NCBI GenBank assembly: GCA_902590115.1
Contig: CACIVM010000001.1
Location: 95,495 to 159,494, forward strand
DNA: 64,000 nt
Source of the DNA: an uncultured Pelagibacteraceae bacterium
GTDB taxonomy: Bacteria > Pseudomonadota > Alphaproteobacteria > Pelagibacterales > Pelagibacteraceae
Direction: 5' to 3'
The notes below the pieces were generated by a model. That model was not told where the DNA came from, made no database searches, and was given only the letters and a program-made list of their open reading frames with translations. Positions 1 through 64,000 of this stretch are shown piece after piece. The first letter of the stretch is position 1, and each line of letters begins with the position of its first letter. Both the position numbers and the translations under genes were made by a program.

Positions 1-1
1 T

Positions 2-460
2 TTATCAAATTTTAAATTTTTAAAGAAAAAAAAGATTGAAAAATGGTCTAATTGTTTTGGAGAAATTGATTATGGTTATGGAGAAAGATATTACGGTGAA
101 TTCCAAAATGGAAAATACCATGGTCAAGGAGTATATGTTTTTGGGGGAAAAAAAGGAACTTACGGTGGTCACAGAAGAGGAACCACATATAAGGGTCAAT
201 TTTTAGATGGCAACAGAGAAGGTATTGGAATTATAATTTGGATGGATGGAGATAAATACGAAGGTCAATTTAAAAAAAATAAATATCATGGTAGGGGCAC
301 TATTACATTTTCACTTAAAAACCCAGGAACATTTAAACATGGTTGGAAAATCTGGACGGGTGAATTTAAAAATGGTGCATTAGACGGCAAAGGTAAAAAA
401 ATTAACCTTAAGGGTGAAATTACTGAAGGAATTTTTGAAAAAGGGGAACTAAAAAAATAA
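2..460 (+). CDS. MORN-repeat protein, 5' truncated by window edge
   Basis: An open frame runs from position 2 to the stop at 458-460, so the N-terminus lies outside the window. An internal ATG at 242 is probably not the true start, because clear MORN-type repeats (Tyr-x-Gly-x-Phe followed by Gly-x-Gly) continue upstream of it. At least four repeats are visible, beginning near YYGEF, YKGQF, YEGQF and WTGEF. MORN repeats form beta-hairpin arrays that usually act as scaffolds or lipid-binding surfaces; no catalytic domain is seen in this part. The stop overlaps the ATG of the next gene by one base (TAATG), which suggests co-translation with the amidotransferase. The role is unknown. Glycan-cluster membership is inferred from position only. 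Confidence 0.75.
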   Translation, partial: LSNFKFLKKKKIEKWSNCFGEIDYGYGERYYGEFQNGKYHGQGVYVFGGKKGTYGGHRRGTTYKGQFLDGNREGIGIIIWMDGDKYEGQFKKNKYHGRGTITFSLKNPGTFKHGWKIWTGEFKNGALDGKGKKINLKGEITEGIFEKGELKK

Positions 461-1626
461 TGAGAAATGACACGAATAAATCCAAATATTGCATAAAGTG
501 TGTAATGCCGGAAACTAAACCTGATTTTAAAATTGAGGCTGATGGAATTTGTGTAGCATGTAAAGCATACGCAGATCGAAAAAAAATAAATTGGGAGGAA
601 AGAAAAGATCAGTTTTTAAAAATTGCAAAAAGATTTAAAGACAAGTCTAAAAATAATTATGATTGTATTATTCCCTCAAGCGGCGGTAAAGACAGTACTT
701 ACCAAGCTATAAAGATGTTAGAACTTGGGTTGAATCCTTTGTGTGTAACTGCTTCTACTGATCTACTTTCTGAATTAGGTAGATACAATATTGAAAATAT
801 GAAAAAATTGGGTGTAGATTATATTGAAATTTCAACTGATCCAATCACAAGAAGAAAAATAAATAAGTTTACTTTAGAAACTTTGGGAGATATTTCTTGG
901 GCAGAGCACTTAACTATTTTTACCATACCAGTAAGAGTATCAGTAGATATGAATATACCTTTAATTGTTTGGGGTGAAAATGCATCTAATGAGCAAGGTG
1001 GCCCAGCCACTGATATAGATAATTCTTTTTTTACTAGAAGAAGACTAGAGGAACTCGGAGGCTTATTAGGACTTAGAACTACAGACTTACCGCATTTGCT
1101 AAAAATACCCGAAAAAAAATTGATAATGTATACATATCCAACTGATGCTGAGCTTAAAAGAGTTGGAACGACTGGAGTTTTTTTAGGTTATTTTTTTTCT
1201 TGGGATGGCGAAAAAAATGCAGAAATTGCAGAAAAAAATGGATTTAAAAAATATCATAAAGAACTCGAAGGTTCTGTGGTTAATTACGAAAATCTTGATA
1301 ATTTACAAATGCGTATACATGATTATTTTAAATTTCTTAAGTATGGTTATGATAGGGTCACCGATTGGTGTTGTATTCATATTAGAAGGGGAAGAATTTC
1401 TAGAGAAGAAGCCTTAAAACTTGTAAGAGAAAAAGGTGGTAAATTTCCAAATAATTATCTGGGAGTAGACTACTTAGAAGTATTAAAAACTATCAACTGC
1501 AGCCCTGAAAAATTTAGGGAAATTTGTGATAATTTTACTAATAAAAAACTTTTTAAATGCGACCCTTCTGGCAAATTAATTAAAGATAATCAAGGAAATC
1601 CTATAAAGCTTAATTACGATAATTAG
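460..1626 (+). CDS. N-acetyl sugar amidotransferase (WbpG/PseA family)
   Basis: This is a 388-residue ATP-pyrophosphatase-type enzyme. Two CxxC pairs (residues 11-14 and 31-34) form a likely zinc knuckle, followed by the PP-loop SSGGKDS at 73-79, which adenylates the substrate. Relatives (Pseudomonas WbpG, Campylobacter PseA) convert an N-acetyl group on a sugar to an acetamidino group, using ammonia from HisH-like and HisF-like partners. The HisF-like partner follows eight bases downstream, and a HisH-like glutaminase lies at 6124-6735 beside a PseI-type synthase. This suggests amidination of a nonulosonic acid or a diamino-uronic acid. The exact substrate is inferred, not seen. A second, divergent family member lies at 19671-20873. 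Confidence 0.88.
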   Translation: MRNDTNKSKYCIKCVMPETKPDFKIEADGICVACKAYADRKKINWEERKDQFLKIAKRFKDKSKNNYDCIIPSSGGKDSTYQAIKMLELGLNPLCVTASTDLLSELGRYNIENMKKLGVDYIEISTDPITRRKINKFTLETLGDISWAEHLTIFTIPVRVSVDMNIPLIVWGENASNEQGGPATDIDNSFFTRRRLEELGGLLGLRTTDLPHLLKIPEKKLIMYTYPTDAELKRVGTTGVFLGYFFSWDGEKNAEIAEKNGFKKYHKELEGSVVNYENLDNLQMRIHDYFKFLKYGYDRVTDWCCIHIRRGRISREEALKLVREKGGKFPNNYLGVDYLEVLKTINCSPEKFREICDNFTNKKLFKCDPSGKLIKDNQGNPIKLNYDN

Positions 1627-1634
1627 TGTTATAA

Positions 1635-2393
1635 ATGGTTAGACTTAGAATTATTCCTACAGTCCTTTATAGGGATTACTCAACAGTTAAGGGAGAAAAA
1701 TTTGAAAGCTGGCGAGTTGTTGGTAACATTATCCAAGCGGTAAAAATATACTCACTAAGAGAGGTCGATGAATTAATTGTTTTAAACATTGATCTAAGCA
1801 AGAATAAGGAAAAAATAGATTTTGATCTTGTAAGTCAATTTGCTCGTGAGTGCACAATGCCACTTACAGTAGGTGGAGGAGTTTCGTCATTAGAGGATAT
1901 AGATAAATTACTTAGATCAGGAGCTGATAAAGTGAGTATAAATACAAGTGCTATTAAAAACCTAAAATTTATTGAAACTGCTATAAAAAAATTTGGTAGT
2001 CAGTGTATAGTAATTTCTGTTGATTATAAAAAATGTAATGATGGTAAACTTGAAATATTCACTAAATCAGGCTCAGAGGCAACTGGGATCGAACTTTTAA
2101 CTTTTATTAAAAATTTAAAAAAAATTAATCCAGGAGAAGTCCTGATCACTTCTATAGATCACGAAGGGAGAATGAAGGGCTACGACGTTAATGTTATAGA
2201 AAAAGTATCAAATATTTTGAATTGTCCAATAATTGCCTCTGGAGGCTGCGGGAGCTACAATCATATGTTAGATGTAGTAAAAACTTGCCCAAACGTATCA
2301 TTAGCAGCTGCAAGTATTTTTCAATTCACAGAGAATACACCCATGGGTGCTAATCAATTTTTAAAACTAAAAGGTTTTAATGTTAGAAAATAA
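1635..2393 (+). CDS. HisF-like ammonia-channel partner of sugar amidotransferase (HisF2)
   Basis: A 252-residue (beta/alpha)8 protein clearly related to imidazole-glycerol-phosphate synthase HisF, with the TVGGG phosphate-binding motif (78-82) and a TSID-x-EG segment. The HisF catalytic Asp11 is not conserved: the aligned position is Leu11, in IIPTVLYRD. Asp130 is kept in ISVDYKK. Loss of Asp11 is typical of HisF paralogues that work with WbpG/PseA, where the barrel is thought to pass ammonia rather than close an imidazole ring. It directly follows the amidotransferase and overlaps the next gene by 14 bases. It is unlikely to serve histidine synthesis, as no other his genes are nearby. Confidence 0.85.
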
Positions 2394-4215
2394 AAAAAAT
2401 TTAATTTTTAACGATTTAAGTCCATTAATTTTACTTATTGTAATATTTTTTAAATTATTAAGATTTAATATATTTTATATTAACTTAGATAAAAAATTAA
2501 GAAAAAAAATTATTATCGCATTTCTTAAAAAATTAAACATTGTATGGATTAATTATCAAGATTACAAAATAGATAATATACAAACCGAACAATTAAAACT
2601 AAGCCCAAAATTTTCAGATTATTTTTCTAAGAAAGTTTCCCATAAATTTTGGTCTAAAAACCTACAGAAGCTTTATTTGAAAAAAGACTATTTCTCAGCT
2701 TGTTTAAACTTTAGAGTCTGGAGCGAGGCACAAAATATAATTGAGATTTTAACTGTTGGAAAAATATTTCAAAAAAAAAACACTAAAACTTACGTATGGA
2801 TTAAAAGAAATAAGATAAATCGGGAAATAAATAAGAAATATTTTAACATAAGAAATATTAACTTTTTACCAAATATATATTTTCTTGAAATTTTGAAAAC
2901 TATATCTTTAGTTTCTAATTTTATCTTTAAAGCAAAGAAAAGAAAAATACCGCAATCAAAATTTGAAACAAAAAAAAATACTTTTGATAAATTCACTATC
3001 GGAATGTTCCCACATCAAGGAATTTACTATAGTGATCTTTATATTAAAGACCAATTTTATTCTAATAATAAAAAAGATCCTTTTTATCATAACAAAATTT
3101 TACATTTAGAATGGTCTAAAAAGGATCTAGACGACAGATCTGAACGTTTTTATAAAAAAAAAAAAATTCAAATTGTTTACTGGGATGAATTAGCCGATAA
3201 TAAAGAGCCCATCCTCTTATTATTGAAATTTCTAAAATCCAATTTTAGATGGTTAACTTCAATTATATTTTACGACATACAAGTAACGGTACAAATTTTA
3301 ACATCAATTTATTTAAGATATAAATCGGAATGTAAATTAAAAAAATTTGATAAATTGAAATTAATATTGGTATGTTACGATGTATTGTTTTTAAATGAGA
3401 TAGCAGTCGCTTGTAAAAAACTTAAAATTGCTACGTTATCAATTCAAGATAGATTGATATCCTCAAGCTGGTCTCCGTCAATGATTTTTGATCATTATTT
3501 CGTAATTGGACCAAAATCAAAAAAGATTTTAAAAGATAGAATGTATAAAAAATCGATTAGTAATCTTCATGATCATTATTTACAAAAAATCGAGAAGTAT
3601 CAATTTAATAAGAAGTCAATTTCAAGGAATAATAAAAAAAATAGTCTAAAATGTCTCATAATTGATTGGCACTCTTTTCCAAAAAATAATTGGTATAGTA
3701 ACGGAAGATCAGGGGTAAGAAGTTGGAGAATGAACAAGAACTTTTATAGAGATGTCGAGCTTTTATCAAAAAAATTTAAAAAAATTAATTTCTACATTAA
3801 GGGCAAAGATTATGAGTGGATAAAGAATCCATATTTTAATGAAATTTTAGTAAAAATAAAAAAATCAAAAAACATCTTCATTTTGAATGATAAAATAAAG
3901 TGGACACCGGAGTACTGCATAAAAAAAATGGATTTTGCTATTGCTAGATATTCCTCTTTAGCAGACGAAATGTTAGCAATAAATAAACCAGTAATAGTTT
4001 ACTCCCTTGCAGGAAATCCCTCAAATTTTTTCAATTTTGGAAGCAAGCTTAATGCTAATAATTTTTTTGATGTTGAAAAAAAACTAAATGAAATTAATAA
4101 AAACTTTAATAAGTATAATTATAAACTTAATTCTGATAGACAAAAATTGTTTTTTAAGTTTAAATCTAACTCATTAAAAGATAAATTAAATAAAATTTAT
4201 GGTAAAAAAGTATAA
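2380..4215 (+). CDS. Unrecognised 611-residue surface-carbohydrate protein
   Basis: A large, Lys/Asn/Ile/Phe-rich protein that I cannot place in a named family. It starts with a hydrophobic stretch (about residues 13-33) that could be a single membrane anchor or a buried helix. The C-terminal third resembles GT-B-like polysaccharide proteins: an IARYSSLADEMLAINKPVIVY segment, in which a conserved Ser precedes an acidic helix and a 'kPvivy' strand, as in CDP-glycerol transferase-like and capsule-export-type folds. It starts inside the hisF-like gene (14-base overlap) and ends inside the next small gene (17-base overlap), so it belongs to the same transcript. A glycosyltransferase or glycan-assembly role is inferred. 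The 612-residue protein at 26823-28661 is similar in size and general architecture. Confidence 0.6.
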   Translation: MLENKKNLIFNDLSPLILLIVIFFKLLRFNIFYINLDKKLRKKIIIAFLKKLNIVWINYQDYKIDNIQTEQLKLSPKFSDYFSKKVSHKFWSKNLQKLYLKKDYFSACLNFRVWSEAQNIIEILTVGKIFQKKNTKTYVWIKRNKINREINKKYFNIRNINFLPNIYFLEILKTISLVSNFIFKAKKRKIPQSKFETKKNTFDKFTIGMFPHQGIYYSDLYIKDQFYSNNKKDPFYHNKILHLEWSKKDLDDRSERFYKKKKIQIVYWDELADNKEPILLLLKFLKSNFRWLTSIIFYDIQVTVQILTSIYLRYKSECKLKKFDKLKLILVCYDVLFLNEIAVACKKLKIATLSIQDRLISSSWSPSMIFDHYFVIGPKSKKILKDRMYKKSISNLHDHYLQKIEKYQFNKKSISRNNKKNSLKCLIIDWHSFPKNNWYSNGRSGVRSWRMNKNFYRDVELLSKKFKKINFYIKGKDYEWIKNPYFNEILVKIKKSKNIFILNDKIKWTPEYCIKKMDFAIARYSSLADEMLAINKPVIVYSLAGNPSNFFNFGSKLNANNFFDVEKKLNEINKNFNKYNYKLNSDRQKLFFKFKSNSLKDKLNKIYGKKV

Positions 4216-4414
4216 ATCTAATAAAAAAAAAATAGATAAAAAAAAAATCTTGAAAATAATAAGCAGAGTCCAAAAAATAAGATCAAAAAATAATTTAAAT
4301 TGGATGAATATTCTTCGATTAGCAGTAAATAAAGCTCCAAGCGAAACAGTACAGTTGATGAGAAAAATTAATAGTAAAGACAAGCAAATAGCTGCATTGT
4401 TCAAAAAAATCTAA
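4199..4414 (+). CDS. Small basic hypothetical protein (71 aa)
   Basis: A short, highly basic protein. It overlaps the preceding gene by 17 bases and sits 28 bases before the formyltransferase-like gene. The N-terminal 28 residues are lysine-rich. The C-terminal half (NLNWMNILRLAVNKAPSE and following) looks like an ordered amphipathic helical region rather than random translation, which argues for a real gene. I do not recognise a family with certainty. Possible roles include a small partner of the neighbouring sugar-modifying enzymes; this is inference from position only. An antisense frame over the same bases is less convincing, because it is only a low-complexity hydrophobic translation. 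Confidence 0.55.
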   Translation: MVKKYKSNKKKIDKKKILKIISRVQKIRSKNNLNWMNILRLAVNKAPSETVQLMRKINSKDKQIAALFKKI

Positions 4415-4442
4415 TTTTTATTTTATATACTTGACATATAAC

Positions 4443-5051
4443 ATGAATAAAAAAATATGTATTTTTTTAGGCTATAGTCCAAAAAAAACAAAAATAATTA
4501 ATAAAATAAAAAAAAAATATATTAAAAGTTGGGAAATTAAATACATAAAAAAAAAAATTTCCTTAAAAGCGGCTAAAGAATCTGATTTGATTATAAGTTA
4601 TGGTTATAGACACATATTTACAAATAGTTTTTTAAAAAAAGTGAGTGCTCCAATAATTAATTTACACATCTCTTTTCTTCCCTTTAATAGAGGAGCTCAT
4701 CCAAATTTTTGGTCATTTATTGATGGCACTAAATCAGGGGTAACAATTCATAAAGTTGAAAAAAAAATAGATGGTGGAAAAATCCTTTTCAGAAAAGAGG
4801 TAAAATTTAATCTTGGAAAACTAAAAAGAAAACTTACTTTTACCAAAACATATCAAATTTTAATTACTGAAATCGAAAAATTATTTTTAGAAAATTCGCA
4901 TCGTATATTTAAAAAAAAATTAAAAGGCTTTTACCCTACGACAAAAGGTTCCTTTCATAGAAAAAAAGACTTACCTAAAATTTTAAAATATTGGTCACAA
5001 AATATATATGATACAAAAAAGCTTTATCACAAAAATAAGATTGGAAATTAA
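4443..5051 (+). CDS. Formyltransferase-family enzyme, sugar N-formylation likely
   Basis: About 202 residues, with the core of the 10-formyl-tetrahydrofolate transferase fold. NLHISFLPFNRGAHPNFW carries the Asn-x-His pair, followed by an IDGGK segment with the catalytic-type Asp. This matches the Asn-His-Asp triad of methionyl-tRNA formyltransferase, GART and sugar N-formyltransferases. It is shorter than Fmt and has no Fmt C-terminal domain, which favours a small-molecule or sugar substrate. I place the start at the ATG at 4443; a TTG at 4431 would add four residues. It lies just before a PseI-type synthase, so N-formylation of an amino sugar or nonulosonate intermediate is a reasonable inference. 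Confidence 0.75.
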   Translation: MNKKICIFLGYSPKKTKIINKIKKKYIKSWEIKYIKKKISLKAAKESDLIISYGYRHIFTNSFLKKVSAPIINLHISFLPFNRGAHPNFWSFIDGTKSGVTIHKVEKKIDGGKILFRKEVKFNLGKLKRKLTFTKTYQILITEIEKLFLENSHRIFKKKLKGFYPTTKGSFHRKKDLPKILKYWSQNIYDTKKLYHKNKIGN

Positions 5052-5077
5052 TAATTTAAGTGATAAATAAAATAAAT

Positions 5078-6127
5078 ATGAAAATAGGTAAATATAAAAT
5101 TTCGAGACAGAGTCACCCTTTAATTGTTGCCGAGATGTCTGGCAATCACAATAAATCACTTGAAAGAGCGATGTTGCTTGTTGAACAAGCAGCTAAATCT
5201 GGTGCTCACATGTTAAAATTACAAACATATACCGCAGATACTTTAACAATTAATTCAGAAAAAAAAGATTTTCAAATTTTATCTGAAGATAGTTTATGGA
5301 AAGGCAAGACTTTACACTCCTTGTATGATGAAGCTCATACACCTTGGGAGTGGACAGAAAAAATTATTAAAAGATGTAATGAACTTAATATTATGTGTTT
5401 TAGTACACCATTCGATGAGACAGCAGTCGATTTTCTTGAAAAGTTAAATGTCCCAGCTTATAAAATAGCCTCATATGAAAATGTTCACCTACCTTTAATT
5501 AGAAAAGTTGCCAAGACAAAAAAACCAATAATTATCTCAACAGGCTTAGCATCTATCTCAGAAATTGAGGACGCTGTTAATGTTTTAAAAGAGGAGAACT
5601 GTGATCAATTTGCTTTGTTAAAATGTACCAGTGCATATCCCGCTTCTCCAGAAAATAGCAATGTATTGACTATTCCAGACTTAAGGAAAAAATTTAATTG
5701 TGAGGTAGGTTTATCTGATCATACTGTGGGTATCGGGGCAGCTTTAGCTGCTATTTCACATGGTGCGACTATAGTAGAAAAGCACTTCACTCTTGATAGA
5801 AATGACGGTGGAGTAGACTCTAGTTTTTCTATAGAACCGAATGAATTAAAATTACTTGTTGATGAGTCAAAAAAAACTTGGCAAGCATTGGGCACAATTA
5901 AATATGGCGTGACGGAATCTGAAAAAATAGGATTACAGTTTAGAAGATCTATTTATGTAATAAAAGATATTGATAAAGATGAGCAACTTACTAATAAAAA
6001 CATAAGAATTATTCGGCCAGGAAAAGGTCTTTTACCAAAACATTTTGATAAAATTTTAGGAAAAAAAGTTAATCAAAAAATATCAAGAGGCACCCCAATG
6101 AGTTGGGAGTTTTTAGACAAAAAATGA
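5078..6127 (+). CDS. pseI: Pseudaminate-type nonulosonic acid synthase (PseI/NeuB family)
   Basis: About 349 residues. It condenses phosphoenolpyruvate with a six-carbon 2,4-diacetamido sugar to form a nine-carbon nonulosonic acid. The N-terminal TIM barrel has AEMSGNHN (18-25), LKLQTYTADTL, YDEAHTPWEW, STPFDETAVDFL, KIASYE, LKCTSAYP, GLSDH and VEKHFTLD. The C-terminal part (about 285-345) is a SAF/antifreeze-like domain (RRSIYV...RPGKGL). The TPWEW and LKLQTYT features fit PseI better than NeuB or LegI. The ATG at 5078 is preferred over an upstream GTG at 5060, because the conserved barrel begins about 15 residues after it. The stop overlaps the HisH-like start as ATGA, implying translational coupling with amidation. 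Confidence 0.9.
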   Translation: MKIGKYKISRQSHPLIVAEMSGNHNKSLERAMLLVEQAAKSGAHMLKLQTYTADTLTINSEKKDFQILSEDSLWKGKTLHSLYDEAHTPWEWTEKIIKRCNELNIMCFSTPFDETAVDFLEKLNVPAYKIASYENVHLPLIRKVAKTKKPIIISTGLASISEIEDAVNVLKEENCDQFALLKCTSAYPASPENSNVLTIPDLRKKFNCEVGLSDHTVGIGAALAAISHGATIVEKHFTLDRNDGGVDSSFSIEPNELKLLVDESKKTWQALGTIKYGVTESEKIGLQFRRSIYVIKDIDKDEQLTNKNIRIIRPGKGLLPKHFDKILGKKVNQKISRGTPMSWEFLDKK

Positions 6128-6735
6128 CAAGAGTGTGTATATTAGATTATGGTTCAGGTAACATCGGGTCGTTAAAAAATATAATTAATCATTTAAATTT
6201 TGATTGTGTAGTATCCAATAAAACAGATGAGATACAAAAATCTACTCATCTAATTTTGCCAGGAGTTGGTGCTTTTGGCAAAGTAATGGAAAAAATTAAT
6301 AAAAATTTACCTATAAAATTTCTTGAGCATGAAATTTTTAAAAAAAAGAAATTATTTTTGGGAATTTGTATTGGCATGCAAGTTTTAGCAGAGATAGGTG
6401 AAGAATTTGGCATAAATAAAGGCTTAGGATGGATACCAGGTAAAGTTGAAAAAATGAGATCAAAAAAACTACCTCATATAGGTTGGAATGAAGTTAATAT
6501 TATTCAACCATCAATTTTGTTTAATGGCTTTAAAGAAAACAGAGATTTTTATTTTGTAAATAGTTTTCATTTTAACGTAAAAGATACAAAATGTATTATC
6601 GCCAAGACCGACTATGATCATAGTTTTTGTTCTGCGGTTAGGAAAGAGAACATTTTTGGCACTCAATTTCATCCAGAAAAAAGTCAACAAGTCGGACAAC
6701 TATTATTAAAAAACTTTATAAATTATAATGGCTAA
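6124..6735 (+). CDS. HisH-like glutamine amidotransferase (HisH2)
   Basis: A 203-residue class I glutaminase with an intact triad: Cys82 in LGICIGMQ, then His183 and Glu185 in QFHPEKS. Typical HisH segments LDYGSGN, LPGVGAFG and LPHIGWNEV are present. Where HisH usually reads YFVHSY, this protein has FVNSF. The start at 6124 gives the usual HisH N-terminus and the ATGA overlap with pseI; an in-frame ATG at 6103 would add seven atypical residues. It probably supplies ammonia through the HisF-like barrel (1635-2393) to the amidotransferase at 460-1626, as in the WbpG-HisH2-HisF2 system of Pseudomonas O antigens. The histidine pathway is unlikely from context. Confidence 0.86.
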   Translation: MTRVCILDYGSGNIGSLKNIINHLNFDCVVSNKTDEIQKSTHLILPGVGAFGKVMEKINKNLPIKFLEHEIFKKKKLFLGICIGMQVLAEIGEEFGINKGLGWIPGKVEKMRSKKLPHIGWNEVNIIQPSILFNGFKENRDFYFVNSFHFNVKDTKCIIAKTDYDHSFCSAVRKENIFGTQFHPEKSQQVGQLLLKNFINYNG

Positions 6736-7543
6736 TATAAAACAAAATTACTTAAACTCTCATAAAATAGATAATTCAAAAAAATTATCTTTATTTGCAA
6801 AAAATTTAAAAAAGGATTACTTAAATAAAAATCCTAACTTTATTATAATAAGAAAATTTGAAAAAAATAGAAAACTAATAAAAAGAAAACTAATATCTTT
6901 TTCCAAAAATCTAGGAAAAATATGTCCGCAAAACAGCTCTGGTGACAAATATCTGGAAATAAAACCAAATTTAAAAAAAATAAAAAAAATACCTAAGTCT
7001 AAACAACTTGAAAAAGTTAGATATCATGAGAGTAACGCGGGAGGGTCAATTCATTCAGATGGTCCACAGTTAAACATTCCGCCAAAATACTTGTTAATGG
7101 TATGCATTAAAAATGCAAAAAAAGGGGGAGAGTCAATAGTTACAAATACAAAAAAAATTTACGATTTTATTAAAAAAAATAAGCCAGAGCATCTCAAAAA
7201 CCTCAAAAAAAATTATTTTTTTGAGAGAAGGGGATTTAAAAAATCAAAGCCTTACGTCTTATCAAAACCAATTTTTACCTCAGAAAAAAATTTTAAATTT
7301 AGATATTTAAAAGAGTATATTTTAAGCGGATATGCAATCAAAAAGGCCTCTTTGTCTAATAAAAAAAGAATGTCTTTAGAATATTTAGACACATTGCTTT
7401 CTAACAAAAAATTTCAAAAAAAATACAAACTAAATGGCGGAGATCTAATAATTTTAAATAATCATATAATGGCTCACGGAAGATCAGCTTTTGATTTAGA
7501 TAAAAATTCCCCAAGATCATTGCTAAGATTATGGGTGAAATAG
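6728..7543 (+). CDS. TauD/TfdA-like Fe(II)/2-oxoglutarate dioxygenase
   Basis: A 271-residue protein with the 2-His-1-carboxylate facial triad: His109-x-Asp111 in SIHSDGPQ and distal His250 in HIMAHGRSAF. Arginines follow at 263 and 267 (SPRSLLRLW); these positions in TauD-family enzymes bind 2-oxoglutarate. It probably hydroxylates or oxidatively cleaves a small molecule or sugar. It starts eight bases inside the HisH-like gene and ends 13 bases inside the nucleotidyltransferase gene, which ties it to the following decarboxylase/sulfotransferase module. The substrate is unknown; a modified headgroup or nonulosonate is inferred from neighbours. Confidence 0.8.
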   Translation: MANIKQNYLNSHKIDNSKKLSLFAKNLKKDYLNKNPNFIIIRKFEKNRKLIKRKLISFSKNLGKICPQNSSGDKYLEIKPNLKKIKKIPKSKQLEKVRYHESNAGGSIHSDGPQLNIPPKYLLMVCIKNAKKGGESIVTNTKKIYDFIKKNKPEHLKNLKKNYFFERRGFKKSKPYVLSKPIFTSEKNFKFRYLKEYILSGYAIKKASLSNKKRMSLEYLDTLLSNKKFQKKYKLNGGDLIILNNHIMAHGRSAFDLDKNSPRSLLRLWVK

Positions 7544-8286
7544 GTCTAAAAAAATATTCTGTAGTAATTTTTGCAGCTGGAATGGGTAAAAGGCTTGGTT
7601 CACTTGGTAAAAGAAATCCAAAATGCCTATTAAAAATTAATGATAGTACATTAATAGAAATCATAACAAAAAAACTTTTTTCTTTTGGGGCTGAAGAGAT
7701 CACGATTATTTTAGGTTATAAAGCTGAGAAGATCATTAAACATATAAAAAAACAAAAAATTAAAAAAATTAAATTTATTAAAATAAAAGATTACAACAAA
7801 AACGGCCATGCTTTCACCTGGTATGAATTTAATAAATATTGGAAAAAAAACTCTAAGCCAGTTTTATTTTGTCATGCTGATATATGTTTCGATAATAATT
7901 TTTTAAAAAATATTATTAAGTCACCTAAAAAAAATATTATTGGCGTGAGAAAAATTAGCAAAGAAAAATTGAGGTCAGATAGTTTAGTTATAAAAGCAGG
8001 TTATAAAAACGATCTCATAGATATAGATTATAACTACAGAATAATTAATCCTAATGGAGAAATAATCGGAATAAATAAGATATCAAAAAAAACAAATCAA
8101 AATATTTATAAATTCATGAAAAAATTTTTTAAAAGTAAAAACCGTCATTTAAACTGGGAACCGTTTTTAAAAAGATATATTGAGTTAAAAAAAGATAAAT
8201 TTTTTATATTAAATAATCAAAATTATAATTGGATTAATATAAATAGGTTGTCTGATTACAACAAAGCAATAAATTTAAAATTTTAA
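7531..8286 (+). CDS. Nucleotidyltransferase, LicC/PntC-like
   Basis: A 251-residue NTP-transferase domain. The N-terminal signature AAGMGKRLGSLGKRNPKCL (about 15-33) binds the nucleotide. HADIC (about 115) holds the metal-binding Asp, and the end (NWININRLSDYNKA) matches the closing motif of choline-phosphate and aminophosphonate cytidylyltransferases. Such enzymes activate phosphocholine or 2-aminoethylphosphonate as CMP derivatives. The gene directly precedes a phosphonopyruvate-decarboxylase homologue, which makes a PntC-like role attractive, but sugar-1-phosphate substrates are not excluded. Two bases separate it from the next gene. Confidence 0.75.
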   Translation: MGEIGLKKYSVVIFAAGMGKRLGSLGKRNPKCLLKINDSTLIEIITKKLFSFGAEEITIILGYKAEKIIKHIKKQKIKKIKFIKIKDYNKNGHAFTWYEFNKYWKKNSKPVLFCHADICFDNNFLKNIIKSPKKNIIGVRKISKEKLRSDSLVIKAGYKNDLIDIDYNYRIINPNGEIIGINKISKKTNQNIYKFMKKFFKSKNRHLNWEPFLKRYIELKKDKFFILNNQNYNWININRLSDYNKAINLKF

Positions 8287-8288
8287 TT

Positions 8289-9395
8289 ATGATTAATGTT
8301 AAGGACTTGCTTACAATTTTAAAGAAAAATAATATTAATTTCTTTACTGGTGTTCCTGATAGCGTTCTCTCTCAATTATCTGCCCATTTAGATAATAACA
8401 AATCAATTGAAAATATAATTACTGGAAATGAGGGAAGCGCAGTTGCATTAGCTGTTGGTCATTTTCTTGCAAAAAAAAAAATTCCATGTGTATACATGCA
8501 GAATTCCGGGCTAGGAAATGCGATAAATCCTTTAGCTTCTATCACTCATCCAAAAGTTTACTCGATACCACTTTTGCTTATAATTGGATGGAGAGGTTCC
8601 CCATTCAGGGCTAAAGATGAACCTCAACACGAAATTAAAGGAAAAATCACAAAAGATTTATTAAAACTTTTAAATATTAAGTCATGCGTACTTAGAAATT
8701 TAAACGATTTGAAGAAATTGCAAAAACTAATTAAGTATTCAGAAGCAAATAACAGACCAGTTTGTTGTCTAATTGAGAGAAAAACACTATTACCCATCAA
8801 CAAGACTAAAAATAAAGATCTAAATCTTAAGGGAATACAAAGATCTTACGCTATTGAAACTCTGTTAAATTTGGTAAATAGTAGAACAAGAATAATTTCC
8901 ACAACAGGTTATACATCGAGAGAGTTAAATCAAATAAGAATAAAAAAAAAATTTTCTAAATCAAGAGATTTTTACATGGTTGGCGGTATGGGCCATGCCT
9001 CACTCGTGGCTCTTGGTTATGCAAAAAAAAAAAATAATCAAACTATCTGTCTTGATGGAGATGGATCTTTATTCATGCACCTTGGGGCACTCCAAACTAT
9101 TGGAAACATAGGATCTAAAAATTTCAAACATATTTTATTTAACAATGGTATCCATGAATCTGTTGGCGGCCAAAAAATAAAATCTGATAAAATAAATTTT
9201 AAATCGATGTGTTTAGCATTAGGTTATAAAAATTATTTCTACTGTGACTCTAAAAATTCACTTAAATACACATTGAGAAAATTTATATTGTCAAGTGGTC
9301 CAAGTTTCTTGAATATAAAAATCAAGCGCGGTTATATTAAAAATCTTTCAAGACCCAATAATTTTCAAAAAATAAAGAAAAATTTTATAAGATGA
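8289..9395 (+). CDS. Thiamine-diphosphate decarboxylase, phosphonopyruvate decarboxylase-like (Ppd/AepY)
   Basis: A 368-residue single-chain ThDP enzyme. Glu48 in GNEGSAVA is the conserved cofactor-activating Glu. The metal/diphosphate motif runs from GDGS (257-260) to NNG (285-287), and the following HESVGGQ is characteristic of phosphonopyruvate decarboxylases. The family makes phosphonoacetaldehyde from phosphonopyruvate; sulfopyruvate decarboxylase is a close relative, usually split into two chains. No PEP mutase, the enzyme that makes phosphonopyruvate, is encoded in the window. The substrate could therefore come from a distant gene, or the enzyme may act on another 3-substituted pyruvate. 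The stop overlaps the kinase start (ATGA). Confidence 0.87.
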   Translation: MINVKDLLTILKKNNINFFTGVPDSVLSQLSAHLDNNKSIENIITGNEGSAVALAVGHFLAKKKIPCVYMQNSGLGNAINPLASITHPKVYSIPLLLIIGWRGSPFRAKDEPQHEIKGKITKDLLKLLNIKSCVLRNLNDLKKLQKLIKYSEANNRPVCCLIERKTLLPINKTKNKDLNLKGIQRSYAIETLLNLVNSRTRIISTTGYTSRELNQIRIKKKFSKSRDFYMVGGMGHASLVALGYAKKKNNQTICLDGDGSLFMHLGALQTIGNIGSKNFKHILFNNGIHESVGGQKIKSDKINFKSMCLALGYKNYFYCDSKNSLKYTLRKFILSSGPSFLNIKIKRGYIKNLSRPNNFQKIKKNFIR

Positions 9396-9919
9396 AAATA
9401 AATAAAAGAAAAGGAATTCTTTTTTGGGTGACTGGCCTATCTGGATCGGGTAAAACTTCTGTAGCCAAAAATATAAAGAAAAAAATTGAAAGAAAATATG
9501 GACCTACAATTGTTGTAAGTGGCGACGATTTAAGAAAAATTTTTAATTTCAAGAGTTATTCCTTAAAAGAAAGAATTTTACTATCAAAAAAATTTAATAA
9601 ATTTTGCAAATATATTACAGATCAAAAAATAAATCTTATTTTCGCAGTTATTGGTATGTTTGACAGAATGCGTTCATGGAATAGAAAAAATATAGAAAAT
9701 TATTTAGAAATTTACATCAAAGCAGATATTAAAAAAATTATCAAATTGAAGAAAAAGAAAATTTATTTAAAAAAGGGGAAAGTAGGACCAATAATGGGCA
9801 TTAATATAAAACCAGAGTTTCCAAAAAACCCTCACATTAAAATTCAAAATAATTTTAATCAATCGATTTCAAAAATTTCAGATAATATTTTTAAGCAAAT
9901 TTTAAAAAAGTTAAATTAA
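9392..9919 (+). CDS. Adenylylsulfate kinase-like P-loop kinase (CysC family)
   Basis: A 175-residue kinase with Walker A GLSGSGKT at 15-22 and the acidic-basic SGDDLRKIF segment (about 48-56) that corresponds to the DGDNxR substrate motif of APS kinases. CysC makes PAPS, the sulfate donor, and the next gene is sulfotransferase-like, so PAPS supply is a natural inference. The DGDN motif is altered and the middle of the protein is divergent, so phosphorylation of another small molecule cannot be excluded. No ATP-sulfurylase gene (cysD/cysN/sat) is present in the window. It is coupled to the decarboxylase gene by a four-base overlap. Confidence 0.75.
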   Translation: MKINKRKGILFWVTGLSGSGKTSVAKNIKKKIERKYGPTIVVSGDDLRKIFNFKSYSLKERILLSKKFNKFCKYITDQKINLIFAVIGMFDRMRSWNRKNIENYLEIYIKADIKKIIKLKKKKIYLKKGKVGPIMGINIKPEFPKNPHIKIQNNFNQSISKISDNIFKQILKKLN

Positions 9920-9920
9920 A

Positions 9921-11006
9921 ATGAAAGTTTTAGTTTTGATTGGAGGCGGTAGATCTGGCATAGATCTTTTTCAAAGTTTATTAGACGGTCATCCTCAGAT
10001 AATGCAGTTTCCACATCATTTTCATTTCAACGAATTTTGGAAAAAGGTAAAGCATTTTAAGGAACCTAGTAAAATTTTGTCAATTTTTATATCAGACAAC
10101 AAAAAATGTTTTGACTCAAGGATAAATAAAGTGGAAAGGCACGATCAGCTTGGAGAAAATAAAAATGAGCATTATTCTGTTGATGAAAATACATTCAAGT
10201 TACATTTTTTAAAAGTATTTAATAGGTTAGAGTTTAATTCTTATAATTTGCTTTACAGTTTACATGCAGCATATTCTTTATCATTACATGAGGATATCAA
10301 TAAAAAAAAATTAATTGTTTTACATCTACACCATATCTCAAAACTTTTTGATTTAGAGAAAATCGATTTTGAAATCTTGTATACGATAAGAGATCCACTT
10401 TCCTCTATTAGTTCTTTCATTAATCATTGGGGTAGTTTTGAAGGTGGGAAAAATCTGGTTCCATATTCATATTTCTTTTATATCAACCGAACATTTAATG
10501 GATTAAAGTCTTGTTTAAATTCAAAATTTAAAACACATGTAATTAAATTTGAGGATTTACATCAAAGAAATGAGGCTGTCATGAGAAGTTTTTGTAAAGA
10601 GTTTGATCTCAAATTTTTCCCCTTGTTAACAAAATCAACATTTATGGGATTAAAATGGTGGGGCGATATATATAGCAAAAAATTTTTAAATGGAATTAAT
10701 AAAAATTATAAAAGTAATTATGATCCCGAAATATTTCATGAAAGGGATATAGCTTTGATAGAGTTTTATTTAAGAGATTTTATCAATCATTATAGATATC
10801 CTGTAAGAGCCACACAAAAAAATTCCATAATAAACAAATTTCTACTTTTAAAGTCTGAACTATTAGTTCTTAAAAGCCTTATCAAAAACTCTCTTATCAA
10901 ACATATATTTTATTATTTCATTTATCTAATTAAGAGAATGATAATTTTAAATAAGAATAATTTTAAAAATTTAAAACTTCCTAATAATCTTGGTAAAGAT
11001 ACATAA
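9921..11006 (+). CDS. Sulfotransferase-family protein
   Basis: A 361-residue protein. GGGRSG (8-13) followed by DLFQSLLDGHPQI is the 5'-phosphosulfate-binding loop typical of PAPS-dependent sulfotransferases. A 3'-phosphate-binding element is visible at IRDPLSSISSF (about 155-165). It probably transfers sulfate to a glycan or lipid at the inner membrane or in the cytoplasm. Directly downstream of an APS-kinase homologue, it may form a donor-transferase pair. The C-terminal 60 residues are hydrophobic and basic and could associate with the membrane. Its stop shares one base with the next start. Confidence 0.78.
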   Translation: MKVLVLIGGGRSGIDLFQSLLDGHPQIMQFPHHFHFNEFWKKVKHFKEPSKILSIFISDNKKCFDSRINKVERHDQLGENKNEHYSVDENTFKLHFLKVFNRLEFNSYNLLYSLHAAYSLSLHEDINKKKLIVLHLHHISKLFDLEKIDFEILYTIRDPLSSISSFINHWGSFEGGKNLVPYSYFFYINRTFNGLKSCLNSKFKTHVIKFEDLHQRNEAVMRSFCKEFDLKFFPLLTKSTFMGLKWWGDIYSKKFLNGINKNYKSNYDPEIFHERDIALIEFYLRDFINHYRYPVRATQKNSIINKFLLLKSELLVLKSLIKNSLIKHIFYYFIYLIKRMIILNKNNFKNLKLPNNLGKDT

Positions 11007-12004
11007 TGAAAAAAATTTTAGTCATAGGGGGCATGGGGTATATCGGGACTGTTTTTATCAAAAATATGCTTAAAAGGAACTATATGATAACATGCATAGA
11101 TAATTTTATTTACAATCAATTAATACAAAAAAATTTATTCTCTGATATTAAAAATTTTAAATTTATAGAAAAAGATTTTAGAAATTTTGATTTTGAAGTT
11201 AGTTATTTAAATAAATTTGATAACATAGTTATTTTTGGTGGACTTGTCGGTGATCCAATCACAAAAAAGTATAATGATCTCTCAGTCTCAATAAATGATA
11301 TTGGATTAAAAAAAGTGATAGATGCTTTTGATAACTCCTTAGTAAAAAAAATCGTATTTATATCAACTTGTTCTAATTATGGTTTAGTAGAAAATGGTAG
11401 ACTAGCGGATGAGAAATGCAAATTAAATCCATTATCTCAATATGCAAAATCAAAAGTCGAATTAGAAAATTACATTCTTTCAAAAAAAGGAAAGGTAAAT
11501 TACGAAGCTATCATTTTAAGATTTGCGACAGCTTTTGGTTTGTCTCCAAGAATGAGATTCGATCTAACAATTAACGAATTTGTAAGAGAAATTTTCATAA
11601 ATAAAAAATTAGTTGTTTACGATGAAAATACCTGGCGACCTTATTGCCATGTTGTCGATTTCACAAATTTGATTGAAAAGGTAATAAATTATAAAAAAGA
11701 CGATATTAATTTTGAAATTTTTAATGCAGGGTCAGAAAAAAATAACGCTACCAAGTTTCAATTAACCAATAAATTAAAAATGTATTTTCCAAATGCAAAA
11801 TTTATATTTAAATCGCAAGGTTCTGATCTCAGAGATTACAGAGTAAACTTCACTAAAGTTAAAAAATTTTTTGATTTCAATCCTCAAATAAGTATTGATG
11901 ATGGTATAAAAGAAATTTTAAAAGAATTAAAAGAAGGAAAATACAAGGATTTAAACTATTACTCTGATAAACTAGGAAATTACTCGATAGATGAAAAAAT
12001 TTAA
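11006..12004 (+). CDS. NAD-dependent epimerase/dehydratase (extended SDR)
   Basis: A 332-residue extended short-chain dehydrogenase. The Rossmann motif GGMGYIG is at 8-14, the catalytic Ser region STCSNYG at 120-126, and Tyr146-x3-Lys150 in YAKSK. It acts on nucleotide-activated sugars (epimerisation, dehydration or reduction at C4). It does not show the sequence style of PseB or LegB 4,6-dehydratases, so it does not obviously fill that gap in the nonulosonate pathway. It overlaps both neighbours (1 and 14 bases) and precedes the acyltransferase gene. Confidence 0.85.
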   Translation: MKKILVIGGMGYIGTVFIKNMLKRNYMITCIDNFIYNQLIQKNLFSDIKNFKFIEKDFRNFDFEVSYLNKFDNIVIFGGLVGDPITKKYNDLSVSINDIGLKKVIDAFDNSLVKKIVFISTCSNYGLVENGRLADEKCKLNPLSQYAKSKVELENYILSKKGKVNYEAIILRFATAFGLSPRMRFDLTINEFVREIFINKKLVVYDENTWRPYCHVVDFTNLIEKVINYKKDDINFEIFNAGSEKNNATKFQLTNKLKMYFPNAKFIFKSQGSDLRDYRVNFTKVKKFFDFNPQISIDDGIKEILKELKEGKYKDLNYYSDKLGNYSIDEKI

Positions 12005-12572
12005 AAAATTATTCATATTTGGTGGAGGAGGTCATGCCAAGTCGTGTATAGATGTAATTCTATCTGACAAAAGTTTCAAAATTAAAGGTATTATTGATAA
12101 CAAACTTAAAAAAAGAATACTAGATTTCCCAGTCTTTACAGATGATTTTTTTAAAAAAAAAGTCAATAAAAATAATGCTTTCGGTTTAATTGGTGTTGGT
12201 CAAATTAAAACAAATCTTATAAGAAAAAAATTATTCTCAGAATTAAAAAAGATGAAGATAAAACCCGCAACAATTATTTCTAAAAATTCTGTTATTTCAA
12301 AAAGTGCTAAAATTGGCAGTGGAACAATTATAATGCATAAAGCAATTATTAATTTTGATGCAAAAATTGGAGACAATTGCATTATAAACACAGGAGCAAT
12401 CATTGAACATGATGTTACCATTGAGGATAATTGTCATGTATCAACCGGGGTGATTATTAATGGAGGCGTTAAAATAGGGGCGGGCTCATTTATAGGTTCT
12501 GGCACAACTATTAGAGAAAATAAATCTATAAAAAAAAATTCAATTATCCCTATGGGAAGTATTATTAAATAA
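11991..12572 (+). CDS. PglD/NeuD-family sugar acyltransferase
   Basis: A 193-residue protein with an N-terminal small Rossmann-like lobe (GGGGHA at 11-16, typical of NeuD/PglD) and a C-terminal left-handed beta-helix of hexapeptide repeats (about 88-185). The family transfers acetyl from acetyl-CoA to an amino sugar, as in UDP-4-amino sugar N-acetylation for bacillosamine/legionaminate, or to sialic acid hydroxyls. Just upstream of a NeuC/LegG-like epimerase, it may be the LegH/PglD N-acetyltransferase step. A role as a nonulosonate O-acetyltransferase is the main alternative. Confidence 0.83.
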   Translation: MKKFKKLFIFGGGGHAKSCIDVILSDKSFKIKGIIDNKLKKRILDFPVFTDDFFKKKVNKNNAFGLIGVGQIKTNLIRKKLFSELKKMKIKPATIISKNSVISKSAKIGSGTIIMHKAIINFDAKIGDNCIINTGAIIEHDVTIEDNCHVSTGVIINGGVKIGAGSFIGSGTTIRENKSIKKNSIIPMGSIIK

Positions 12573-12585
12573 CTTTAATTGTAAA

Positions 12586-13710
12586 ATGATACCAAAAAAA
12601 ATTATATATTTAACTACAAGTAGATCAGATTATGATTTGATTAAGCCATTGATCATCCAAAACAAAAGAACTAATAAAATTTTGTTAATAACTGGATCTC
12701 ATCTAGAAAAAAAATTTGGCAATACAATAAGTCAAATCAAACAAGATAAATTAAATGTTAACAAAATTATTAAAATAGACATTCAAACGAAAAATAGGCA
12801 ATACATGATAAACAATAGCATTGCTATTGGACTAAACAAATTTTCAAAGTCTCTAATAAAAGAAAAACCCGATTTAGTTATTATATTGGGAGATAGGTTT
12901 GAAGCACTCTCGTTTGCAATAGCTTGCTATACTCTAAAATATCCAATTGCCCATTTACATGGAGGAGAAATCACTAAAGGTTCGTTGGATAATGGTTTTA
13001 GAAATTCTATAACAAAAATGTCAAGGTTACACTTTGTTTCAAATTTTAAACATAAAATTAGACTAATAAATATGGGTGAGAAAAAACAAGATATTTATGA
13101 TTTTGGATCCTTAGGAGTAGAAAATGCATTAAAAATTAAATTAAAAAACAAATCAGAAATACAAAAAAAACTAAAATTTACAATGATGAAAAATAATTTA
13201 CTGGTATGTTTTCATCCCAATACAACATTTAGAGATAAAAAAAAAATTAAAAAGGAGTTTTCAGATCTTATTTCAGCATTAAGAAAATTTAAGGAAATAT
13301 ATTATATTTTTACTTCTCCTAATAATGACCCTGGCGGTCTAGAGATAATGCACGAAATAAAAAAATTCGTAAAAAAAAATAAAAATGCCATTTATTTTCC
13401 TAACCTTGGACAAAAATATTTTTTTTCAATATTAAAACAATCTGATGGTATGATTGGTAATTCATCAAGTGGAATAATTGAGTGTCCAGCTTATAAAAAA
13501 GGAAGTATAAATATAGGTGATAGACAATTAGGAAGACTGAAATCTTCAAGTGTAATTAATAGTAATTCAGATACAAGAAGTATAATTACAGCAATAAAAA
13601 AACTATATAGTAAAAAATTTCAGAGTTCTCTTAAAAAAACTAAAAACATATATCAAAAAAAAAATACTTGTTTCAAAATAAACAATATAATTTTAAATTA
13701 TTTAAAATAA
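12586..13710 (+). CDS. Hydrolysing UDP-N-acetyl sugar 2-epimerase (NeuC/LegG)
   Basis: A 374-residue GT-B-fold epimerase. TTSRSDYDLIKPL near the N-terminus is characteristic of NeuC/LegG rather than WecB. LGDRFEA and LHGGEITKGS (about 101-130) are the conserved catalytic segments, and a GNSSSGIIE motif binds the UDP phosphates. It removes UDP and inverts C2 to give the free manno sugar used by a nonulosonate synthase: ManNAc for NeuC, or its 2,4-diacetamido-6-deoxy analogue for LegG. The neighbouring PtmE-like and LegC-like genes favour LegG. The only synthase in the window is PseI-type, leaving the pairing unresolved. Confidence 0.87.
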   Translation: MIPKKIIYLTTSRSDYDLIKPLIIQNKRTNKILLITGSHLEKKFGNTISQIKQDKLNVNKIIKIDIQTKNRQYMINNSIAIGLNKFSKSLIKEKPDLVIILGDRFEALSFAIACYTLKYPIAHLHGGEITKGSLDNGFRNSITKMSRLHFVSNFKHKIRLINMGEKKQDIYDFGSLGVENALKIKLKNKSEIQKKLKFTMMKNNLLVCFHPNTTFRDKKKIKKEFSDLISALRKFKEIYYIFTSPNNDPGGLEIMHEIKKFVKKNKNAIYFPNLGQKYFFSILKQSDGMIGNSSSGIIECPAYKKGSINIGDRQLGRLKSSSVINSNSDTRSIITAIKKLYSKKFQSSLKKTKNIYQKKNTCFKINNIILNYLK

Positions 13711-13711
13711 T

Positions 13712-14761
13712 ATGAAAAAAAATCAAAAATATTTAAATTGGAAAAAAACCTTTATTTCAAAAAATGCATCAATTGAAAAAGTTATTAAAAATCTAAACGA
13801 GACAGCTCTGCAAATAGCTTTAGTAGTTAATAAAAGAAAATTAATAGGAACAATTACTGATGGGGATATTAGAAGAGGCCTAATTAAAGGACTTAATAAA
13901 TCTGATAAAATTTCATCAATAATTAATAAAAGGCCGATCACATCTATTATACAGAATTCAACAAAATTTGATTATAATTTGATGAAAAAACATAAGATAA
14001 ACTCTCTACCTAAAATAGACAAAAAAGGAAATGTAGTAGGGCTTCTAACGTCTTTAATGAATCCTAAAAATAAATTCATTGAAAATAAATTAATTTTCAT
14101 GGTTGGTGGAAAAGGCAAAAGATTAATGCCACTAACAAAAACTATTCCCAAACCTATGATAAAAATTAAAGGTAAACCAATTTTGGAAATATTAATTGAA
14201 AAAGCCCGAGATGAAGGATTTACCAACATACAATTAATGGCAGGATACTTGGGAAAAAAAATAAAAAAATATTTTAATAATGGTAAAGATTTTGGTGTTA
14301 ATATTGATTATTACTTTGAAAAAAAACCTTTAGGAACTGCAGGAAGTCTATCTTTTTTAAAAACACAATCTAAAATACCTGTAATAGTAGCCAACGGAGA
14401 TTTAATTACACAAGTTAAATATAGCGATATATTAAATTATCATATTAAACAAAAAAATGACGCCACTATTGTTGTCAAAAAACATGAAATTATGAATCCC
14501 TACGGAGTTGTAAAAATATTAAGAAACAAAGTTGTAGACTTAACAGAAAAACCCTCATCATCATCATACGTAAGTGCTGGAATATACGTTTTTAATCCAG
14601 TATTATTTAAAAATATTAAAAGAAATAAGTATCTTGATATGACGACTTTACTAAATTTATTAATCGAAAAACGGTTAAGAATCAACGCTTATCCACTTCA
14701 TGAGAACTGGATAGATATAGGTTTACATTCACATTTAAAAATTGCTAAAAGAAAACAATGA
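13712..14761 (+). CDS. CBS-domain nucleotidyltransferase, PtmE-like
   Basis: A 349-residue two-part protein. Residues 1-115 are a CBS pair (TDGDIRRGL at 50-57 is a clear CBS motif). Residues 127-349 are a sugar-phosphate nucleotidyltransferase with GGKGKRLMPLTKTIPKPM starting at 132. Campylobacter PtmE has this layout and makes GDP-GlcNAc-type precursors for CMP-legionaminate, so the gene fits the legionaminate-like set around it. The CBS pair probably senses an adenosine nucleotide or metabolite. The stop overlaps the next start as ATGA. Nucleotide specificity cannot be read from the sequence. Confidence 0.82.
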   Translation: MKKNQKYLNWKKTFISKNASIEKVIKNLNETALQIALVVNKRKLIGTITDGDIRRGLIKGLNKSDKISSIINKRPITSIIQNSTKFDYNLMKKHKINSLPKIDKKGNVVGLLTSLMNPKNKFIENKLIFMVGGKGKRLMPLTKTIPKPMIKIKGKPILEILIEKARDEGFTNIQLMAGYLGKKIKKYFNNGKDFGVNIDYYFEKKPLGTAGSLSFLKTQSKIPVIVANGDLITQVKYSDILNYHIKQKNDATIVVKKHEIMNPYGVVKILRNKVVDLTEKPSSSSYVSAGIYVFNPVLFKNIKRNKYLDMTTLLNLLIEKRLRINAYPLHENWIDIGLHSHLKIAKRKQ

Positions 14762-15501
14762 AATTTTATAAAGAAAATCAATTAGACGAGTATAACTCAA
14801 AGGGTTGGGTAAAAATAGAAAACTTGATCAGCGAAACTGAGGTAAAATTTATAAAAAAAGAGATTAAATCTTTTTTTAAAAATAAAGCAAAAGGTTACAA
14901 AGGCAGAAACATAAATTTTGCCGACAATAGTAAAGATATCAATAAAATAAACTCCTTCCACAGACTATCTGACATAAAATGGATAAAAAAACTTAGTAAG
15001 AAAAATAAATTTAAAAAAACAGCAGATTTTTTTCTAAATACAAAAAGTAAATTTATTCAAAGTGAATTATTTGCTAAGCCAGCGAAAGTTGGCTTGCCTT
15101 CACCAGTTCATCAAGATAATTTTTATTGGTGTTTAAAAGATAATAAAGCTTTAACCATCTGGATAGCATTAGATAAAGTAAATTCTTTAAACGGAGGAAT
15201 TTGCTATTACGAAAAATCTCACAAAAAGGGATTAATGAAACATACACCTTCATTTGCTAAAGGAAGTTCTCAAACAATTCAAAATAAAGATCTTTTAAGA
15301 AGATTTAAAAAAATTGTCCCAAAATTGAAACCTGGTGATGCTTTAGTTCACCATTGTTTGATTGCTCATGGAAGTAAAAAAAATTTGTCAACAAAAAGCA
15401 GAGAGGGTATTACCTTTCAATATAAATCTAATAACTCGAAGACAGATTTTACTAGACAAAAAAAATATTTAAGAGATCTTCATTCTCAAATTAAAAAATA
15501 G
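14758..15501 (+). CDS. Phytanoyl-CoA dioxygenase-like (PhyH) oxygenase
   Basis: A 247-residue Fe(II)/2-oxoglutarate oxygenase. His118-x-Asp120 in PVHQDNFYW and distal His204 in CLIAHGSKKN form the metal triad, and Arg215 (TKSRE) is the likely 2-oxoglutarate anchor. It is the second oxygenase of this superfamily in the cluster, and of a different subfamily from the TauD-like protein at 6728-7543. PhyH-type enzymes in surface-glycan clusters probably hydroxylate sugar or nonulosonate side chains; the substrate here is unknown. It is coupled to the upstream nucleotidyltransferase by a four-base overlap and lies six bases before the aminotransferase. Confidence 0.82.
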   Translation: MKFYKENQLDEYNSKGWVKIENLISETEVKFIKKEIKSFFKNKAKGYKGRNINFADNSKDINKINSFHRLSDIKWIKKLSKKNKFKKTADFFLNTKSKFIQSELFAKPAKVGLPSPVHQDNFYWCLKDNKALTIWIALDKVNSLNGGICYYEKSHKKGLMKHTPSFAKGSSQTIQNKDLLRRFKKIVPKLKPGDALVHHCLIAHGSKKNLSTKSREGITFQYKSNNSKTDFTRQKKYLRDLHSQIKK

Positions 15502-15506
15502 CAGAA

Positions 15507-16640
15507 ATGCCTGGTTTTGAAGCAATAGACTCAAGAGAGAAAAAAGCATTGAATAACCTTTTTAGAGAGGGCGGAACTTTGATGGCCCACGGATTTCAAA
15601 AATTAAGAAAAAAATATCATGTAAGAGAGTTTGAAAGTGCCTGCGAAAAATATTTTGGTGTTAAAAAAGCTTTAGCTGTTACATCTGGAACGGCAGGAAT
15701 AAAAATAGCATTGAGAGCTTTAAACATAAAACGTGGAGATGAAGTAATAACGCAATCTTTCAACTTTATTGCGACTATAGAGGCTATATTAGACATAGGA
15801 GCAAAACCTATAATTGTTAATGTTAATGAAACACTTAACATGAGTCCAGATGAATTATCAAAAAAAATAACAAAAAAAACTAAAGCTGTAATACCTGTGC
15901 ATATGCTTGGAGTGTCTGCTGAAATGGATCAAATAATCAGAATTTGTAAAAAAAAAAAAGTACCAGTAATTGAAGATAATTGTGAGGCTATCGGAGGAAA
16001 ATATAATAATAAATTTTTAGGTGCTGTTGGTGACGTAGGAATTTTTAGTTTTGATCATGGTAAAATTATTACTACAGGTGAAGGTGGTATGCTTTTAACT
16101 AATAATAAGTCTATCGATAAGATATCTAGAGAATATCACGATCATGGGCATGAAAACAATTCAAAATATAATAGAGGAAATGATACTAAAAAAATCTACG
16201 GCTTTAATTATAGGATGACTGAAATGCAAGGCGCAATTGGAAAAGTCCAACTATCTAAGCTGAAATGGATAATTAGGCAGAATAGAGTAAGATTTAAAAT
16301 TTTATCGGATAAACTAAATAAAAAATATAATCTTAGAAAAATACCAAAAAAATCAATTCCTAACTTTGATACTTTTATTTTATTCGAAAAGAACTTCAAA
16401 ATAAGAAGAAAAATAATTAACGTTTTAAAAAAAAATAGTTTAGGAACAAAAAACTTACCAGATGCTATCAAATGGCATTGCTCATATTATTGGTCACATG
16501 CTATCAGTAAGCAGGAGGTCAGAAATAGTTTAAAAACCAAAAAAATACTAAAATCAGCTATAGCAGTACCAATTTTAATTAAGAAGAGAGCGAGCTTATA
16601 CAGCAAAATCGCTAAAGAAATTTTTAATATCAAATCTTAA
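15507..16640 (+). CDS. DegT/DnrJ/EryC1 sugar aminotransferase
   Basis: A 377-residue fold-type I PLP enzyme that transaminates keto-sugars attached to nucleotides. TSGTAGIKIALRAL (59-72) binds the cofactor phosphate, EDNCEAIGG (156-164) is the PLP-ring segment, and Lys186 in SFDHGKIITTGEGG is the Schiff-base lysine. It lies between the PhyH-like gene and the CMP-sugar synthetase. It differs from the LegC-like aminotransferase at 29342-30508 in both ends and active-site flanks, so the two probably act on different sugars. Confidence 0.86.
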   Translation: MPGFEAIDSREKKALNNLFREGGTLMAHGFQKLRKKYHVREFESACEKYFGVKKALAVTSGTAGIKIALRALNIKRGDEVITQSFNFIATIEAILDIGAKPIIVNVNETLNMSPDELSKKITKKTKAVIPVHMLGVSAEMDQIIRICKKKKVPVIEDNCEAIGGKYNNKFLGAVGDVGIFSFDHGKIITTGEGGMLLTNNKSIDKISREYHDHGHENNSKYNRGNDTKKIYGFNYRMTEMQGAIGKVQLSKLKWIIRQNRVRFKILSDKLNKKYNLRKIPKKSIPNFDTFILFEKNFKIRRKIINVLKKNSLGTKNLPDAIKWHCSYYWSHAISKQEVRNSLKTKKILKSAIAVPILIKKRASLYSKIAKEIFNIKS

Positions 16641-16641
16641 A

Positions 16642-17343
16642 ATGAAAATACTGGGACTTATACCAGCTAGAAAAGGTTCTAAAGGCCTTAAAAATAAAAA
16701 TTTTACTAAATTTTTTCGAAAACCACTGATTCACTTTACGCTTAAAACTGCGTATGGACTAAATAAAGTGTTATATCCCTTTATCTCATCAGACTCACCA
16801 AAGATTTTGAGATATTCCAAAAAACTTAGTATTGATGGTTACTTAAGACCAAAAAAATATGCTGGAGATAAAAGCAAAATCATTGATGTAATTTTTCACG
16901 CTTTGAATTGGTTGAAAAAAAATAAAAATCAATCTTTTGATGCAGTTGCATTATTACAGCCCACATCTCCTAACAGAAAAAGTCAAGAAATTAAGAGATG
17001 CATTGGTTTATTTAAAAAGAAAAGATTAAATTCAATTTTTATATGCTCAAAAATGTATCAGCATCCTTATGAGTGTCTATCAATTAATAAAAAAGGGAAA
17101 TGGAATTTTTTAAATAAAATAGTTAATAAAAAACTTCTAAGGAGACAGGAATATGAGGGATCTTACTTTTATATAGATGGAAGTTTCTACATTGCAAAAG
17201 TTAATTTTTTAAAAAAATATAAAACTTTCCTTGTTAAAGACAAAAGTCACCCATTCATATCCTCAATACCATTAAATGTAGATATCAATGATAAATTTGA
17301 TTTAAAACTTGCTAAATTATTAAATTTACAAAATGAAAAATAA
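16642..17343 (+). CDS. CMP-nonulosonate cytidylyltransferase (NeuA/LegF/PseF-like)
   Basis: A 233-residue NTP transferase with the CMP-sugar synthetase signature IPARKGSKGLKNKN (6-19) and LLQPTSPNRKSQEI (about 103-116). It activates a nonulosonic acid with CTP before transfer to the glycan. The family includes NeuA, LegF and PseF; sequence alone does not decide the substrate. It is probably the activation step for the product of the PseI-type synthase or of a legionaminate synthase outside the window. The end overlaps the following gene by 11 bases. Confidence 0.86.
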   Translation: MKILGLIPARKGSKGLKNKNFTKFFRKPLIHFTLKTAYGLNKVLYPFISSDSPKILRYSKKLSIDGYLRPKKYAGDKSKIIDVIFHALNWLKKNKNQSFDAVALLQPTSPNRKSQEIKRCIGLFKKKRLNSIFICSKMYQHPYECLSINKKGKWNFLNKIVNKKLLRRQEYEGSYFYIDGSFYIAKVNFLKKYKTFLVKDKSHPFISSIPLNVDINDKFDLKLAKLLNLQNEK

Positions 17344-18493
17344 ACTAAACTCTAAAATAAAAAATATTGAATTTAGATTCCTAAAAAAAAGAGAGAAAAA
17401 TATTTTAACTAATTTTTTAAGAAAAAATTATCATAAAAAATATTACCAACTTCAAAGAAACTTTATAAATTGGGCCTATAGCAGTAATTACAAAAATAAA
17501 TTTATTGGTAGAGACGAGATTTCTGTATTTGGAGCATTTAAAAAAGATACAAAAGAATTATATTCAATATTAGGCTTTATTAATTTAAAATGTTTTATTA
17601 GAAAAAAAGAGTCTAATTTAGCCGCAAGTTTACAATATGAAAACTTTTCAAATATTCCCGGTTTAGGTATCAGGTGCTTTCAAAAAGTAAATAAATTTTA
17701 CCACACTGTATTAATTAATGGACTAAATCAAAAGTATAAAAAAAGTTTGTCAAGGTTTTATAATGTTTCTAAAATTATTGAAGAGGTACCTAGAAAAATT
17801 GCAATCATTAATAAAATTAAATGTAACAAGTACCTAAATATAAATAAAAAACAAAAAATTAAAAAATTTATTTACTCAAATGAGATTAGCATTAATAAAA
17901 AAGAATATTATGTTACGAGAAATAAAAAATACTTCAACGACGATTATTGGAAAGACCACTTAGAACGATTTCCAAATACATGTGATAAAAGAAAAAAGTT
18001 TATAACTTGGAGATATCTTTCCCATCCATATTTAAAATATTTTATCATCGGTACAGATAAATTTTTTAAAAAAGGGATTGCAGTTGTTAGAATTGAAAAA
18101 GTTGATTATTTAAATAAACATATTAAAGATATCTCAGTTTTAAGAATTTTGGAACTATTGCCTAAAAAAAACTTTGAAAAAGATCTAAATCAGGCAGTGT
18201 TAAATTTTGCTAAAGACACAAGTTGTATCATGTCTGACTTTTTTTGTTCCAGCAAAAACGCAGACAAGATTTGTTTGCATCCTTTTATAAGTTTTAAAAA
18301 ACATAAATTTATGGATATCCCTTATCGTCTTCAGCCACCTGACATCTCTATAAGTAAAAGCTATAATCTTTTTTTTAATAATAATTTAAAAAAAAATAAT
18401 AAATTGCAAAATCTAGATTTTTTCACCACGAAAGGCGATGGTGAACAGGATTTGAACCATGTTCAATCAGGACTATCAAAAGTTTTAAATTAA
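17333..18493 (+). CDS. GNAT-like hypothetical protein
   Basis: A 386-residue protein of uncertain family. Two parts each resemble the GNAT/FemX-like proteins common in polysaccharide clusters: residues about 10-150 (FINWAYSSN, ILGFINL, GIRCFQKV, the last like an acetyl-CoA loop) and 190-350 (FITWRYLSHPY, IMSDFFCSS). It could acylate an amino sugar or transfer an amino-acyl group. No catalytic residue can be named. It overlaps the CMP-sugar synthetase gene by 11 bases and abuts the next gene, so it is co-transcribed with the nonulosonate genes. Confidence 0.5.
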   Translation: MKNKLNSKIKNIEFRFLKKREKNILTNFLRKNYHKKYYQLQRNFINWAYSSNYKNKFIGRDEISVFGAFKKDTKELYSILGFINLKCFIRKKESNLAASLQYENFSNIPGLGIRCFQKVNKFYHTVLINGLNQKYKKSLSRFYNVSKIIEEVPRKIAIINKIKCNKYLNINKKQKIKKFIYSNEISINKKEYYVTRNKKYFNDDYWKDHLERFPNTCDKRKKFITWRYLSHPYLKYFIIGTDKFFKKGIAVVRIEKVDYLNKHIKDISVLRILELLPKKNFEKDLNQAVLNFAKDTSCIMSDFFCSSKNADKICLHPFISFKKHKFMDIPYRLQPPDISISKSYNLFFNNNLKKNNKLQNLDFFTTKGDGEQDLNHVQSGLSKVLN

Positions 18494-19681
18494 ATGAAAT
18501 TAATTTTTTTATCATCAATACCTTTTATTGAGGGTGATCATTTCAAATATGGTTTTGAATATTATCATAAAAATAATATTAAAATTGAGATTTGTTATTT
18601 AAATAAAGTTTTTTCAAGAAATTACAAGGTACCATCAAAAAATTTCAGTAAAAAAATTAAAGTTATTTACTTGGAGACAATCAAAGAGTTTGATGAATAC
18701 ATAAAAAGTAATAAAGACGCTGTTTTTTTTCTTAGATATACATATAATTTTAACAATAGAAAAATTTTCAATTTACTTTCAAAAAATTCCGCAAAATATA
18801 TTTACTCTCAAGGAGTATTAAGACATGATAGTTTCGGTTATTTAAATTTGCCACTAAAAAGAATCCTGATAATTAAATTAAAGCAATTATTAAAAGGAAA
18901 AATTTTTAATATTTTTAATAGTATAATTAATAAGTTATTCCTTTTAATAAATAAGAAATGTTTTGGTATAAAAAATGCAGAATATATTCTTCTAAAAGGT
19001 GAATATGGTGAAAAAATAAAAAAACATAGACTTTACGGCAGCAAGACAAAAATTATAAATGCTCATCACAGAGACTATGATAAGTTTTTATTTTTTAAAA
19101 AAAAAAAAATTAAAAGCAATATAAAAAAAGCAATATTTATAGACCAAGGAGTACCATTTCACCCTGATCAGAAAGAAATAGGTATTATAAATATTGACGA
19201 AAAAAGATATTATAATTCAATCAAAAATTTTTTAACAAAACTAAGAGACCTAAATGGATACAAAATTGAAATTTCTTGTCATCCTAGAATAAACATTAAT
19301 CTTATTAAAAAATACTTTAAAAATTTTACTATTAAAAAATACCAAACAATTAATCAAATTTATAATTCTGATTTAGTTTTGACACACGAGTCTAATGCTA
19401 TCAATTTTGCTATTTTATTTAAGAAAAAAATTCTATTTATTACCAATAATGAACTATGTAAACAACCATACGCTTTTAAAGAGTCTTTTGAATTTTTATC
19501 TAGAAGGTTAAAAAAAAAATGTTATAACATTGACAATTTTGATATTAAAAAATTAAAATTAATTACAAAAGTAAATCAAAAAGCTTATGCAAACTTTGTT
19601 AAAAGATATATTAAGTTTAAAGGTTTAAATGAGCACCATGCGAATATTATATCTAAAAAACTAAAAAAATATGATTATTAA
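18494..19681 (+). CDS. Putative glycosyltransferase / surface polysaccharide protein
   Basis: A 395-residue protein with GT-B-like features but no clear family. A hydrophobic strand begins it (LIFLSSIPFIEGDHF). In the second half, FIDQGVPFHPDQ, EISCHPRINI and SDLVLTHESNAINFAILFKKKILFI resemble the nucleotide-binding lobe of sialyl- or polysaccharyl-transferases. It lies directly upstream of the second amidotransferase (11-base overlap), so it may transfer the sugar which that system modifies. Assignment as a glycosyltransferase is inference from fold-like motifs and context. Confidence 0.55.
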   Translation: MKLIFLSSIPFIEGDHFKYGFEYYHKNNIKIEICYLNKVFSRNYKVPSKNFSKKIKVIYLETIKEFDEYIKSNKDAVFFLRYTYNFNNRKIFNLLSKNSAKYIYSQGVLRHDSFGYLNLPLKRILIIKLKQLLKGKIFNIFNSIINKLFLLINKKCFGIKNAEYILLKGEYGEKIKKHRLYGSKTKIINAHHRDYDKFLFFKKKKIKSNIKKAIFIDQGVPFHPDQKEIGIINIDEKRYYNSIKNFLTKLRDLNGYKIEISCHPRININLIKKYFKNFTIKKYQTINQIYNSDLVLTHESNAINFAILFKKKILFITNNELCKQPYAFKESFEFLSRRLKKKCYNIDNFDIKKLKLITKVNQKAYANFVKRYIKFKGLNEHHANIISKKLKKYDY

Positions 19682-20873
19682 ACCTTTAAAAAAACACTTA
19701 GAAACTCAATTTATTGGTCAGCCAAAAAAAATTGAATTTTGTAAAAAATGTGTAATGTCTAACCAAAGACCAAGAATTTCATTTAAGGATGGCATTTGTT
19801 CTCCTTGTCAATATACGGAAATGAAGAAAAAAAATATTATTAATTATAAAGAAAGAAAAATTGAATTAGAAAAACTTTTAGATAAACATAGGAGTAAAAA
19901 TGGTGAACATGATGTTATTGTACCATGTAGTGGTGGAAAAGATTCGGGGATGATAGCTCATCGATTAAAAGTTGATTACGGCATGACACCGCTTTGCGTA
20001 ACATTTTCCCCACCTTTGTATACTGAGATTGGTAGAAAAAATTTAAAAAGTATGATTGATGCTGGATTTGATCACAAGCTTATAACTCCAAACCCTAAGC
20101 TGCACAAATTACTTTCAAAGCTTTGTTTTATTTATCTCGGAGATCATGAGGAAATTTTTGATAGGGGGCAACTTCAAACCCCAATTCAAGAGGCTTACAA
20201 CAATGATATCAAATTGATAATGTACGGTGAAAATGGTGAGCTAGAGTATGGTGGAGATATAAGTACAATCAATTTCAAGGGTATGCCATGGGATTGGTAT
20301 GAGAAAATTTATTTTAGCACACCAATTGATAACATCGTAAAAATTGCTAAAGATGATGGTTACTTTAAATACTATGATATTCCTTTTTCAAAAGGAAATT
20401 TAAACATCTATGATTTACCAAACAAAAAAGATTTAATTAAAAAAGGCATAGAGTTTCATTGGTGGGGTTATTATAACAAGTGGATACCACAGGATAATTA
20501 TTATTATTCTGCAAAACATTTAGGTTTTGAGGCTAACCCAGAAGGGAGAATGGAAGGAACTTACTCTAAGTATGCTCAACTCGATGACGCTACTGACTCA
20601 TTCCTATACTACATGATGTTTATAAAATATGGAATTGGAAGAGCTACCTCGGATGCTTCACATGAAGTAAGAGATGGGCATATTACCAGAGAAGAAGCCG
20701 TTAGATTGGTGAGAAGATTTGACGGAGAGTTACCAAGAAAAAGTATGAGAATTTTTTTAGAATATCTTGACTTAGAAGAAAATGAATTTTGGGAAGTGGT
20801 TGATAGATTCAGGAGAGATCATATTTGGAAAAGAGACGGAAACTCGTGGTCTTTAAAAAATCAAGTAAGCTAA
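19671..20873 (+). CDS. Second N-acetyl sugar amidotransferase (WbpG-like)
   Basis: A 400-residue PP-loop ATPase, paralogous to the protein at 460-1626 but clearly divergent. CxxC pairs lie at 24-27 and 43-46, the PP-loop CSGGKDS at 86-92, and the C-terminus (ITREEAVRLVRRFDGELPR) matches the family. It should adenylate and amidate an acetamido sugar using ammonia delivered by a HisH/HisF pair. That pair is encoded seven bases downstream as one fused polypeptide. Having a second set suggests two different amidinated or amidated sugars in the same glycan, or alternative substrates. Confidence 0.87.
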   Translation: MIIKPLKKHLETQFIGQPKKIEFCKKCVMSNQRPRISFKDGICSPCQYTEMKKKNIINYKERKIELEKLLDKHRSKNGEHDVIVPCSGGKDSGMIAHRLKVDYGMTPLCVTFSPPLYTEIGRKNLKSMIDAGFDHKLITPNPKLHKLLSKLCFIYLGDHEEIFDRGQLQTPIQEAYNNDIKLIMYGENGELEYGGDISTINFKGMPWDWYEKIYFSTPIDNIVKIAKDDGYFKYYDIPFSKGNLNIYDLPNKKDLIKKGIEFHWWGYYNKWIPQDNYYYSAKHLGFEANPEGRMEGTYSKYAQLDDATDSFLYYMMFIKYGIGRATSDASHEVRDGHITREEAVRLVRRFDGELPRKSMRIFLEYLDLEENEFWEVVDRFRRDHIWKRDGNSWSLKNQVS

Positions 20874-20880
20874 TATTATA

Positions 20881-22260
20881 ATGAAAAGAGTAATCGCAAG
20901 ACTTGATGTAAAAGGTGAAAATGTAATTAAAGGAGTTCATCTAGAAGGATTAAAAATAATAGATACAGCTAAAAATCTAAGTTTTAAATATGCAAAGCAA
21001 GATATAGATGAAATCTATTTTCATGACAGCGTAGCCTCACTTTACGAAAGAAATAATTTAACTAACATAATAGAAGAAGTTTCAGCAAATATTAATATTC
21101 CTTTAACTGTGGGTGGAGGCATTAAAAAGGTCGAAGATATTGAGAAAATTTTAATCTCTGGAGCTGATAAAGTATCAATTAACACAAAGTTTATTGAAGA
21201 CGTGAAATCAGTTTCAAAATTTACAAAAAAATTTGGATCCCAAGCTATAGTAGGCTCCATAGAGGCAAAATTTTTAAATAATGACTGGTATTGTTTTACT
21301 GATAACGGCAGAAATTTGACTAATAAAAAAGTTAAAGATTGGATAATTAATTTACAAAACGAAGGAGTTGGGGAATTAATAATAACATCAGTAGATATGG
21401 AGGGAACTAAAAAAGGTTTTGACTATAATTTGCTAGAGGCAATTCAAAAAAGTATTAAGATACCATTAATTGTCAGCGGTGGAATCGGCAAATATGATGA
21501 TATTAAAAAATGTTTTGATAATGAAATTGTAACAGGAGTGGCTATAGCTTCAATTGTTCATAACGATAGTACTAATTTTGATAAAATCAAAAAAAATTGT
21601 AATTTGGAAAAAAGAAATATCCCAATCTTTAATATAAAAAAAAATAAACAAAAAGTATCAATTCTTAAGACAAAAATCTGTAATTTTAGAAGTCTTTACA
21701 ATTCTCTAAGAAAGATTTGTGAGGTGGAGATAATTGATGACGTTTCTAAGAATAATTATGATAAGGTAATTTTACCAGGTGTTGGTTCATTTCCAGAAAT
21801 TATGAGTGAATTAAAAGGAGAGAAGAAAAAATTTGTTGAAAATTTTGTTAAGAAAGGCAATCCTATTCTAGGGATATGTTTGGGTGCTCAAGCTTTTTTT
21901 TCCAATAGCTTTGAAATTACAGAAACTAAAGGTCTTAATCTAATTAAAGGTTTTAATAAACATTTAAAAAATATAAGTAATAATGAAAATCTAGTAGTGC
22001 CACATATAGGTTGGTCTAAAATAGATTTTAAAGAGCACGATATATTTAATAATTTAGAACACAACTGTATGATGTATTTTATTCACTCTTACAACTTCGT
22101 TCCTAATGATAATAATTTAATTTTTGCAAAATCCCCTTATGGCTCTTGTAATATTAATGCAGTATGCATAAAAGACAATATAATAGCTTGTCAATTTCAC
22201 CCTGAAAAGAGTGGAATAAGTGGTTTAGTTCTTTTAGAGAACTTTTCTAATTTGGATTAA
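20881..22260 (+). CDS. HisF-HisH fusion: ammonia-channel barrel plus glutaminase in one chain
   Basis: A 459-residue bifunctional protein. Residues 1 to about 245 are a HisF-like barrel (RLDVKGENVIKG, TVGGG at 76-80, TSVDMEGTKKGFD). Residues about 258-459 are a HisH-like glutaminase with Cys333 (GICLGAQ), His440 and Glu442 (QFHPEKS). In the barrel, HisF Asp11 is kept (Asp9), but Asp130 is replaced by Glu128 (SIEAK). Yeast His7 has the reverse order, glutaminase first. The frame is open throughout, with no stop or frameshift near the junction. It follows the second amidotransferase and is probably its dedicated ammonia generator, not a histidine enzyme. Confidence 0.9.
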   Translation: MKRVIARLDVKGENVIKGVHLEGLKIIDTAKNLSFKYAKQDIDEIYFHDSVASLYERNNLTNIIEEVSANINIPLTVGGGIKKVEDIEKILISGADKVSINTKFIEDVKSVSKFTKKFGSQAIVGSIEAKFLNNDWYCFTDNGRNLTNKKVKDWIINLQNEGVGELIITSVDMEGTKKGFDYNLLEAIQKSIKIPLIVSGGIGKYDDIKKCFDNEIVTGVAIASIVHNDSTNFDKIKKNCNLEKRNIPIFNIKKNKQKVSILKTKICNFRSLYNSLRKICEVEIIDDVSKNNYDKVILPGVGSFPEIMSELKGEKKKFVENFVKKGNPILGICLGAQAFFSNSFEITETKGLNLIKGFNKHLKNISNNENLVVPHIGWSKIDFKEHDIFNNLEHNCMMYFIHSYNFVPNDNNLIFAKSPYGSCNINAVCIKDNIIACQFHPEKSGISGLVLLENFSNLD

Positions 22261-22262
22261 TT

Positions 22263-23339
22263 ATGATCTTTAAAAAAACATTAAAAAAAGTTTCAAGGCC
22301 AAATTGGATTTTAAATAATTATAGAGATACTAGAAAATTATGGCTTGATAAAAATGAAAACACAGATGAAATCCTAGCGAAACAAACAAAAAAAATGCTT
22401 TCAAAATTGGACACTTCAAGTGTTTTTAGCTATCCAAATTTGGGTCCAATTTATAAAAAACTTGGCAATTATCTAAAAATTAATCCAAAAAAAATTATAT
22501 TAACCTCTGGATCTGATGCTGGAATAAAAATGATTTTTGAAGCTTTTGTAAGTCCAAAAGACATAGTGATAAGAACTAATCCTACTTTTGCCATGTATGG
22601 CGTTTATACTAAAATTTATGATACTAGAGAAATAGTGGTTAATTATAAAAGAACTAAAGATGGGCCAAAAATAGATATAAAAAAATTTTTAAGACTAATT
22701 AAAAAGAAAAAACCAAGATTAATCTGTTTACCAAATTCAGACAGCCCCACAGGCCATGCTTTTAAAAATAGTGAAATAAAAGATATACTATCAGTCGCAA
22801 AAACATCTAAGTCTTTAGTTTTAATTGATGAAGCGTATTATCCTTTTTATGGTCAAACAAGTAAGAGATTTTTAAGTAAATATGAAAATTTACTTATAAC
22901 TAGAACAACCGCTAAAGCCTGGGGGCTTGCTGGTCTTAGGGTAGGATTTGTTCTATCTTCTCATAAAAACATTAATGAAATACATAAAATAAGACCGATG
23001 TATGAAATTAATAATATTGGTGCTCAAATATTAAGTCGAATTTTATCAAAACAAAAATATATCAATCAGTCAGTTAAAAGATTGATAAATGGAAAAAAAT
23101 ATTTTAGGAGCGAATTAAAAAAAATTGGATTTAAAGTATTCAAATCAGAACACGGAAATTTTTTACATGTTGATTTCTTAAATGATAAGAAAAAAATTAT
23201 TAAAAAATTAAATAAAATAGTTTACTTCAGACACAATGAAAACCATCCGAGTATAAGTGGTTATAGTAGATTTTCACTAACTTCTAAGAAAAATTTTTCT
23301 AAAATTATAAAACAAATAAGAAAAACGATAAACAAATGA
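22263..23339 (+). CDS. HisC-like class I/II aminotransferase
   Basis: A 358-residue fold-type I PLP enzyme of the histidinol-phosphate aminotransferase family. SGSDAGIK (82-89) binds the cofactor, PNSDSPTG (157-164) and DEAYYPF (189-195) are the conserved core, and Lys218 in TTAKAWGLAGLRVGF is the Schiff-base lysine. In glycan clusters such enzymes transaminate small keto-acids or amino-sugar precursors. It lies two bases after the HisF-HisH fusion, but without hisB, hisD or hisG a histidine role is unlikely. It may supply an amino group in the KdsB-containing module that follows. The stop and next start overlap (ATGA). Confidence 0.82.
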   Translation: MIFKKTLKKVSRPNWILNNYRDTRKLWLDKNENTDEILAKQTKKMLSKLDTSSVFSYPNLGPIYKKLGNYLKINPKKIILTSGSDAGIKMIFEAFVSPKDIVIRTNPTFAMYGVYTKIYDTREIVVNYKRTKDGPKIDIKKFLRLIKKKKPRLICLPNSDSPTGHAFKNSEIKDILSVAKTSKSLVLIDEAYYPFYGQTSKRFLSKYENLLITRTTAKAWGLAGLRVGFVLSSHKNINEIHKIRPMYEINNIGAQILSRILSKQKYINQSVKRLINGKKYFRSELKKIGFKVFKSEHGNFLHVDFLNDKKKIIKKLNKIVYFRHNENHPSISGYSRFSLTSKKNFSKIIKQIRKTINK

Positions 23340-24415
23340 TTAAAGTTGGTTTTATAGGTTGTGGCAAAATAACTGATCACCATATCAAATGCTTAAAAAA
23401 AGTTAGTGGTATAGAGCCAACAGCTGTATGTGATTTAAATTTTGAAAAATCGAAACAATACGGAAAAAAATACAATTTAAAGTACTTTGAGAACTATGAT
23501 CAAATGTTAATTAAAGAAAATAAAATAAATCTTGTATCTATAATGACTCCTTCAGGTATGCATTATGAGAATGCTAAGGATATAATAGTAAAATATAAAA
23601 AAAATTTAATTGTAGAGAAACCAACTTTTTTGAAAGCCTCTCATGTCACAAATATTTATAAACTCGCTAAAAAGTATAAATGTAAAATTTTTCCGGTTTT
23701 TCAGCACAGATATAATAAATCTATATTAAGATTAAAAAAAGCTATTCAGAAAGATGAAATTGGCAAAGTTAGAATAGCTAATATTAGGGTGAGGTGGTGC
23801 CGGCCTGATAGATATTATAAGTTAGCTAAATGGAGAGGTACTTTTTCACATGATGGAGGAGCATTAAGTAATCAAGGTATCCATCATATTGACCTACTAA
23901 GATTTCTTTGTGGAGAAGTTACAAAAGTTTTCTCTTTAATGAAAACTTTAGGTGCAAATATAGAAGTAGAAGATACAGCTGTTGGAACTTTTGAATTTGC
24001 TAAGGGAGGAGTTGGAACTATTGAGGTTACAACTGCTGCAAGGCCAGACGATTTTGAAGCTTCATTAAGTATTGTAGGGTCGAAAGGATTAGCTCAAATA
24101 GGAGGCAAAGCAGTGAACGAATTACAGATATTTTCCCCTAATCAAAAAATTTGTAAAAGATTTTCAGAAAAATTTAAAAATGGATATGGTTATGGTCATA
24201 TAAAATTTTATAAGGATATTAAAAACACTCTTGAAAGTAAAAATTTGATAAAATTTCCTATAAGTGAAAAAGAAGTTTATAATAGTACAAAATTATTAAA
24301 TTCATTATATAAGTCTGATGAAATAAAGAAGTTCATAAACGTATTTTCTGCACAAGAGTCAAAAAGGCTTGGTAGATCTAATGAAAAAATATCAAAACTA
24401 TATAGGAGCAAATGA
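23336..24415 (+). CDS. Gfo/Idh/MocA-family oxidoreductase (first copy)
   Basis: A 359-residue NAD(P)-dependent sugar dehydrogenase. The Rossmann start GFIGCGKITDHH (5-16) is followed by the family's EKPTF segment (Lys in the active site) and a C-terminal beta-sheet domain (LSNQGIHHIDLLRFLCGE, which holds the catalytic-type His). Members such as WlbA and WbpB oxidise C3 or C4 of nucleotide amino sugars. It overlaps both neighbours by four bases (ATGA type). With the second homologue at 25186-26199 it brackets a KdsB-like gene, suggesting sequential steps on one acidic sugar. Confidence 0.85.
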   Translation: MIKVGFIGCGKITDHHIKCLKKVSGIEPTAVCDLNFEKSKQYGKKYNLKYFENYDQMLIKENKINLVSIMTPSGMHYENAKDIIVKYKKNLIVEKPTFLKASHVTNIYKLAKKYKCKIFPVFQHRYNKSILRLKKAIQKDEIGKVRIANIRVRWCRPDRYYKLAKWRGTFSHDGGALSNQGIHHIDLLRFLCGEVTKVFSLMKTLGANIEVEDTAVGTFEFAKGGVGTIEVTTAARPDDFEASLSIVGSKGLAQIGGKAVNELQIFSPNQKICKRFSEKFKNGYGYGHIKFYKDIKNTLESKNLIKFPISEKEVYNSTKLLNSLYKSDEIKKFINVFSAQESKRLGRSNEKISKLYRSK

Positions 24416-25182
24416 GAATTTTCGGATATATACCAGCAAGGTTAGCCGCTAGTCGATTTCCAGGCAAACCTTTAAAAAAGATAAAACACATTACAATGCT
24501 CGAACATGTTTACGAAAGAGCCAAATTATATAAAAAATGGAATTCACTATCTGTTACTACTTGTGATAAAGAAATTATAAATTTTTGTAATAAAAAAAAA
24601 TATCACTCAGTTTTAACTTCCAAGAAACATGAAAGGTGCCTTGATAGAGTCTTTGAGGCTGTTAATAAGCATCATAAAAAAATAAAATCTGGAGATATAA
24701 TAGTGTGTGTTCAAGGTGACGAGCCTATGTTAAGACCTGAAATGATAAAGTCAGTTGTTAATACACTAAAAAAAAATAAAAAAGCAGGCGCGTCTTTACT
24801 TGCAATAAATATTATTTCAGAGAAAGAGTTTAAAAACCCTGACACTGTAAAAGTAGTAAATGATCTCAATGGCCAAGTTTTATACACATCTAGGTCCCCA
24901 ATTCCATTTTATAAAAAATTTAATAAAAAAAGTTCTCCAAAGAGAATTGGTGGAATTTTTGCATTCAGATATCATTTTCTAAAAAAATATAGTTTTCTTA
25001 ATCCTTCTCCACTAGAGATAACAGAGTCTTGTGATACTAATAGGCTATGTGATAACGGGGGAGGAATGTTTGTATCGCCAGTCAAATACACTAATTACTA
25101 CTCAGTAGATAGCCCAAAAGATTTATTAAAAGTGAGAAAAGAGATCATAAAAACACATCTCTGGAAAAAATATAAGATTTAA
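24412..25182 (+). CDS. KdsB-like CMP-3-deoxy sugar acid cytidylyltransferase
   Basis: A 256-residue protein with the KdsB signature IPARLAASRFPGKPL (6-20), VQGDEPMLRPEMI (about 104-116) and the C-terminal SVDSPKDL segment. KdsB couples CMP to Kdo for lipid A-core synthesis. Its place inside a variable glycan cluster, between two Gfo/Idh/MocA oxidoreductases, suggests a specialised version activating a Kdo-like or amino-Kdo sugar for the O-chain. The housekeeping kdsB may be elsewhere or may be this gene; the window cannot tell. Confidence 0.85.
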   Translation: MRIFGYIPARLAASRFPGKPLKKIKHITMLEHVYERAKLYKKWNSLSVTTCDKEIINFCNKKKYHSVLTSKKHERCLDRVFEAVNKHHKKIKSGDIIVCVQGDEPMLRPEMIKSVVNTLKKNKKAGASLLAINIISEKEFKNPDTVKVVNDLNGQVLYTSRSPIPFYKKFNKKSSPKRIGGIFAFRYHFLKKYSFLNPSPLEITESCDTNRLCDNGGGMFVSPVKYTNYYSVDSPKDLLKVRKEIIKTHLWKKYKI

Positions 25183-25185
25183 TAA

Positions 25186-26199
25186 ATGAAAAAAAAAATT
25201 AAAGTTGCTATTATTGGTTTCGGTGTTGTTGGAAAAAGGAGAAAAAAATATATTGAAAAAAATAAAAAATATAAGCTTGTAGCCGTAAGCGATATACAAT
25301 TTAAAAAAAAAGAATTTAAGAGTAAAAATATAATTTTTTATAAACACTATAAAGATTTACTCAAAAAGGAAAAAATAGACGCTGTTTTTGTTACGCTTCC
25401 AAATTACTTAGCATCAAAAGTCACTATTGAAAGTATTAAAAAAAAATTACATGTTTTTTGTGAAAAGCCCCCTGCAAAAAATGTTAAGGAAATATTAGCA
25501 GTTCAAAAGGTTTTAAAAAAAAATTCATCTATTAAACTAAAATATGGTTTTAATCACAGATATCACTCATCAATCAAAATGGCAAAAAAAATTATTCAAA
25601 ATAAAACTTACGGAAAAATACTAAATTTTAGATGTCTATACGGGAAAAGTAAAATTGTAACATACGGTGCTTCTGAATGGAGAGCTAAAAAAAAATTTGC
25701 AGGAGGTGGAATTTTAATTGATCAAGGTATTCATTTGCTTGATATATTATTATTTCTAAATGGTAAATTTGAAAAAGTAAAAAGTTTTATTTCTAATAAA
25801 TTTTGGAATTATGATGTTGAAGACAATGCTTTTGCTCTATTAAAAGATAACAAAGGTGTTATTGCATCAATTCACTCAACCGCAACCCAATGGCAACATA
25901 AATTTAGAATAGAAATTTGTTTAAAAGATGCCTTATTAGAATTACAGGGAATTCTATCTAGCACTAAAAGCTATGGAAAGGAAAGCTTGAAAATTATTAA
26001 GAGAGAAAATACCTCAAGTAGAGGGTCGTCAAATCACAAAAATTACTATTTTAAAAATGATTTTTCTTGGAGAGATGAAATTGAGGAATTTTCCAATGTA
26101 ATTATTAATAATTTAAGTGTTAAAACAGGAAATATTAAAGATGCTATTTTATCTATGAGGTTAGTTGAAAAAATTTATCATGCTGATAAAAATAGCTGA
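25186..26199 (+). CDS. Gfo/Idh/MocA-family oxidoreductase (second copy)
   Basis: A 337-residue NAD(P)-dependent dehydrogenase with the Rossmann motif IGFGVVGKRR near the N-terminus, the CEKPPAKN segment that holds the active-site Lys, and GGGILIDQGIHLLDILLF in the substrate domain. It shares architecture with the protein at 23336-24415 but is not a recent duplicate, since sequence outside the motifs differs strongly. It follows the KdsB-like gene by three bases and precedes the SIS isomerase by five. The likely substrate is a sugar phosphate or nucleotide sugar of the same module. Confidence 0.84.
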   Translation: MKKKIKVAIIGFGVVGKRRKKYIEKNKKYKLVAVSDIQFKKKEFKSKNIIFYKHYKDLLKKEKIDAVFVTLPNYLASKVTIESIKKKLHVFCEKPPAKNVKEILAVQKVLKKNSSIKLKYGFNHRYHSSIKMAKKIIQNKTYGKILNFRCLYGKSKIVTYGASEWRAKKKFAGGGILIDQGIHLLDILLFLNGKFEKVKSFISNKFWNYDVEDNAFALLKDNKGVIASIHSTATQWQHKFRIEICLKDALLELQGILSSTKSYGKESLKIIKRENTSSRGSSNHKNYYFKNDFSWRDEIEEFSNVIINNLSVKTGNIKDAILSMRLVEKIYHADKNS

Positions 26200-26204
26200 G
26201 TTAA

Positions 26205-26819
26205 ATGAATAAAATAAAAAAACTGGTTAATCGTAGTAAATCTTTTAGCGAATTTTTTAATAAGTATATAAATTATTTAAGGCAAATAACGGAAAAAATA
26301 AATAGAGATGATCTTAATAATTTTTTTGATGTAATTGATAAAGCTAGAAAAAAAAATAGAACTATATTTGTAGCGGGTAACGGAGGTAGTGCTGCAAACG
26401 CTTTAACAACAGAAAATGACTTAGGTTTTGACGTACTAAAAAGAGCAAAAACCAAAAAAACTTTTAGAGTAATGCCTCTTGTCTCTAATCCTATAATTTT
26501 AACCTCTATTTCAAACGATATTTCTTTTGACCAAGTTTTTTTAAATCAGCTTAAAATTCATTATAAGAAAGGTGATATTTTGTTATTACTTTCTGGTACC
26601 GGAAATTCCAAAAATTTAATCAACGCCGCCAAGTGGGTTAAAAAAAATAAAGGAACATGTATAGCTGTATTAGGAGGAAAGGGAGGAAAATTGAGAAAGA
26701 TTTGTAATCCATGTATAATTATTAAAACTGAAAAAGATGAATTTGGTCCTGTTGAGGACTCTCAGTTAATAATAAATCACTCTCTTTCTCATTGGTTCCA
26801 ATTAAAGCTAAAAAGATAA
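26205..26819 (+). CDS. SIS-domain phosphosugar isomerase (GmhA-like)
   Basis: A 204-residue SIS protein. AGNGGSAANALTTEND (about 58-73) is the phosphosugar-binding Ser-rich loop seen in GmhA, and LLLLSGTGNSKNLINAA is the second phosphate site. GmhA isomerises sedoheptulose-7-phosphate for heptose synthesis; other relatives handle GlcNAc or arabinose phosphates. No HldE or GmhB homologue lies in the window, so classical ADP-heptose synthesis is not shown here. The adjacent KdsB-like gene raises the option of an arabinose-5-phosphate-like (KdsD-type) step, but the CBS domains of KdsD are absent. Confidence 0.82.
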   Translation: MNKIKKLVNRSKSFSEFFNKYINYLRQITEKINRDDLNNFFDVIDKARKKNRTIFVAGNGGSAANALTTENDLGFDVLKRAKTKKTFRVMPLVSNPIILTSISNDISFDQVFLNQLKIHYKKGDILLLLSGTGNSKNLINAAKWVKKNKGTCIAVLGGKGGKLRKICNPCIIIKTEKDEFGPVEDSQLIINHSLSHWFQLKLKR

Positions 26820-26822
26820 TTT

Positions 26823-28661
26823 ATGATAATATATGACTTAAGCGATCCAGAATTGCTTGGTAATAAAATAAGTTTAACTAAAGATAATATAAATTGGAAT
26901 AGGCCCTTTGGTAATGACGATAAAACTTTATCTTTAATTAATTATATCGAAAATAATTCAATTAACATAAAAAAAAAGTACGTAAGTTTTATCAATAATT
27001 TTTGTAAATATAAATTAAATAAAAAAACGCTTTTTCAATCACTAACTTATAAAAAAAATTACAATCTTTGGCCTATGACTCAATTTTCTGAGAAAAGTGA
27101 TTATAAATCAAAACAAATAATTAATTCATTAAAAATGATTAGCCTACATGAAATTTTAAAAAAAAGATCAGTCAACACGATCGTATATTATGGTTCTAAT
27201 AAAAAAACACTTAACGCCTTATCGATTTATTGTGAGAATGAAAAAATTAAACTATCATACAAATTATTGGATCAAAAATTTAATTTCAAGATAAGTTTAA
27301 ATAATCTTTATTCGTGCCTTCCAAATATATTACAAAGCTTAGTATGGATTGTAAATTTTTTAATAAAAAATATCAGATTAAAAAAAAAAAATGTAAGCAA
27401 TATTAAAAACTTTAATAATAGCTTTTTCATATTTTCAAACTTTGTACATTTAAATATGAATAATATCAGGGCTGGAAATTTTTTCTCGTATCAGTGGGGA
27501 AATTTAAATAAATTATTAGCGAAAAAAAAGATTACATCTATCTGGTTCCATCATTTTATAAAAAGCCCAGATTTCTTAAGTTCAAAAAATGGATCTGATA
27601 GCTTAAATAAAATTAATAGTAAAAGTAAATTCGAGCAACATTTTTTAATATCTGAATTTGTAGATTTTAAAATAATATTTAAATCTTTAAAAAATTATTT
27701 AATTTTTTATTTTAAATCATATTTCATTTTGAGCAAAATTAATAATTTAAAATTTAAGAATCCAATTGAAAAAATAATTATTAAATTACAGCAAGATGAT
27801 ATAACAACATCTTTATGTGGCAGTTTACTATTACAAAATATAATTTATATAGAGGTATTCAATGAAATTTTAACTAAAATCTCAAAAGAAAATTCATTAA
27901 TGTATTTAATGGAGGGACAACCTTGGGAACAGGCCTTATTACAAAATTGGAAAATTCATCAAGGAGGTAAATCTTTTGGATATCCTCATACTAGTGTAAA
28001 TTTTTGGCATTTAAATTATTTTGAAAACTTTAGCTCAATAAAAAAATCCAAATCTTTTCCAGAATATTTTCTGATTTCAGGAGACTTAGCCGCCAATAAT
28101 TTGCTTCAGTTCAATTTAAATAAAAACAAAATTATTCCTGTTGAGAACTTAAGATATTCGTTTCAAAATAAGTTTTTTAAAATAAAAAAGTCAAAAAATA
28201 AAAATAAAGTAATTATTCTCGGAGACTATGAAGATATAACAACTAGTAGGTTAATAAAGGTATTTAAAAAAAACTCATCTAATTTGTATTTCAAACCTTA
28301 TCCCGCCAAACATTTTGAACTTGGTTATATAAAGCAAAAGGGTTTTAAGATTATTGCTAAACCTCTTGATGAAATTATGAACCTTTTTGAAACTTTCATA
28401 GTATCTCGATCAACTGCTGCATCACTCGAATGTTATATGAATGATAAAAAAGTATTAGTTTTCTTAGAGAGTGAATTTTTGAATACTTCGCCAATGTTCG
28501 GAACAAATACAGTTCAGTATATTGATAAAAATTCAATCGTAAATTTTAAAAAATTAAAATTTTTAAAAAACAAAAACTCTAGAAACCTTCTTTATCTAGA
28601 CAATAATTTAAAAAGATGGAACATTTTACTTAAAAAATTGAATGAAAAAAAAATCAGATAA
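26823..28661 (+). CDS. Large surface-carbohydrate biosynthesis protein (612 aa), LIC13510-like
   Basis: A 612-residue protein I cannot assign to a biochemical reaction. The segment LMEGQPWEQALLQNW (about 359-373) followed by FGYPHTSVNFWHL recalls a family of large O-antigen-cluster proteins first noted in Leptospira (LIC13510 type); this is from memory and unverified. The C-terminal part (FVSRSTAASLECYMNDKKVLVFL) resembles the donor-binding lobe of GT-B enzymes. Hydrophobic segments near 165-185 and 285-300 could contact the membrane. The end overlaps the methyltransferase gene by 20 bases. A glycosyltransferase or assembly role is inferred. Confidence 0.6.
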   Translation: MIIYDLSDPELLGNKISLTKDNINWNRPFGNDDKTLSLINYIENNSINIKKKYVSFINNFCKYKLNKKTLFQSLTYKKNYNLWPMTQFSEKSDYKSKQIINSLKMISLHEILKKRSVNTIVYYGSNKKTLNALSIYCENEKIKLSYKLLDQKFNFKISLNNLYSCLPNILQSLVWIVNFLIKNIRLKKKNVSNIKNFNNSFFIFSNFVHLNMNNIRAGNFFSYQWGNLNKLLAKKKITSIWFHHFIKSPDFLSSKNGSDSLNKINSKSKFEQHFLISEFVDFKIIFKSLKNYLIFYFKSYFILSKINNLKFKNPIEKIIIKLQQDDITTSLCGSLLLQNIIYIEVFNEILTKISKENSLMYLMEGQPWEQALLQNWKIHQGGKSFGYPHTSVNFWHLNYFENFSSIKKSKSFPEYFLISGDLAANNLLQFNLNKNKIIPVENLRYSFQNKFFKIKKSKNKNKVIILGDYEDITTSRLIKVFKKNSSNLYFKPYPAKHFELGYIKQKGFKIIAKPLDEIMNLFETFIVSRSTAASLECYMNDKKVLVFLESEFLNTSPMFGTNTVQYIDKNSIVNFKKLKFLKNKNSRNLLYLDNNLKRWNILLKKLNEKKIR

Positions 28662-29352
28662 TACTCCTTACGGTAAAGATAAAAACTCTGTTATATATTG
28701 GAGAAACAATAGAAATAAAATTAAAGATCTCTATAAATCAGAAAAATATTTTTTTGTAAAGCTGATAAAAAAATCTAATTCTTTTCTTGATGTTGGTTGT
28801 GCTAGTGGTGGATTTTATAAAATAATTAAAAAATTTAAAAATAAAATATTATATAAAGGTCTTGATGTTTCAACAAACCTTATTAATAGTGCAAAATATA
28901 CATATGGAAAAAAAAAATTTATAAAGTATGACGGAAAAAAATTTCCTAAAAATTTAAATAATTTTGACTTAACTTTTTCATTTGGAACTCTACATCACAC
29001 AAAAAATTATTTAAAGATAATAGAGCAAATGGTTAAAAAATCGAAAAAATACATTTTATTTGATTTAAGATTCTCTAAAACTAAAAACTTTGAAACCAGT
29101 TATCAAATTATTAAGTTTTCTAAAAACTTCATGAAAAATAATAAAATTTTGTATAATGTTTTAAATTTAGATACTTTTCTAAAAAAACTTGTTGAAATTA
29201 CTAATGCTAAGTACGCAATATTTATTTATGGTTACTATAATAAACCTAATTATAATACTATAACAAAACATAAAAAACTTATAATGGCCTCTATTTTGAT
29301 TGATAAAACTAAAAAATATAAAATAAATATAAATATAAAAAATGAAAAATAA
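28642..29352 (+). CDS. SAM-dependent methyltransferase
   Basis: A 236-residue class I methyltransferase. SFLDVGCASGGFYKI (about 46-60) is the SAM-binding motif I, YKGLDVSTNLI the acidic motif II loop, and LTFSFGTLHHT motif IV. It probably methylates a sugar or lipid-linked glycan. It overlaps the upstream gene by 20 bases and the LegC-like aminotransferase by 11. The substrate cannot be read from the sequence. Confidence 0.8.
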   Translation: MKKKSDNTPYGKDKNSVIYWRNNRNKIKDLYKSEKYFFVKLIKKSNSFLDVGCASGGFYKIIKKFKNKILYKGLDVSTNLINSAKYTYGKKKFIKYDGKKFPKNLNNFDLTFSFGTLHHTKNYLKIIEQMVKKSKKYILFDLRFSKTKNFETSYQIIKFSKNFMKNNKILYNVLNLDTFLKKLVEITNAKYAIFIYGYYNKPNYNTITKHKKLIMASILIDKTKKYKININIKNEK

Positions 29353-30508
29353 TATTTATAATATAATCAAGAAATCAATTAAATATTCCACCGGTAGAAA
29401 TAAAGCTAATCTTCATGAACCAATTTTTTTTGGTAAAGAAAAAAAATACCTTCAAAAGTGTATAGACACAACTTTTGTTTCATCTGCTGGAAAATATATA
29501 TCTATGTTTGAAAAAAAATTATCAAAATTTACAAAGTCTAAAAACGTTATTGCAGTATTAAATGGCACTATAGCATTACAAGTTGCATTAAAAAGTTTAG
29601 GCATTAAAAAAAATGATGAGGTTTTAATACCCACGGTGACATTCGTCGGAACTGCAAATGCGATAAAGCATTGTGATGCGATACCTCATTTCATAGATAC
29701 TTCTTTGAATTCACTCGGTATATCAGTGGAAGCCTTAGATAATTATTTAAAAAAGATAGCAATAAAAAAAAACAAATTTTTATTTAATAAAAAAACCAAA
29801 AGAAGAATATTTGCTATTATTCCAGTGCATGTTTTTGGACATATTTCAAAAATTGATGATCTGGTTAAAATATCAAAAAAATACAATCTTAAGATGGTTG
29901 AAGATGGAGCTGAGGCTTTGGGAAGTTTTTATAAAAATAAACACGCCGGCACTTTTGGAGATTTAGGGATAATTAGTTTTAATGGAAATAAAATTATAAC
30001 AACTGGAGGAGGGGGTGCTATTCTTTGCAACAATAATAATTTGGCAAAGAAAATTAGACATTTAGTGTCTACCGCTAAAAAATCCCATAAATGGTCTTTT
30101 TTTCACGATAGAGTAGCGTGGAACTACAGAATGCCAAATATTAATGCGGCTATTGGTTTAGCTCAAATGGAAAAAATAAAAAAAATTATAAATTTAAAAT
30201 ATAAAATTACTAAAAAATATAAAACCTTTTTTAAAAACAATCATGAAATTCAATTTATTGATCAACCCAAGAATTGTAAAAGTAATTTTTGGTTAAATAC
30301 AATCAGAATTAAAAACTTAAATATTAGTAAAAGAAATAAGTTGCTTAATATTTTGAATTACAAAGACAGTATGAATTGCCGTCCTGTTTGGAATTTGATA
30401 CATAATTTACCAATGTTCAGAAAGTGCCCTAAATCAAACTTATCTAACGCAAAAAAAATTGAGAAAGAGTTTATTACATTGCCTAGCAGCCCTATTTATG
30501 GAAAATAA
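29342..30508 (+). CDS. legC: LegC-like UDP-4-keto sugar aminotransferase
   Basis: A 388-residue DegT/DnrJ/EryC1 aminotransferase. FVSSAGKYISMFEKKL (45-60), AVLNGTIALQ (71-80), FVGTANAI (101-108) and IPHFIDTSLNSLGIS fit the LegC subgroup, which makes UDP-4-amino-4,6-dideoxy-GlcNAc on the way to legionaminate. EDGAEALGS (187-195) and Lys217 in SFNGNKIITTGGGG form the PLP site. The partner 4,6-dehydratase LegB is not visible in the window. The N-acetyltransferase, 2-epimerase and PtmE-like genes lie about 17 kb upstream at 11991-14761, so the pathway genes are scattered through the cluster. Confidence 0.8.
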   Translation: MKNNIYNIIKKSIKYSTGRNKANLHEPIFFGKEKKYLQKCIDTTFVSSAGKYISMFEKKLSKFTKSKNVIAVLNGTIALQVALKSLGIKKNDEVLIPTVTFVGTANAIKHCDAIPHFIDTSLNSLGISVEALDNYLKKIAIKKNKFLFNKKTKRRIFAIIPVHVFGHISKIDDLVKISKKYNLKMVEDGAEALGSFYKNKHAGTFGDLGIISFNGNKIITTGGGGAILCNNNNLAKKIRHLVSTAKKSHKWSFFHDRVAWNYRMPNINAAIGLAQMEKIKKIINLKYKITKKYKTFFKNNHEIQFIDQPKNCKSNFWLNTIRIKNLNISKRNKLLNILNYKDSMNCRPVWNLIHNLPMFRKCPKSNLSNAKKIEKEFITLPSSPIYGK

Positions 30509-30514
30509 ATATTC

Positions 30515-31207
30515 ATGAAAGTTTTAATTTTAGCTGGAGGTTTAGGAACAAGACTTGCAGAGTATACATCAACCATTCCTAAACCGATGGTGCCGATTAA
30601 CGGAAAACCAATGATATTTCATATTATGAAACATTATTCAAAATATGGATTTACGGAATTTTATATCGCGCTAGGTTACAAATCTAAAGTAATAAAAGAT
30701 TATTTTAAAAAAGGTTATAAAAATTGGAAAATAAATCTCATTTACACCGGTCAGAATACTATGACCGGAGGAAGAATTAAAAGGCTTAAAAAATACATTG
30801 GAAAGGAAACTTTCTTAGCCACTTACGGAGATGGTTTATCTAATGTTAATATTAAAAAACTTGTAGCGTTTCATAAAAAAAATAAAAAAATTGCAACATT
30901 AACAGCGGTTAGACCTCCAGCTAGATTTGGAGCGATTAAAATAAGAGGTAATTTTGTCAATTACTTCAAAGAAAAATCGAAAGTTGATGAAGGATGGATA
31001 AATGGAGGGTTTTTTGTTTTAGAACCAAAAATATTTGATTTTATAAAAAATGATAAAACTTTTTTTGAAAGAGAGCCTCTAGAAAAAACATCAAAATCTA
31101 ATAATTTATGTGCTTTTAAGCATGAAGGTTTTTGGCAGTGTGTAGATACAAAGCGGGATAGAGACAGAATAGATAAATTATTGAAAGAAAAAAAAATAAA
31201 ACTTTGA
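30515..31207 (+). CDS. Short RfbF-like sugar-1-phosphate cytidylyltransferase
   Basis: A 230-residue nucleotidyltransferase very close in motif to glucose-1-phosphate cytidylyltransferase: LAGGLGTRLAEYTSTIPKPM (6-25), YTGQNTMTGGRIKR, TYGDG, TLTAVRPPARFGA and NGGFFVLEP. Typical RfbF proteins have about 257 residues. The missing stretch is the insert between the IKDYF and W-x-I-x-L-I-x-TG segments, near residues 66-75. The product would be CDP-glucose or a similar CDP-sugar. No CDP-glucose 4,6-dehydratase is visible, so substrate identity is uncertain. Six bases after legC, and its stop overlaps the next TTG start. Confidence 0.82.
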   Translation: MKVLILAGGLGTRLAEYTSTIPKPMVPINGKPMIFHIMKHYSKYGFTEFYIALGYKSKVIKDYFKKGYKNWKINLIYTGQNTMTGGRIKRLKKYIGKETFLATYGDGLSNVNIKKLVAFHKKNKKIATLTAVRPPARFGAIKIRGNFVNYFKEKSKVDEGWINGGFFVLEPKIFDFIKNDKTFFEREPLEKTSKSNNLCAFKHEGFWQCVDTKRDRDRIDKLLKEKKIKL

Positions 31208-32124
31208 AAGAAAAAAAAAAAATTTTAGTTGTAGGTGGATCTGGATTTATCGGTTACCACCTATTGAAAAAGTGCTTAAAGTTAGGCTGGAAATGCACAA
31301 GTATTTCCTCAAAAAAGCCAAAGCAGATAAGAAAGTTAAAAAAAGTTAAATACATAATTTGTGATATATCAAAGCATAAAAGACTTAAAAAAAAACTAAA
31401 AGAGCATTTTAATTATGTGATTAATCTTGGTGGTCACGTTGATCACTCTAATAAAACTGCAGTTTATCAAAGTCATTATATTGGCTGTAAAAATTTAGCA
31501 AATATTTTCATCAAAAAAAATATAGATACTTTTGTTCAAATTAGTAGTTGCATGGAGTATGGAAATCTAAAGTCACCCCAGATTGAAAAAAAAACTATCA
31601 AGTTAAAAAAATTAAAATCTAATTATGGACAGTCAAAACTGCTAGCTTCGATACATTTGAAAAAAATGTACAGGCTTTACAAATTTCCAGTTGTTATATT
31701 AAGGCTTTATCAGGTATACGGTCCTAAACAAGATTTAAATAGATTTCTTCCAATTGTGATTTCATCTTGCTTAAAAAATAAAAAATTTCCATGCACAGAG
31801 GGGAGTCAACTAAGAGATTTTATCTACATTGAAGACGTTGTTGAAGCTATTATAAAATCTTTAGATAATAGTAATATTTATGGAGATGATTTTAATATAG
31901 GTAGCGGCAAACCTTTTAAGATCAAAGAAATTACAAAAATTATAAATAAATATATCGGCAAAGGTAAACCTTTGTATGGAAAAATCAAAATGAGAAAAGA
32001 TGAAATTAAAAAGCTATTTCCTGATATTAAAAAAGCAAGTCTCAACCTACAATGGAAGCCAAAAATTAAATTTCTATCTGGAATTTCAAAGACAATAAAC
32101 TATTACAAAAATGAAAAATTATAA
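31204..32124 (+). CDS. NAD-dependent sugar epimerase/reductase (SDR), TTG start
   Basis: A 306-residue extended SDR. GGSGFIGYH near the N-terminus binds NAD(P), SSCMEYG is the Ser region, and YGQSK is the catalytic Tyr-x3-Lys. Position after an RfbF-like gene suggests a CDP-sugar reductase or epimerase of the RfbJ type. The start is a TTG at 31204 whose last two bases begin the TGA stop of the preceding gene. No ATG lies between it and the Rossmann strand, so TTG is well supported. It overlaps the glycosyltransferase gene by 14 bases. Confidence 0.83.
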   Translation: MKEKKKILVVGGSGFIGYHLLKKCLKLGWKCTSISSKKPKQIRKLKKVKYIICDISKHKRLKKKLKEHFNYVINLGGHVDHSNKTAVYQSHYIGCKNLANIFIKKNIDTFVQISSCMEYGNLKSPQIEKKTIKLKKLKSNYGQSKLLASIHLKKMYRLYKFPVVILRLYQVYGPKQDLNRFLPIVISSCLKNKKFPCTEGSQLRDFIYIEDVVEAIIKSLDNSNIYGDDFNIGSGKPFKIKEITKIINKYIGKGKPLYGKIKMRKDEIKKLFPDIKKASLNLQWKPKIKFLSGISKTINYYKNEKL

Positions 32125-33010
32125 TCCTCTAATATCAATCATCATTAATTGTTATAACGGAGAAAAATATTTAATTGATTGTTTAGAAAGCATAAAAAAT
32201 CAAACCTATAAAAATTTTGAAGTTATATTTTGGGATAATAAATCGATAGATAGCAGCTCAAAAATTTTTAAAAAAATTGCTGATGAGAGATTTTTTTATT
32301 TTTTAAGTGAGAGTCATACTTCACTGTATAAAGCAAGAAACTTAGCTCTTAAAAAAATCAATGGTGATTTTTTATGTTTTTTAGATGCTGACGATATGAT
32401 GAAAATTGACAGATTAGAGAAACAGATAAAATTTTTTTTAGAAAATAACGACCTAGGAGTAGTGTACTGCAACCAGGAAATACTTAATCAAATAACAAAA
32501 AGAAAATCTATTTTCATCAAAAAAAATGATAAGATTGATGAAAGCCTTAAAATTCTTAAAAGACAAAGTGCCACTATTCTAAATTCTTTGATTAAAAAAA
32601 GTGAGCTATTTAAACTTAAAAAATATTTCAATGAAAATTATAATATTATTGGTGATCTTGATCTCTTGTTCAGATTATCAAAAAATTGTAAATTTAAATA
32701 TCTTAATGAAACATTGGTTACTTATAGACTTCATCAAAACAATTATTCTAAATTCAACAGAGATGAGGAAATTGAAGAACTAGATGATATGATGAGTGAT
32801 TTTAAAAGTAATGATTTATTTAATTCAGAAGAATTAAAGACATTTCAAAATACAATTAATTTAAGAAAAATTTTAAACTTAATAATTAAGAAAAACATTA
32901 AAGAAGCTTATAAAGATATAAATGCATTACAAGATAACTTCTTAAAAATAAAATTAATTTTTTACCTAATTTTACCTAATACTATTTTAAAAAGATTAAT
33001 TAATTTTTAA
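32111..33010 (+). CDS. Family 2 glycosyltransferase
   Basis: A 299-residue GT-A glycosyltransferase. PLISIIINCYNGEKYLIDCL (5-24) and the DADD motif (near residue 93) are the classic GT2 nucleotide and metal sites, and YCNQE and GDLDLLFRL follow at the expected places. It transfers one sugar during repeat-unit assembly at the inner membrane's cytoplasmic face. It is the last plus-strand gene of the glycan block and converges with the O-antigen ligase-like gene, their ends overlapping by 11 bases. The C-terminus contains a perfect tandem 10-mer at 32961-32980. Confidence 0.88.
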   Translation: MKNYNPLISIIINCYNGEKYLIDCLESIKNQTYKNFEVIFWDNKSIDSSSKIFKKIADERFFYFLSESHTSLYKARNLALKKINGDFLCFLDADDMMKIDRLEKQIKFFLENNDLGVVYCNQEILNQITKRKSIFIKKNDKIDESLKILKRQSATILNSLIKKSELFKLKKYFNENYNIIGDLDLLFRLSKNCKFKYLNETLVTYRLHQNNYSKFNRDEEIEELDDMMSDFKSNDLFNSEELKTFQNTINLRKILNLIIKKNIKEAYKDINALQDNFLKIKLIFYLILPNTILKRLINF

Positions 33011-34262
33011 TTTTTTTAAAAGTACTTAGGCTCAAAATACAAATACTTATCCATAAAAAACTTCCAGAGAATGTTGAAAATATACTTCCTGTAGACTTTA
33101 TCGGCCAGAATATTAAGAATAAAAAACAAAGTAAAATTAAATAAAAATTTTTTCTATCAACCGAGTCTCTATTGCTTATAACTTTATAAATACAATCTCT
33201 TAAAAGTAATAAAGAGAAAATAATAGAGAAAATAAAACCAAAAAGACCTGTATCATTTAAAATTTCTAAAACAAAATTATGAGGATGAGTAGAGCAATTT
33301 TTATTAATCTTTTGTAATTTTGGACAATTCTGTCTAAAAGATTTTAAACCTCCACCGATAAATTTCTTTTCTAAAAAGACTTCATAAGAGTCCATGAAAA
33401 TTAAACCATGGCTACTTGAATATTTCTTAGTAAAAAATTCACTTTTAATAACACTTTCCTTTGAGTCATCAGTGACTGAGTATATATGAATAAAAAAACT
33501 TTCATATCTATCATAAATTGTTTTATCTTTTTCAAAAATTAAGGAGGTTGACAATAAAAAAAATAATAGCGCTGCTATAATTTGAAACCTAAATCTGTTT
33601 ACGAATATAATTACTAGAATTAAAAAAAATATTGTCATAACGAATGACATCTTGTTACTTGAAACAAAAATAGCTGAAACCATCAAAAAAATTATCATAC
33701 ATTCAATGATTTTATTTTTTCCCGATCTTTTAAAAAAATCATTAAATAGCAAGATAGTTAACGGTAAAGCAAACAATATATAACCACCTGCAACCTTTTC
33801 CTCTTTAAAAAAACTATTAAATCCAAAAAATGGGTCTGATTTGATATTAAAAATATTTAAATCAAAGTAGAGATATAAAAGAATATCAATTGAAATAATT
33901 AATGCAAATATTAAACTTGACCAGTAAAATAGCTTTATTTCAATTTTATCATATTTGTAAAGTGTTTCAAAAAAAATGTATAAAATTAAAAATCGAAATA
34001 AGAAAATTGACTTTGCTGTATATTCATTAAATTTAAAATCTTGATTAATAAAAGTCGAAAAGAACATTAATACAAAAAAGATTATTAAACTTTTATTACT
34101 AATGGAGAAATTGATCTTAAGTTTTTCTTTAAAAATTAAAAAAGCACCAAGTATTATGAATATTAAAATATTTAAATTTATAATTAGTGATCCCAATATC
34201 ATTGATAGCGGTAGAAAAGCAAAAATAATACTAAGAGAGGTATTTTGAATTTTTGTGCTCAT
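33000..34262 (-). CDS. O-antigen ligase/polymerase-like membrane protein (Wzy/WaaL)
   Basis: A 420-residue polytopic membrane protein with roughly ten or more hydrophobic helices. A long periplasmic loop (about residues 245-325) ends in THPHNFVLEILNDTG, the His-containing motif of the O-antigen ligase/Wzy_C family. It either joins the finished polysaccharide to lipid A-core or polymerises repeat units; sequence alone does not separate these. It reads against all other glycan genes and diverges from the tRNA-Val/5S transcript. Its position at the rRNA boundary suggests it belongs to the stable edge of the variable region. Confidence 0.82.
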   Translation of the reverse strand: MSTKIQNTSLSIIFAFLPLSMILGSLIINLNILIFIILGAFLIFKEKLKINFSISNKSLIIFFVLMFFSTFINQDFKFNEYTAKSIFLFRFLILYIFFETLYKYDKIEIKLFYWSSLIFALIISIDILLYLYFDLNIFNIKSDPFFGFNSFFKEEKVAGGYILFALPLTILLFNDFFKRSGKNKIIECMIIFLMVSAIFVSSNKMSFVMTIFFLILVIIFVNRFRFQIIAALLFFLLSTSLIFEKDKTIYDRYESFFIHIYSVTDDSKESVIKSEFFTKKYSSSHGLIFMDSYEVFLEKKFIGGGLKSFRQNCPKLQKINKNCSTHPHNFVLEILNDTGLFGFIFSIIFSLLLLRDCIYKVISNRDSVDRKNFYLILLCFLFLIFWPIKSTGSIFSTFSGSFLWISICILSLSTFKKIKN

Positions 34263-34285
34263 TTAAATTTTGTTATTTTAATATA

Positions 34286-34313
34286 TTGATAATACATAAA
34301 TTTCAAATATAAC
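34286..34313 (+). promoter_or_regulatory. Putative sigma-70-type promoter for tRNA-Val/5S
   Basis: TTGATA at 34286-34291 and TATAAC at 34308-34313 are separated by 16 bases. The -10 box ends 12 bases before the mature tRNA 5' end. This is a good housekeeping-promoter match in the 63-base gap between the divergent O-antigen ligase-like gene and tRNA-Val. It would drive the tRNA and 5S gene, and perhaps rpmJ and beyond. Confidence 0.5.
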
Positions 34314-34325
34314 TAGAATTTAAAG

Positions 34326-34400
34326 GGGCGTGTAGTTCAGTGGTAGAACGCTACGTTGACATCGTAGAGGTCATAAGTTCAATTCTTATCACGCCCACCA
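34326..34400 (+). tRNA. tRNA-Val (anticodon GAC)
   Basis: A complete cloverleaf. The acceptor stem is GGGCGTG with CACGCCC, the D-stem GTTC/GAAC, and the anticodon stem CTACG/CGTAG with loop TTGACAT, giving anticodon GAC. The T-arm is ATAAG-TTCAATT-CTTAT. The 3' CCA is encoded (ACCA at 34397-34400). It lies 58 bases before the 5S gene and is likely processed from the same transcript. Confidence 0.95.
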
Positions 34401-34458
34401 TGATATTTTGTATCTTATAAAACTATTTACTTAGTAATAGAAAAAGACTATAAAGCTT

Positions 34459-34576
34459 TGCCTGGTAATTTTAGCGAAGGGGTTATACCCGATCCCATTC
34501 CGAACTCGGAAGTCAAGTCCTTCAGCGCCGATGGTACTCTGTCTTAAGACACGGGAGAGTAGGACGTTGCCAGGCT
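34459..34576 (+). rRNA. rrf: 5S ribosomal RNA
   Basis: The terminal helix TGCCTGG ... CCAGGC and the conserved internal segments CCCGATCCCATTCCGAACTCGGAAGTCAAG and GCGCCGATGGTACT (shown here in parts: 34489-34518 and 34525-34538) identify 5S rRNA. Exact ends are estimated from the terminal helix. No 23S or 16S gene precedes it; a minus-strand surface-glycan gene and one tRNA do. In described SAR11 genomes the 5S gene is likewise separated from 16S-23S by hypervariable region 2, so this isolation is a lineage marker rather than damage. Confidence 0.95.
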
Positions 34577-34584
34577 TTTAATTT

Positions 34585-34710
34585 ATGAAAATTGCAAGTT
34601 CTTTAAAGTCGTTAAAAAAAAGAGATCTTAACTCTAAAATTGTTAAGAGACGAGGTAAGGTATATGTTATTAATAAAAAAAACCCAAGATTTAAAGCTAG
34701 ACAAGGTTAG
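34585..34710 (+). CDS. rpmJ: 50S ribosomal protein L36
   Basis: A 41-residue protein whose start [14 protein letters not shown], middle [13 protein letters not shown] and end PRFKARQG match L36. The cysteines that bind zinc in the C+ form are absent, so this is the zinc-independent C- form. It starts eight bases after the estimated 5S end and stops one base before the next ATG. L36 sits near the 23S-5S region of the large subunit, so its place next to 5S is fitting, though in many bacteria rpmJ lies elsewhere. Confidence 0.93.
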
Positions 34711-34711
34711 T

Positions 34712-34828
34712 ATGAAAGAAAATGAAAACGACTATAAAGATACTTATAAAGGTTTCACTAAACTCGTTATCTGGGGAACGACCGCTGTAGTTGCTATTTT
34801 AGCAATACTTGCTTTAACTTTGCTCTAA
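34712..34828 (+). CDS. aa3-type cytochrome c oxidase subunit IV (small)
   Basis: A 38-residue protein with a short acidic N-terminus, the YKGFTKLVIWGT motif, and one membrane helix (about residues 17-38). This matches the bacterial aa3-type oxidase subunit IV family, which is about 40-50 residues long and binds the catalytic core in the inner membrane. The ATG at 34712 is one base after the rpmJ stop. An in-frame upstream start at 34640 would overlap rpmJ and give an atypical N-terminus, so I reject it. It precedes the transhydrogenase genes by 12 bases, an arrangement seen in other alphaproteobacteria. Confidence 0.8.
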   Translation: MKENENDYKDTYKGFTKLVIWGTTAVVAILAILALTLL

Positions 34829-34840
34829 ATAAATTTAATT

Positions 34841-35920
34841 ATGATAGTTGGCTCAACAAAAGAGATAGCACCAGAAAAAAGAGTCTCAATAACTCCTGAT
34901 ACAACAAAAAGTTTTAAAGATTTAGGATTGAGAGTATTATTACAAAAAGGTTATGGTGAAGAACTAGGTTTTAAATCATCTGAATATGAGAGCAATGGTG
35001 CTGAGTTTGTAAATAATAATATTGATGTTGTTCAAAAGTCTAATTTAATTTGTAAAGTTAATTTACCGGTCAAGGAGGAGCTTGAGGCTTTTAAAGAAAA
35101 ATCAAACTTAATAGTTGGTAATATCAAAAAAGAGACCGCTAACCTATCAAACAAAAATTATAATATATTCTCTCTTAACTTACTCCCTAGAATTACAAGA
35201 GCACAGTCGATGGATATTCTTTCCTCTCAAGCTAATCTAGCAGGTTACAGAGCGGTGATAGACTCAATTTATGAATATCAAAAAGCTGTACCAATGATGA
35301 TGACAGCTGCTGGTACTGTACCAGCAGCGAAAGTTTTGATAATTGGAGCAGGTGTTGCAGGACTTCAAGCAATAGCAACTGCAAAAAGACTAGGTGCAAT
35401 AGTTTCAGCAACTGATGTAAGATCTGCCGCTAAAGAGCAAGTCGAAAGCTTAGGCGGCAAGTTTTTATCTGTTGAGGGTTCTGAAAATCTTGAAACAAAA
35501 ACAGGTTATGCAAAAGAGGTAACAGAAGAATATAAAAAAAAACAAGCTAAGATGATGGAAGCCGCAGTTGAGAAAAATGATATAATCATATGTACAGCTC
35601 TAATTCCAGGAAAACCGGCTCCAAGAATAATTAATGAGAATATGATTGCAAAAATGAAACCTGGATCAATTCTTTTTGATTTGGCTGCATCACATGGAGG
35701 AAATGCAGCCTATTCAGAAGTAGATAAAACAATAGAAAAGGATGGTGTAAAAATAATTGGAGTAGATAATATTATGAACAAATTGCCTCTCACAGCTTCA
35801 AATTTATTCGCTAAAAACATATTTAGTTTCGTAAGAAATCTTTATAGTAGAGAAAAAAAAGAGTTTTCAGTTAACCTAGAAGATGAGATAATTAAGAATA
35901 CCTTAATTAAAAACAAATAA
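34841..35920 (+). CDS. pntAA: NAD(P) transhydrogenase subunit alpha part 1 (NAD-binding domain)
   Basis: A 359-residue soluble dI domain of proton-translocating transhydrogenase. KEIAPEKRVSITPD (7-20) is the alanine dehydrogenase/PNT N-terminal motif, and VLIIGAGVAGLQAIATAKRLGA (about 166-187) binds NAD(H). It transfers hydride between NADH and NADP+ coupled to proton entry. The membrane helices are encoded separately next door, the split alphaproteobacterial layout. NADPH supply by this enzyme fits a streamlined heterotroph. Confidence 0.94.
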   Translation: MIVGSTKEIAPEKRVSITPDTTKSFKDLGLRVLLQKGYGEELGFKSSEYESNGAEFVNNNIDVVQKSNLICKVNLPVKEELEAFKEKSNLIVGNIKKETANLSNKNYNIFSLNLLPRITRAQSMDILSSQANLAGYRAVIDSIYEYQKAVPMMMTAAGTVPAAKVLIIGAGVAGLQAIATAKRLGAIVSATDVRSAAKEQVESLGGKFLSVEGSENLETKTGYAKEVTEEYKKKQAKMMEAAVEKNDIIICTALIPGKPAPRIINENMIAKMKPGSILFDLAASHGGNAAYSEVDKTIEKDGVKIIGVDNIMNKLPLTASNLFAKNIFSFVRNLYSREKKEFSVNLEDEIIKNTLIKNK

Positions 35921-35925
35921 AGAAT

Positions 35926-36237
35926 ATGGAAATAGATCCTTTTATTTTTAGATTTAGCATATTTATTCTCTCAATTTTTGTGGGCTATTATGTTGTATGG
36001 AGTGTCACTCCCTCTTTACATACACCTCTTATGTCAGTAACTAATGCAATTTCCTCAGTAATTATTGTTGGAGCTATTATCGCAGCATTAGCAGGTTCCC
36101 CTGGTAAAATTTTTGAAATGTCTAATATTTTTGGATTTTTGGCAATTGTTCTAGCAGCTATAAATATTTTTGGAGGATTTTTAGTAACTCAACGTATGCT
36201 TCAAATGTATAAAAAGAAAAAAGATAAGAAGAAATGA
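35926..36237 (+). CDS. pntAB: NAD(P) transhydrogenase subunit alpha part 2 (membrane domain)
   Basis: A 103-residue integral membrane protein with three to four helices. It contains the conserved VTPSLHTPLMSVTNAISS segment (about 28-45) and ends in a basic tail of Lys residues. It forms part of the proton channel (dII) together with the N-terminal half of PntB. The stop overlaps the pntB start by four bases (ATGA), so translation is probably coupled. Confidence 0.93.
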   Translation: MEIDPFIFRFSIFILSIFVGYYVVWSVTPSLHTPLMSVTNAISSVIIVGAIIAALAGSPGKIFEMSNIFGFLAIVLAAINIFGGFLVTQRMLQMYKKKKDKKK

Positions 36238-37637
36238 TCTCAGCAAACATATCAGCAATATTTTATCTAATATCAGGTATTCTTTTTATTCTTGCTCTAA
36301 GGGGGCTTTCTTCACCTGAGTCCTCAAGGCAGGGTAACTTGTTTGGTATTATGGGGATGGTTATAGCTATTTTAGTTACATTCCTGTCTGTGGGAAACTT
36401 TTCTGAAGCAGTTATCTATGTATTAGCCTTTTTAATTCTTGGAGGAGCAGTTGGGTCATACATAGCTTTTAAAATTCCAATGACTGCTATGCCAGAATTG
36501 GTTGCTGGGTTTCACAGTTTAGTTGGTTTAGCGGCAGTTTTTGTAGCTATTTCAGCTTTCCAAAGTCCCAGTGTTTTTGGTTTAGGCACACCTGGTCAAA
36601 TTAAATTAGCAAGTCTTATTGAGATGTCTATTGGAGCATCAGTAGGGGCAATTACTTTTTCAGGTTCTATAATTGCATTTTTAAAACTCAGAGGAATAAT
36701 GTCTGGTTCTCCTGTAGTTTTTAAAGGCCAACACTACTTAAATTTATTAATTGGTATTTCGATTTTTGTTTTAGTTTTTTTTCTTTGTAAAACTCAATTA
36801 AGCTATTATTTTTGGATAATAATACTAATCTCTTTTATTGTTGGAGTACTTTTAATTATACCAATTGGCGGCGCAGATATGCCCGTAGTAATTTCAATGC
36901 TCAATTCTTATTCAGGTTGGGCTGCCGCAGGGATAGGTTTTACATTAGAAAATACAGCTTTAATTATTACCGGTGCTTTAGTGGGTTCATCAGGAGCAAT
37001 TCTATCTTATATAATGTGCAAAGGTATGAATAGATCTTTTTTGAATGTTATTCTTGGTGGATTTGGAGGTGAAAGTGCGCAAGACTCAAAAGAAAAAAAT
37101 AAAGAACAAAAACCTGTAAAAAGTGGAAACGCTGAAGATGCAGCTTTTCTTATGAAGAATGCTTCCTCAGTAATAATAGTTCCAGGATATGGGATGGCAG
37201 TGGCACAAGCACAACATGCTCTTAGAGAAATGGTAGATAAATTAAAAAAAAATGACATTAAAGTAACTTACGCAATTCATCCAGTTGCTGGAAGAATGCC
37301 CGGGCATATGAATGTACTTTTGGCAGAAGCAAATGTTCCTTACGATGAAGTATTTGAATTAGAGGACATAAATAATGATTTTGCAAACACTGATGTCGCT
37401 TTTGTAATAGGTGCAAATGATGTAACTAATCCAGTAGCGAAATCTGACCCTAAAAGCCCTATTTTTGGGATGCCAGTTTTAGATGTTGAAAAATGTAAAT
37501 CGGTATTATTTGTTAAAAGAAGTTTGTCACCGGGTTATGCTGGAGTTGATAATGAATTATTTTACAGAGAAAATACTTTAATGTTATTTGCTGATGCAAA
37601 AAAAATGACAGAAGATATTGTCAAAAACTTAGAATGA
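36234..37637 (+). CDS. pntB: NAD(P) transhydrogenase subunit beta
   Basis: A 467-residue protein. Residues 1 to about 265 hold roughly nine membrane helices, including AMPELVAGFHSLVGLAA with the conserved His of the proton path. Residues about 290-467 are the NADP(H)-binding dIII domain, with VPGYGMAVAQAQ, HPVAGRMPGHMNVLLAEA and VIGANDVTNPVA. Together with the two alpha parts it makes a complete transhydrogenase. The end overlaps the transaldolase-like gene by four bases. Confidence 0.95.
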   Translation: MISANISAIFYLISGILFILALRGLSSPESSRQGNLFGIMGMVIAILVTFLSVGNFSEAVIYVLAFLILGGAVGSYIAFKIPMTAMPELVAGFHSLVGLAAVFVAISAFQSPSVFGLGTPGQIKLASLIEMSIGASVGAITFSGSIIAFLKLRGIMSGSPVVFKGQHYLNLLIGISIFVLVFFLCKTQLSYYFWIIILISFIVGVLLIIPIGGADMPVVISMLNSYSGWAAAGIGFTLENTALIITGALVGSSGAILSYIMCKGMNRSFLNVILGGFGGESAQDSKEKNKEQKPVKSGNAEDAAFLMKNASSVIIVPGYGMAVAQAQHALREMVDKLKKNDIKVTYAIHPVAGRMPGHMNVLLAEANVPYDEVFELEDINNDFANTDVAFVIGANDVTNPVAKSDPKSPIFGMPVLDVEKCKSVLFVKRSLSPGYAGVDNELFYRENTLMLFADAKKMTEDIVKNLE

Positions 37638-38338
37638 AAACTAAAATATTTTGTGATATTGCGGATTTTAAGACCATCAAAAAATTCAATAAAAAAAAAA
37701 TTGTACAAGGTTTCACTACCAATCCAAGTTTGATGAGACTTGCAGGAGCAAAAGACTACAAAAATTACTCATTAAAAATTTTACAAATTTGTGACAAAAA
37801 ACCTATTTCTTTTGAAGTATTTGCAGACAATTCAAAAGATATGGAAAAACAAGCTTTACAAATAAATTCTTGGGGTAAAAACGTTTATGTCAAAATACCT
37901 GTGACTACTTCACGTGGTATTTTTACTGGAAAAATCATCAAAAAACTTAGTAACAAAAAAATTAAATTAAACATAACTGCAGTATATTCTTTTAATCAAG
38001 TTAAAAATATTTTTAATTGCTTAAATAAAAACTCAAAGTCAATCATTTCAATTTTTGCTGGGCGTATGTCTGACAAAGGAATTGATCCTTTACCAATTTT
38101 TAAAAAAAGCATTTATTTAACGAAAAATTATAAAAATATTAAAATTTTATGGGCAAGTACAAGAGAAGCTTACAATTATGTTCAAGCAAAACAAATTAAT
38201 TGTGATATTATTACTATGCCTCCAAAAATAATTGAGAAAATTTATAATTTTGGCTCGTCTTCAAAATCTCTCACTTTAAAAACTGTCAAAGGTTTTTTAA
38301 GCGATAGTAAGAAATCAAAGTTTAAAATTCATTTATAA
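37634..38338 (+). CDS. Transaldolase / fructose-6-phosphate aldolase family protein
   Basis: A 234-residue class I aldolase of the small transaldolase (TalC/MipB) type. QGFTTNPSLM (25-34) is the conserved N-terminal motif, and Lys87 in VYVKIPV is the Schiff-base lysine. It likely exchanges three-carbon units between sugar phosphates in the non-oxidative pentose phosphate pathway, complementing tkt at 43994-45973. FSA and transaldolase activity cannot be separated by eye. Its 3' end lies three bases from the convergent tRNA-fMet gene. Confidence 0.87.
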   Translation: MKTKIFCDIADFKTIKKFNKKKIVQGFTTNPSLMRLAGAKDYKNYSLKILQICDKKPISFEVFADNSKDMEKQALQINSWGKNVYVKIPVTTSRGIFTGKIIKKLSNKKIKLNITAVYSFNQVKNIFNCLNKNSKSIISIFAGRMSDKGIDPLPIFKKSIYLTKNYKNIKILWASTREAYNYVQAKQINCDIITMPPKIIEKIYNFGSSSKSLTLKTVKGFLSDSKKSKFKIHL

Positions 38339-38341
38339 TTT

Positions 38342-38418
<77 letters not shown>

Positions 38419-38424
38419 ATATAA

Positions 38425-38628
38425 TTAAACCTTTTTAAGGTTAATTGCTTGAAGTTTATCTTTTTCTTCCCTTATATCAAATTTAATTTTTTGATTTTCT
38501 TTTAATACCCTTAATTTTGATTTTTCCAAGGAAGTAACATGAAGAAAAATGTCCTTTTCTGTTTTGTCTTCTGTGATGAAACCGTAACCTTTTTTCGCAT
38601 TAAACCATTTTACTTTACCTAACGGCAT
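38425..38628 (-). CDS. Cold-shock domain protein (CspA family)
   Basis: A 67-residue OB-fold RNA chaperone. GKVKWFNAKKGYGFI (4-18) contains the RNP1-type motif, and DIFLHVTSL (26-34) is RNP2. Such proteins bind single-stranded RNA or DNA and melt secondary structure, useful at low temperature. It lies 23 bases after rpsU, so it is probably translated from the same message as ribosomal protein genes and not only under cold stress. Confidence 0.95.
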   Translation of the reverse strand: MPLGKVKWFNAKKGYGFITEDKTEKDIFLHVTSLEKSKLRVLKENQKIKFDIREEKDKLQAINLKKV

Positions 38629-38651
38629 ATTAACTCCTAATTATGTAATAT

Positions 38652-38846
38652 TTAAATTCTGTTTTTTAACTTTTGAAGTTTTTTGAGTCTTTTAATGTTT
38701 TCTGTTCTAAGTCTCTTTTTTTTTTCGGAAGGCTTTTCATAATTACTTTTCATTTTAATTATTTTGAAAAATCCTTCCCTTTGAAGCTTTCTTTTTAAAA
38801 CTCTTATAGCTTGCTCCACGTTATTATCTTTTACATCTATCTTAAT
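38652..38846 (-). CDS. rpsU: 30S ribosomal protein S21, apparent AUU start
   Basis: The minus-strand frame encodes 64 residues with clear S21 features: DVKDNNVEQAIRVLKRKLQR, then NYEKPSEKK and a basic tail. The frame has no ATG, GTG or TTG at its N-terminus. The only ATG nearby (38837-38839) is in another frame and meets a stop at once. An ATT codon at 38844-38846 sits five bases after a perfect AGGAGG, so I propose AUU initiation, as known for infC. A second ATT directly upstream (38847-38849) would leave only two bases to the ribosome site. A base-call error creating ATT from ATG or GTG is possible. Confidence 0.85.
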   Translation of the reverse strand: MKIDVKDNNVEQAIRVLKRKLQREGFFKIIKMKSNYEKPSEKKKRLRTENIKRLKKLQKLKNRI

Positions 38847-38851
38847 AATTA

Positions 38852-38857
38852 CCTCCT
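38852..38857 (-). promoter_or_regulatory. Strong ribosome-binding site of rpsU
   Basis: The minus strand reads AGGAGG here, five bases before the ATT codon proposed as the rpsU start. Strong Shine-Dalgarno sites are rare among neighbouring AT-rich leaders, so this one may compensate for a weak start codon. It is the main evidence for the chosen start. Confidence 0.75.
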
Positions 38858-38935
38858 GTTATTTTTCCTGTTGTTATCATTTAAGTTAATTAATGTCTAG
38901 TTTAGATAATTTTGATTTAATAAGCTTAAATTTTG

Positions 38936-39541
38936 TTATTCGTTTATATTTTCTCTTTCTTTTTCTTTAGCAATTTTTTTTTCTTCCCTAATTTTTGCTT
39001 TTCTTTCCCTTTCTACACGTCTATCAGCTTTTTCTAATGCTTTTTGAAAGTTGTCTTGTGTGCAAAGCGATAGTATCACTGGATCTCTAGGTTTTAAATT
39101 TGACATATTCCAATAACTTTTATTTCTTATTAAGGAAACTGTACCCTTAGTGCTTCCAACTAACTTAGAAATTTGACCATCTGTAAGCTGTGAAGAATTT
39201 TTACAAAGCCACAAGATAGCATCAGGTCTGTCTTGTCTTTTAGACAGAGGCGTATACTTTGGTTTTTTTCTTTCTTTAATTATTTTTATTTCACTATCTT
39301 TTTTAATTAAATTTAAATTTCTTTCGGGATTTTTAGAGCAAGCATCAATTTCATCTCGAGTTAATTGCCCTGCGAGAATAGGATTATAAGCTTTAATTCC
39401 TTTAGCAACATCTCCATCTGCTATACCCTTAACTTCTAGTTCGTGAAGATTACAAAAATTTGCAATTTGTTTAAAAGTAAGTGTTGTATTTTCTACAAGC
39501 CAAACAGCTGTTGCTTTCGGCATAAATGGAACTTCTGGCAT
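38936..39541 (-). CDS. trcR: Cell-cycle transcriptional regulator TrcR-like (DUF1013)
   Basis: A 201-residue protein. MPKATAVWLVENTTLTFKQ (7-25) and HELEVKGIADGDVAKGI are the signature of the DUF1013 family, which is typical of Alphaproteobacteria. The middle (QLTDGQISKLVGSTKGTVSLIRN) looks like a helix-turn-helix. A Caulobacter-type homologue, TrcR, links this family to cell-cycle transcription. The C-terminal 40 residues are a charged helix. It lies four bases after rpmE, suggesting a link between growth and regulation. An internal Met at residue 7 is an alternative start. Confidence 0.9.
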   Translation of the reverse strand: MPEVPFMPKATAVWLVENTTLTFKQIANFCNLHELEVKGIADGDVAKGIKAYNPILAGQLTRDEIDACSKNPERNLNLIKKDSEIKIIKERKKPKYTPLSKRQDRPDAILWLCKNSSQLTDGQISKLVGSTKGTVSLIRNKSYWNMSNLKPRDPVILSLCTQDNFQKALEKADRRVERERKAKIREEKKIAKEKERENINE

Positions 39542-39544
39542 ATT

Positions 39545-39769
39545 TTATTTTACTTTTCTAAGGTTACTAAATTTTTTGTTATATTTACTTACTCTACCTT
39601 TATCTAAAACTTTTTGTGCTCCACCGGTCCATGCATAATGAGACTTTGGATCAATATCTAATTTCATCACGTCATTTTCTTTACCCCAAGTTGACCTTGT
39701 CTCAAATTCAGTACCGTCTGTCATGACAACTTTAATTTTATGATAATCAGGATGTAATTTTTTTTTCAT
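39545..39769 (-). CDS. rpmE: 50S ribosomal protein L31
   Basis: A 74-residue L31. The sequence from [20 protein letters not shown] through STWG and [14 protein letters not shown] to the basic C-terminus matches the family. The zinc-binding CxxC of the C+ form is not present, as in many alphaproteobacterial L31 proteins. I chose the ATG at 39767-39769; a longer frame from 39805 would add 12 residues and overlap the inositol-phosphatase gene. It is followed closely by trcR. Confidence 0.92.
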
Positions 39770-39797
39770 GAAGCGAGTTTTATATGAATAATTAAAT

Positions 39798-40598
39798 TTA
39801 CTCAATATTTTTTTTAAATATTAAATCCCTTAGATCATTATGAATATGATAATTTGTTGCTAAAATATTACATCTGAAAGGTTTTTTTGCATTATTTAAT
39901 ATTTCAACAAATCCACCAGACTCTTTTACAATCAATATACCAGCTGCAATATCCCAGTAATTAAGTTCCCATTGCCAGAATCCATCAAATCTACCACAAC
40001 CTACGTTAGCTAAATCTAGAGCCGCACTACCAAATTTCCTTACTGGTGAGTTAATTTTTTTTGAAACGTTTATATACTCGGTAAATATAATTTCTTTTAA
40101 TTTGCTAGCGCTCTTTGGTCCTCCAGTTACAACTAAACAGTCTTGAACATTTTTTTTTTTGGATACTCTTATTCTAGAATTATTCAAATAAGCGCCGTTA
40201 CCTTTCTCAGCCATAAACATTTCATTCTTAATTGGGTCAAAAATAATTGAGCTTATAATCTCTTGATTTTTTTCGTAGGCAATAGAAATAGCAAACTGTG
40301 GTATACCGTTAATAAAATTCATAGTTCCATCTATAGGATCAATTATCCATCTTTCATCTTTATTATTTTTATTAATCTCACCTGACTCCTCACTCACTAT
40401 CCCATAATTAGAATTAGCTTTTAGTATTTCTTCTATTAATATTTTCTCAGTTCTTTTATCTGCTGATGACACAAAATCTCCAGGTCCTTTTGATGAAACT
40501 TGTAGTTTTTCAATTTCACCAAAATCTCTTATTAATAATTTTGATGCTTTCAAGCAAGCTTTATACATTATATTTATCGATGGAGAGTTGAGTCTCAA
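39798..40598 (-). CDS. suhB: Inositol-1-monophosphatase family protein (SuhB-like)
   Basis: A 266-residue lithium-sensitive-type phosphatase. EESGEI (metal ligand Glu), DPIDGTMNF (the family signature) and [16 protein letters not shown] (second metal site) are intact. It hydrolyses inositol or related sugar monophosphates, and SuhB also acts in rRNA antitermination in some bacteria. The start is a TTG at 40598, two bases after the efp stop. It is preferred because the following SPSINIM stretch is typical of alphaproteobacterial family members. The next Met is residue 11. Confidence 0.9.
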
Positions 40599-40599
40599 A

Positions 40600-41163
40600 T
40601 TATTTTACCTTTCTGACATATTCTAAAGTTCTTGTGTCTAAAATTATTTTATCATTATTTTCAATAAATGGAGGAACGTTTATATTAATACCATTGTCTA
40701 ATACTGCTGGCTTATATGATGAAGCCGCAGTTTGTCCTTTTATAGATCCTTCTGTAGAGATAATTTTACACTCAATATTTATTGGTAACTCAATCATAAT
40801 AGGTTCCTCATTTAGAAATTTTATTCCAACTTCAAGGTTTTCACTTAGCAATTTATATTTTTCGCCAGTTACCTTTTTTGATAAGGAAATTTGTTCAAAA
40901 TCTTTGTTGTTCATAAAAAAACATTTTTCATCATCACTATATAAATAATTAAATTTTTTTTCATCCAATTCAGCTTTTTCTATAGTCTCATTTGATCTAA
41001 ACCTCTCATTTAATTTCGTTCCTTTAATAACACTTTTTAATTCTACCTGATTAAAAGCACCTCCTTTCCCAGGCTTAACATGTTGAGTTTTCAATACATT
41101 CCAATAGTCACCTTTATGCTCAATTATCATACCTGGCTTTATTTCTATTGCATTTATTTTCAT
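40600..41163 (-). CDS. efp: Translation elongation factor P
   Basis: A 187-residue three-domain beta-barrel protein that rescues ribosomes stalled at polyproline. MIIEHKGDYWNVLKTQHVKPGKGGAF has Lys33 at the loop tip, the residue modified in many bacteria (shown in parts: residues 12-20 and 28-37). Domain III is complete (ECKIISTEG to the C-terminal EYVRKVK). It lies one base after the thiE-like gene. No EpmA or EpmB homologue is seen in the window. Confidence 0.95.
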   Translation of the reverse strand: MKINAIEIKPGMIIEHKGDYWNVLKTQHVKPGKGGAFNQVELKSVIKGTKLNERFRSNETIEKAELDEKKFNYLYSDDEKCFFMNNKDFEQISLSKKVTGEKYKLLSENLEVGIKFLNEEPIMIELPINIECKIISTEGSIKGQTAASSYKPAVLDNGININVPPFIENNDKIILDTRTLEYVRKVK

Positions 41164-41164
41164 A

Positions 41165-41803
41165 CTAAAAAAGCTTTATACTTTGATAAGGTTTTAATTT
41201 GGGGTTATTCCAAATATAACTTGATATTGCAATATAATTCGCGCCTGCAATTAATAATTTTTTATAATTTTTTGGATTGATACCTCCTATTGCAACTAAG
41301 CTAGCTTTTGTATTTTTTTTTGCCCATCTTAATATTTCAATATTAGCTTTCAATGCAAATGGTTTTAATTTTGATTTATAAAAAGACCCAATAGCTAAAT
41401 AATCTGCTTTATTTTTCTCACCATCTAATAAAAATTTTTTAGAGCCATGACACGTAATGCCAAGTATTTTTTTTCTAAGTTTATTACGGGCTTGTATAAT
41501 TGATCCGTCTTTTTGACCTAAATGACATCCATCTGATTTACATTTAATTGCGAGATCAATGTCATCGTTAATTATAAATTTTACTTTATACTTATTTGTT
41601 ATTTTTTTTACTTTTTTAGATAAGATTATTAATTTATCTTTGCTATGATTTTTCATTCTTAATTGAAAAAAATGAACTTTTTGAGTTTTAAGCACACTTT
41701 CTAAATCCTTATAAAATCCATTATAAAATTTATTTGGTGAGATTAAATATATAAACCTATTCAAACGTTTTATGCGACTTCCTTGTCTAAAACTTCTGTC
41801 CAT
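41165..41803 (-). CDS. thiE: Thiamine-phosphate synthase-like protein
   Basis: A 212-residue TIM-barrel protein. FFQLRMKNH (about 46-54), IINDDIDLA (78-86), GCHLGQKDG (91-99), GITCHGS and LVAIGGINPKN match ThiE, which joins HMP-pyrophosphate and thiazole phosphate. The ATG at 41803 starts 34 bases inside fba and has an AAAGGA-type ribosome site. A TTG at 41764, just after the fba stop, is an alternative that would shorten the N-terminus by 13 residues. With thiD at 59660-60472 it fits the known SAR11 need for external HMP-type precursor. Confidence 0.83.
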   Translation of the reverse strand: MDRSFRQGSRIKRLNRFIYLISPNKFYNGFYKDLESVLKTQKVHFFQLRMKNHSKDKLIILSKKVKKITNKYKVKFIINDDIDLAIKCKSDGCHLGQKDGSIIQARNKLRKKILGITCHGSKKFLLDGEKNKADYLAIGSFYKSKLKPFALKANIEILRWAKKNTKASLVAIGGINPKNYKKLLIAGANYIAISSYIWNNPKLKPYQSIKLF

Positions 41804-42783
41804 TGTCCTTTAGAGGATAAACTGTTCATTTTTGCTCTATGATTAAAAACCTTTTGGATATCATTTCTGTTGTTCATATCAAAAGAAAATTTTTTTAAGG
41901 CGCTTTGTTGTAAGGCTCTACCATATGAAAAAGTCATTAAAAAATTAGTATCATTAATTTTATTAATTGCATTTAAATTTTTGCTAGCCTCCATTTCTGT
42001 TTGCCCGCCTGACAAAAAAGCTATACCTGGAACTTCATCTGGAACATTTTTCTTTAAACAGTCTAAAGTTTTTGTAGCAATTTCTTCTGTAGAACTTTTG
42101 TTTTTACAATTTGCACCTGGTAAAATCATATTTGGTTTTAAAATCGTACCCGTCAAATCAATTTTATGGATTCTTAATTCATTGTAACACTCATTTAAGA
42201 CATCAGATGTTACTTCATAGCATCTATCAATATCATGTTCGCCATCCATCAAAACTTCAGGCTCAATTATTGGAACCATATTACTTTCTTGGACTAAAGC
42301 TGCATATCTAGCTAAGGCATGAGCATTTGATTTTACAGCCTGTTTAGTCGGAAATTTTTCACTTATTTTAATAACAGCTCTCCACTTTGTAAATTTTGCG
42401 CCAAGTGCATTGTACTCTTTTAGTCGATCACGCAAACCATCTAAACCCTCAGTAACCGTCTCTAAATTGGACCCAGCAAGAGGTTTTGCACCAGTATCAA
42501 CTTTAATTCCAGGAATAGAGTTATTACTTGTAATCAAATCTGGTATTTTTTTTCCAGTGCTTGAAACTTGTCGAATAGTTTCATCAAAAAGTATTACTCC
42601 TCCAATATAATCTTTCATTGCATTAGAGGAAAATAAAGTTTCTCTAAAATTTAATCGATTTTTTTCATTACTTTCTATGTTGACACTTTTTAATCTTTTA
42701 TTCATCGTACCGGTACTTTCGTCAGCAGCTAAAATACCTTTTCCTTTTTCACAAATTTTTTTTGCTATATCGTTTAAGTTCAT
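41770..42783 (-). CDS. fda: Fructose-bisphosphate aldolase, class I
   Basis: A 337-residue Schiff-base aldolase of the eukaryote-like class I type. GKGILAADESTGTMNKR (14-30), GGVILFDETIRQ, MVPIIEPEVLMDGEHDI and GTILKPNMILPG (holding the active Lys) are present, and FLSGGQTEMEA follows. It splits or forms fructose-1,6-bisphosphate in glycolysis and gluconeogenesis. It lies seven bases after pgk, in a leftward tkt-pgk-fda group that would carry central carbon flux. Confidence 0.94.
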   Translation of the reverse strand: MNLNDIAKKICEKGKGILAADESTGTMNKRLKSVNIESNEKNRLNFRETLFSSNAMKDYIGGVILFDETIRQVSSTGKKIPDLITSNNSIPGIKVDTGAKPLAGSNLETVTEGLDGLRDRLKEYNALGAKFTKWRAVIKISEKFPTKQAVKSNAHALARYAALVQESNMVPIIEPEVLMDGEHDIDRCYEVTSDVLNECYNELRIHKIDLTGTILKPNMILPGANCKNKSSTEEIATKTLDCLKKNVPDEVPGIAFLSGGQTEMEASKNLNAINKINDTNFLMTFSYGRALQQSALKKFSFDMNNRNDIQKVFNHRAKMNSLSSKGQWTEVLDKEVA

Positions 42784-42790
42784 AATTCTA

Positions 42791-43984
42791 CTAATATTTT
42801 AAAACACTTACCCCAGGCAAGTCTTTTCCTTTTAGATAGTCTAAAAAAGCCCCGCCTGCTGTTGATAAGTGAGAAAATAACAAATTTTTATTAATTCCAT
42901 TAATTGCACTAACCGTATCTCCACCACCTAAAACTGATATTAACGATTTGCCTCTAGAGTTTTCAGAAATTTTTTCTGCTATTTCATATGTACCTTTTGC
43001 AAATTCATTATTTTCAAAATATCCAGCGGGTCCATTCCATAGAACTGTATTAGAATTATCTATAATTTTTTTTATTCCTATAATAGTTTTTGGCCCTATA
43101 TCCAAAATTATGTCGTCATCTTCGATGCTAGAAAAATCTTTATCTATTTTTGTGCCTTCTTTACTTTTAGCTACGGAACAGTCTTCAGGAAGGTATAATT
43201 TGCAGCTATTGTCTTTGAACATTCTTAATATTTTACCAACAGTCTCACCAGCGTTTTTTTCTAACATAGATTTACCAACTTTTCTTCCAGTACGATAATG
43301 AAAATTATTTGCCATAGCACCGACCAAAATTATATTCTCAACATTCTTTATTAAATTAGAGATCACTTCTATCTTGGTCGAGACTTTTGAGCCTCCAATT
43401 ATGCATGTAACCGGTTTTTTTTTATTTTTTAATACAGAGTCAATGGCTTCAACTTCACTCTTAAAAAGTGGTCCGGCGTAACGATTAATCATGAACGTAG
43501 CAATTCCATGAACAGATGCTTGCTTTCTATGAGAGCATGAGAAAGCATCGTTTATATACACTTCACCTAAACTCGATAATTTTTTTGCAAAATTTAAATC
43601 ATTTTGCTCTTCGCCTTCAAAAAATCTTATATTTTCTAGCAAAAGTAGATCGCCATATTTAAGATTATCTATTTTTTTAGTTAAATTATTATCGATATTG
43701 CCATCGTAAAATGAAATTTTGTCCTTAAATATTTTTTTTATATAATTAAAAACAGGCAATAGTGAAAATTTCTTTTTATTATTTTTTTCTGGCCTACCAA
43801 GATGCGAAATTATGATAATTTTTTTATTTAATTTCGATAATTTCTTTAGAAATGGAATAGTCAGATCTATTCGTGTACTATCTTGAATTGTATCATTTAT
43901 TATTGGCACATTCAGATCTAACCTTAATATTATAACCTTTTTATCTAAATTATCTTTTGAAGAATAATAATTTATTTTAGACAT
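42791..43984 (-). CDS. pgk: Phosphoglycerate kinase
   Basis: A complete 397-residue, two-domain enzyme. RLDLNVPI (21-28), SHLGRPE, LLENIRFFEGEE, CSHRKQASVHGIA and the C-terminal GGGDTVSAI nucleotide-binding segment are all present. It interconverts 1,3-bisphosphoglycerate and 3-phosphoglycerate. It starts nine bases after the tkt stop. In many alphaproteobacteria gap lies between tkt and pgk; it is absent from this position. Confidence 0.96.
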   Translation of the reverse strand: MSKINYYSSKDNLDKKVIILRLDLNVPIINDTIQDSTRIDLTIPFLKKLSKLNKKIIIISHLGRPEKNNKKKFSLLPVFNYIKKIFKDKISFYDGNIDNNLTKKIDNLKYGDLLLLENIRFFEGEEQNDLNFAKKLSSLGEVYINDAFSCSHRKQASVHGIATFMINRYAGPLFKSEVEAIDSVLKNKKKPVTCIIGGSKVSTKIEVISNLIKNVENIILVGAMANNFHYRTGRKVGKSMLEKNAGETVGKILRMFKDNSCKLYLPEDCSVAKSKEGTKIDKDFSSIEDDDIILDIGPKTIIGIKKIIDNSNTVLWNGPAGYFENNEFAKGTYEIAEKISENSRGKSLISVLGGGDTVSAINGINKNLLFSHLSTAGGAFLDYLKGKDLPGVSVLKY

Positions 43985-43993
43985 GAAATTTTA

Positions 43994-45973
43994 TTATTTT
44001 CTTAAAGCACTTTGAATAAGAGTTACTAATTTGTTACTAGTCAAATCAAAATTTTCGAAAAGTTCTTTATATGGTGCGCTTTTACCAAAATCATCAATCC
44101 CAATAGTTATACCGTTTCCTTTGACGTACTTTTTCCAACTTATAATGCTTCCAGCTTCTAAGGTAATAATAAACGACTCTTTTTCAAAAATTTTGTTTTT
44201 ATAATCCTCCGATTGTTCATCAAATAATTCTTGACAGGGCATAGATACTACTTTGGACTCTATATTGTTTTCTTTTAACAATTTTTGTGTTTCTAAAGCT
44301 AGCCCCACTTCAGATCCTGAGGCAGCAATTGTAACTTTGCTATCATGAGATGTAATTTTAACCTCATATGCACCCATCATACACCTATTGTCCGTAGTTA
44401 TTCTCATATTATTGTAAGGAAGTTTTTGTCTCGACAAAACTATAGCGCTTGGACCGTCATAATTTAAAGCTGCTTCCCAACATTCTATCGTTTCACATAT
44501 GTCTGCTGGTCTAAAAACATTTAAGTTCGGAATAGCTCTAAGACCTGTCAATTGTTCTATAGGTTGATGAGTTGGCCCGTCTTCGCCTAAACCAATAGAA
44601 TCGTGAGAAAAAATATAAATCACTTTTAATCCCATCAAAGCAGAGAGTCTAATTGAAGGCTTACAATAATCCGAAAAAATTAAAAATGTGCCTCCAAAGG
44701 GTATTAGATTATGATACAAAGCTAGACCATTCATAACCGCAGCCATTGCGTGCTCTCTAACACCGTAATGAATATAATTCCCTGAAAAATTTTTAGCGTT
44801 TATTACAATTGAATTTTTTGTTTTTGTATTATTTGACCCACTTAAATCTGCTGAACCTCCTATTAAATTTGGCAGGATATTATTTAAACCTTCTATTACT
44901 TTCATAGAACATTGTCTTGTCGCAAGAGAAGGTTTCTCCCCGTGATATTTTTGTTTTTCTTTTAAGACAAAGTCTCTTATTTCGTTTTTATAAACTTTAT
45001 TATTAATTTTATTAAAATTTTCTTTTGTTTTTTGACTAGAATTATTTAACGCTTTTAGCCAGTCTTGCTCCAATTTTTCTCCCTGTCTCCCAATTTCTCT
45101 CCACGCTTTCAAAATTTCATCTGGTATATGAAACGGATCATACCTCCAATTCAACTTTTGTCTCATCAACTTAATTTCATCTTCACCTAAAGGAGCTCCA
45201 TGTGAGGATGATTTACCAACTTTATTGGGCGATCCTAAACCAATTTTAGTTTTACAAGATATTAAAGAGGGTTTACTTGATTTTATTGCTTTTTTTATTG
45301 CAGCGTTTATTTGCTTTTCATTATGGCCATTTATTTCTTGAAAAGACCAACCATAAGACTCGAATCTTTTTTTATAATTATCAGAGACACTTAGTGATGT
45401 AGACCCGTCTATAGATATTTTATTATTGTCAAAAAAAACAACTAAATTTTTTAATTTTAAATGACCCGCTAAACTCATAGCCTCGTGACTTAAACCTTCC
45501 ATCAAGTCACCGTCGCTAGCAAAAACGTAAGTCTTATGATTTATAATTTTTGTTCCGAATTTTTTTCTATAAATTTCTTCACCGATTGCAATACCAATAG
45601 AATTTCCCAATCCTTGTCCAAGAGGACCGGTTGTGGTTTCTATTCCGGAATTAATTTTATATTCTGGATGCCCAGCACAAATAGAGTTAAGTTGTCTGAA
45701 GTTTTTTATATCCTCAATTTTAATACTTTCATAACCAGTAAGGTAAAGCAAAGAGTAAAGTAACATTGAACCATGACCTGCAGACAAAATGAATCTATCT
45801 CTATTTATCCACTCAGGATTTTTTGGGTTAAACCTCAGGTGGTATTTAAATAAAACAGTTGCAATGTCTGCCATGCCCATCGGCATTCCTGGATGACCAG
45901 AATTAGCATTTTGTACAGCATCAGCTGCTAAAAATCTGATTGCATTGGATAAGTCGTTAAGTTTTATCTTCAC
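43994..45973 (-). CDS. tkt: Transketolase
   Basis: A 659-residue ThDP enzyme. NSGHPGMPMGMA (24-35), TTGPLGQG, the thiamine motif GDGDLMEGLSHEA (as SDGDLMEG), HDSIGLGEDGPTHQP and the C-terminal domain are complete. It exchanges two-carbon units among sugar phosphates. It is the first gene of the leftward group and diverges from the coiled-coil gene across a 57-base AT-rich gap that must hold both promoters. Confidence 0.96.
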   Translation of the reverse strand: MKIKLNDLSNAIRFLAADAVQNANSGHPGMPMGMADIATVLFKYHLRFNPKNPEWINRDRFILSAGHGSMLLYSLLYLTGYESIKIEDIKNFRQLNSICAGHPEYKINSGIETTTGPLGQGLGNSIGIAIGEEIYRKKFGTKIINHKTYVFASDGDLMEGLSHEAMSLAGHLKLKNLVVFFDNNKISIDGSTSLSVSDNYKKRFESYGWSFQEINGHNEKQINAAIKKAIKSSKPSLISCKTKIGLGSPNKVGKSSSHGAPLGEDEIKLMRQKLNWRYDPFHIPDEILKAWREIGRQGEKLEQDWLKALNNSSQKTKENFNKINNKVYKNEIRDFVLKEKQKYHGEKPSLATRQCSMKVIEGLNNILPNLIGGSADLSGSNNTKTKNSIVINAKNFSGNYIHYGVREHAMAAVMNGLALYHNLIPFGGTFLIFSDYCKPSIRLSALMGLKVIYIFSHDSIGLGEDGPTHQPIEQLTGLRAIPNLNVFRPADICETIECWEAALNYDGPSAIVLSRQKLPYNNMRITTDNRCMMGAYEVKITSHDSKVTIAASGSEVGLALETQKLLKENNIESKVVSMPCQELFDEQSEDYKNKIFEKESFIITLEAGSIISWKKYVKGNGITIGIDDFGKSAPYKELFENFDLTSNKLVTLIQSALRK

Positions 45974-46030
45974 TTGTATAAGGTATATAGACTTAAAGTT
46001 ATTATATCAATAATATGATATAAAAATAAA

Positions 46031-46354
46031 ATGAACAACATTCAAAAAAAAGAAAAAAATCTAAATTTGCTAATAAATAAATTAGCTTCTGTAACATCAA
46101 GTTATTCACAGTCTAAATTTGACACAGATAAAATTTCTGAGGAAAGAGATCAATTATTTTTAGAAAAGAAAGAAATTGAGAAAAAAAATTACGAATTGCA
46201 AAGAGAGCACAAATATTTAAGAGAAAAGCTCTCTGCTCTTCAAAAAGATATTAATGAAAAATTAGAAAATGAGGAAAATCTCAGTAAGGAAATAGATGAA
46301 CTAAGCCAAGAAACTGAAAATTTAGTAGAAGAAATTGAAAAATGGCAAATGTAA
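46031..46354 (+). CDS. Coiled-coil protein of unknown function (DUF4164-like)
   Basis: A 107-residue, strongly charged protein predicted to be almost entirely one coiled coil (heptad-like Leu/Ile spacing from residue 10 to 104). It resembles small alphaproteobacterial DUF4164-type proteins encoded upstream of zapA. It overlaps zapA by 13 bases, so a partner role in Z-ring assembly is a reasonable inference. No enzyme motif is present. Confidence 0.75.
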   Translation: MNNIQKKEKNLNLLINKLASVTSSYSQSKFDTDKISEERDQLFLEKKEIEKKNYELQREHKYLREKLSALQKDINEKLENEENLSKEIDELSQETENLVEEIEKWQM

Positions 46355-46788
46355 ATATTAAATTTAACGGTAAAGATTATATTCTATCGTGTGATGACGG
46401 TCAGGAAGACTCTCTGAAAAAACTGGCTAAATTTTTAAATAACAAATATGATGAACTCCAATCCAGGTTAGGAAATATTGGTGAGAATAAACTTTTATTA
46501 ATTACAACAATCCAGCTGATAGATGAACACTTTGAGTTAAGAGAAAAAATACTTAGTCAAAAAGATAAATTAGATAAACTTTCTTCGAGATTCAATGAAA
46601 TGAAAAATTTAGCAATTAAATATAAAGATAGTAAAGATAATGAGATAAAGAACCTAAATTTAGATATTGATAACTTCAAGAAAGCAATCCAAGAAAATAA
46701 TGAACTTTATGAGGGAATGCTGGATAGAACGGCTAAGTCTTTAGAAAAAATAATTGAGAATACTGGATCTATTAGTAAAATTCAGTAA
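46342..46788 (+). CDS. zapA: Cell division protein ZapA
   Basis: A 148-residue protein. The N-terminal globular part (VNIKFNGKDYILSCDDGQED, LAKFLNNKYDEL) matches ZapA, followed by a long C-terminal coiled coil (about 65-140). ZapA cross-links FtsZ filaments in the Z-ring. In many proteobacteria a 6S RNA gene separates zapA from the 5-FCL gene. Here the two coding regions abut directly, leaving no room for it. Confidence 0.88.
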   Translation: MANVNIKFNGKDYILSCDDGQEDSLKKLAKFLNNKYDELQSRLGNIGENKLLLITTIQLIDEHFELREKILSQKDKLDKLSSRFNEMKNLAIKYKDSKDNEIKNLNLDIDNFKKAIQENNELYEGMLDRTAKSLEKIIENTGSISKIQ

Positions 46789-47337
46789 ATGCACTCTAAA
46801 TCTTTTCTTAGAAAAAAATTTTACAATATCAGAAAGAGAAAATACTTTGAAATAGAGTCCACTTTTTTTAACCCTTTATTAAAACTAATAAAAAAAGGGA
46901 AAAAAAAAAAATTAAAGATAGCTTTGTATCATCCAATAAATTATGAAGTTAATGTTCTAAAGATTTTAGAAAAAATTAAAAATATTGAAAGCATGATATT
47001 GTTGCCTGTTTTAATTGGAAAAGTCATGAAGTTTAGTTTGTGGAAACGTAATCAACCTTTGGTTATAAATAAATTTGGTGTACTAGAGCCTGCCCTAGTT
47101 AATAATAAGTGCTATTTGCCAGACATTATTCTTGTCCCACTATTAGCTTTTGACAATAATAATTACAGGCTGGGTTACGGAAAGGGTTATTATGATAAAT
47201 ATATTTGTATGAATAAAAAAAAAAAATTTGTCACAGTTGGTATTGCTTTTTCATTTCAAAAATATAATAAAATTCCAATTAAAAATTTTGATGCAAAGCT
47301 TGACTACGTATTAAGCGAAAAGGGGTTAAAAAAATGA
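46789..47337 (+). CDS. 5-formyltetrahydrofolate cyclo-ligase
   Basis: A 182-residue enzyme that converts 5-formyl-THF to methenyl-THF with ATP. The N-terminal KSFLRKKFYNIRK supplies the substrate-binding basic residues, and PDIILVPLLAFD with RLGYGKGYYDKYI (near 120-138) is the signature. It follows zapA without a gap and overlaps the phosphodiesterase gene by four bases. The conserved zapA-fcl pairing supports the assignment. Confidence 0.9.
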   Translation: MHSKSFLRKKFYNIRKRKYFEIESTFFNPLLKLIKKGKKKKLKIALYHPINYEVNVLKILEKIKNIESMILLPVLIGKVMKFSLWKRNQPLVINKFGVLEPALVNNKCYLPDIILVPLLAFDNNNYRLGYGKGYYDKYICMNKKKKFVTVGIAFSFQKYNKIPIKNFDAKLDYVLSEKGLKK

Positions 47338-48143
47338 ATATTCTGATATTAGGAGATGTAATGGGACCATCAGGAAGAAAAATTATTATGGATAAACTTC
47401 CTAAATTAATTGAAAGCAATAAGATAGATTTTGTAATTATCAATGGAGAAAATTCCGCAGACTCCGGTGCAGGTATAACAAAAAAAATATTTAAAGATTT
47501 AATAGATGCAGGCGCTGATGTTGTAACAACTGGTAATCATGTCTGGGATGAACAAGAAACTTTAGATTTTATAAAAAGGGAAAATAGGTTATTGAGACCA
47601 GAAAATTTAATCAAAGGATCACCTGGGAATGGTTTTGGAATATTTAATTCAAGAAATAATAAAAAAGTAGCAGTCGTTAATTTGATGGGAAACATTTTTA
47701 TGAAAAAATGTGAGAACGTTTTTGAGGAAGCAAACAATATAATAAAAAAAATAAAATTAAAAATAGATGCAGACTTTATAATTGTAGATATGCATGGTGA
47801 GATAACTAGTGAAAAAAAAGCAATTGGTTTTTTATTTGATGGTAAAGCTACAATGGTTGTAGGAACGCATACTCATATTCCCACTTCAGATCATATGATT
47901 TTAAAAGGCGGAACTGCTTATCAAACAGATATCGGTATGTGCGGTGATTATGACTCTGTTATAGGGATGAATAAAGAAAATTCCATAAAAAAATTTTTAA
48001 AACATCAAGATACAAAAAAACACTTTCCCGCAGTTGGCAAGGGAACTTTATCAGGATTAATGGTCACGGCTAATGAAAAAACAGGATTGGCGACTAGTTT
48101 AAAACCAATCGTGATAGGAAGTCATTTAGAAAATAGGATTTGA
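47334..48143 (+). CDS. YmdB-like metallophosphoesterase
   Basis: A 269-residue phosphodiesterase. LGDVMGPSGR (6-15), NGENSADSGAGIT, TGNHVWD and VVGTHTHIPTSD hold the metal-binding Asp, Asn and His residues of the YmdB/TIGR00282 family. Bacillus YmdB cleaves 2',3'-cyclic nucleotides and affects development. The function in this lineage is not established. It overlaps fcl by four bases and abuts yebC. Confidence 0.9.
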   Translation: MNILILGDVMGPSGRKIIMDKLPKLIESNKIDFVIINGENSADSGAGITKKIFKDLIDAGADVVTTGNHVWDEQETLDFIKRENRLLRPENLIKGSPGNGFGIFNSRNNKKVAVVNLMGNIFMKKCENVFEEANNIIKKIKLKIDADFIIVDMHGEITSEKKAIGFLFDGKATMVVGTHTHIPTSDHMILKGGTAYQTDIGMCGDYDSVIGMNKENSIKKFLKHQDTKKHFPAVGKGTLSGLMVTANEKTGLATSLKPIVIGSHLENRI

Positions 48144-48148
48144 TAATT

Positions 48149-48871
48149 ATGGCAGGACACTCTCATTGGGCAGGAATTAAACACAAAAAAGGTCGTCAAG
48201 ATAAACAGCGAGCAAATCTTTTCTCAAAGCTTTCAAGAGAAATCACGGTAGCTGCAAAACTGGGATCAAAAGATCCAGAAACAAATCCCCGACTTAGATC
48301 AGCTATACAAAACGCTAAACATTCAAATATGCCTAAAGATAACATTGAGAGAGCTATAGACAAATCGGAAATTTCAATTAATAGCAATTTTCAAAATCTA
48401 AGATATGAGGGATATGGACCATTTAATGTTGCACTTATAATTGAAACTCTAACAGATAATAAAAATAGATCTGCTTCGTCTATTAGGACTGTATTAAATA
48501 AAAATGGTGGTAGATTAGGTGAAAATGGATCAACTTCTCATTTGTTTACTAATTGTGGAGTAATTGTAATAGAAAAAAAATTACCAGAGGAAGAAATAAT
48601 TGAAATTGCAATTAATGCAGGGGCTTTAGACTGTAAAAATCTAAAAAATCACAATCAAATAATCACAAAAAAAGAAGACTTTTATAAAGTTAAAAATCTC
48701 ATAGAAAGAAAAGTTGATAATATAATAAGCTCTGGCATCGAATGGATTCCAAGAAATATTATTTCATTAAAAATTGAACAAGAGAGTAAAATAATTGATA
48801 TTTTGGATACATTAGATGAAATTGAGGATGTTCAAAAAATTTTTACAAATTGTAAGCTAGACATAGAATAA
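48149..48871 (+). CDS. yebC: YebC/PmpR-family regulator
   Basis: A 240-residue protein. The start MAGHSHWAGIKHKKGRQD is the invariant family N-terminus, and NMPKDNIERAI and GYGPFNVALIIE follow. Members bind DNA as transcription regulators, and some help ribosomes at proline stretches (TACO1-like). An upstream TTG at 48140 gives three extra residues, but the ATG at 48149 fits the family. It typically neighbours ruvC, as here. Confidence 0.94.
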   Translation: MAGHSHWAGIKHKKGRQDKQRANLFSKLSREITVAAKLGSKDPETNPRLRSAIQNAKHSNMPKDNIERAIDKSEISINSNFQNLRYEGYGPFNVALIIETLTDNKNRSASSIRTVLNKNGGRLGENGSTSHLFTNCGVIVIEKKLPEEEIIEIAINAGALDCKNLKNHNQIITKKEDFYKVKNLIERKVDNIISSGIEWIPRNIISLKIEQESKIIDILDTLDEIEDVQKIFTNCKLDIE

Positions 48872-48874
48872 ATT

Positions 48875-49375
48875 ATGATAATTATCGGAATCGATCCAGG
48901 TATCAGCGGCGCTTTAGCAATTTTAGAGGGCAAAAGAGTAATGAAAATTATAGATATGCCAGTAATGTCGGAGGGTAAAAAAAATAAAAGACAAGTTAAT
49001 AGTGCACTATTAGCTAGTTTGATAAAAGAAAATACTAAAGATTATGATGAAATTGTTGTTGTAGTGGAGCAAGTTAATGCTATGCCCGGTCAAGGTGTTA
49101 CCAGCATGTTTAATTTTGGCCAAACTTTTGGGGCAATTAAAGGAATATGTGCAACTTTAGAGTTACCAATACATTTTATTAGACCGTCCAAATGGAAAAG
49201 ATACTTTGAGCTTATCAACTCATCCAAAGATGCAAGCAGGACTAAAGCAATAGAAATGTACCCTCATTTATCAAAGGAACTTTCAAAAAAAAAAGATGTA
49301 AATAAGTCAGATGCTATATTAATTGCGAGATATTTTAGCGAAAATAGATCGCCAAACGATCAATCAAATAACTAA
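48875..49375 (+). CDS. ruvC: RuvC-like Holliday-junction resolvase, phage/plasmid type
   Basis: A 166-residue RNase H-fold nuclease with acidic residues Asp7 (GIDPG), Glu65 (VVVEQVNA), and Asp141/Asp146 (KKDVNKSDA). The NAMPGQGVTSMFNFGQTFG segment resembles the RuvC-like group common in phages and plasmids, more than classical RuvC. It sits exactly where ruvC is expected after yebC. ruvA, ruvB and ybgC, which usually follow before tolQ, are absent at this locus. It likely resolves recombination intermediates; whether it works with RuvAB is unknown. Confidence 0.82.
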   Translation: MIIIGIDPGISGALAILEGKRVMKIIDMPVMSEGKKNKRQVNSALLASLIKENTKDYDEIVVVVEQVNAMPGQGVTSMFNFGQTFGAIKGICATLELPIHFIRPSKWKRYFELINSSKDASRTKAIEMYPHLSKELSKKKDVNKSDAILIARYFSENRSPNDQSNN

Positions 49376-49433
49376 ATTTTTCGGGATTTTGATACGCCAA
49401 ATTCATGACACAATCTAAAAGTAAAGAGTATGA

Positions 49434-50114
49434 ATGGAAACAGATATCGTATCCCAAGCTGTTGGACTAGGTGGAAACACAGACTTCTCTTTATGGAAAT
49501 TATTTCTCAGAGCTGATTTTGTCGTTAAATCTGTCATAATTATTTTAATTATTAGCTCGATTTGGTCTTGGGCTCTTATTTTTGATAAATACAAACTTTT
49601 TAAAAAGATTAACAAATCTGCAGAGGATTTTGAAAATAAATTTTGGAAAGCAAAATCAGCTGAAAGTTTTAATAACACATTACCATCTAAGTCAATAGAT
49701 CCAATTATATTGATATTTAGAGATGCTATGAACGAATTAATAAAAACAAAATCTAAATCTTCATCAGTTCAACTAGCACGCGTTGAGAGGGTTTTAGAAA
49801 TTTCAACCGACAAGCAAATCAAAAAGATTGAAAAAAATTTTACCTTTTTAGCTACAGTTGGTTCAACAGCTCCTTTCATAGGATTATTTGGCACTGTATG
49901 GGGAATTATGAATTCATTTCAATCAATAGCCATTTCAAGAAATACAAGTCTTGCAATAGTTGCTCCTGGTATTGCCGAAGCATTATTTGCAACTGCACTT
50001 GGTCTTTTAGCCGCTATACCAGCAGTAATCGCATACAATAAGTTTAATAGTGACTCCAAACGTTACATTTCAAGAATAGACAATTTTTGTAAAAGATTTA
50101 TTTCAATAATTTAA
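49434..50114 (+). CDS. tolQ: Tol-Pal system proton channel subunit TolQ
   Basis: A 226-residue inner-membrane protein with three helices (about 30-52, 130-155 and 165-190). ATVGSTAPFIGLFGTVWGIMNSF is the MotA/TolQ/ExbB signature. It forms the proton-driven motor with TolR and drives TolA. It begins the tolQRAB-pal cluster. Confidence 0.94.
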   Translation: METDIVSQAVGLGGNTDFSLWKLFLRADFVVKSVIIILIISSIWSWALIFDKYKLFKKINKSAEDFENKFWKAKSAESFNNTLPSKSIDPIILIFRDAMNELIKTKSKSSSVQLARVERVLEISTDKQIKKIEKNFTFLATVGSTAPFIGLFGTVWGIMNSFQSIAISRNTSLAIVAPGIAEALFATALGLLAAIPAVIAYNKFNSDSKRYISRIDNFCKRFISII

Positions 50115-50118
50115 TCAA

Positions 50119-50532
50119 ATGGCTTTTAATCTAAATCGCTCAAAAAATGATCCAATGAGTGAAATAAATGTAACTCCTTTTGTAGACGTAATGTTAGTGT
50201 TGTTAATTATATTTATGGTTACAGCTCCTTTACTCACAGTCGGGGTACAAGTAGATCTACCCGAGTCCGCGGCAGATTCACTTCCTGATGATCAAGAACC
50301 GTTAACAATTTCTATAAACTCAAAAGGAGAAATATTTATTCAAGAGCATAAGGTTACTTTTCAAAAAGTTGTTCCTAAGCTTCTGGCTATTTCAAAAAAT
50401 AGAACAGATACAAGAATATATGTCAGGGGAGACAAAACAATAAATTATGGCAGAGTCTTGGAAGTTATGGGGACCTTGTCAGGAGCTGGTTTTTCCAAGG
50501 TGGCGCTGATTTCAGAACCATACAAAAATTAA
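50119..50532 (+). CDS. tolR: Tol-Pal system proton channel subunit TolR
   Basis: A 137-residue ExbD/TolR-family protein. MSEINVTPFVDVMLVLLIIFMVT (residues 13-35) includes the single membrane helix with the essential Asp. The periplasmic domain ends in ISEPYKN. Four bases separate it from tolQ and seven from tolA. It completes the motor with TolQ. Confidence 0.95.
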   Translation: MAFNLNRSKNDPMSEINVTPFVDVMLVLLIIFMVTAPLLTVGVQVDLPESAADSLPDDQEPLTISINSKGEIFIQEHKVTFQKVVPKLLAISKNRTDTRIYVRGDKTINYGRVLEVMGTLSGAGFSKVALISEPYKN

Positions 50533-50539
50533 ATGATTT

Positions 50540-51346
50540 ATGACAAGAAGTTTAATCTACTCAATTTTTTTTCACTTAATTATAATTTCTTTAACTATTT
50601 TATCCTTACCTTTTATGACAAGACAACCTATTGATTTACCACCTATTGTTTCTGTTGAATTAATACAAATTTCAGATGTAACCAATATTCCGTATGCCCC
50701 AAAAGCGAGAAAAATTATTGAAGAAGTCAAAAAAGAGGAAAAAAGAGTAGTGTCAGAACAGGCGCCGCCCGCGGCAAAAGCTAAAGAGAAACCTGACAGA
50801 ATACCTTTACCAAATAAAGAAGATGAAATTAAAAAGATTGTTAAAAAAAAGCAAAATCCTGAAGAAATTAAACCTCAGATAAGACAATCATCAGAATTTG
50901 AAAAAAAAGAAATAATCGATACTAATGAAATAGCAGCGTTAATTGATAAAGCAAAGGAAGAACAATTTGTCAATGAGAGAAACTCAAAAAAATTGACTCA
51001 AAGCAAAGTAAAAAACTCTTTTGCCACAGGTTTATCTTTATCTGAGGAGGATGCTTTAAGAGCTCAAATATTTGGTTGTTGGAGTGTTCCTTTAGGTCTA
51101 CCGTATGACGATAATCTATTAGTTAGAATTAAACTTGAGCTTAAAAAAGACGGAACTATCAAAAGGTCAGAAATTTTAGATCATGAACGAATGAATAGGC
51201 CAGGACAAAAATTTTATAAAATTCTTGCAGAAAGCGCATTGAGAGCTGTCAGATTATGTCAACCGTTAAAAGTTCCTCCAACTGGTTACGAAAATTGGAG
51301 GAATATTCAATTAAATTTTGATCCAACAGAAATGCTAAAAGGTTAA
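50540..51346 (+). CDS. tolA: TolA-like periplasm-spanning protein
   Basis: A 268-residue protein with an N-terminal membrane helix (about 7-26), a long Lys/Glu/Pro-rich region (50-165) expected to cross the periplasm, and a C-terminal TonB/TolA-like domain (about 170-268: IFGCWSVPLGLP, LRAVRLCQPLKVP). It links TolQR energy to TolB-Pal at the outer membrane. Position between tolR and tolB supports the assignment more than sequence identity, since TolA diverges quickly. Confidence 0.88.
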   Translation: MTRSLIYSIFFHLIIISLTILSLPFMTRQPIDLPPIVSVELIQISDVTNIPYAPKARKIIEEVKKEEKRVVSEQAPPAAKAKEKPDRIPLPNKEDEIKKIVKKKQNPEEIKPQIRQSSEFEKKEIIDTNEIAALIDKAKEEQFVNERNSKKLTQSKVKNSFATGLSLSEEDALRAQIFGCWSVPLGLPYDDNLLVRIKLELKKDGTIKRSEILDHERMNRPGQKFYKILAESALRAVRLCQPLKVPPTGYENWRNIQLNFDPTEMLKG

Positions 51347-51350
51347 TTAA

Positions 51351-52685
51351 ATGAAAAAAATTATAATTTTGATAATCTTTTTTTTAAGCTTTAGTAAATT
51401 AAATGCTCTTATAGAGGTTGATATTACAAGAGGTAATCTAGATCCGTTGCCAATTGCAATTTCACCTTTACATGTAGATATAAAATCAGAGCTAATTGAT
51501 GGATTGAAAGTAAAAGATCTTGGAGGAGATATATCAAAAATAATTGAAAAAAATTTCAAATCAACTGGTCTATTCAATCCTTTAAAGAAAGATGCTTTTG
51601 TTCAGAAACCAGATATTGCTCATCTAAAGCCTAGATTTGAAGACTGGAGATTAATAAAAGCTCAAGCGTTAGTAACAGGTAAAATTATTATTAGTGACGG
51701 TAAACTAAAAGTGGAATTTAGACTATGGGATTTAACAGCCTCAAAAGAAATGCTTGCTTTAGCTTTTACAACAACGCCGACAAATTGGAGACGAGTTGCA
51801 CATATTATTTCAGATAAAATATATGAAAGATTAACAGGTGAAGATGGATACTTCGATACTAGAGTAATCTATGTTGCAGAAAGTGGTCCAAAAAATCAAA
51901 GAGTCAAAAAGTTAGCGATCATGGATCAAGATGGTGCTAACACAAAATATTTAACATTAGGTAATGAGTTAGTTTTAACTCCTAGATTTAATCCATCAAA
52001 TCAACTAGTTACATATTTATCTTATTTTAGAAATTTACCAAGGGTCTACTTATTAGATATTGAAACAGGCACCCAAGAAGTCGTAGGAAACTTTCCAGGA
52101 ATGACATTCGCACCAAGGTTTTCACCTGATGGAAAGAAAATAATTATGAGTTTTGCTAAAGATGGAAATTCAGACATTTATACGATGGATCTTGATACAA
52201 GAGTTGTAGAACGAATTACGGAACATTCTTCTATAGATACATCTCCATCATACTCGCCGGATGGAAACTATATTTGTTTTAATTCAGATAGAAGTGGATT
52301 ACAACAAATTTACGTTATGAAAAGTGATGGCTCTAATGTTAAAAGAATTACATTTGGAGACGGAATTTACGGTACACCAGTTTGGTCACCGCGTGGCGAT
52401 TTAATAGCTTTTACTAAAGTTAGAAAAGGTAGATTTTATATTGGAGTAATGAGATCTGATGGATCAGGAGAGAGATTACTGACCGAGAATTTTTACCAAG
52501 AGGCACCTTCATGGTCACCCAATGGAAGAGTGCTTGTTTTTTATAGGGAAACAAAATCTGGACCTAAAGGTGAGGGATTTTCCGCAAAATTATGGTCTAT
52601 AGATATAACAGGATATAATGAGAGAAAAATTAGCACTGAAACTGATGCTTCAGACCCATCTTGGTCTTCATTACTCTCAAAGTAA
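51351..52685 (+). CDS. tolB: Tol-Pal system beta-propeller TolB
   Basis: A 444-residue periplasmic protein with a signal peptide (cleavage likely after about residue 19, SKLNA). An N-terminal alpha/beta domain is followed by a six-bladed propeller with repeated [24 protein letters not shown] and WSPNGRVL blade motifs. It binds Pal and shuttles lipoprotein interactions during division. It lies 75 bases before pal, in a gap that may hold a second promoter. Confidence 0.95.
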
Positions 52686-52760
52686 GGTAATTTCAATACA
52701 TTTAGTGCTTGAATATTCTTATAATATTTGAAATATTGAGGCATCAACTTAGGGGAAACT

Positions 52761-53237
52761 ATGAAATTTAACACAAGTTTAAAAAATTTACTTTTGATTA
52801 TATTTGCAGTCTTCGCATTAAGCGCTTGCTCGACTGCAAAAAAAGGCGATCAAACGTCTGGTGATGTGTATACCGGAACTGAAACAGTCGAATATCTTGC
52901 AAAAGGTGTTCCTGATAGAGTTTTCTTCGCTACTAATAAATCTTCTTTAACAACTGCAGCAAGGGAGACATTAAGAAAACAAGCTACCTTTCTAAGAAAA
53001 AATAAAAATCTTAACATTACGATAGAAGGGCACGCTGATGAACGTGGTACTAGAGAATATAACTTGGCGCTTGGTGAGAGAAGAGCTAATGCAGCAAGAG
53101 ATTATTTAATGACTTATGGTATTTCTGGAAAAAGAATATCAGTAATTAGTTACGGTAAAGAAAGACCGGTCAATACGGCTTCCACACCACTGGCTTGGTC
53201 ACAGAATAGAAGATCTGTAACTGTAAAAGTAAACTAA
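52761..53237 (+). CDS. pal: Peptidoglycan-associated lipoprotein Pal
   Basis: A 158-residue lipoprotein. A signal peptide ends in the lipobox LSAC (Cys23), and an OmpA-like domain (about 50-158) contains ITIEGHADERGTREYN, ALGERRANAARDYL and the C-terminal NRRSVTVKV. It anchors the outer membrane to peptidoglycan and binds TolB. A strong intrinsic terminator follows. Confidence 0.96.
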   Translation: MKFNTSLKNLLLIIFAVFALSACSTAKKGDQTSGDVYTGTETVEYLAKGVPDRVFFATNKSSLTTAARETLRKQATFLRKNKNLNITIEGHADERGTREYNLALGERRANAARDYLMTYGISGKRISVISYGKERPVNTASTPLAWSQNRRSVTVKVN

Positions 53238-53251
53238 TTTAAGAATATATT

Positions 53252-53294
53252 AAAAAAAAGACCCTATGTTAGATCAACAGAGGGTCTTTTTTTT
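53252..53294 (+). terminator. Intrinsic terminator after pal
   Basis: GACCCT (53260-53265) pairs with AGGGTC (53281-53286), with an inner TGTT/AACA pairing. The stem is flanked by eight A upstream and eight T downstream. The symmetric A/T flanks mean it could also act on the opposite strand. It separates the tol-pal transcript from ybgF. Confidence 0.88.
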
Positions 53295-53326
53295 GCCATT
53301 ATGTCCAATTATTCGTTATATACAAG

Positions 53327-54277
53327 ATGCAGAAAAAAATTCATATAATATTTTTTTTCATAATCGCAGCCTTTAATTGTATAAATATTGTTAAGGCGGA
53401 TGAGAGATTAAACGCAGTAATTGATCAAATTCAAATTATTTCAAAAGATATTAAAACCCTTGAAAAGGCAGTATATTCTGAGACTTCATCTTCAATTAAT
53501 AAAAATTTTTCCTCTAATAATTTAAATGAAGATGTTTTAACTAAGCATCTTTTAAAACTAAATGAGATTGAAGATCAGTTTAGAGAGTTGACCAATAAGT
53601 TTGAGGAAATAAACTTTAGAATTGATAAACTTTCAAAACGAGTGACAAAAATTCAGTCTGATAATCAACTAAGATTTTCTGATTTAGAGACTGGTAATTT
53701 AAATTCGTCTAATAAACAAATTTCTAAAAGTGCTCAATTACCTGGAACTAGCAAACCACAAGACTTTGGTTCAAATCCAGGATATAATATGTCTAATTTA
53801 CCGAAACAACAAAACATAAACTCAGTAGAATCTGCAGCATCAGTTGTAACATCCAAACCTGATAAACAAGAAAGTTTATTACCATCAAAGCCTGCTAAAG
53901 AACAATATGAGTTTGCAGTAAGCTTTATGAAAATAGGTGATTACGAAACAGCTGAATTTGCACTCAAAGAGTTTATAGATAAAAATAAAGATCATGATTT
54001 AGCAGGAAACGCTCAATATTGGTACGGAGAAACGTTTAGAATAAGACAACTATATTCTGATGCAGCAACGGCATATCTTGATGGCTATCAGAATTATCCC
54101 AAAAGTCAAAAAGCCCCAGAAAATTTGTTAAAACTTGGAATAACGATGGTTCAACTTGGTGAAAAGGATCAAGGATGCACAATGATAAAAGGTATAAAAA
54201 AACAATATCCAAAAGCAAACAAAGCTGTGTTACAAAAAGCTCTATATGAGCAAAAAAAATTCAAGTGTGCTAACTAA
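53327..54277 (+). CDS. ybgF: Tol-Pal accessory protein YbgF/CpoB
   Basis: A 316-residue periplasmic protein with a signal peptide (about 1-24, ending IVKA), an N-terminal coiled coil (about 25-115), a Ser/Pro/Asn-rich linker, and C-terminal TPR repeats (about 190-316: YEFAVSFMKIGDYETAEFALKEF, AQYWYGETF). CpoB coordinates peptidoglycan synthesis with outer-membrane constriction. It overlaps tilS by 32 bases. Confidence 0.9.
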   Translation: MQKKIHIIFFFIIAAFNCINIVKADERLNAVIDQIQIISKDIKTLEKAVYSETSSSINKNFSSNNLNEDVLTKHLLKLNEIEDQFRELTNKFEEINFRIDKLSKRVTKIQSDNQLRFSDLETGNLNSSNKQISKSAQLPGTSKPQDFGSNPGYNMSNLPKQQNINSVESAASVVTSKPDKQESLLPSKPAKEQYEFAVSFMKIGDYETAEFALKEFIDKNKDHDLAGNAQYWYGETFRIRQLYSDAATAYLDGYQNYPKSQKAPENLLKLGITMVQLGEKDQGCTMIKGIKKQYPKANKAVLQKALYEQKKFKCAN

Positions 54278-55271
54278 TAGTTCAAGCTATCAAGAAGATA
54301 AATATTTTTCAAAAGTTTATTCCCATTTTAAAACGCACATAAAAGATATAAAAGCCCAGAAATTTCTAATAGCAGTTTCAGGCGGTCCAGATAGTCTAGC
54401 ATTAACTGCGTTAGCAAAAGAATACTCTAGAGAATTTAAAAAAAAATTTTTTTTTGCTACTGTTAATCATAATATTAGAAAACAATCAGCAAATGAAGCG
54501 AAAACTTTAAAAAAACTTCTTAATAATTACAAATTAAATTTACACATACTAAATAATAAAAAAAAAATAACCAAAAATATACAAGCTAATGCAAGAAAAA
54601 TTCGCTATAATCTTTTAAAAAGCTTTTGCCTCAAAAAGAAAATAAGACTAATAATAACAGCTCATCATAGAGAGGATCAAATTGAAACATTTTTAATTAG
54701 ATTATCTAGAGGTAGCGGGGTTCAAGGACTTTCATCAATGAGTCAAAGTGTAAAATTAGACAAAAATTTATATTTATTTCGACCCTTATTAGATTGTAAA
54801 AAGGATGACTTAATTAAAATATCAAAAAATATTTTCAAGAAATACATTCAAGATCCATCAAATAATAATAAAAAATATTTAAGGACTAATATGAGAATTT
54901 TAACTAAAAAAATGAACGCTAATGGTATATCGAATGATCAAATTCTTAATTCTATAAAAAATTTGAGTTTATCACGAGATACAATTAATATTTATCTAGA
55001 TAATGCTTATAAAAAAAATGTTGTTAAAAGAAATAAAATTCACTTGATAAAACTCAATCAATTTAAAAAAGAAAGTGATGAAATAAAAGTAAAAATTTTA
55101 GGGTTGATATTTAAAAAAGTCTCCGGGTTGTATTACCCACCTAGAGGTAAAAAACTTAATTTCGTAGTTGAAAAGATGGTTAAAGAGGGTGTAAAAAAAC
55201 TCACTTTAGCTGGTTGTTTAATTAAAAATTCTGGAACTTCTTTAATAATTGAAAAAGAGCCCAAAAACTGA
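54246..55271 (+). CDS. tilS: tRNA(Ile)-lysidine synthase
   Basis: A 341-residue PP-loop ATPase that modifies the CAT anticodon of tRNA-Ile2 to read AUA. The SGGPDS motif is at 45-50, ATVNHNIR and TAHHREDQIETFLIRLSRGSG follow, and RPLLDCKKDDL completes the core. The C-terminal extension is short. The start lies inside ybgF. AUA codons are frequent in the surrounding AT-rich genes, so this enzyme should be essential. Confidence 0.92.
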   Translation: MSKKNSSVLTNSSSYQEDKYFSKVYSHFKTHIKDIKAQKFLIAVSGGPDSLALTALAKEYSREFKKKFFFATVNHNIRKQSANEAKTLKKLLNNYKLNLHILNNKKKITKNIQANARKIRYNLLKSFCLKKKIRLIITAHHREDQIETFLIRLSRGSGVQGLSSMSQSVKLDKNLYLFRPLLDCKKDDLIKISKNIFKKYIQDPSNNNKKYLRTNMRILTKKMNANGISNDQILNSIKNLSLSRDTINIYLDNAYKKNVVKRNKIHLIKLNQFKKESDEIKVKILGLIFKKVSGLYYPPRGKKLNFVVEKMVKEGVKKLTLAGCLIKNSGTSLIIEKEPKN

Positions 55272-55366
55272 TTTTTTTATAAAAAATGCTCCATTTTGCC
55301 ATATTTACTAATAATTAATTTAATATTATCTATTGAGTATATTAAAATAATGACTATTTAATAATT

Positions 55367-57265
55367 ATGAATTTTAAAAATCTAATAATGTGGGCATTAA
55401 TCGTCCTTCTTTCAGTAGGATTGTTCAATATGTTCCAAGACCCAGAAAAAATCAAATCTGGAAGCAATGAAATGGCATTCTCCAAATTTTTAGATGAAGT
55501 TGACTCTGGACGGGTTGTGGAAGTAGAAATTCAAGGAAGTAATATTTCAGGAATATTATCAAACGGTGAAAAATTTAAAACCTACTCACCAAATTATCCT
55601 AATTTAGTCGAGAGACTTTCAGATAAAGGTGTAAGTATTGTTGCTTCGCCACTAGAGGACAAAATGCCGTCTCTATTAGGAATTTTATTATCTTGGTTTC
55701 CAATGCTTTTGTTAATTGGTGTTTGGATTTTTTTTATGAGACAAATGCAAGGCGGCAAGGGAGGCGCTATGGGCTTTGGTCGATCAAAAGCAAAACTTTT
55801 GACAGAGGCTCAAGGAAAAGTCACATTTAATGATGTTGCTGGTGTTGAAGAAGCAAAAGAAGAGGTTGAAGAAATTGTTGAATTTTTGAAAGATCCAAAA
55901 AAATTTAGTAGGTTAGGTGGAAAGATACCTAAAGGCGCATTATTAATTGGCCCTCCAGGTACAGGTAAAACTCTATTAGCTAAAGCTATCGCCGGTGAAG
56001 CAAACGTCCCATTTTTTTCAATTTCTGGTTCTGATTTCGTTGAAATGTTTGTTGGAGTTGGAGCATCAAGAGTTAGGGACATGTTTGAACAAGGAAAAAA
56101 ACATTCCCCATGCATAATTTTTATTGACGAGATAGATGCTGTAGGAAGAAGTAGAGGCGCTGGACTAGGTGGCGGTAATGACGAGAGAGAACAAACTTTA
56201 AACCAGCTGTTAGTTGAAATGGACGGATTTGACACTAATGAAGGTATAATTCTTATTGCAGCAACTAATAGACCTGATGTTTTAGATCCAGCATTATTAA
56301 GACCAGGAAGGTTTGATAGACAAGTTGTAGTAGGAAATCCAGATATAATTGGAAGAGAGGCAATTTTAAAAGTTCACGTTAAAAAAATCAATACTGGACC
56401 AGATGTAAAACTTAGAACCATTGCGAGAGGAACACCAGGTTTCTCAGGAGCAGATTTAGCGAACTTAATTAATGAGTCTGCTTTACTTGCCGCAAGAAAA
56501 AACAAAAGGGTTGTTACGATGTCAGACATTGAAGAAGCTAAAGATAAAGTAATGATGGGCGCTGAGAGAAGATCAATGGTTATGTCTGAAGATGAGAAAA
56601 AGCTTACGGCATATCATGAAGGTGGTCACGCGATAGTTGCTTTAAACGAGAAAGCATCTGATCCAATTCATAAAGCGACGATAATTCCAAGAGGAAGAGC
56701 GCTAGGTATGGTTATGAGATTACCTGAAAGAGACCAGCTTTCAGTTAGTAGAGAAAAAATGCATGCGGATATAGCTGTTGCGATGGGCGGAAGAATTGCA
56801 GAAGAAATTATATTTGGTCATGATAAGGTTACTTCAGGTGCATCATCAGATATCGATATGGTTACTAAGATGGCAAAGAATATGGTTACTAAGTATGGTA
56901 TGAGCCAAGAGCTAGGAACTATTGCGTATGGAGAAAACGAAGAAGAAGTCTTTTTAGGAAGATCAGTGACAAAGCAACAAAATATGTCGGAGGAAACAGC
57001 AAAAAAAGTAGATGCCGAAGTCAAAAAAATTGTCGACAAAGGCTATGAAAGAGCGAGAAAAGTGTTGACCGAAAAAATTGATGATTTACATAAAATAGCT
57101 AAAGCACTGTTAATTTACGAGACTTTATCCGGAGATGAAATTAGGGATCTAATATTAAAAAATATAAAGCCAACGAGATCATTTAAAGAGGATGAAGATA
57201 AGGATGACGGTAAAGAAACTTCAGCACTAGACTCAATTGGTTTAAAGCCAAAACCAGCTATCTAA
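55367..57265 (+). CDS. ftsH: ATP-dependent zinc metalloprotease FtsH
   Basis: A 632-residue membrane AAA protease. Membrane helices lie at about 5-22 and 102-124, with Walker A GPPGTGKT, Walker [10 protein letters not shown], the second region of homology ([19 protein letters not shown]) and zinc site HEGGH beginning at residue 417. It degrades misfolded membrane proteins and regulators such as LpxC or sigma-32 in other bacteria; rpoH is encoded about 4.5 kb downstream. The 95-base upstream gap probably holds its own promoter. Confidence 0.97.
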
Positions 57266-57270
57266 ACTTA

Positions 57271-58338
57271 ATGAAAAAATATTACACTCGCGCGTGTAAT
57301 TTTTACTACGGAACCCTATCAAAACACCTGATTAAAAAGGGAAGCTCTTTACCATTATGTGGAAATACAGATATATCGTTTGATAAAGTTGAATTAATTA
57401 CACGAAAAAATAAAAAAATAAATTCAAAAATTATAAAAATTCAAGATATAAAAAAATTAAAAAAAGATCAAAGGTTAAAAATTATCTCAGATTTAAAAGT
57501 TATCACTTCAAAGAGAAAAAATTTCTTAAGTAAAATAAATTTTTTGAAACCTAGCATTATGGGGATTTTAAATTTAACACCAGACAGTTTTTCTGATGGA
57601 GGTAAATTTAATACCACTAAAAAAGCAAATATACATATAAAAGATATGATTGCTGGGGGAGCTAACATTATTGATGTAGGCGGAGAGTCATCTAGACCTG
57701 GCTCTAAAACCATTAGTAATGAGTTAGAGTGGAAAAGAATAAAAAGTATAATAAAAAAATTTAAGAAGAAAAATAAAAATACTTTACTTTCTATAGATAC
57801 AAGAAAAACAGAAATAATGAAAAAGTCATCAAAATATAAAGTTGATATAATTAATGATGTATCGGGATTTAGTTATGATAAAAATGCGCTAGGTACGGTT
57901 TTAAAATTGAATAAATCAAATGTAATTCATCATATGCAAGGAACACCAAACACTATGCAAAAAAATCCAAAATATATAAATGTTTTATTAGATATTTATG
58001 ATTTTTTTGAGGATAAAATTAAAAAATTTAAAAATAAAAAAATTATTTTAGATCCAGGTATTGGGTTTGGTAAAAAACTGAAACATAATTTGACTTTAAT
58101 TTCGAAAATTTCTTTGTTTCATACTCTTGGATATCCTATTTTAATCGGTACTTCTAAAAAAAGATTTATCGGACAAGTGGTTAAAAAATATGATAGTAAG
58201 GAACGTTTTGGAGGCACTATGGCCTCCGTGTTATATTTGCTTACTCAAGGAGTTCAAATATTTAGAGTGCATGATGTTAAGGAAATAAAACAGGGGATTG
58301 TAGTTTTTAAAAAAATTCTAGATAAAAATGAAAAATAA
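57271..58338 (+). CDS. folP: Dihydropteroate synthase with N-terminal extension
   Basis: A 355-residue protein. The catalytic TIM barrel begins near residue 93 with IMGILNLTPDSFSDGG and includes GGESSRPGS, ISIDTRK-like LLSIDTRKTE, VIHHMQGTPNTMQ and DPGIGFGK. It condenses p-aminobenzoate with the pterin pyrophosphate. The first 90 residues are an extra domain also seen in other alphaproteobacterial FolP proteins. It overlaps glmM by 11 bases, a pairing conserved in many proteobacteria. Confidence 0.93.
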   Translation: MKKYYTRACNFYYGTLSKHLIKKGSSLPLCGNTDISFDKVELITRKNKKINSKIIKIQDIKKLKKDQRLKIISDLKVITSKRKNFLSKINFLKPSIMGILNLTPDSFSDGGKFNTTKKANIHIKDMIAGGANIIDVGGESSRPGSKTISNELEWKRIKSIIKKFKKKNKNTLLSIDTRKTEIMKKSSKYKVDIINDVSGFSYDKNALGTVLKLNKSNVIHHMQGTPNTMQKNPKYINVLLDIYDFFEDKIKKFKNKKIILDPGIGFGKKLKHNLTLISKISLFHTLGYPILIGTSKKRFIGQVVKKYDSKERFGGTMASVLYLLTQGVQIFRVHDVKEIKQGIVVFKKILDKNEK

Positions 58339-59659
58339 ATATTTTGGAACAGATGGCATAAGGGGCACCGTTAATACTGGGAATATAACAGGTGAAAAAT
58401 TTTTTAAGTTTGGTCTCGCATCGGGAACATACTTTAAAAATCAAAAAAAAAATAAACAAATTGCTATAATAGCAAAAGATACGAGGCTATCTGGTTACAC
58501 TTTGGAACCAGCATTAGTTTCAGGTCTAGTTTCTGGGGGTATGCATGTTTTCACTTTAGGCCCGTTACCTACAAATGGTCTAGCGATGCTCACGAAATCT
58601 ATGAAAGCTAACATGGGTATAATGATTACTGCTTCTCATAATCCCTATTGTGATAATGGTTTAAAATTATTTGGCCCAGATGGAATGAAGCTATCAAATA
58701 AGATTGAAAAAAGGATTGAAAAGTTGATTGATGCTAAACATACTAAACAATTAACAAATCCAAAACTTTTGGGAAGAGTAAAAAGGTTAGAGAATGGAAA
58801 TGACAAATATATTCAAATTTTAAAAAGTAATTTCCCTAAGAATTTTAACTTAAAAGGAACAAAAATAGTTTTAGATTGTGCCAATGGGGCATGTTATAAA
58901 GCAGCCCCAAAACTTCTTAATAGTCTTGGTGCAAAAGTAATATCAATTGGTATAAAACCAAATGGATTAAATATTAATGAAAAATGTGGTTCAACTTATC
59001 CCTCAAAAATACAATCTGCTGTTAAAAAATTCAACGCCAATATAGGCATCTCATTTGATGGTGACGCAGATAGAGTAATTATGTGTGATGAAAAAGGGAA
59101 AATTATTGATGGAGACCAAATTATTGCAATGTTAGCTAAAAGGTGGAAGTCTAAAGGAATTTTAAGGGGTGGAGTAATTGGAACACAAATGTCTAATTTC
59201 GGATTAGAAAAATATTTAAAAATAAATAAGATAAAATTTTTTAGATCAAAAGTTGGTGATAGATATGTTAAAGAAAAAATGAGAAAAAAAAATTTCAATC
59301 TTGGAGGAGAACAGTCGGGACATATAATTTTAGGAAAGTTTGCTACAACAGGAGATGGTTTATTGGTTGCACTAGAAGTATTGTTTTCATTACGAAAAGG
59401 AAAAAAGGCTAGTGAATTATTAAATGTATTTAAACCTGTGCCTCAAGTTTTAATAAACATTACAGTCAAGAATAAGAATATCATTGATAAACTTAATTGT
59501 AAGTTAGCTTTGAAAAAGGCAAATAATATGATGAGCCAAAATGGAAGAATTTTAGTTCGAAAATCTGGTACAGAGCCTAAGATTAGGATAATGGCCGAGT
59601 CTTATGATAAAAGATTAATGCTAAATTGTATTAAAAAAATTAAGAGATCAATAGTTTAA
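58328..59659 (+). CDS. glmM: Phosphoglucosamine mutase
   Basis: A 443-residue phosphohexomutase. FGTDGIRGT (5-13), the active-site serine Ser103 in ITASHNPY, metal loop DGDADR and C-terminal RKSGTEPKIR are complete. It makes glucosamine-1-phosphate for UDP-GlcNAc, the shared precursor of peptidoglycan, lipid A and the nonulosonates encoded upstream in this window. The stop is immediately followed by the TTG of thiD. Confidence 0.96.
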   Translation: MKNKYFGTDGIRGTVNTGNITGEKFFKFGLASGTYFKNQKKNKQIAIIAKDTRLSGYTLEPALVSGLVSGGMHVFTLGPLPTNGLAMLTKSMKANMGIMITASHNPYCDNGLKLFGPDGMKLSNKIEKRIEKLIDAKHTKQLTNPKLLGRVKRLENGNDKYIQILKSNFPKNFNLKGTKIVLDCANGACYKAAPKLLNSLGAKVISIGIKPNGLNINEKCGSTYPSKIQSAVKKFNANIGISFDGDADRVIMCDEKGKIIDGDQIIAMLAKRWKSKGILRGGVIGTQMSNFGLEKYLKINKIKFFRSKVGDRYVKEKMRKKNFNLGGEQSGHIILGKFATTGDGLLVALEVLFSLRKGKKASELLNVFKPVPQVLINITVKNKNIIDKLNCKLALKKANNMMSQNGRILVRKSGTEPKIRIMAESYDKRLMLNCIKKIKRSIV

Positions 59660-60472
59660 TTGAAACCTAAATGTAAAATTTTAATTATTGCCGGTTCAGA
59701 CTCTTCTGGAGGCGCTGGAGTTCAAGCAGATATAAAAACTGCAACAGCTTTAGGGGGATACGCAATGACAGCTATTACATCTATAACAGCACAAAATACG
59801 ACAGGTGTAAAATCAGTTTTTCCAATTAATTCAAAAGAGGTCGAAAAACAAATTATCTATACTTGTAAAGACATTAAACCTGACGTAGTGAAAATCGGAA
59901 TGATTTACTCAAAACAAGTTGCGATTTCAATTTTTAAATCATTAAAAAAACTTAAAATAAAAAAAATTATTTTAGATCCTGTAATGGTTGCAAAAGGAGG
60001 TTTTAAACTTATTGATAAAAAAGCAATAAATTTTATAAAAGATAAACTGATGAAAAATGTTACCTTGATTACTCCAAATATTCCTGAGACAGAAGTTTTA
60101 ACAAAAATAAAAATAAAAAATACTAAAGATATGACCAAAGCTGGAGAAATATTAATTAAGGGTGGAGTTAAAAATGTTTTGATAAAAGGCGGTCATAGTA
60201 ATACAGAAAGAATTTATGACATATTATACAGCAAAAATGGATACAAAAAATTTGTAAATAAAAAAATTAAAACTAAAAATACTCATGGAACAGGTTGTAC
60301 ATTATCGACTGCAATAGCAACTTTTTACGGATGTGGAAAAACATTAAATAAATCCTGTGAGCTAGGTATTAAATATGTTAATCAATCAATAAAAACAAAT
60401 CCAAAATATGGAAAAGGAAACGGACCTATTAATCACTTGAGTTCAATTAAAATTATAAAGTTTAGAAAATGA
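59660..60472 (+). CDS. thiD: Hydroxymethylpyrimidine/phosphomethylpyrimidine kinase, TTG start
   Basis: A 270-residue ribokinase-fold enzyme. [20 protein letters not shown] (about 8-27), [10 protein letters not shown] and [14 protein letters not shown] (anion hole and catalytic Asp-type region) are present. It phosphorylates HMP and HMP-P for thiamine synthesis. The start is TTG at 59660, directly after the glmM stop, with no in-frame ATG before the conserved strand. With thiE it fits salvage of external pyrimidine precursor. The end overlaps purA by four bases. Confidence 0.92.
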
Positions 60473-61758
60473 AAAATGTAGTAGTTGTAGGATCGCAGTG
60501 GGGAGACGAGGGAAAAGGTAAAATAGTAGATTGGCTTTCAAGCCAAGCAGATATTGTTGTTCGTTTTCAAGGTGGTCATAACGCAGGACATACATTGGTA
60601 ATTGATGGCACCACCTATAAACTTAGACTTTTACCATCAGGAATTGTGAGAAAAGATAAAATTTCCGTCATCGGAAACGGAGTAGTAATTGATCCTTGGG
60701 CATTGCTTGATGAAATAGATGAAATTAGATTGAAAGGTATCAAAGTAGATGAAAAAAATTTAATAATTTCGGAGTCTGCAAACTTAATTCTTCCATTCCA
60801 TAAAGAGATGGATGAAATTAGGGAGGATGCCGCAGGAAAAGCAAAAATTGGAACTACAAGGAGAGGGATTGGCCCAGCCTATGAGGATAAAATAGGGAGA
60901 AGATCTATTAGAGTTATGGATTTAATGTCAGAAAAAAATCTCGATCACAGATTAGAAACTGTTTTGACACATCATAATGCAATCAGAAAAGGTTTAGGAA
61001 AAAAAATTTTCAAAAAAGATAAACTAAAAAAAGATTTGTTTAAAATAGCTCCTAAAATATTAAAGTTCTCTCAGCCGGTTTGGAAAAAAATAAATGAATT
61101 TAAGTCAAAAAATAAAAAAATTTTATTTGAGGGTGCTCAAGGTATTTTACTTGATGTTGATCACGGAACTTATCCATTCGTAACATCATCAAATACAGTA
61201 GCCTCCTCTGCAGCCACTGGCTCTGGCTGTGGTCCTGACACTATCAATTATGTTTTAGGCATTACAAAAGCTTATACAACTCGGGTAGGAGAAGGACCTT
61301 TTCCAACAGAATTAAAAGATGAAATTGGAGAAATATTAGGATCTAGAGGAAAAGAATTTGGGACTGTTACTAGTAGGAAAAGAAGGTGCGGATGGTTTGA
61401 TGCAGTACTAGTGAGACAAACTATAAAAATATCTGGAATTAACGGTATAGCTTTAACTAAGCTTGATGTTTTAGATAAACTAGAAGAGATTAAAATGTGT
61501 ATTGCATATACAATTAATGGAAATAAAATTGACTACTTACCTGCGGCTGTTGACGATCAACTAAATGTTAAACCTATTTACAAAATTTTTAAAGGTTGGA
61601 AATCTTCAACTCGTGGTATTAAAAAATTTGATAAATTACCGGAAAATGCTAAAATTTATATAAAAGAACTTGAAAATTTTATTCAGGCAAAAGTCTCAAG
61701 CATTTCTACAAGCCCAGAAAGAGAAGATACAATTTTAATTGAAAATCCTTTTAATTAG
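60469..61758 (+). CDS. purA: Adenylosuccinate synthetase
   Basis: A complete 429-residue GTP-dependent enzyme of AMP synthesis. [16 protein letters not shown] (8-23), [12 protein letters not shown] (33-44), [14 protein letters not shown] and the C-terminal TSPEREDTI are intact. The 3' end overlaps the convergent rpoH gene by eight bases, so no terminator can lie between them outside coding sequence. Confidence 0.96.
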
Positions 61759-62647
61759 CTGGAAGTAAATTTTTTGAGTTGGCAGCATTTAGCATTGCCT
61801 TTTGTAATTTCTCAAATGCCTTTGTCTCAATCTGTCTAATTCTTTCTCTACTAATTTTATATTTTTTACTTAGGTCATCTAATGTTTTTGGACTCTCAGA
61901 AAGTCGTCTTGCATGCAAAATTTCTCTTTCTCTATCATTTAATATTTTTATAGCTTGGTAAAGTAACTCTTTTTTATCATCATATTCCTGTCGTTGTGAA
62001 ATAATCAATTCTTGATCTAATTTCTCGTCAACCAACCAATCTTGCCACTCGTCGTTTTCTCCTTTTTTAATTGGATCATTAAGAGATTTTTCTTGCCCCA
62101 TCATTCTCCGATTCATATTGATCACCTCCTCGGAGTCAACATCTAGTCTTTTCGAAATCTCTTTTACTTGACTATCTTTTAAATCTCCTTCTTGATTAGG
62201 TGCTATTTGTTTTTTTATTTTTTTTAGATTAAAAAAAAGTTTTTTTTGAGCTGTTGTTGTTCCCATTTTAACTAGACTCCAAGACCTTAAAACGTATTCT
62301 TGAATGGCGGCTTTAATCCACCACATCGCATAGGTTGCAAGGCGAAAACCTTTATCAGGATCAAATTTTTTTACTGCTTGCATCAACCCTATATTCCCCT
62401 CTGATATAAGCTCATTTACCGGCAATCCATAACCACGATAGCCCATTGCAATTTTTGCTACCAATCTCAAGTGACTAGTAACTAACTTATGCGCAGATTT
62501 AAGGTTTCCATGTTCTCGCCAATTTTTGGCTAACATGTATTCCTCTTCAGCGTCAAGCATCGGGAATTTTTTTATTTGAGATAAATAAATTGATAAACCG
62601 CCACTTGATGGAACTGGTAAGTTTGACATTTCGCTTTTATTAGTCAT
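61751..62647 (-). CDS. rpoH: RNA polymerase heat-shock sigma factor (sigma-32)
   Basis: A 298-residue sigma-70-family protein with region 2 ([58 protein letters not shown]) and region 4 ([31 protein letters not shown]). The [10 protein letters not shown] segment after region 2 is the RpoH box. SAR11 genomes are known to carry very few sigma factors, so this gene may control most stress responses. It lies 31 bases after rluD. Confidence 0.95.
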
Positions 62648-62678
62648 GACTATTATTTATATACGATCTTAGATATTT

Positions 62679-63662
62679 TCAATCACTCAGTTTATCAAGT
62701 AAATTCAACAAATTTGTAAATTTGCTCGGCAACTCTGATTTAAATTCAAGATTTTCATTTTTTCTAGGGTGATGAAAACCAATAGTTTTAGCATGAAGCA
62801 TCTGGCCTTTTAGTTTTTTGAGTATAATTTGTAAATCTTGATCTATATTTTTAAATTTCATTTTCTTGTTATGATATTTTTTTTCACCTAGAATTGATGT
62901 ACCCTTATATTTCATATGGACTCTTATTTGGTGAGTTCTTCCGGTCTCTAATTTAAATTCAATTAAACTGACTTTAGGGAGATTTTTTGAATAAAAAACT
63001 TTTTTTGTTTTATAAAATGTAACAGCTTTCTTTCCCTTATTTTCGCTTGCTGTCATTAGCTGTCTATTTCTAGGATCCCTTGTTATCAAAGTTTCAATTT
63101 TGCCATCTAAAGGTCGCAACACACCCCAAATCAAAGCCACATATTTTCTTTTAATTGAGTGTTGACTAAATTGTTCGCTTAATTTAGCGTGAGAATAATT
63201 ATTTTTTGCTACTAGTAACAACCCGCTGGTATCTTTATCTATCCTATGAACAATGCCAGGTCTATCAAGACCCCCAATATTTGAAAGTTTTTTTTTATAT
63301 TTATATATTAATGCGTTTACCAGTGTTTTAGATTTATTGCCTGCTCCAGGATGTACTACCATTCCAGGAGGCTTGTTTATTATCAGCAAATCGCTATCTT
63401 CATAAATTAGATTTAAATTAATATTTTCTCCTTCTAAATTAGAAATATTTTTTATTATTAAGTTTATTTCAATTATATCTTTATACTTAATTTTTTTTGA
63501 GGGAGATGTAATAATTTTGTTATTTAATTTTACTTTTTTTTGTTCAATAAATTTTTTAATACTAGACCTTGTAAAATTTTTGAGTTCAAATTTTAATGCA
63601 ATATCAAGTCTTTTATCAACATACTCTTTTTTAGCAATAAATTTGATTGTATTATTTTCCAT
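62679..63662 (-). CDS. rluD: Large-subunit pseudouridine synthase (RluD family)
   Basis: A 327-residue enzyme. The N-terminal S4 RNA-binding domain (about 12-75) is followed by the catalytic core with VVHPGAGN, GIVHRIDKDTSGLLLVAK (catalytic Asp) and ETGRTHQIRVHM. It modifies helix 69 uridines in 23S rRNA if it is the true RluD; RluC-type specificity is possible. It diverges from tRNA-Arg across about 20 bases and precedes rpoH, a pairing common in alphaproteobacteria. Confidence 0.92.
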   Translation of the reverse strand: MENNTIKFIAKKEYVDKRLDIALKFELKNFTRSSIKKFIEQKKVKLNNKIITSPSKKIKYKDIIEINLIIKNISNLEGENINLNLIYEDSDLLIINKPPGMVVHPGAGNKSKTLVNALIYKYKKKLSNIGGLDRPGIVHRIDKDTSGLLLVAKNNYSHAKLSEQFSQHSIKRKYVALIWGVLRPLDGKIETLITRDPRNRQLMTASENKGKKAVTFYKTKKVFYSKNLPKVSLIEFKLETGRTHQIRVHMKYKGTSILGEKKYHNKKMKFKNIDQDLQIILKKLKGQMLHAKTIGFHHPRKNENLEFKSELPSKFTNLLNLLDKLSD

Positions 63663-63682
63663 TTACATTAAAATTAATTTAT

Positions 63683-63756
63683 GCGCTTGTAGCTCAACTG
63701 GATAGAGCGTCTGACTTCGGATCAGAAGGTTGAGGGTTCGACTCCTTCCGGGCGCA
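63683..63756 (+). tRNA. tRNA-Arg (anticodon TCG)
   Basis: The acceptor stem GCGCTTG pairs with CGGGCGC (two G-T pairs). D-stem GCTC/GAGC, anticodon stem TCTGA/TCAGA with loop CTTCGGA gives anticodon TCG, and T-arm GAGGG-TTCGACT-CCTTC. The CCA end is not encoded, unlike tRNA-Val and tRNA-fMet in this window. It ends three bases before the stop of the convergent GT17-like gene. Confidence 0.94.
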
Positions 63757-63759
63757 CAT

Positions 63760-64000
63760 TTACAATATCCACTCACTATATTTTTCCTTATTTTCTAAAA
63801 TATATCTTGGAAAAGAATTATCTAAAGCAACTTTTTGATATGAATAGTTTCTCCCAAATATATCAGACATGTTTAATATTTTATTCTGAATATTTGAAAT
63901 GCTAGTAAATTCTTCCGAGTTAAATTCTTGATGAGCAAAAGATTTAATTTTTTTAGATATCTCTTTCGGCTTTTTAAGAAAGCTAAAATGCCACCCACCA
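63760..64000 (-). CDS. C-terminal part of a GT17-like glycosyltransferase, truncated by window edge
   Basis: The minus strand is open from the right edge to a TAA at 63760-63762, giving about 80 residues. It begins GGWHFSFLKKPKEISKKIKSFAHQEF, shown here in its two parts GGWHFSFL and KIKSFAHQEF. These are the end motifs of the beta-1,4-N-acetylglucosaminyltransferase (GT17) family. The catalytic N-terminal part is outside the window. A role in adding GlcNAc or a related sugar is inferred from family. Confidence 0.65.
   Translation of the reverse strand, partial: GGWHFSFLKKPKEISKKIKSFAHQEFNSEEFTSISNIQNKILNMSDIFGRNYSYQKVALDNSFPRYILENKEKYSEWIL

Follow-up and report, generated by a model that had tools for sequence, protein, structure and literature searches.

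We identified a single-chain HisF-HisH protein of 459 residues, encoded directly downstream of an N-acetyl sugar amidotransferase gene of the WbuX family, in a stretch of 64,000 nucleotides (hereafter the window) of a draft assembly from an uncultured Pelagibacteraceae bacterium (GCA_902590115.1, contig CACIVM010000001.1). The fusion is apparently a very rare one-chain form of a sugar amidotransferase partner known as two proteins. From its sequence and its setting, we consider it likely to be a one-chain WbuZ-WbuY, which would channel glutamine-derived ammonia to the adjacent WbuX and would have arisen from a coupled hisF2-hisH2 pair. The features of the locus and of the surrounding sugar island are presented in Table 1.

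Table 1. Position of the fused gene, its domains and the neighbouring genes in the window.
Feature	Coordinates	Strand	Basis or remark
HisF2-HisH2 (WbuZ-WbuY) fusion, 459 aa	20881..22260	+	ORF, HMM matches, residue alignment, AlphaFold2
HisF2-like barrel, residues 1-240; D9, K17, E44, D96, K97, E128, E165, E174	20881..21600	+	
Junction, residues 241-257; lowest model confidence; ATG/GTG absent	21601..21651	+	
HisH2-like glutaminase, residues 258-459; triad C333, H440, E442; K443 = HisH K181	21652..22257	+	
N-acetyl sugar amidotransferase (WbuX/WbpG/NASAT family), presumed ammonia user	19671..20873	+	TIGR03573, 8WEX match
HisC-like class I/II aminotransferase, below hisC cut-off	22263..23339	+	2 bases past fusion stop
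DegT-family aminotransferase	15507..16640	+	NCBIfam/Pfam
CMP-sugar cytidylyltransferase-like gene	16642..17343	+	NCBIfam/Pfam
Second WbuX-family amidotransferase	460..1626	+	
Second HisF2, WbuZ/AglZ type, Leu at catalytic Asp11 position	1635..2393	+	
Free-standing HisH, sugar type, sole unfused HisH of assembly	6103..6735	+	

Domain composition of the fused protein

The frame runs from ATG to TAA over 459 codons, with no internal stop. Pfam matches placed a His_biosynth domain at residues 3-230 and a GATase domain at residues 282-445, and NCBIfam models placed WbuZ/HisF at residues 2-241 and HisH (TIGR01855) at residues 259-457, the latter with 163.5 bits against a cut-off of 105.4. The frame and both sets of matches agree with a previous reading of this DNA, made from the sequence only, which had proposed an uninterrupted 459-residue frame joining a HisF-like barrel to a HisH-like glutaminase. 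The best-scoring NCBIfam model for the fusion was WbuZ (TIGR03572), yet the score of 216.6 bits remained under the equivalog cut-off of 299.7, which counts against a WbuZ-like role. Because of this score, the fusion is classed as a relative working like WbuZ and not as a WbuZ equivalog.

The AlphaFold2 model of the whole chain had a pLDDT of 94.5 and a pTM of 0.93, with a minimum at the junction (block means 72-88). When the barrel only was submitted to structure comparison, it superposed on 1gpw chain A with a Z score of 33.4 and an rmsd of 1.9 over 243 residues.

Active-site, gate and interface residues

Residues were numbered by alignment to HisF and HisH of T. maritima. In the glutaminase part, C84, H178 and E180 of HisH correspond to C333, H440 and E442 of the fusion, so that the triad named in the sequence-only reading is intact; the oxyanion motif PGVG is also intact, as in class I glutaminases. 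As a side observation, the canonical his-operon HisH proteins of relatives (loci L025-L034 and L064-L091) carry PGQG in 31 of 32 cases, and the oxyanion motif of T. maritima HisH is PGVG. The fusion keeps R5, E46, K99 and E167, which form the ammonia gate of T. maritima IGP synthase, together with HisF D98 and HisH K181, the interface pair of that enzyme. All these gate and interface residues are nearly invariant across the sugar-associated clade described below.

The cyclase positions gave another picture. Alignment to T. maritima HisF confirmed that D9 is equivalent to D11 and that E128 stands at D130, as noted previously; in addition, D176 is replaced by E174, and T21V, N22H and F23L give a loop 1 reading V-H-L at positions 21-23. 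D11 and D130 are the catalytic acid and base in HisF (PMC11350729), and the fusion thus retains one of the two catalytic aspartates of an IGP synthase. Most phosphate-site residues are kept in the barrel. In T. maritima HisF, the kcat of 2.4 per second falls to 0.018 for T21G, 0.29 for N22A and 0.0055 for F23A, a decrease of about 8- to 440-fold (PMC11350729). The loop-1 changes of the fusion are suggestive only of a loss of PrFAR cyclisation, because its substitutions differ from those mutations and position 21 is I or V in canonical relatives too. Overall, these residues would fit a barrel retained as an ammonia conduit, with its original cyclase chemistry lost or altered.

Placement in the sugar-associated HisF2 clade and origin of the domain order

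In the barrel tree, the fusion fell inside a clade of HisF2 proteins from sugar loci (SH-aLRT 99; 40 rows, the fusion among them), and canonical HisF formed a separate clade (SH-aLRT 96). The tree of the HisH domain gave no firm placement for the fused glutaminase. Of 38 members of the sugar clade, 28 have E at position 130, 7 have Q and 3 have D, compared to D in all 33 canonical sequences. Since E or Q is found in 35 of these 38 members, Glu128, previously noted in the fused protein, is a signature of the clade and not a feature peculiar to this protein. Loop 1 carries a second signature, Glu24-Gly25, in nearly all members.

We then consider the gene order. Among 60 adjacent HisF2/HisH2 pairs of relatives, HisF2 comes first and the pair usually lies beside WbuX. 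The commonest arrangement is a 4-bp overlap (20/60), and ten pairs have both genes in the same frame. When in-frame pairs were translated across their stops and aligned with the fusion, the latter showed only a few extra residues at the junction. A HisF2-HisH2 pair deprived of the HisF2 stop and the HisH2 start codon would therefore give a protein of this kind, and the HisF-HisH order is simply the gene order of the clade. The domain order had been described as the reverse of that of yeast His7: the two orders are indeed opposite, but no reversal is involved.

HisH-HisF2-WbuX type sets were also observed on contigs of the viral collection (L206, L207, L208-L211 and L212). A common arrangement is kept in L208-L211, with additional epimerase and aminotransferase-like genes in L208, and these sets may be phage-borne sugar amidation clusters.

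The junction and the hypothesis of an erroneous frame

The fusion is known from one sequence in a draft assembly, 63.7% complete and in 40 contigs, which favors the alternative that the fused frame is a sequencing or assembly error and that the organism really has two adjacent genes. An A-rich homopolymer at the junction (about 21634-21650) points in the same direction, as do the ten in-frame pairs of relatives, parted by just a stop and a few bases. However, a restored stop would leave the HisH part without a start: none of the frames contains an ATG at 21600-21700, and in-frame start codons around the junction are limited to GTG 220, TTG 242 and GTG 282, for a HisH domain starting at about residue 258. 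A single missed stop or read error alone cannot explain the fused frame, because the TTG at codon 242 is the only start of its own that the HisH part has near the boundary. Moreover, the N-terminal motif of HisH has diverged, from D-Y-G-x-G-N in most relatives to K-T-K-I-C-N in the fusion, and the frame runs on across the junction with a low third-position GC on either side (0.18 and 0.20). Taken together, these observations make an error very unlikely. We retain the fusion as one polypeptide, encoded by one frame, where a WbuZ-WbuY pair consists of two.

Search for other HisF-HisH fusions

The sequence-only reading had proposed a search for the same domain order. A second HisF-HisH fusion was not found when the fusion was searched against about 1,250 genomes. 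The searches covered all 169 available genomes of the genus, 100 relatives, 397 genomes of the order, 386 of the class and 397 of the phylum, in a sampling that was not exhaustive and in which some searches scored the four best candidates per genome. None was found among the best 80 loci listed from a wider genome contig collection, or in viral contigs, phage or plasmid records. Likewise, the genomes searched gave no close orthologue of the fusion.

Several candidates were rejected: three long frames were explained by runs of N (L008), an upstream extension (L107) and a wrong-strand frame (L114), and two genomes of the genus whose sole HisH scored weakly (G448 and G498) proved not to carry fusions. 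In the literature, with partial coverage of subscription papers, we found no HisF-first fusion. The earlier statement that the WbpG-HisH2-HisF2 system is known only with separate subunits is in agreement with these results, HisF2 and HisH2 being two proteins in every relative examined.

Neighbouring genes and the presumed ammonia user

The gene located seven bases before the ATG of the fusion, previously described as a WbpG-like amidotransferase, matched TIGR03573 with 329.7 bits (cut-off 203.2), which supports this assignment. Its product contains an SGGKDS PP-loop and a CKKC...CSPC tetracysteine motif and matches PDB 8WEX over residues 10-399 (E 1e-85). Both motifs are named in the paper on LpNASAT (PMC10607449) and are characteristic of the family. 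Tallying neighbours, as had also been suggested, we observed a WbuX homologue in the retrieved flanks at 75 of 95 non-canonical HisF loci, many of them examined with flanks of just 1.5 kb, and at none of the 109 his-operon loci. As in WbuZ-WbuY pairs, the HisF homologue of the fusion lies off the his operon, beside HisH and WbuX in a saccharide cluster.

The HisC-like gene is probably in one operon with the fusion, and it is followed by genes for Gfo/Idh/MocA oxidoreductases and a KdsB-like cytidylyltransferase. This downstream group raises the alternative that the fusion supplies ammonia to one of these enzymes, or acts as a general glutaminase, and 20 of the 95 non-canonical loci, with no WbuX in the fetched flank, could be read in the same sense. 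Nevertheless, the downstream families are not known as users of glutaminase ammonia, and WbuX is both the immediate upstream neighbour here and, even with such short flanks, the usual neighbour elsewhere. A user other than WbuX is therefore unlikely.

The island carries another WbuX/HisF2/HisH2 set, which is unfused (window positions 460-6735). In this set, HisH lies 3.7 kb from its HisF2 barrel, with a pseudaminic acid synthase gene in between. The true start of this HisH is probably the ATG at 6124, because the HMM match begins at residue 11. The island also contains PseI, NeuC, NeuD and phosphonopyruvate decarboxylase genes, and its product is likely to be an acidic nonulosonic sugar. The phosphonopyruvate decarboxylase (8289-9395; 382.6 bits, cut-off 312.5) suggests that a phosphonate is synthesised in the island or attached there.

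A histidine operon lacking hisH

Apart from HisA, the assembly encodes three HisF-like proteins, namely the fusion, the HisF2 at 1635-2393 and a canonical HisF on contig C10, and its two HisH domains are that of the fusion and the free-standing one. The his operon (L055, G000:C10, 10939-13025, - strand) reads hisB-hisA-hisF. Only 19 bases separate hisB from hisA, and hisH is absent from this interval. By comparison, hisH immediately precedes hisA in each of the 36 judgeable loci of relatives, some of which come from one genome, and the sole exceptions are the records of the genome studied here. Among the observations related to the fusion, this hisH-less operon is the most unusual. Either hisH lies in the third of the genome that the assembly does not cover, or histidine synthesis draws on another HisH. 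The hisA gene is 71-75% identical to named Pelagibacterales records, which suggests SAR11.

With two HisH domains in the assembly and none in the operon, the glutaminase for histidine would be needed from elsewhere, and the fusion, which keeps D9 and most phosphate-site residues, could be proposed as the imidazole glycerol phosphate synthase, a HisF-HisH counterpart of yeast His7. We regard this as highly improbable. A complete canonical HisF exists in the genome, in a hisA/hisB/hisF cluster situated on another contig than the fusion, whose only his-like neighbour is the HisC-like aminotransferase scoring below the hisC cut-off, and the free HisH (6103-6735) is a likelier replacement. The D130E and D176E changes, the altered loop 1, the position of the barrel in the sugar clade and the location of the gene beside WbuX in a polysaccharide island argue against it as well. 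More speculatively, in a cell that has three HisF-like barrels and whose his operon has lost the canonical hisH, one glutaminase may have been tied covalently to the sugar barrel against mis-pairing, and the free HisH may serve both the other HisF2 and the histidine HisF; we hold this idea to be rather doubtful.

Proposed function of the fusion

A one-chain ammonia supplier for the sugar amidotransferase, as put forward in the sequence-only reading, remains the likely function, and from the clade, the residues and the neighbours we infer that the fusion is active as a glutaminase, transfers ammonia and contacts WbuX, as well as the nature of the sugar product. The C-terminal domain would hydrolyse glutamine. 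The ammonia would pass the conserved gate, situated at the base of the N-terminal barrel, then move up the barrel core and be consumed by the WbuX-family amidotransferase of the gene immediately upstream. In this enzyme, ATP would activate the acetamido group of an N-acetyl sugar and nitrogen would replace oxygen, giving an acetamidino sugar destined for surface polysaccharide. The fused gene itself would derive from a translationally coupled hisF2-hisH2 pair that lost the hisF2 stop and the hisH2 start codon. The full-length domains, the intact triad, the clade placement, the WbuX linkage and the separate canonical HisF all support a role as ammonia source.

WbpG-type reactions can run without their HisF2/HisH2 partners when ammonia is plentiful, and the role of these partners is for this reason supportive rather than proven. 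How HisF2 and HisH2 contribute to sugar amidation is poorly understood, and a natural one-chain form beside its amidotransferase supports the view that they function together, in a constant ratio of 1:1, as a single unit delivering ammonia. The fusion also offers a convenient protein for probing channelling to the amidotransferase. It shows that a fusion with HisF first, the opposite of the His7 order, is tolerated. Its wider impact is limited by its rarity and by its ordinary presumed role.

Comparison with known systems

The closest systems are the WbuZ/WbuY partners of WbuX, WbpG and PseA-type amidotransferases (TIGR03572, TIGR01855, TIGR03573), which share with the fusion both domains and a WbuX neighbour in a surface-sugar cluster and differ in being two separate chains. 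On the side of the amidotransferase, LpNASAT of Legionella (PDB 8WEX) is a relative of the upstream neighbour, with PP-loop and tetracysteine motifs in both; the structure is that of the amidotransferase alone, and the terms HisF, HisH, glutamin- and channel are absent from the main text (PMC10607449). The HisH-HisF heterodimer of T. maritima (1GPW) has the barrel fold and the gate and interface residues in common with the fusion, which differs by D130E, D176E, a changed loop 1, its single chain and the lack of a hisA neighbour.

Fused IGP synthases are known as well. The sequence search matched the fusion to the solved structure 1jvn, and HisHF fusions have been reported in bacteria and archaea (Fani et al., 2007, PMC1963479). 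We also observed a HisH-first HisH-HisF fusion of 490 aa, in the order of yeast His7, by a hisA-like frame in a Phycisphaerales MAG (L187, 3986-5458, + strand). Yeast His7 and the bacterial and archaeal HisHF resemble the present protein in carrying glutaminase and barrel in one chain. However, His7 starts with the HisH domain and functions in histidine synthesis, whereas the fusion starts with HisF, carries changes at cyclase positions and lies among sugar genes; the two derive from different gene arrangements.
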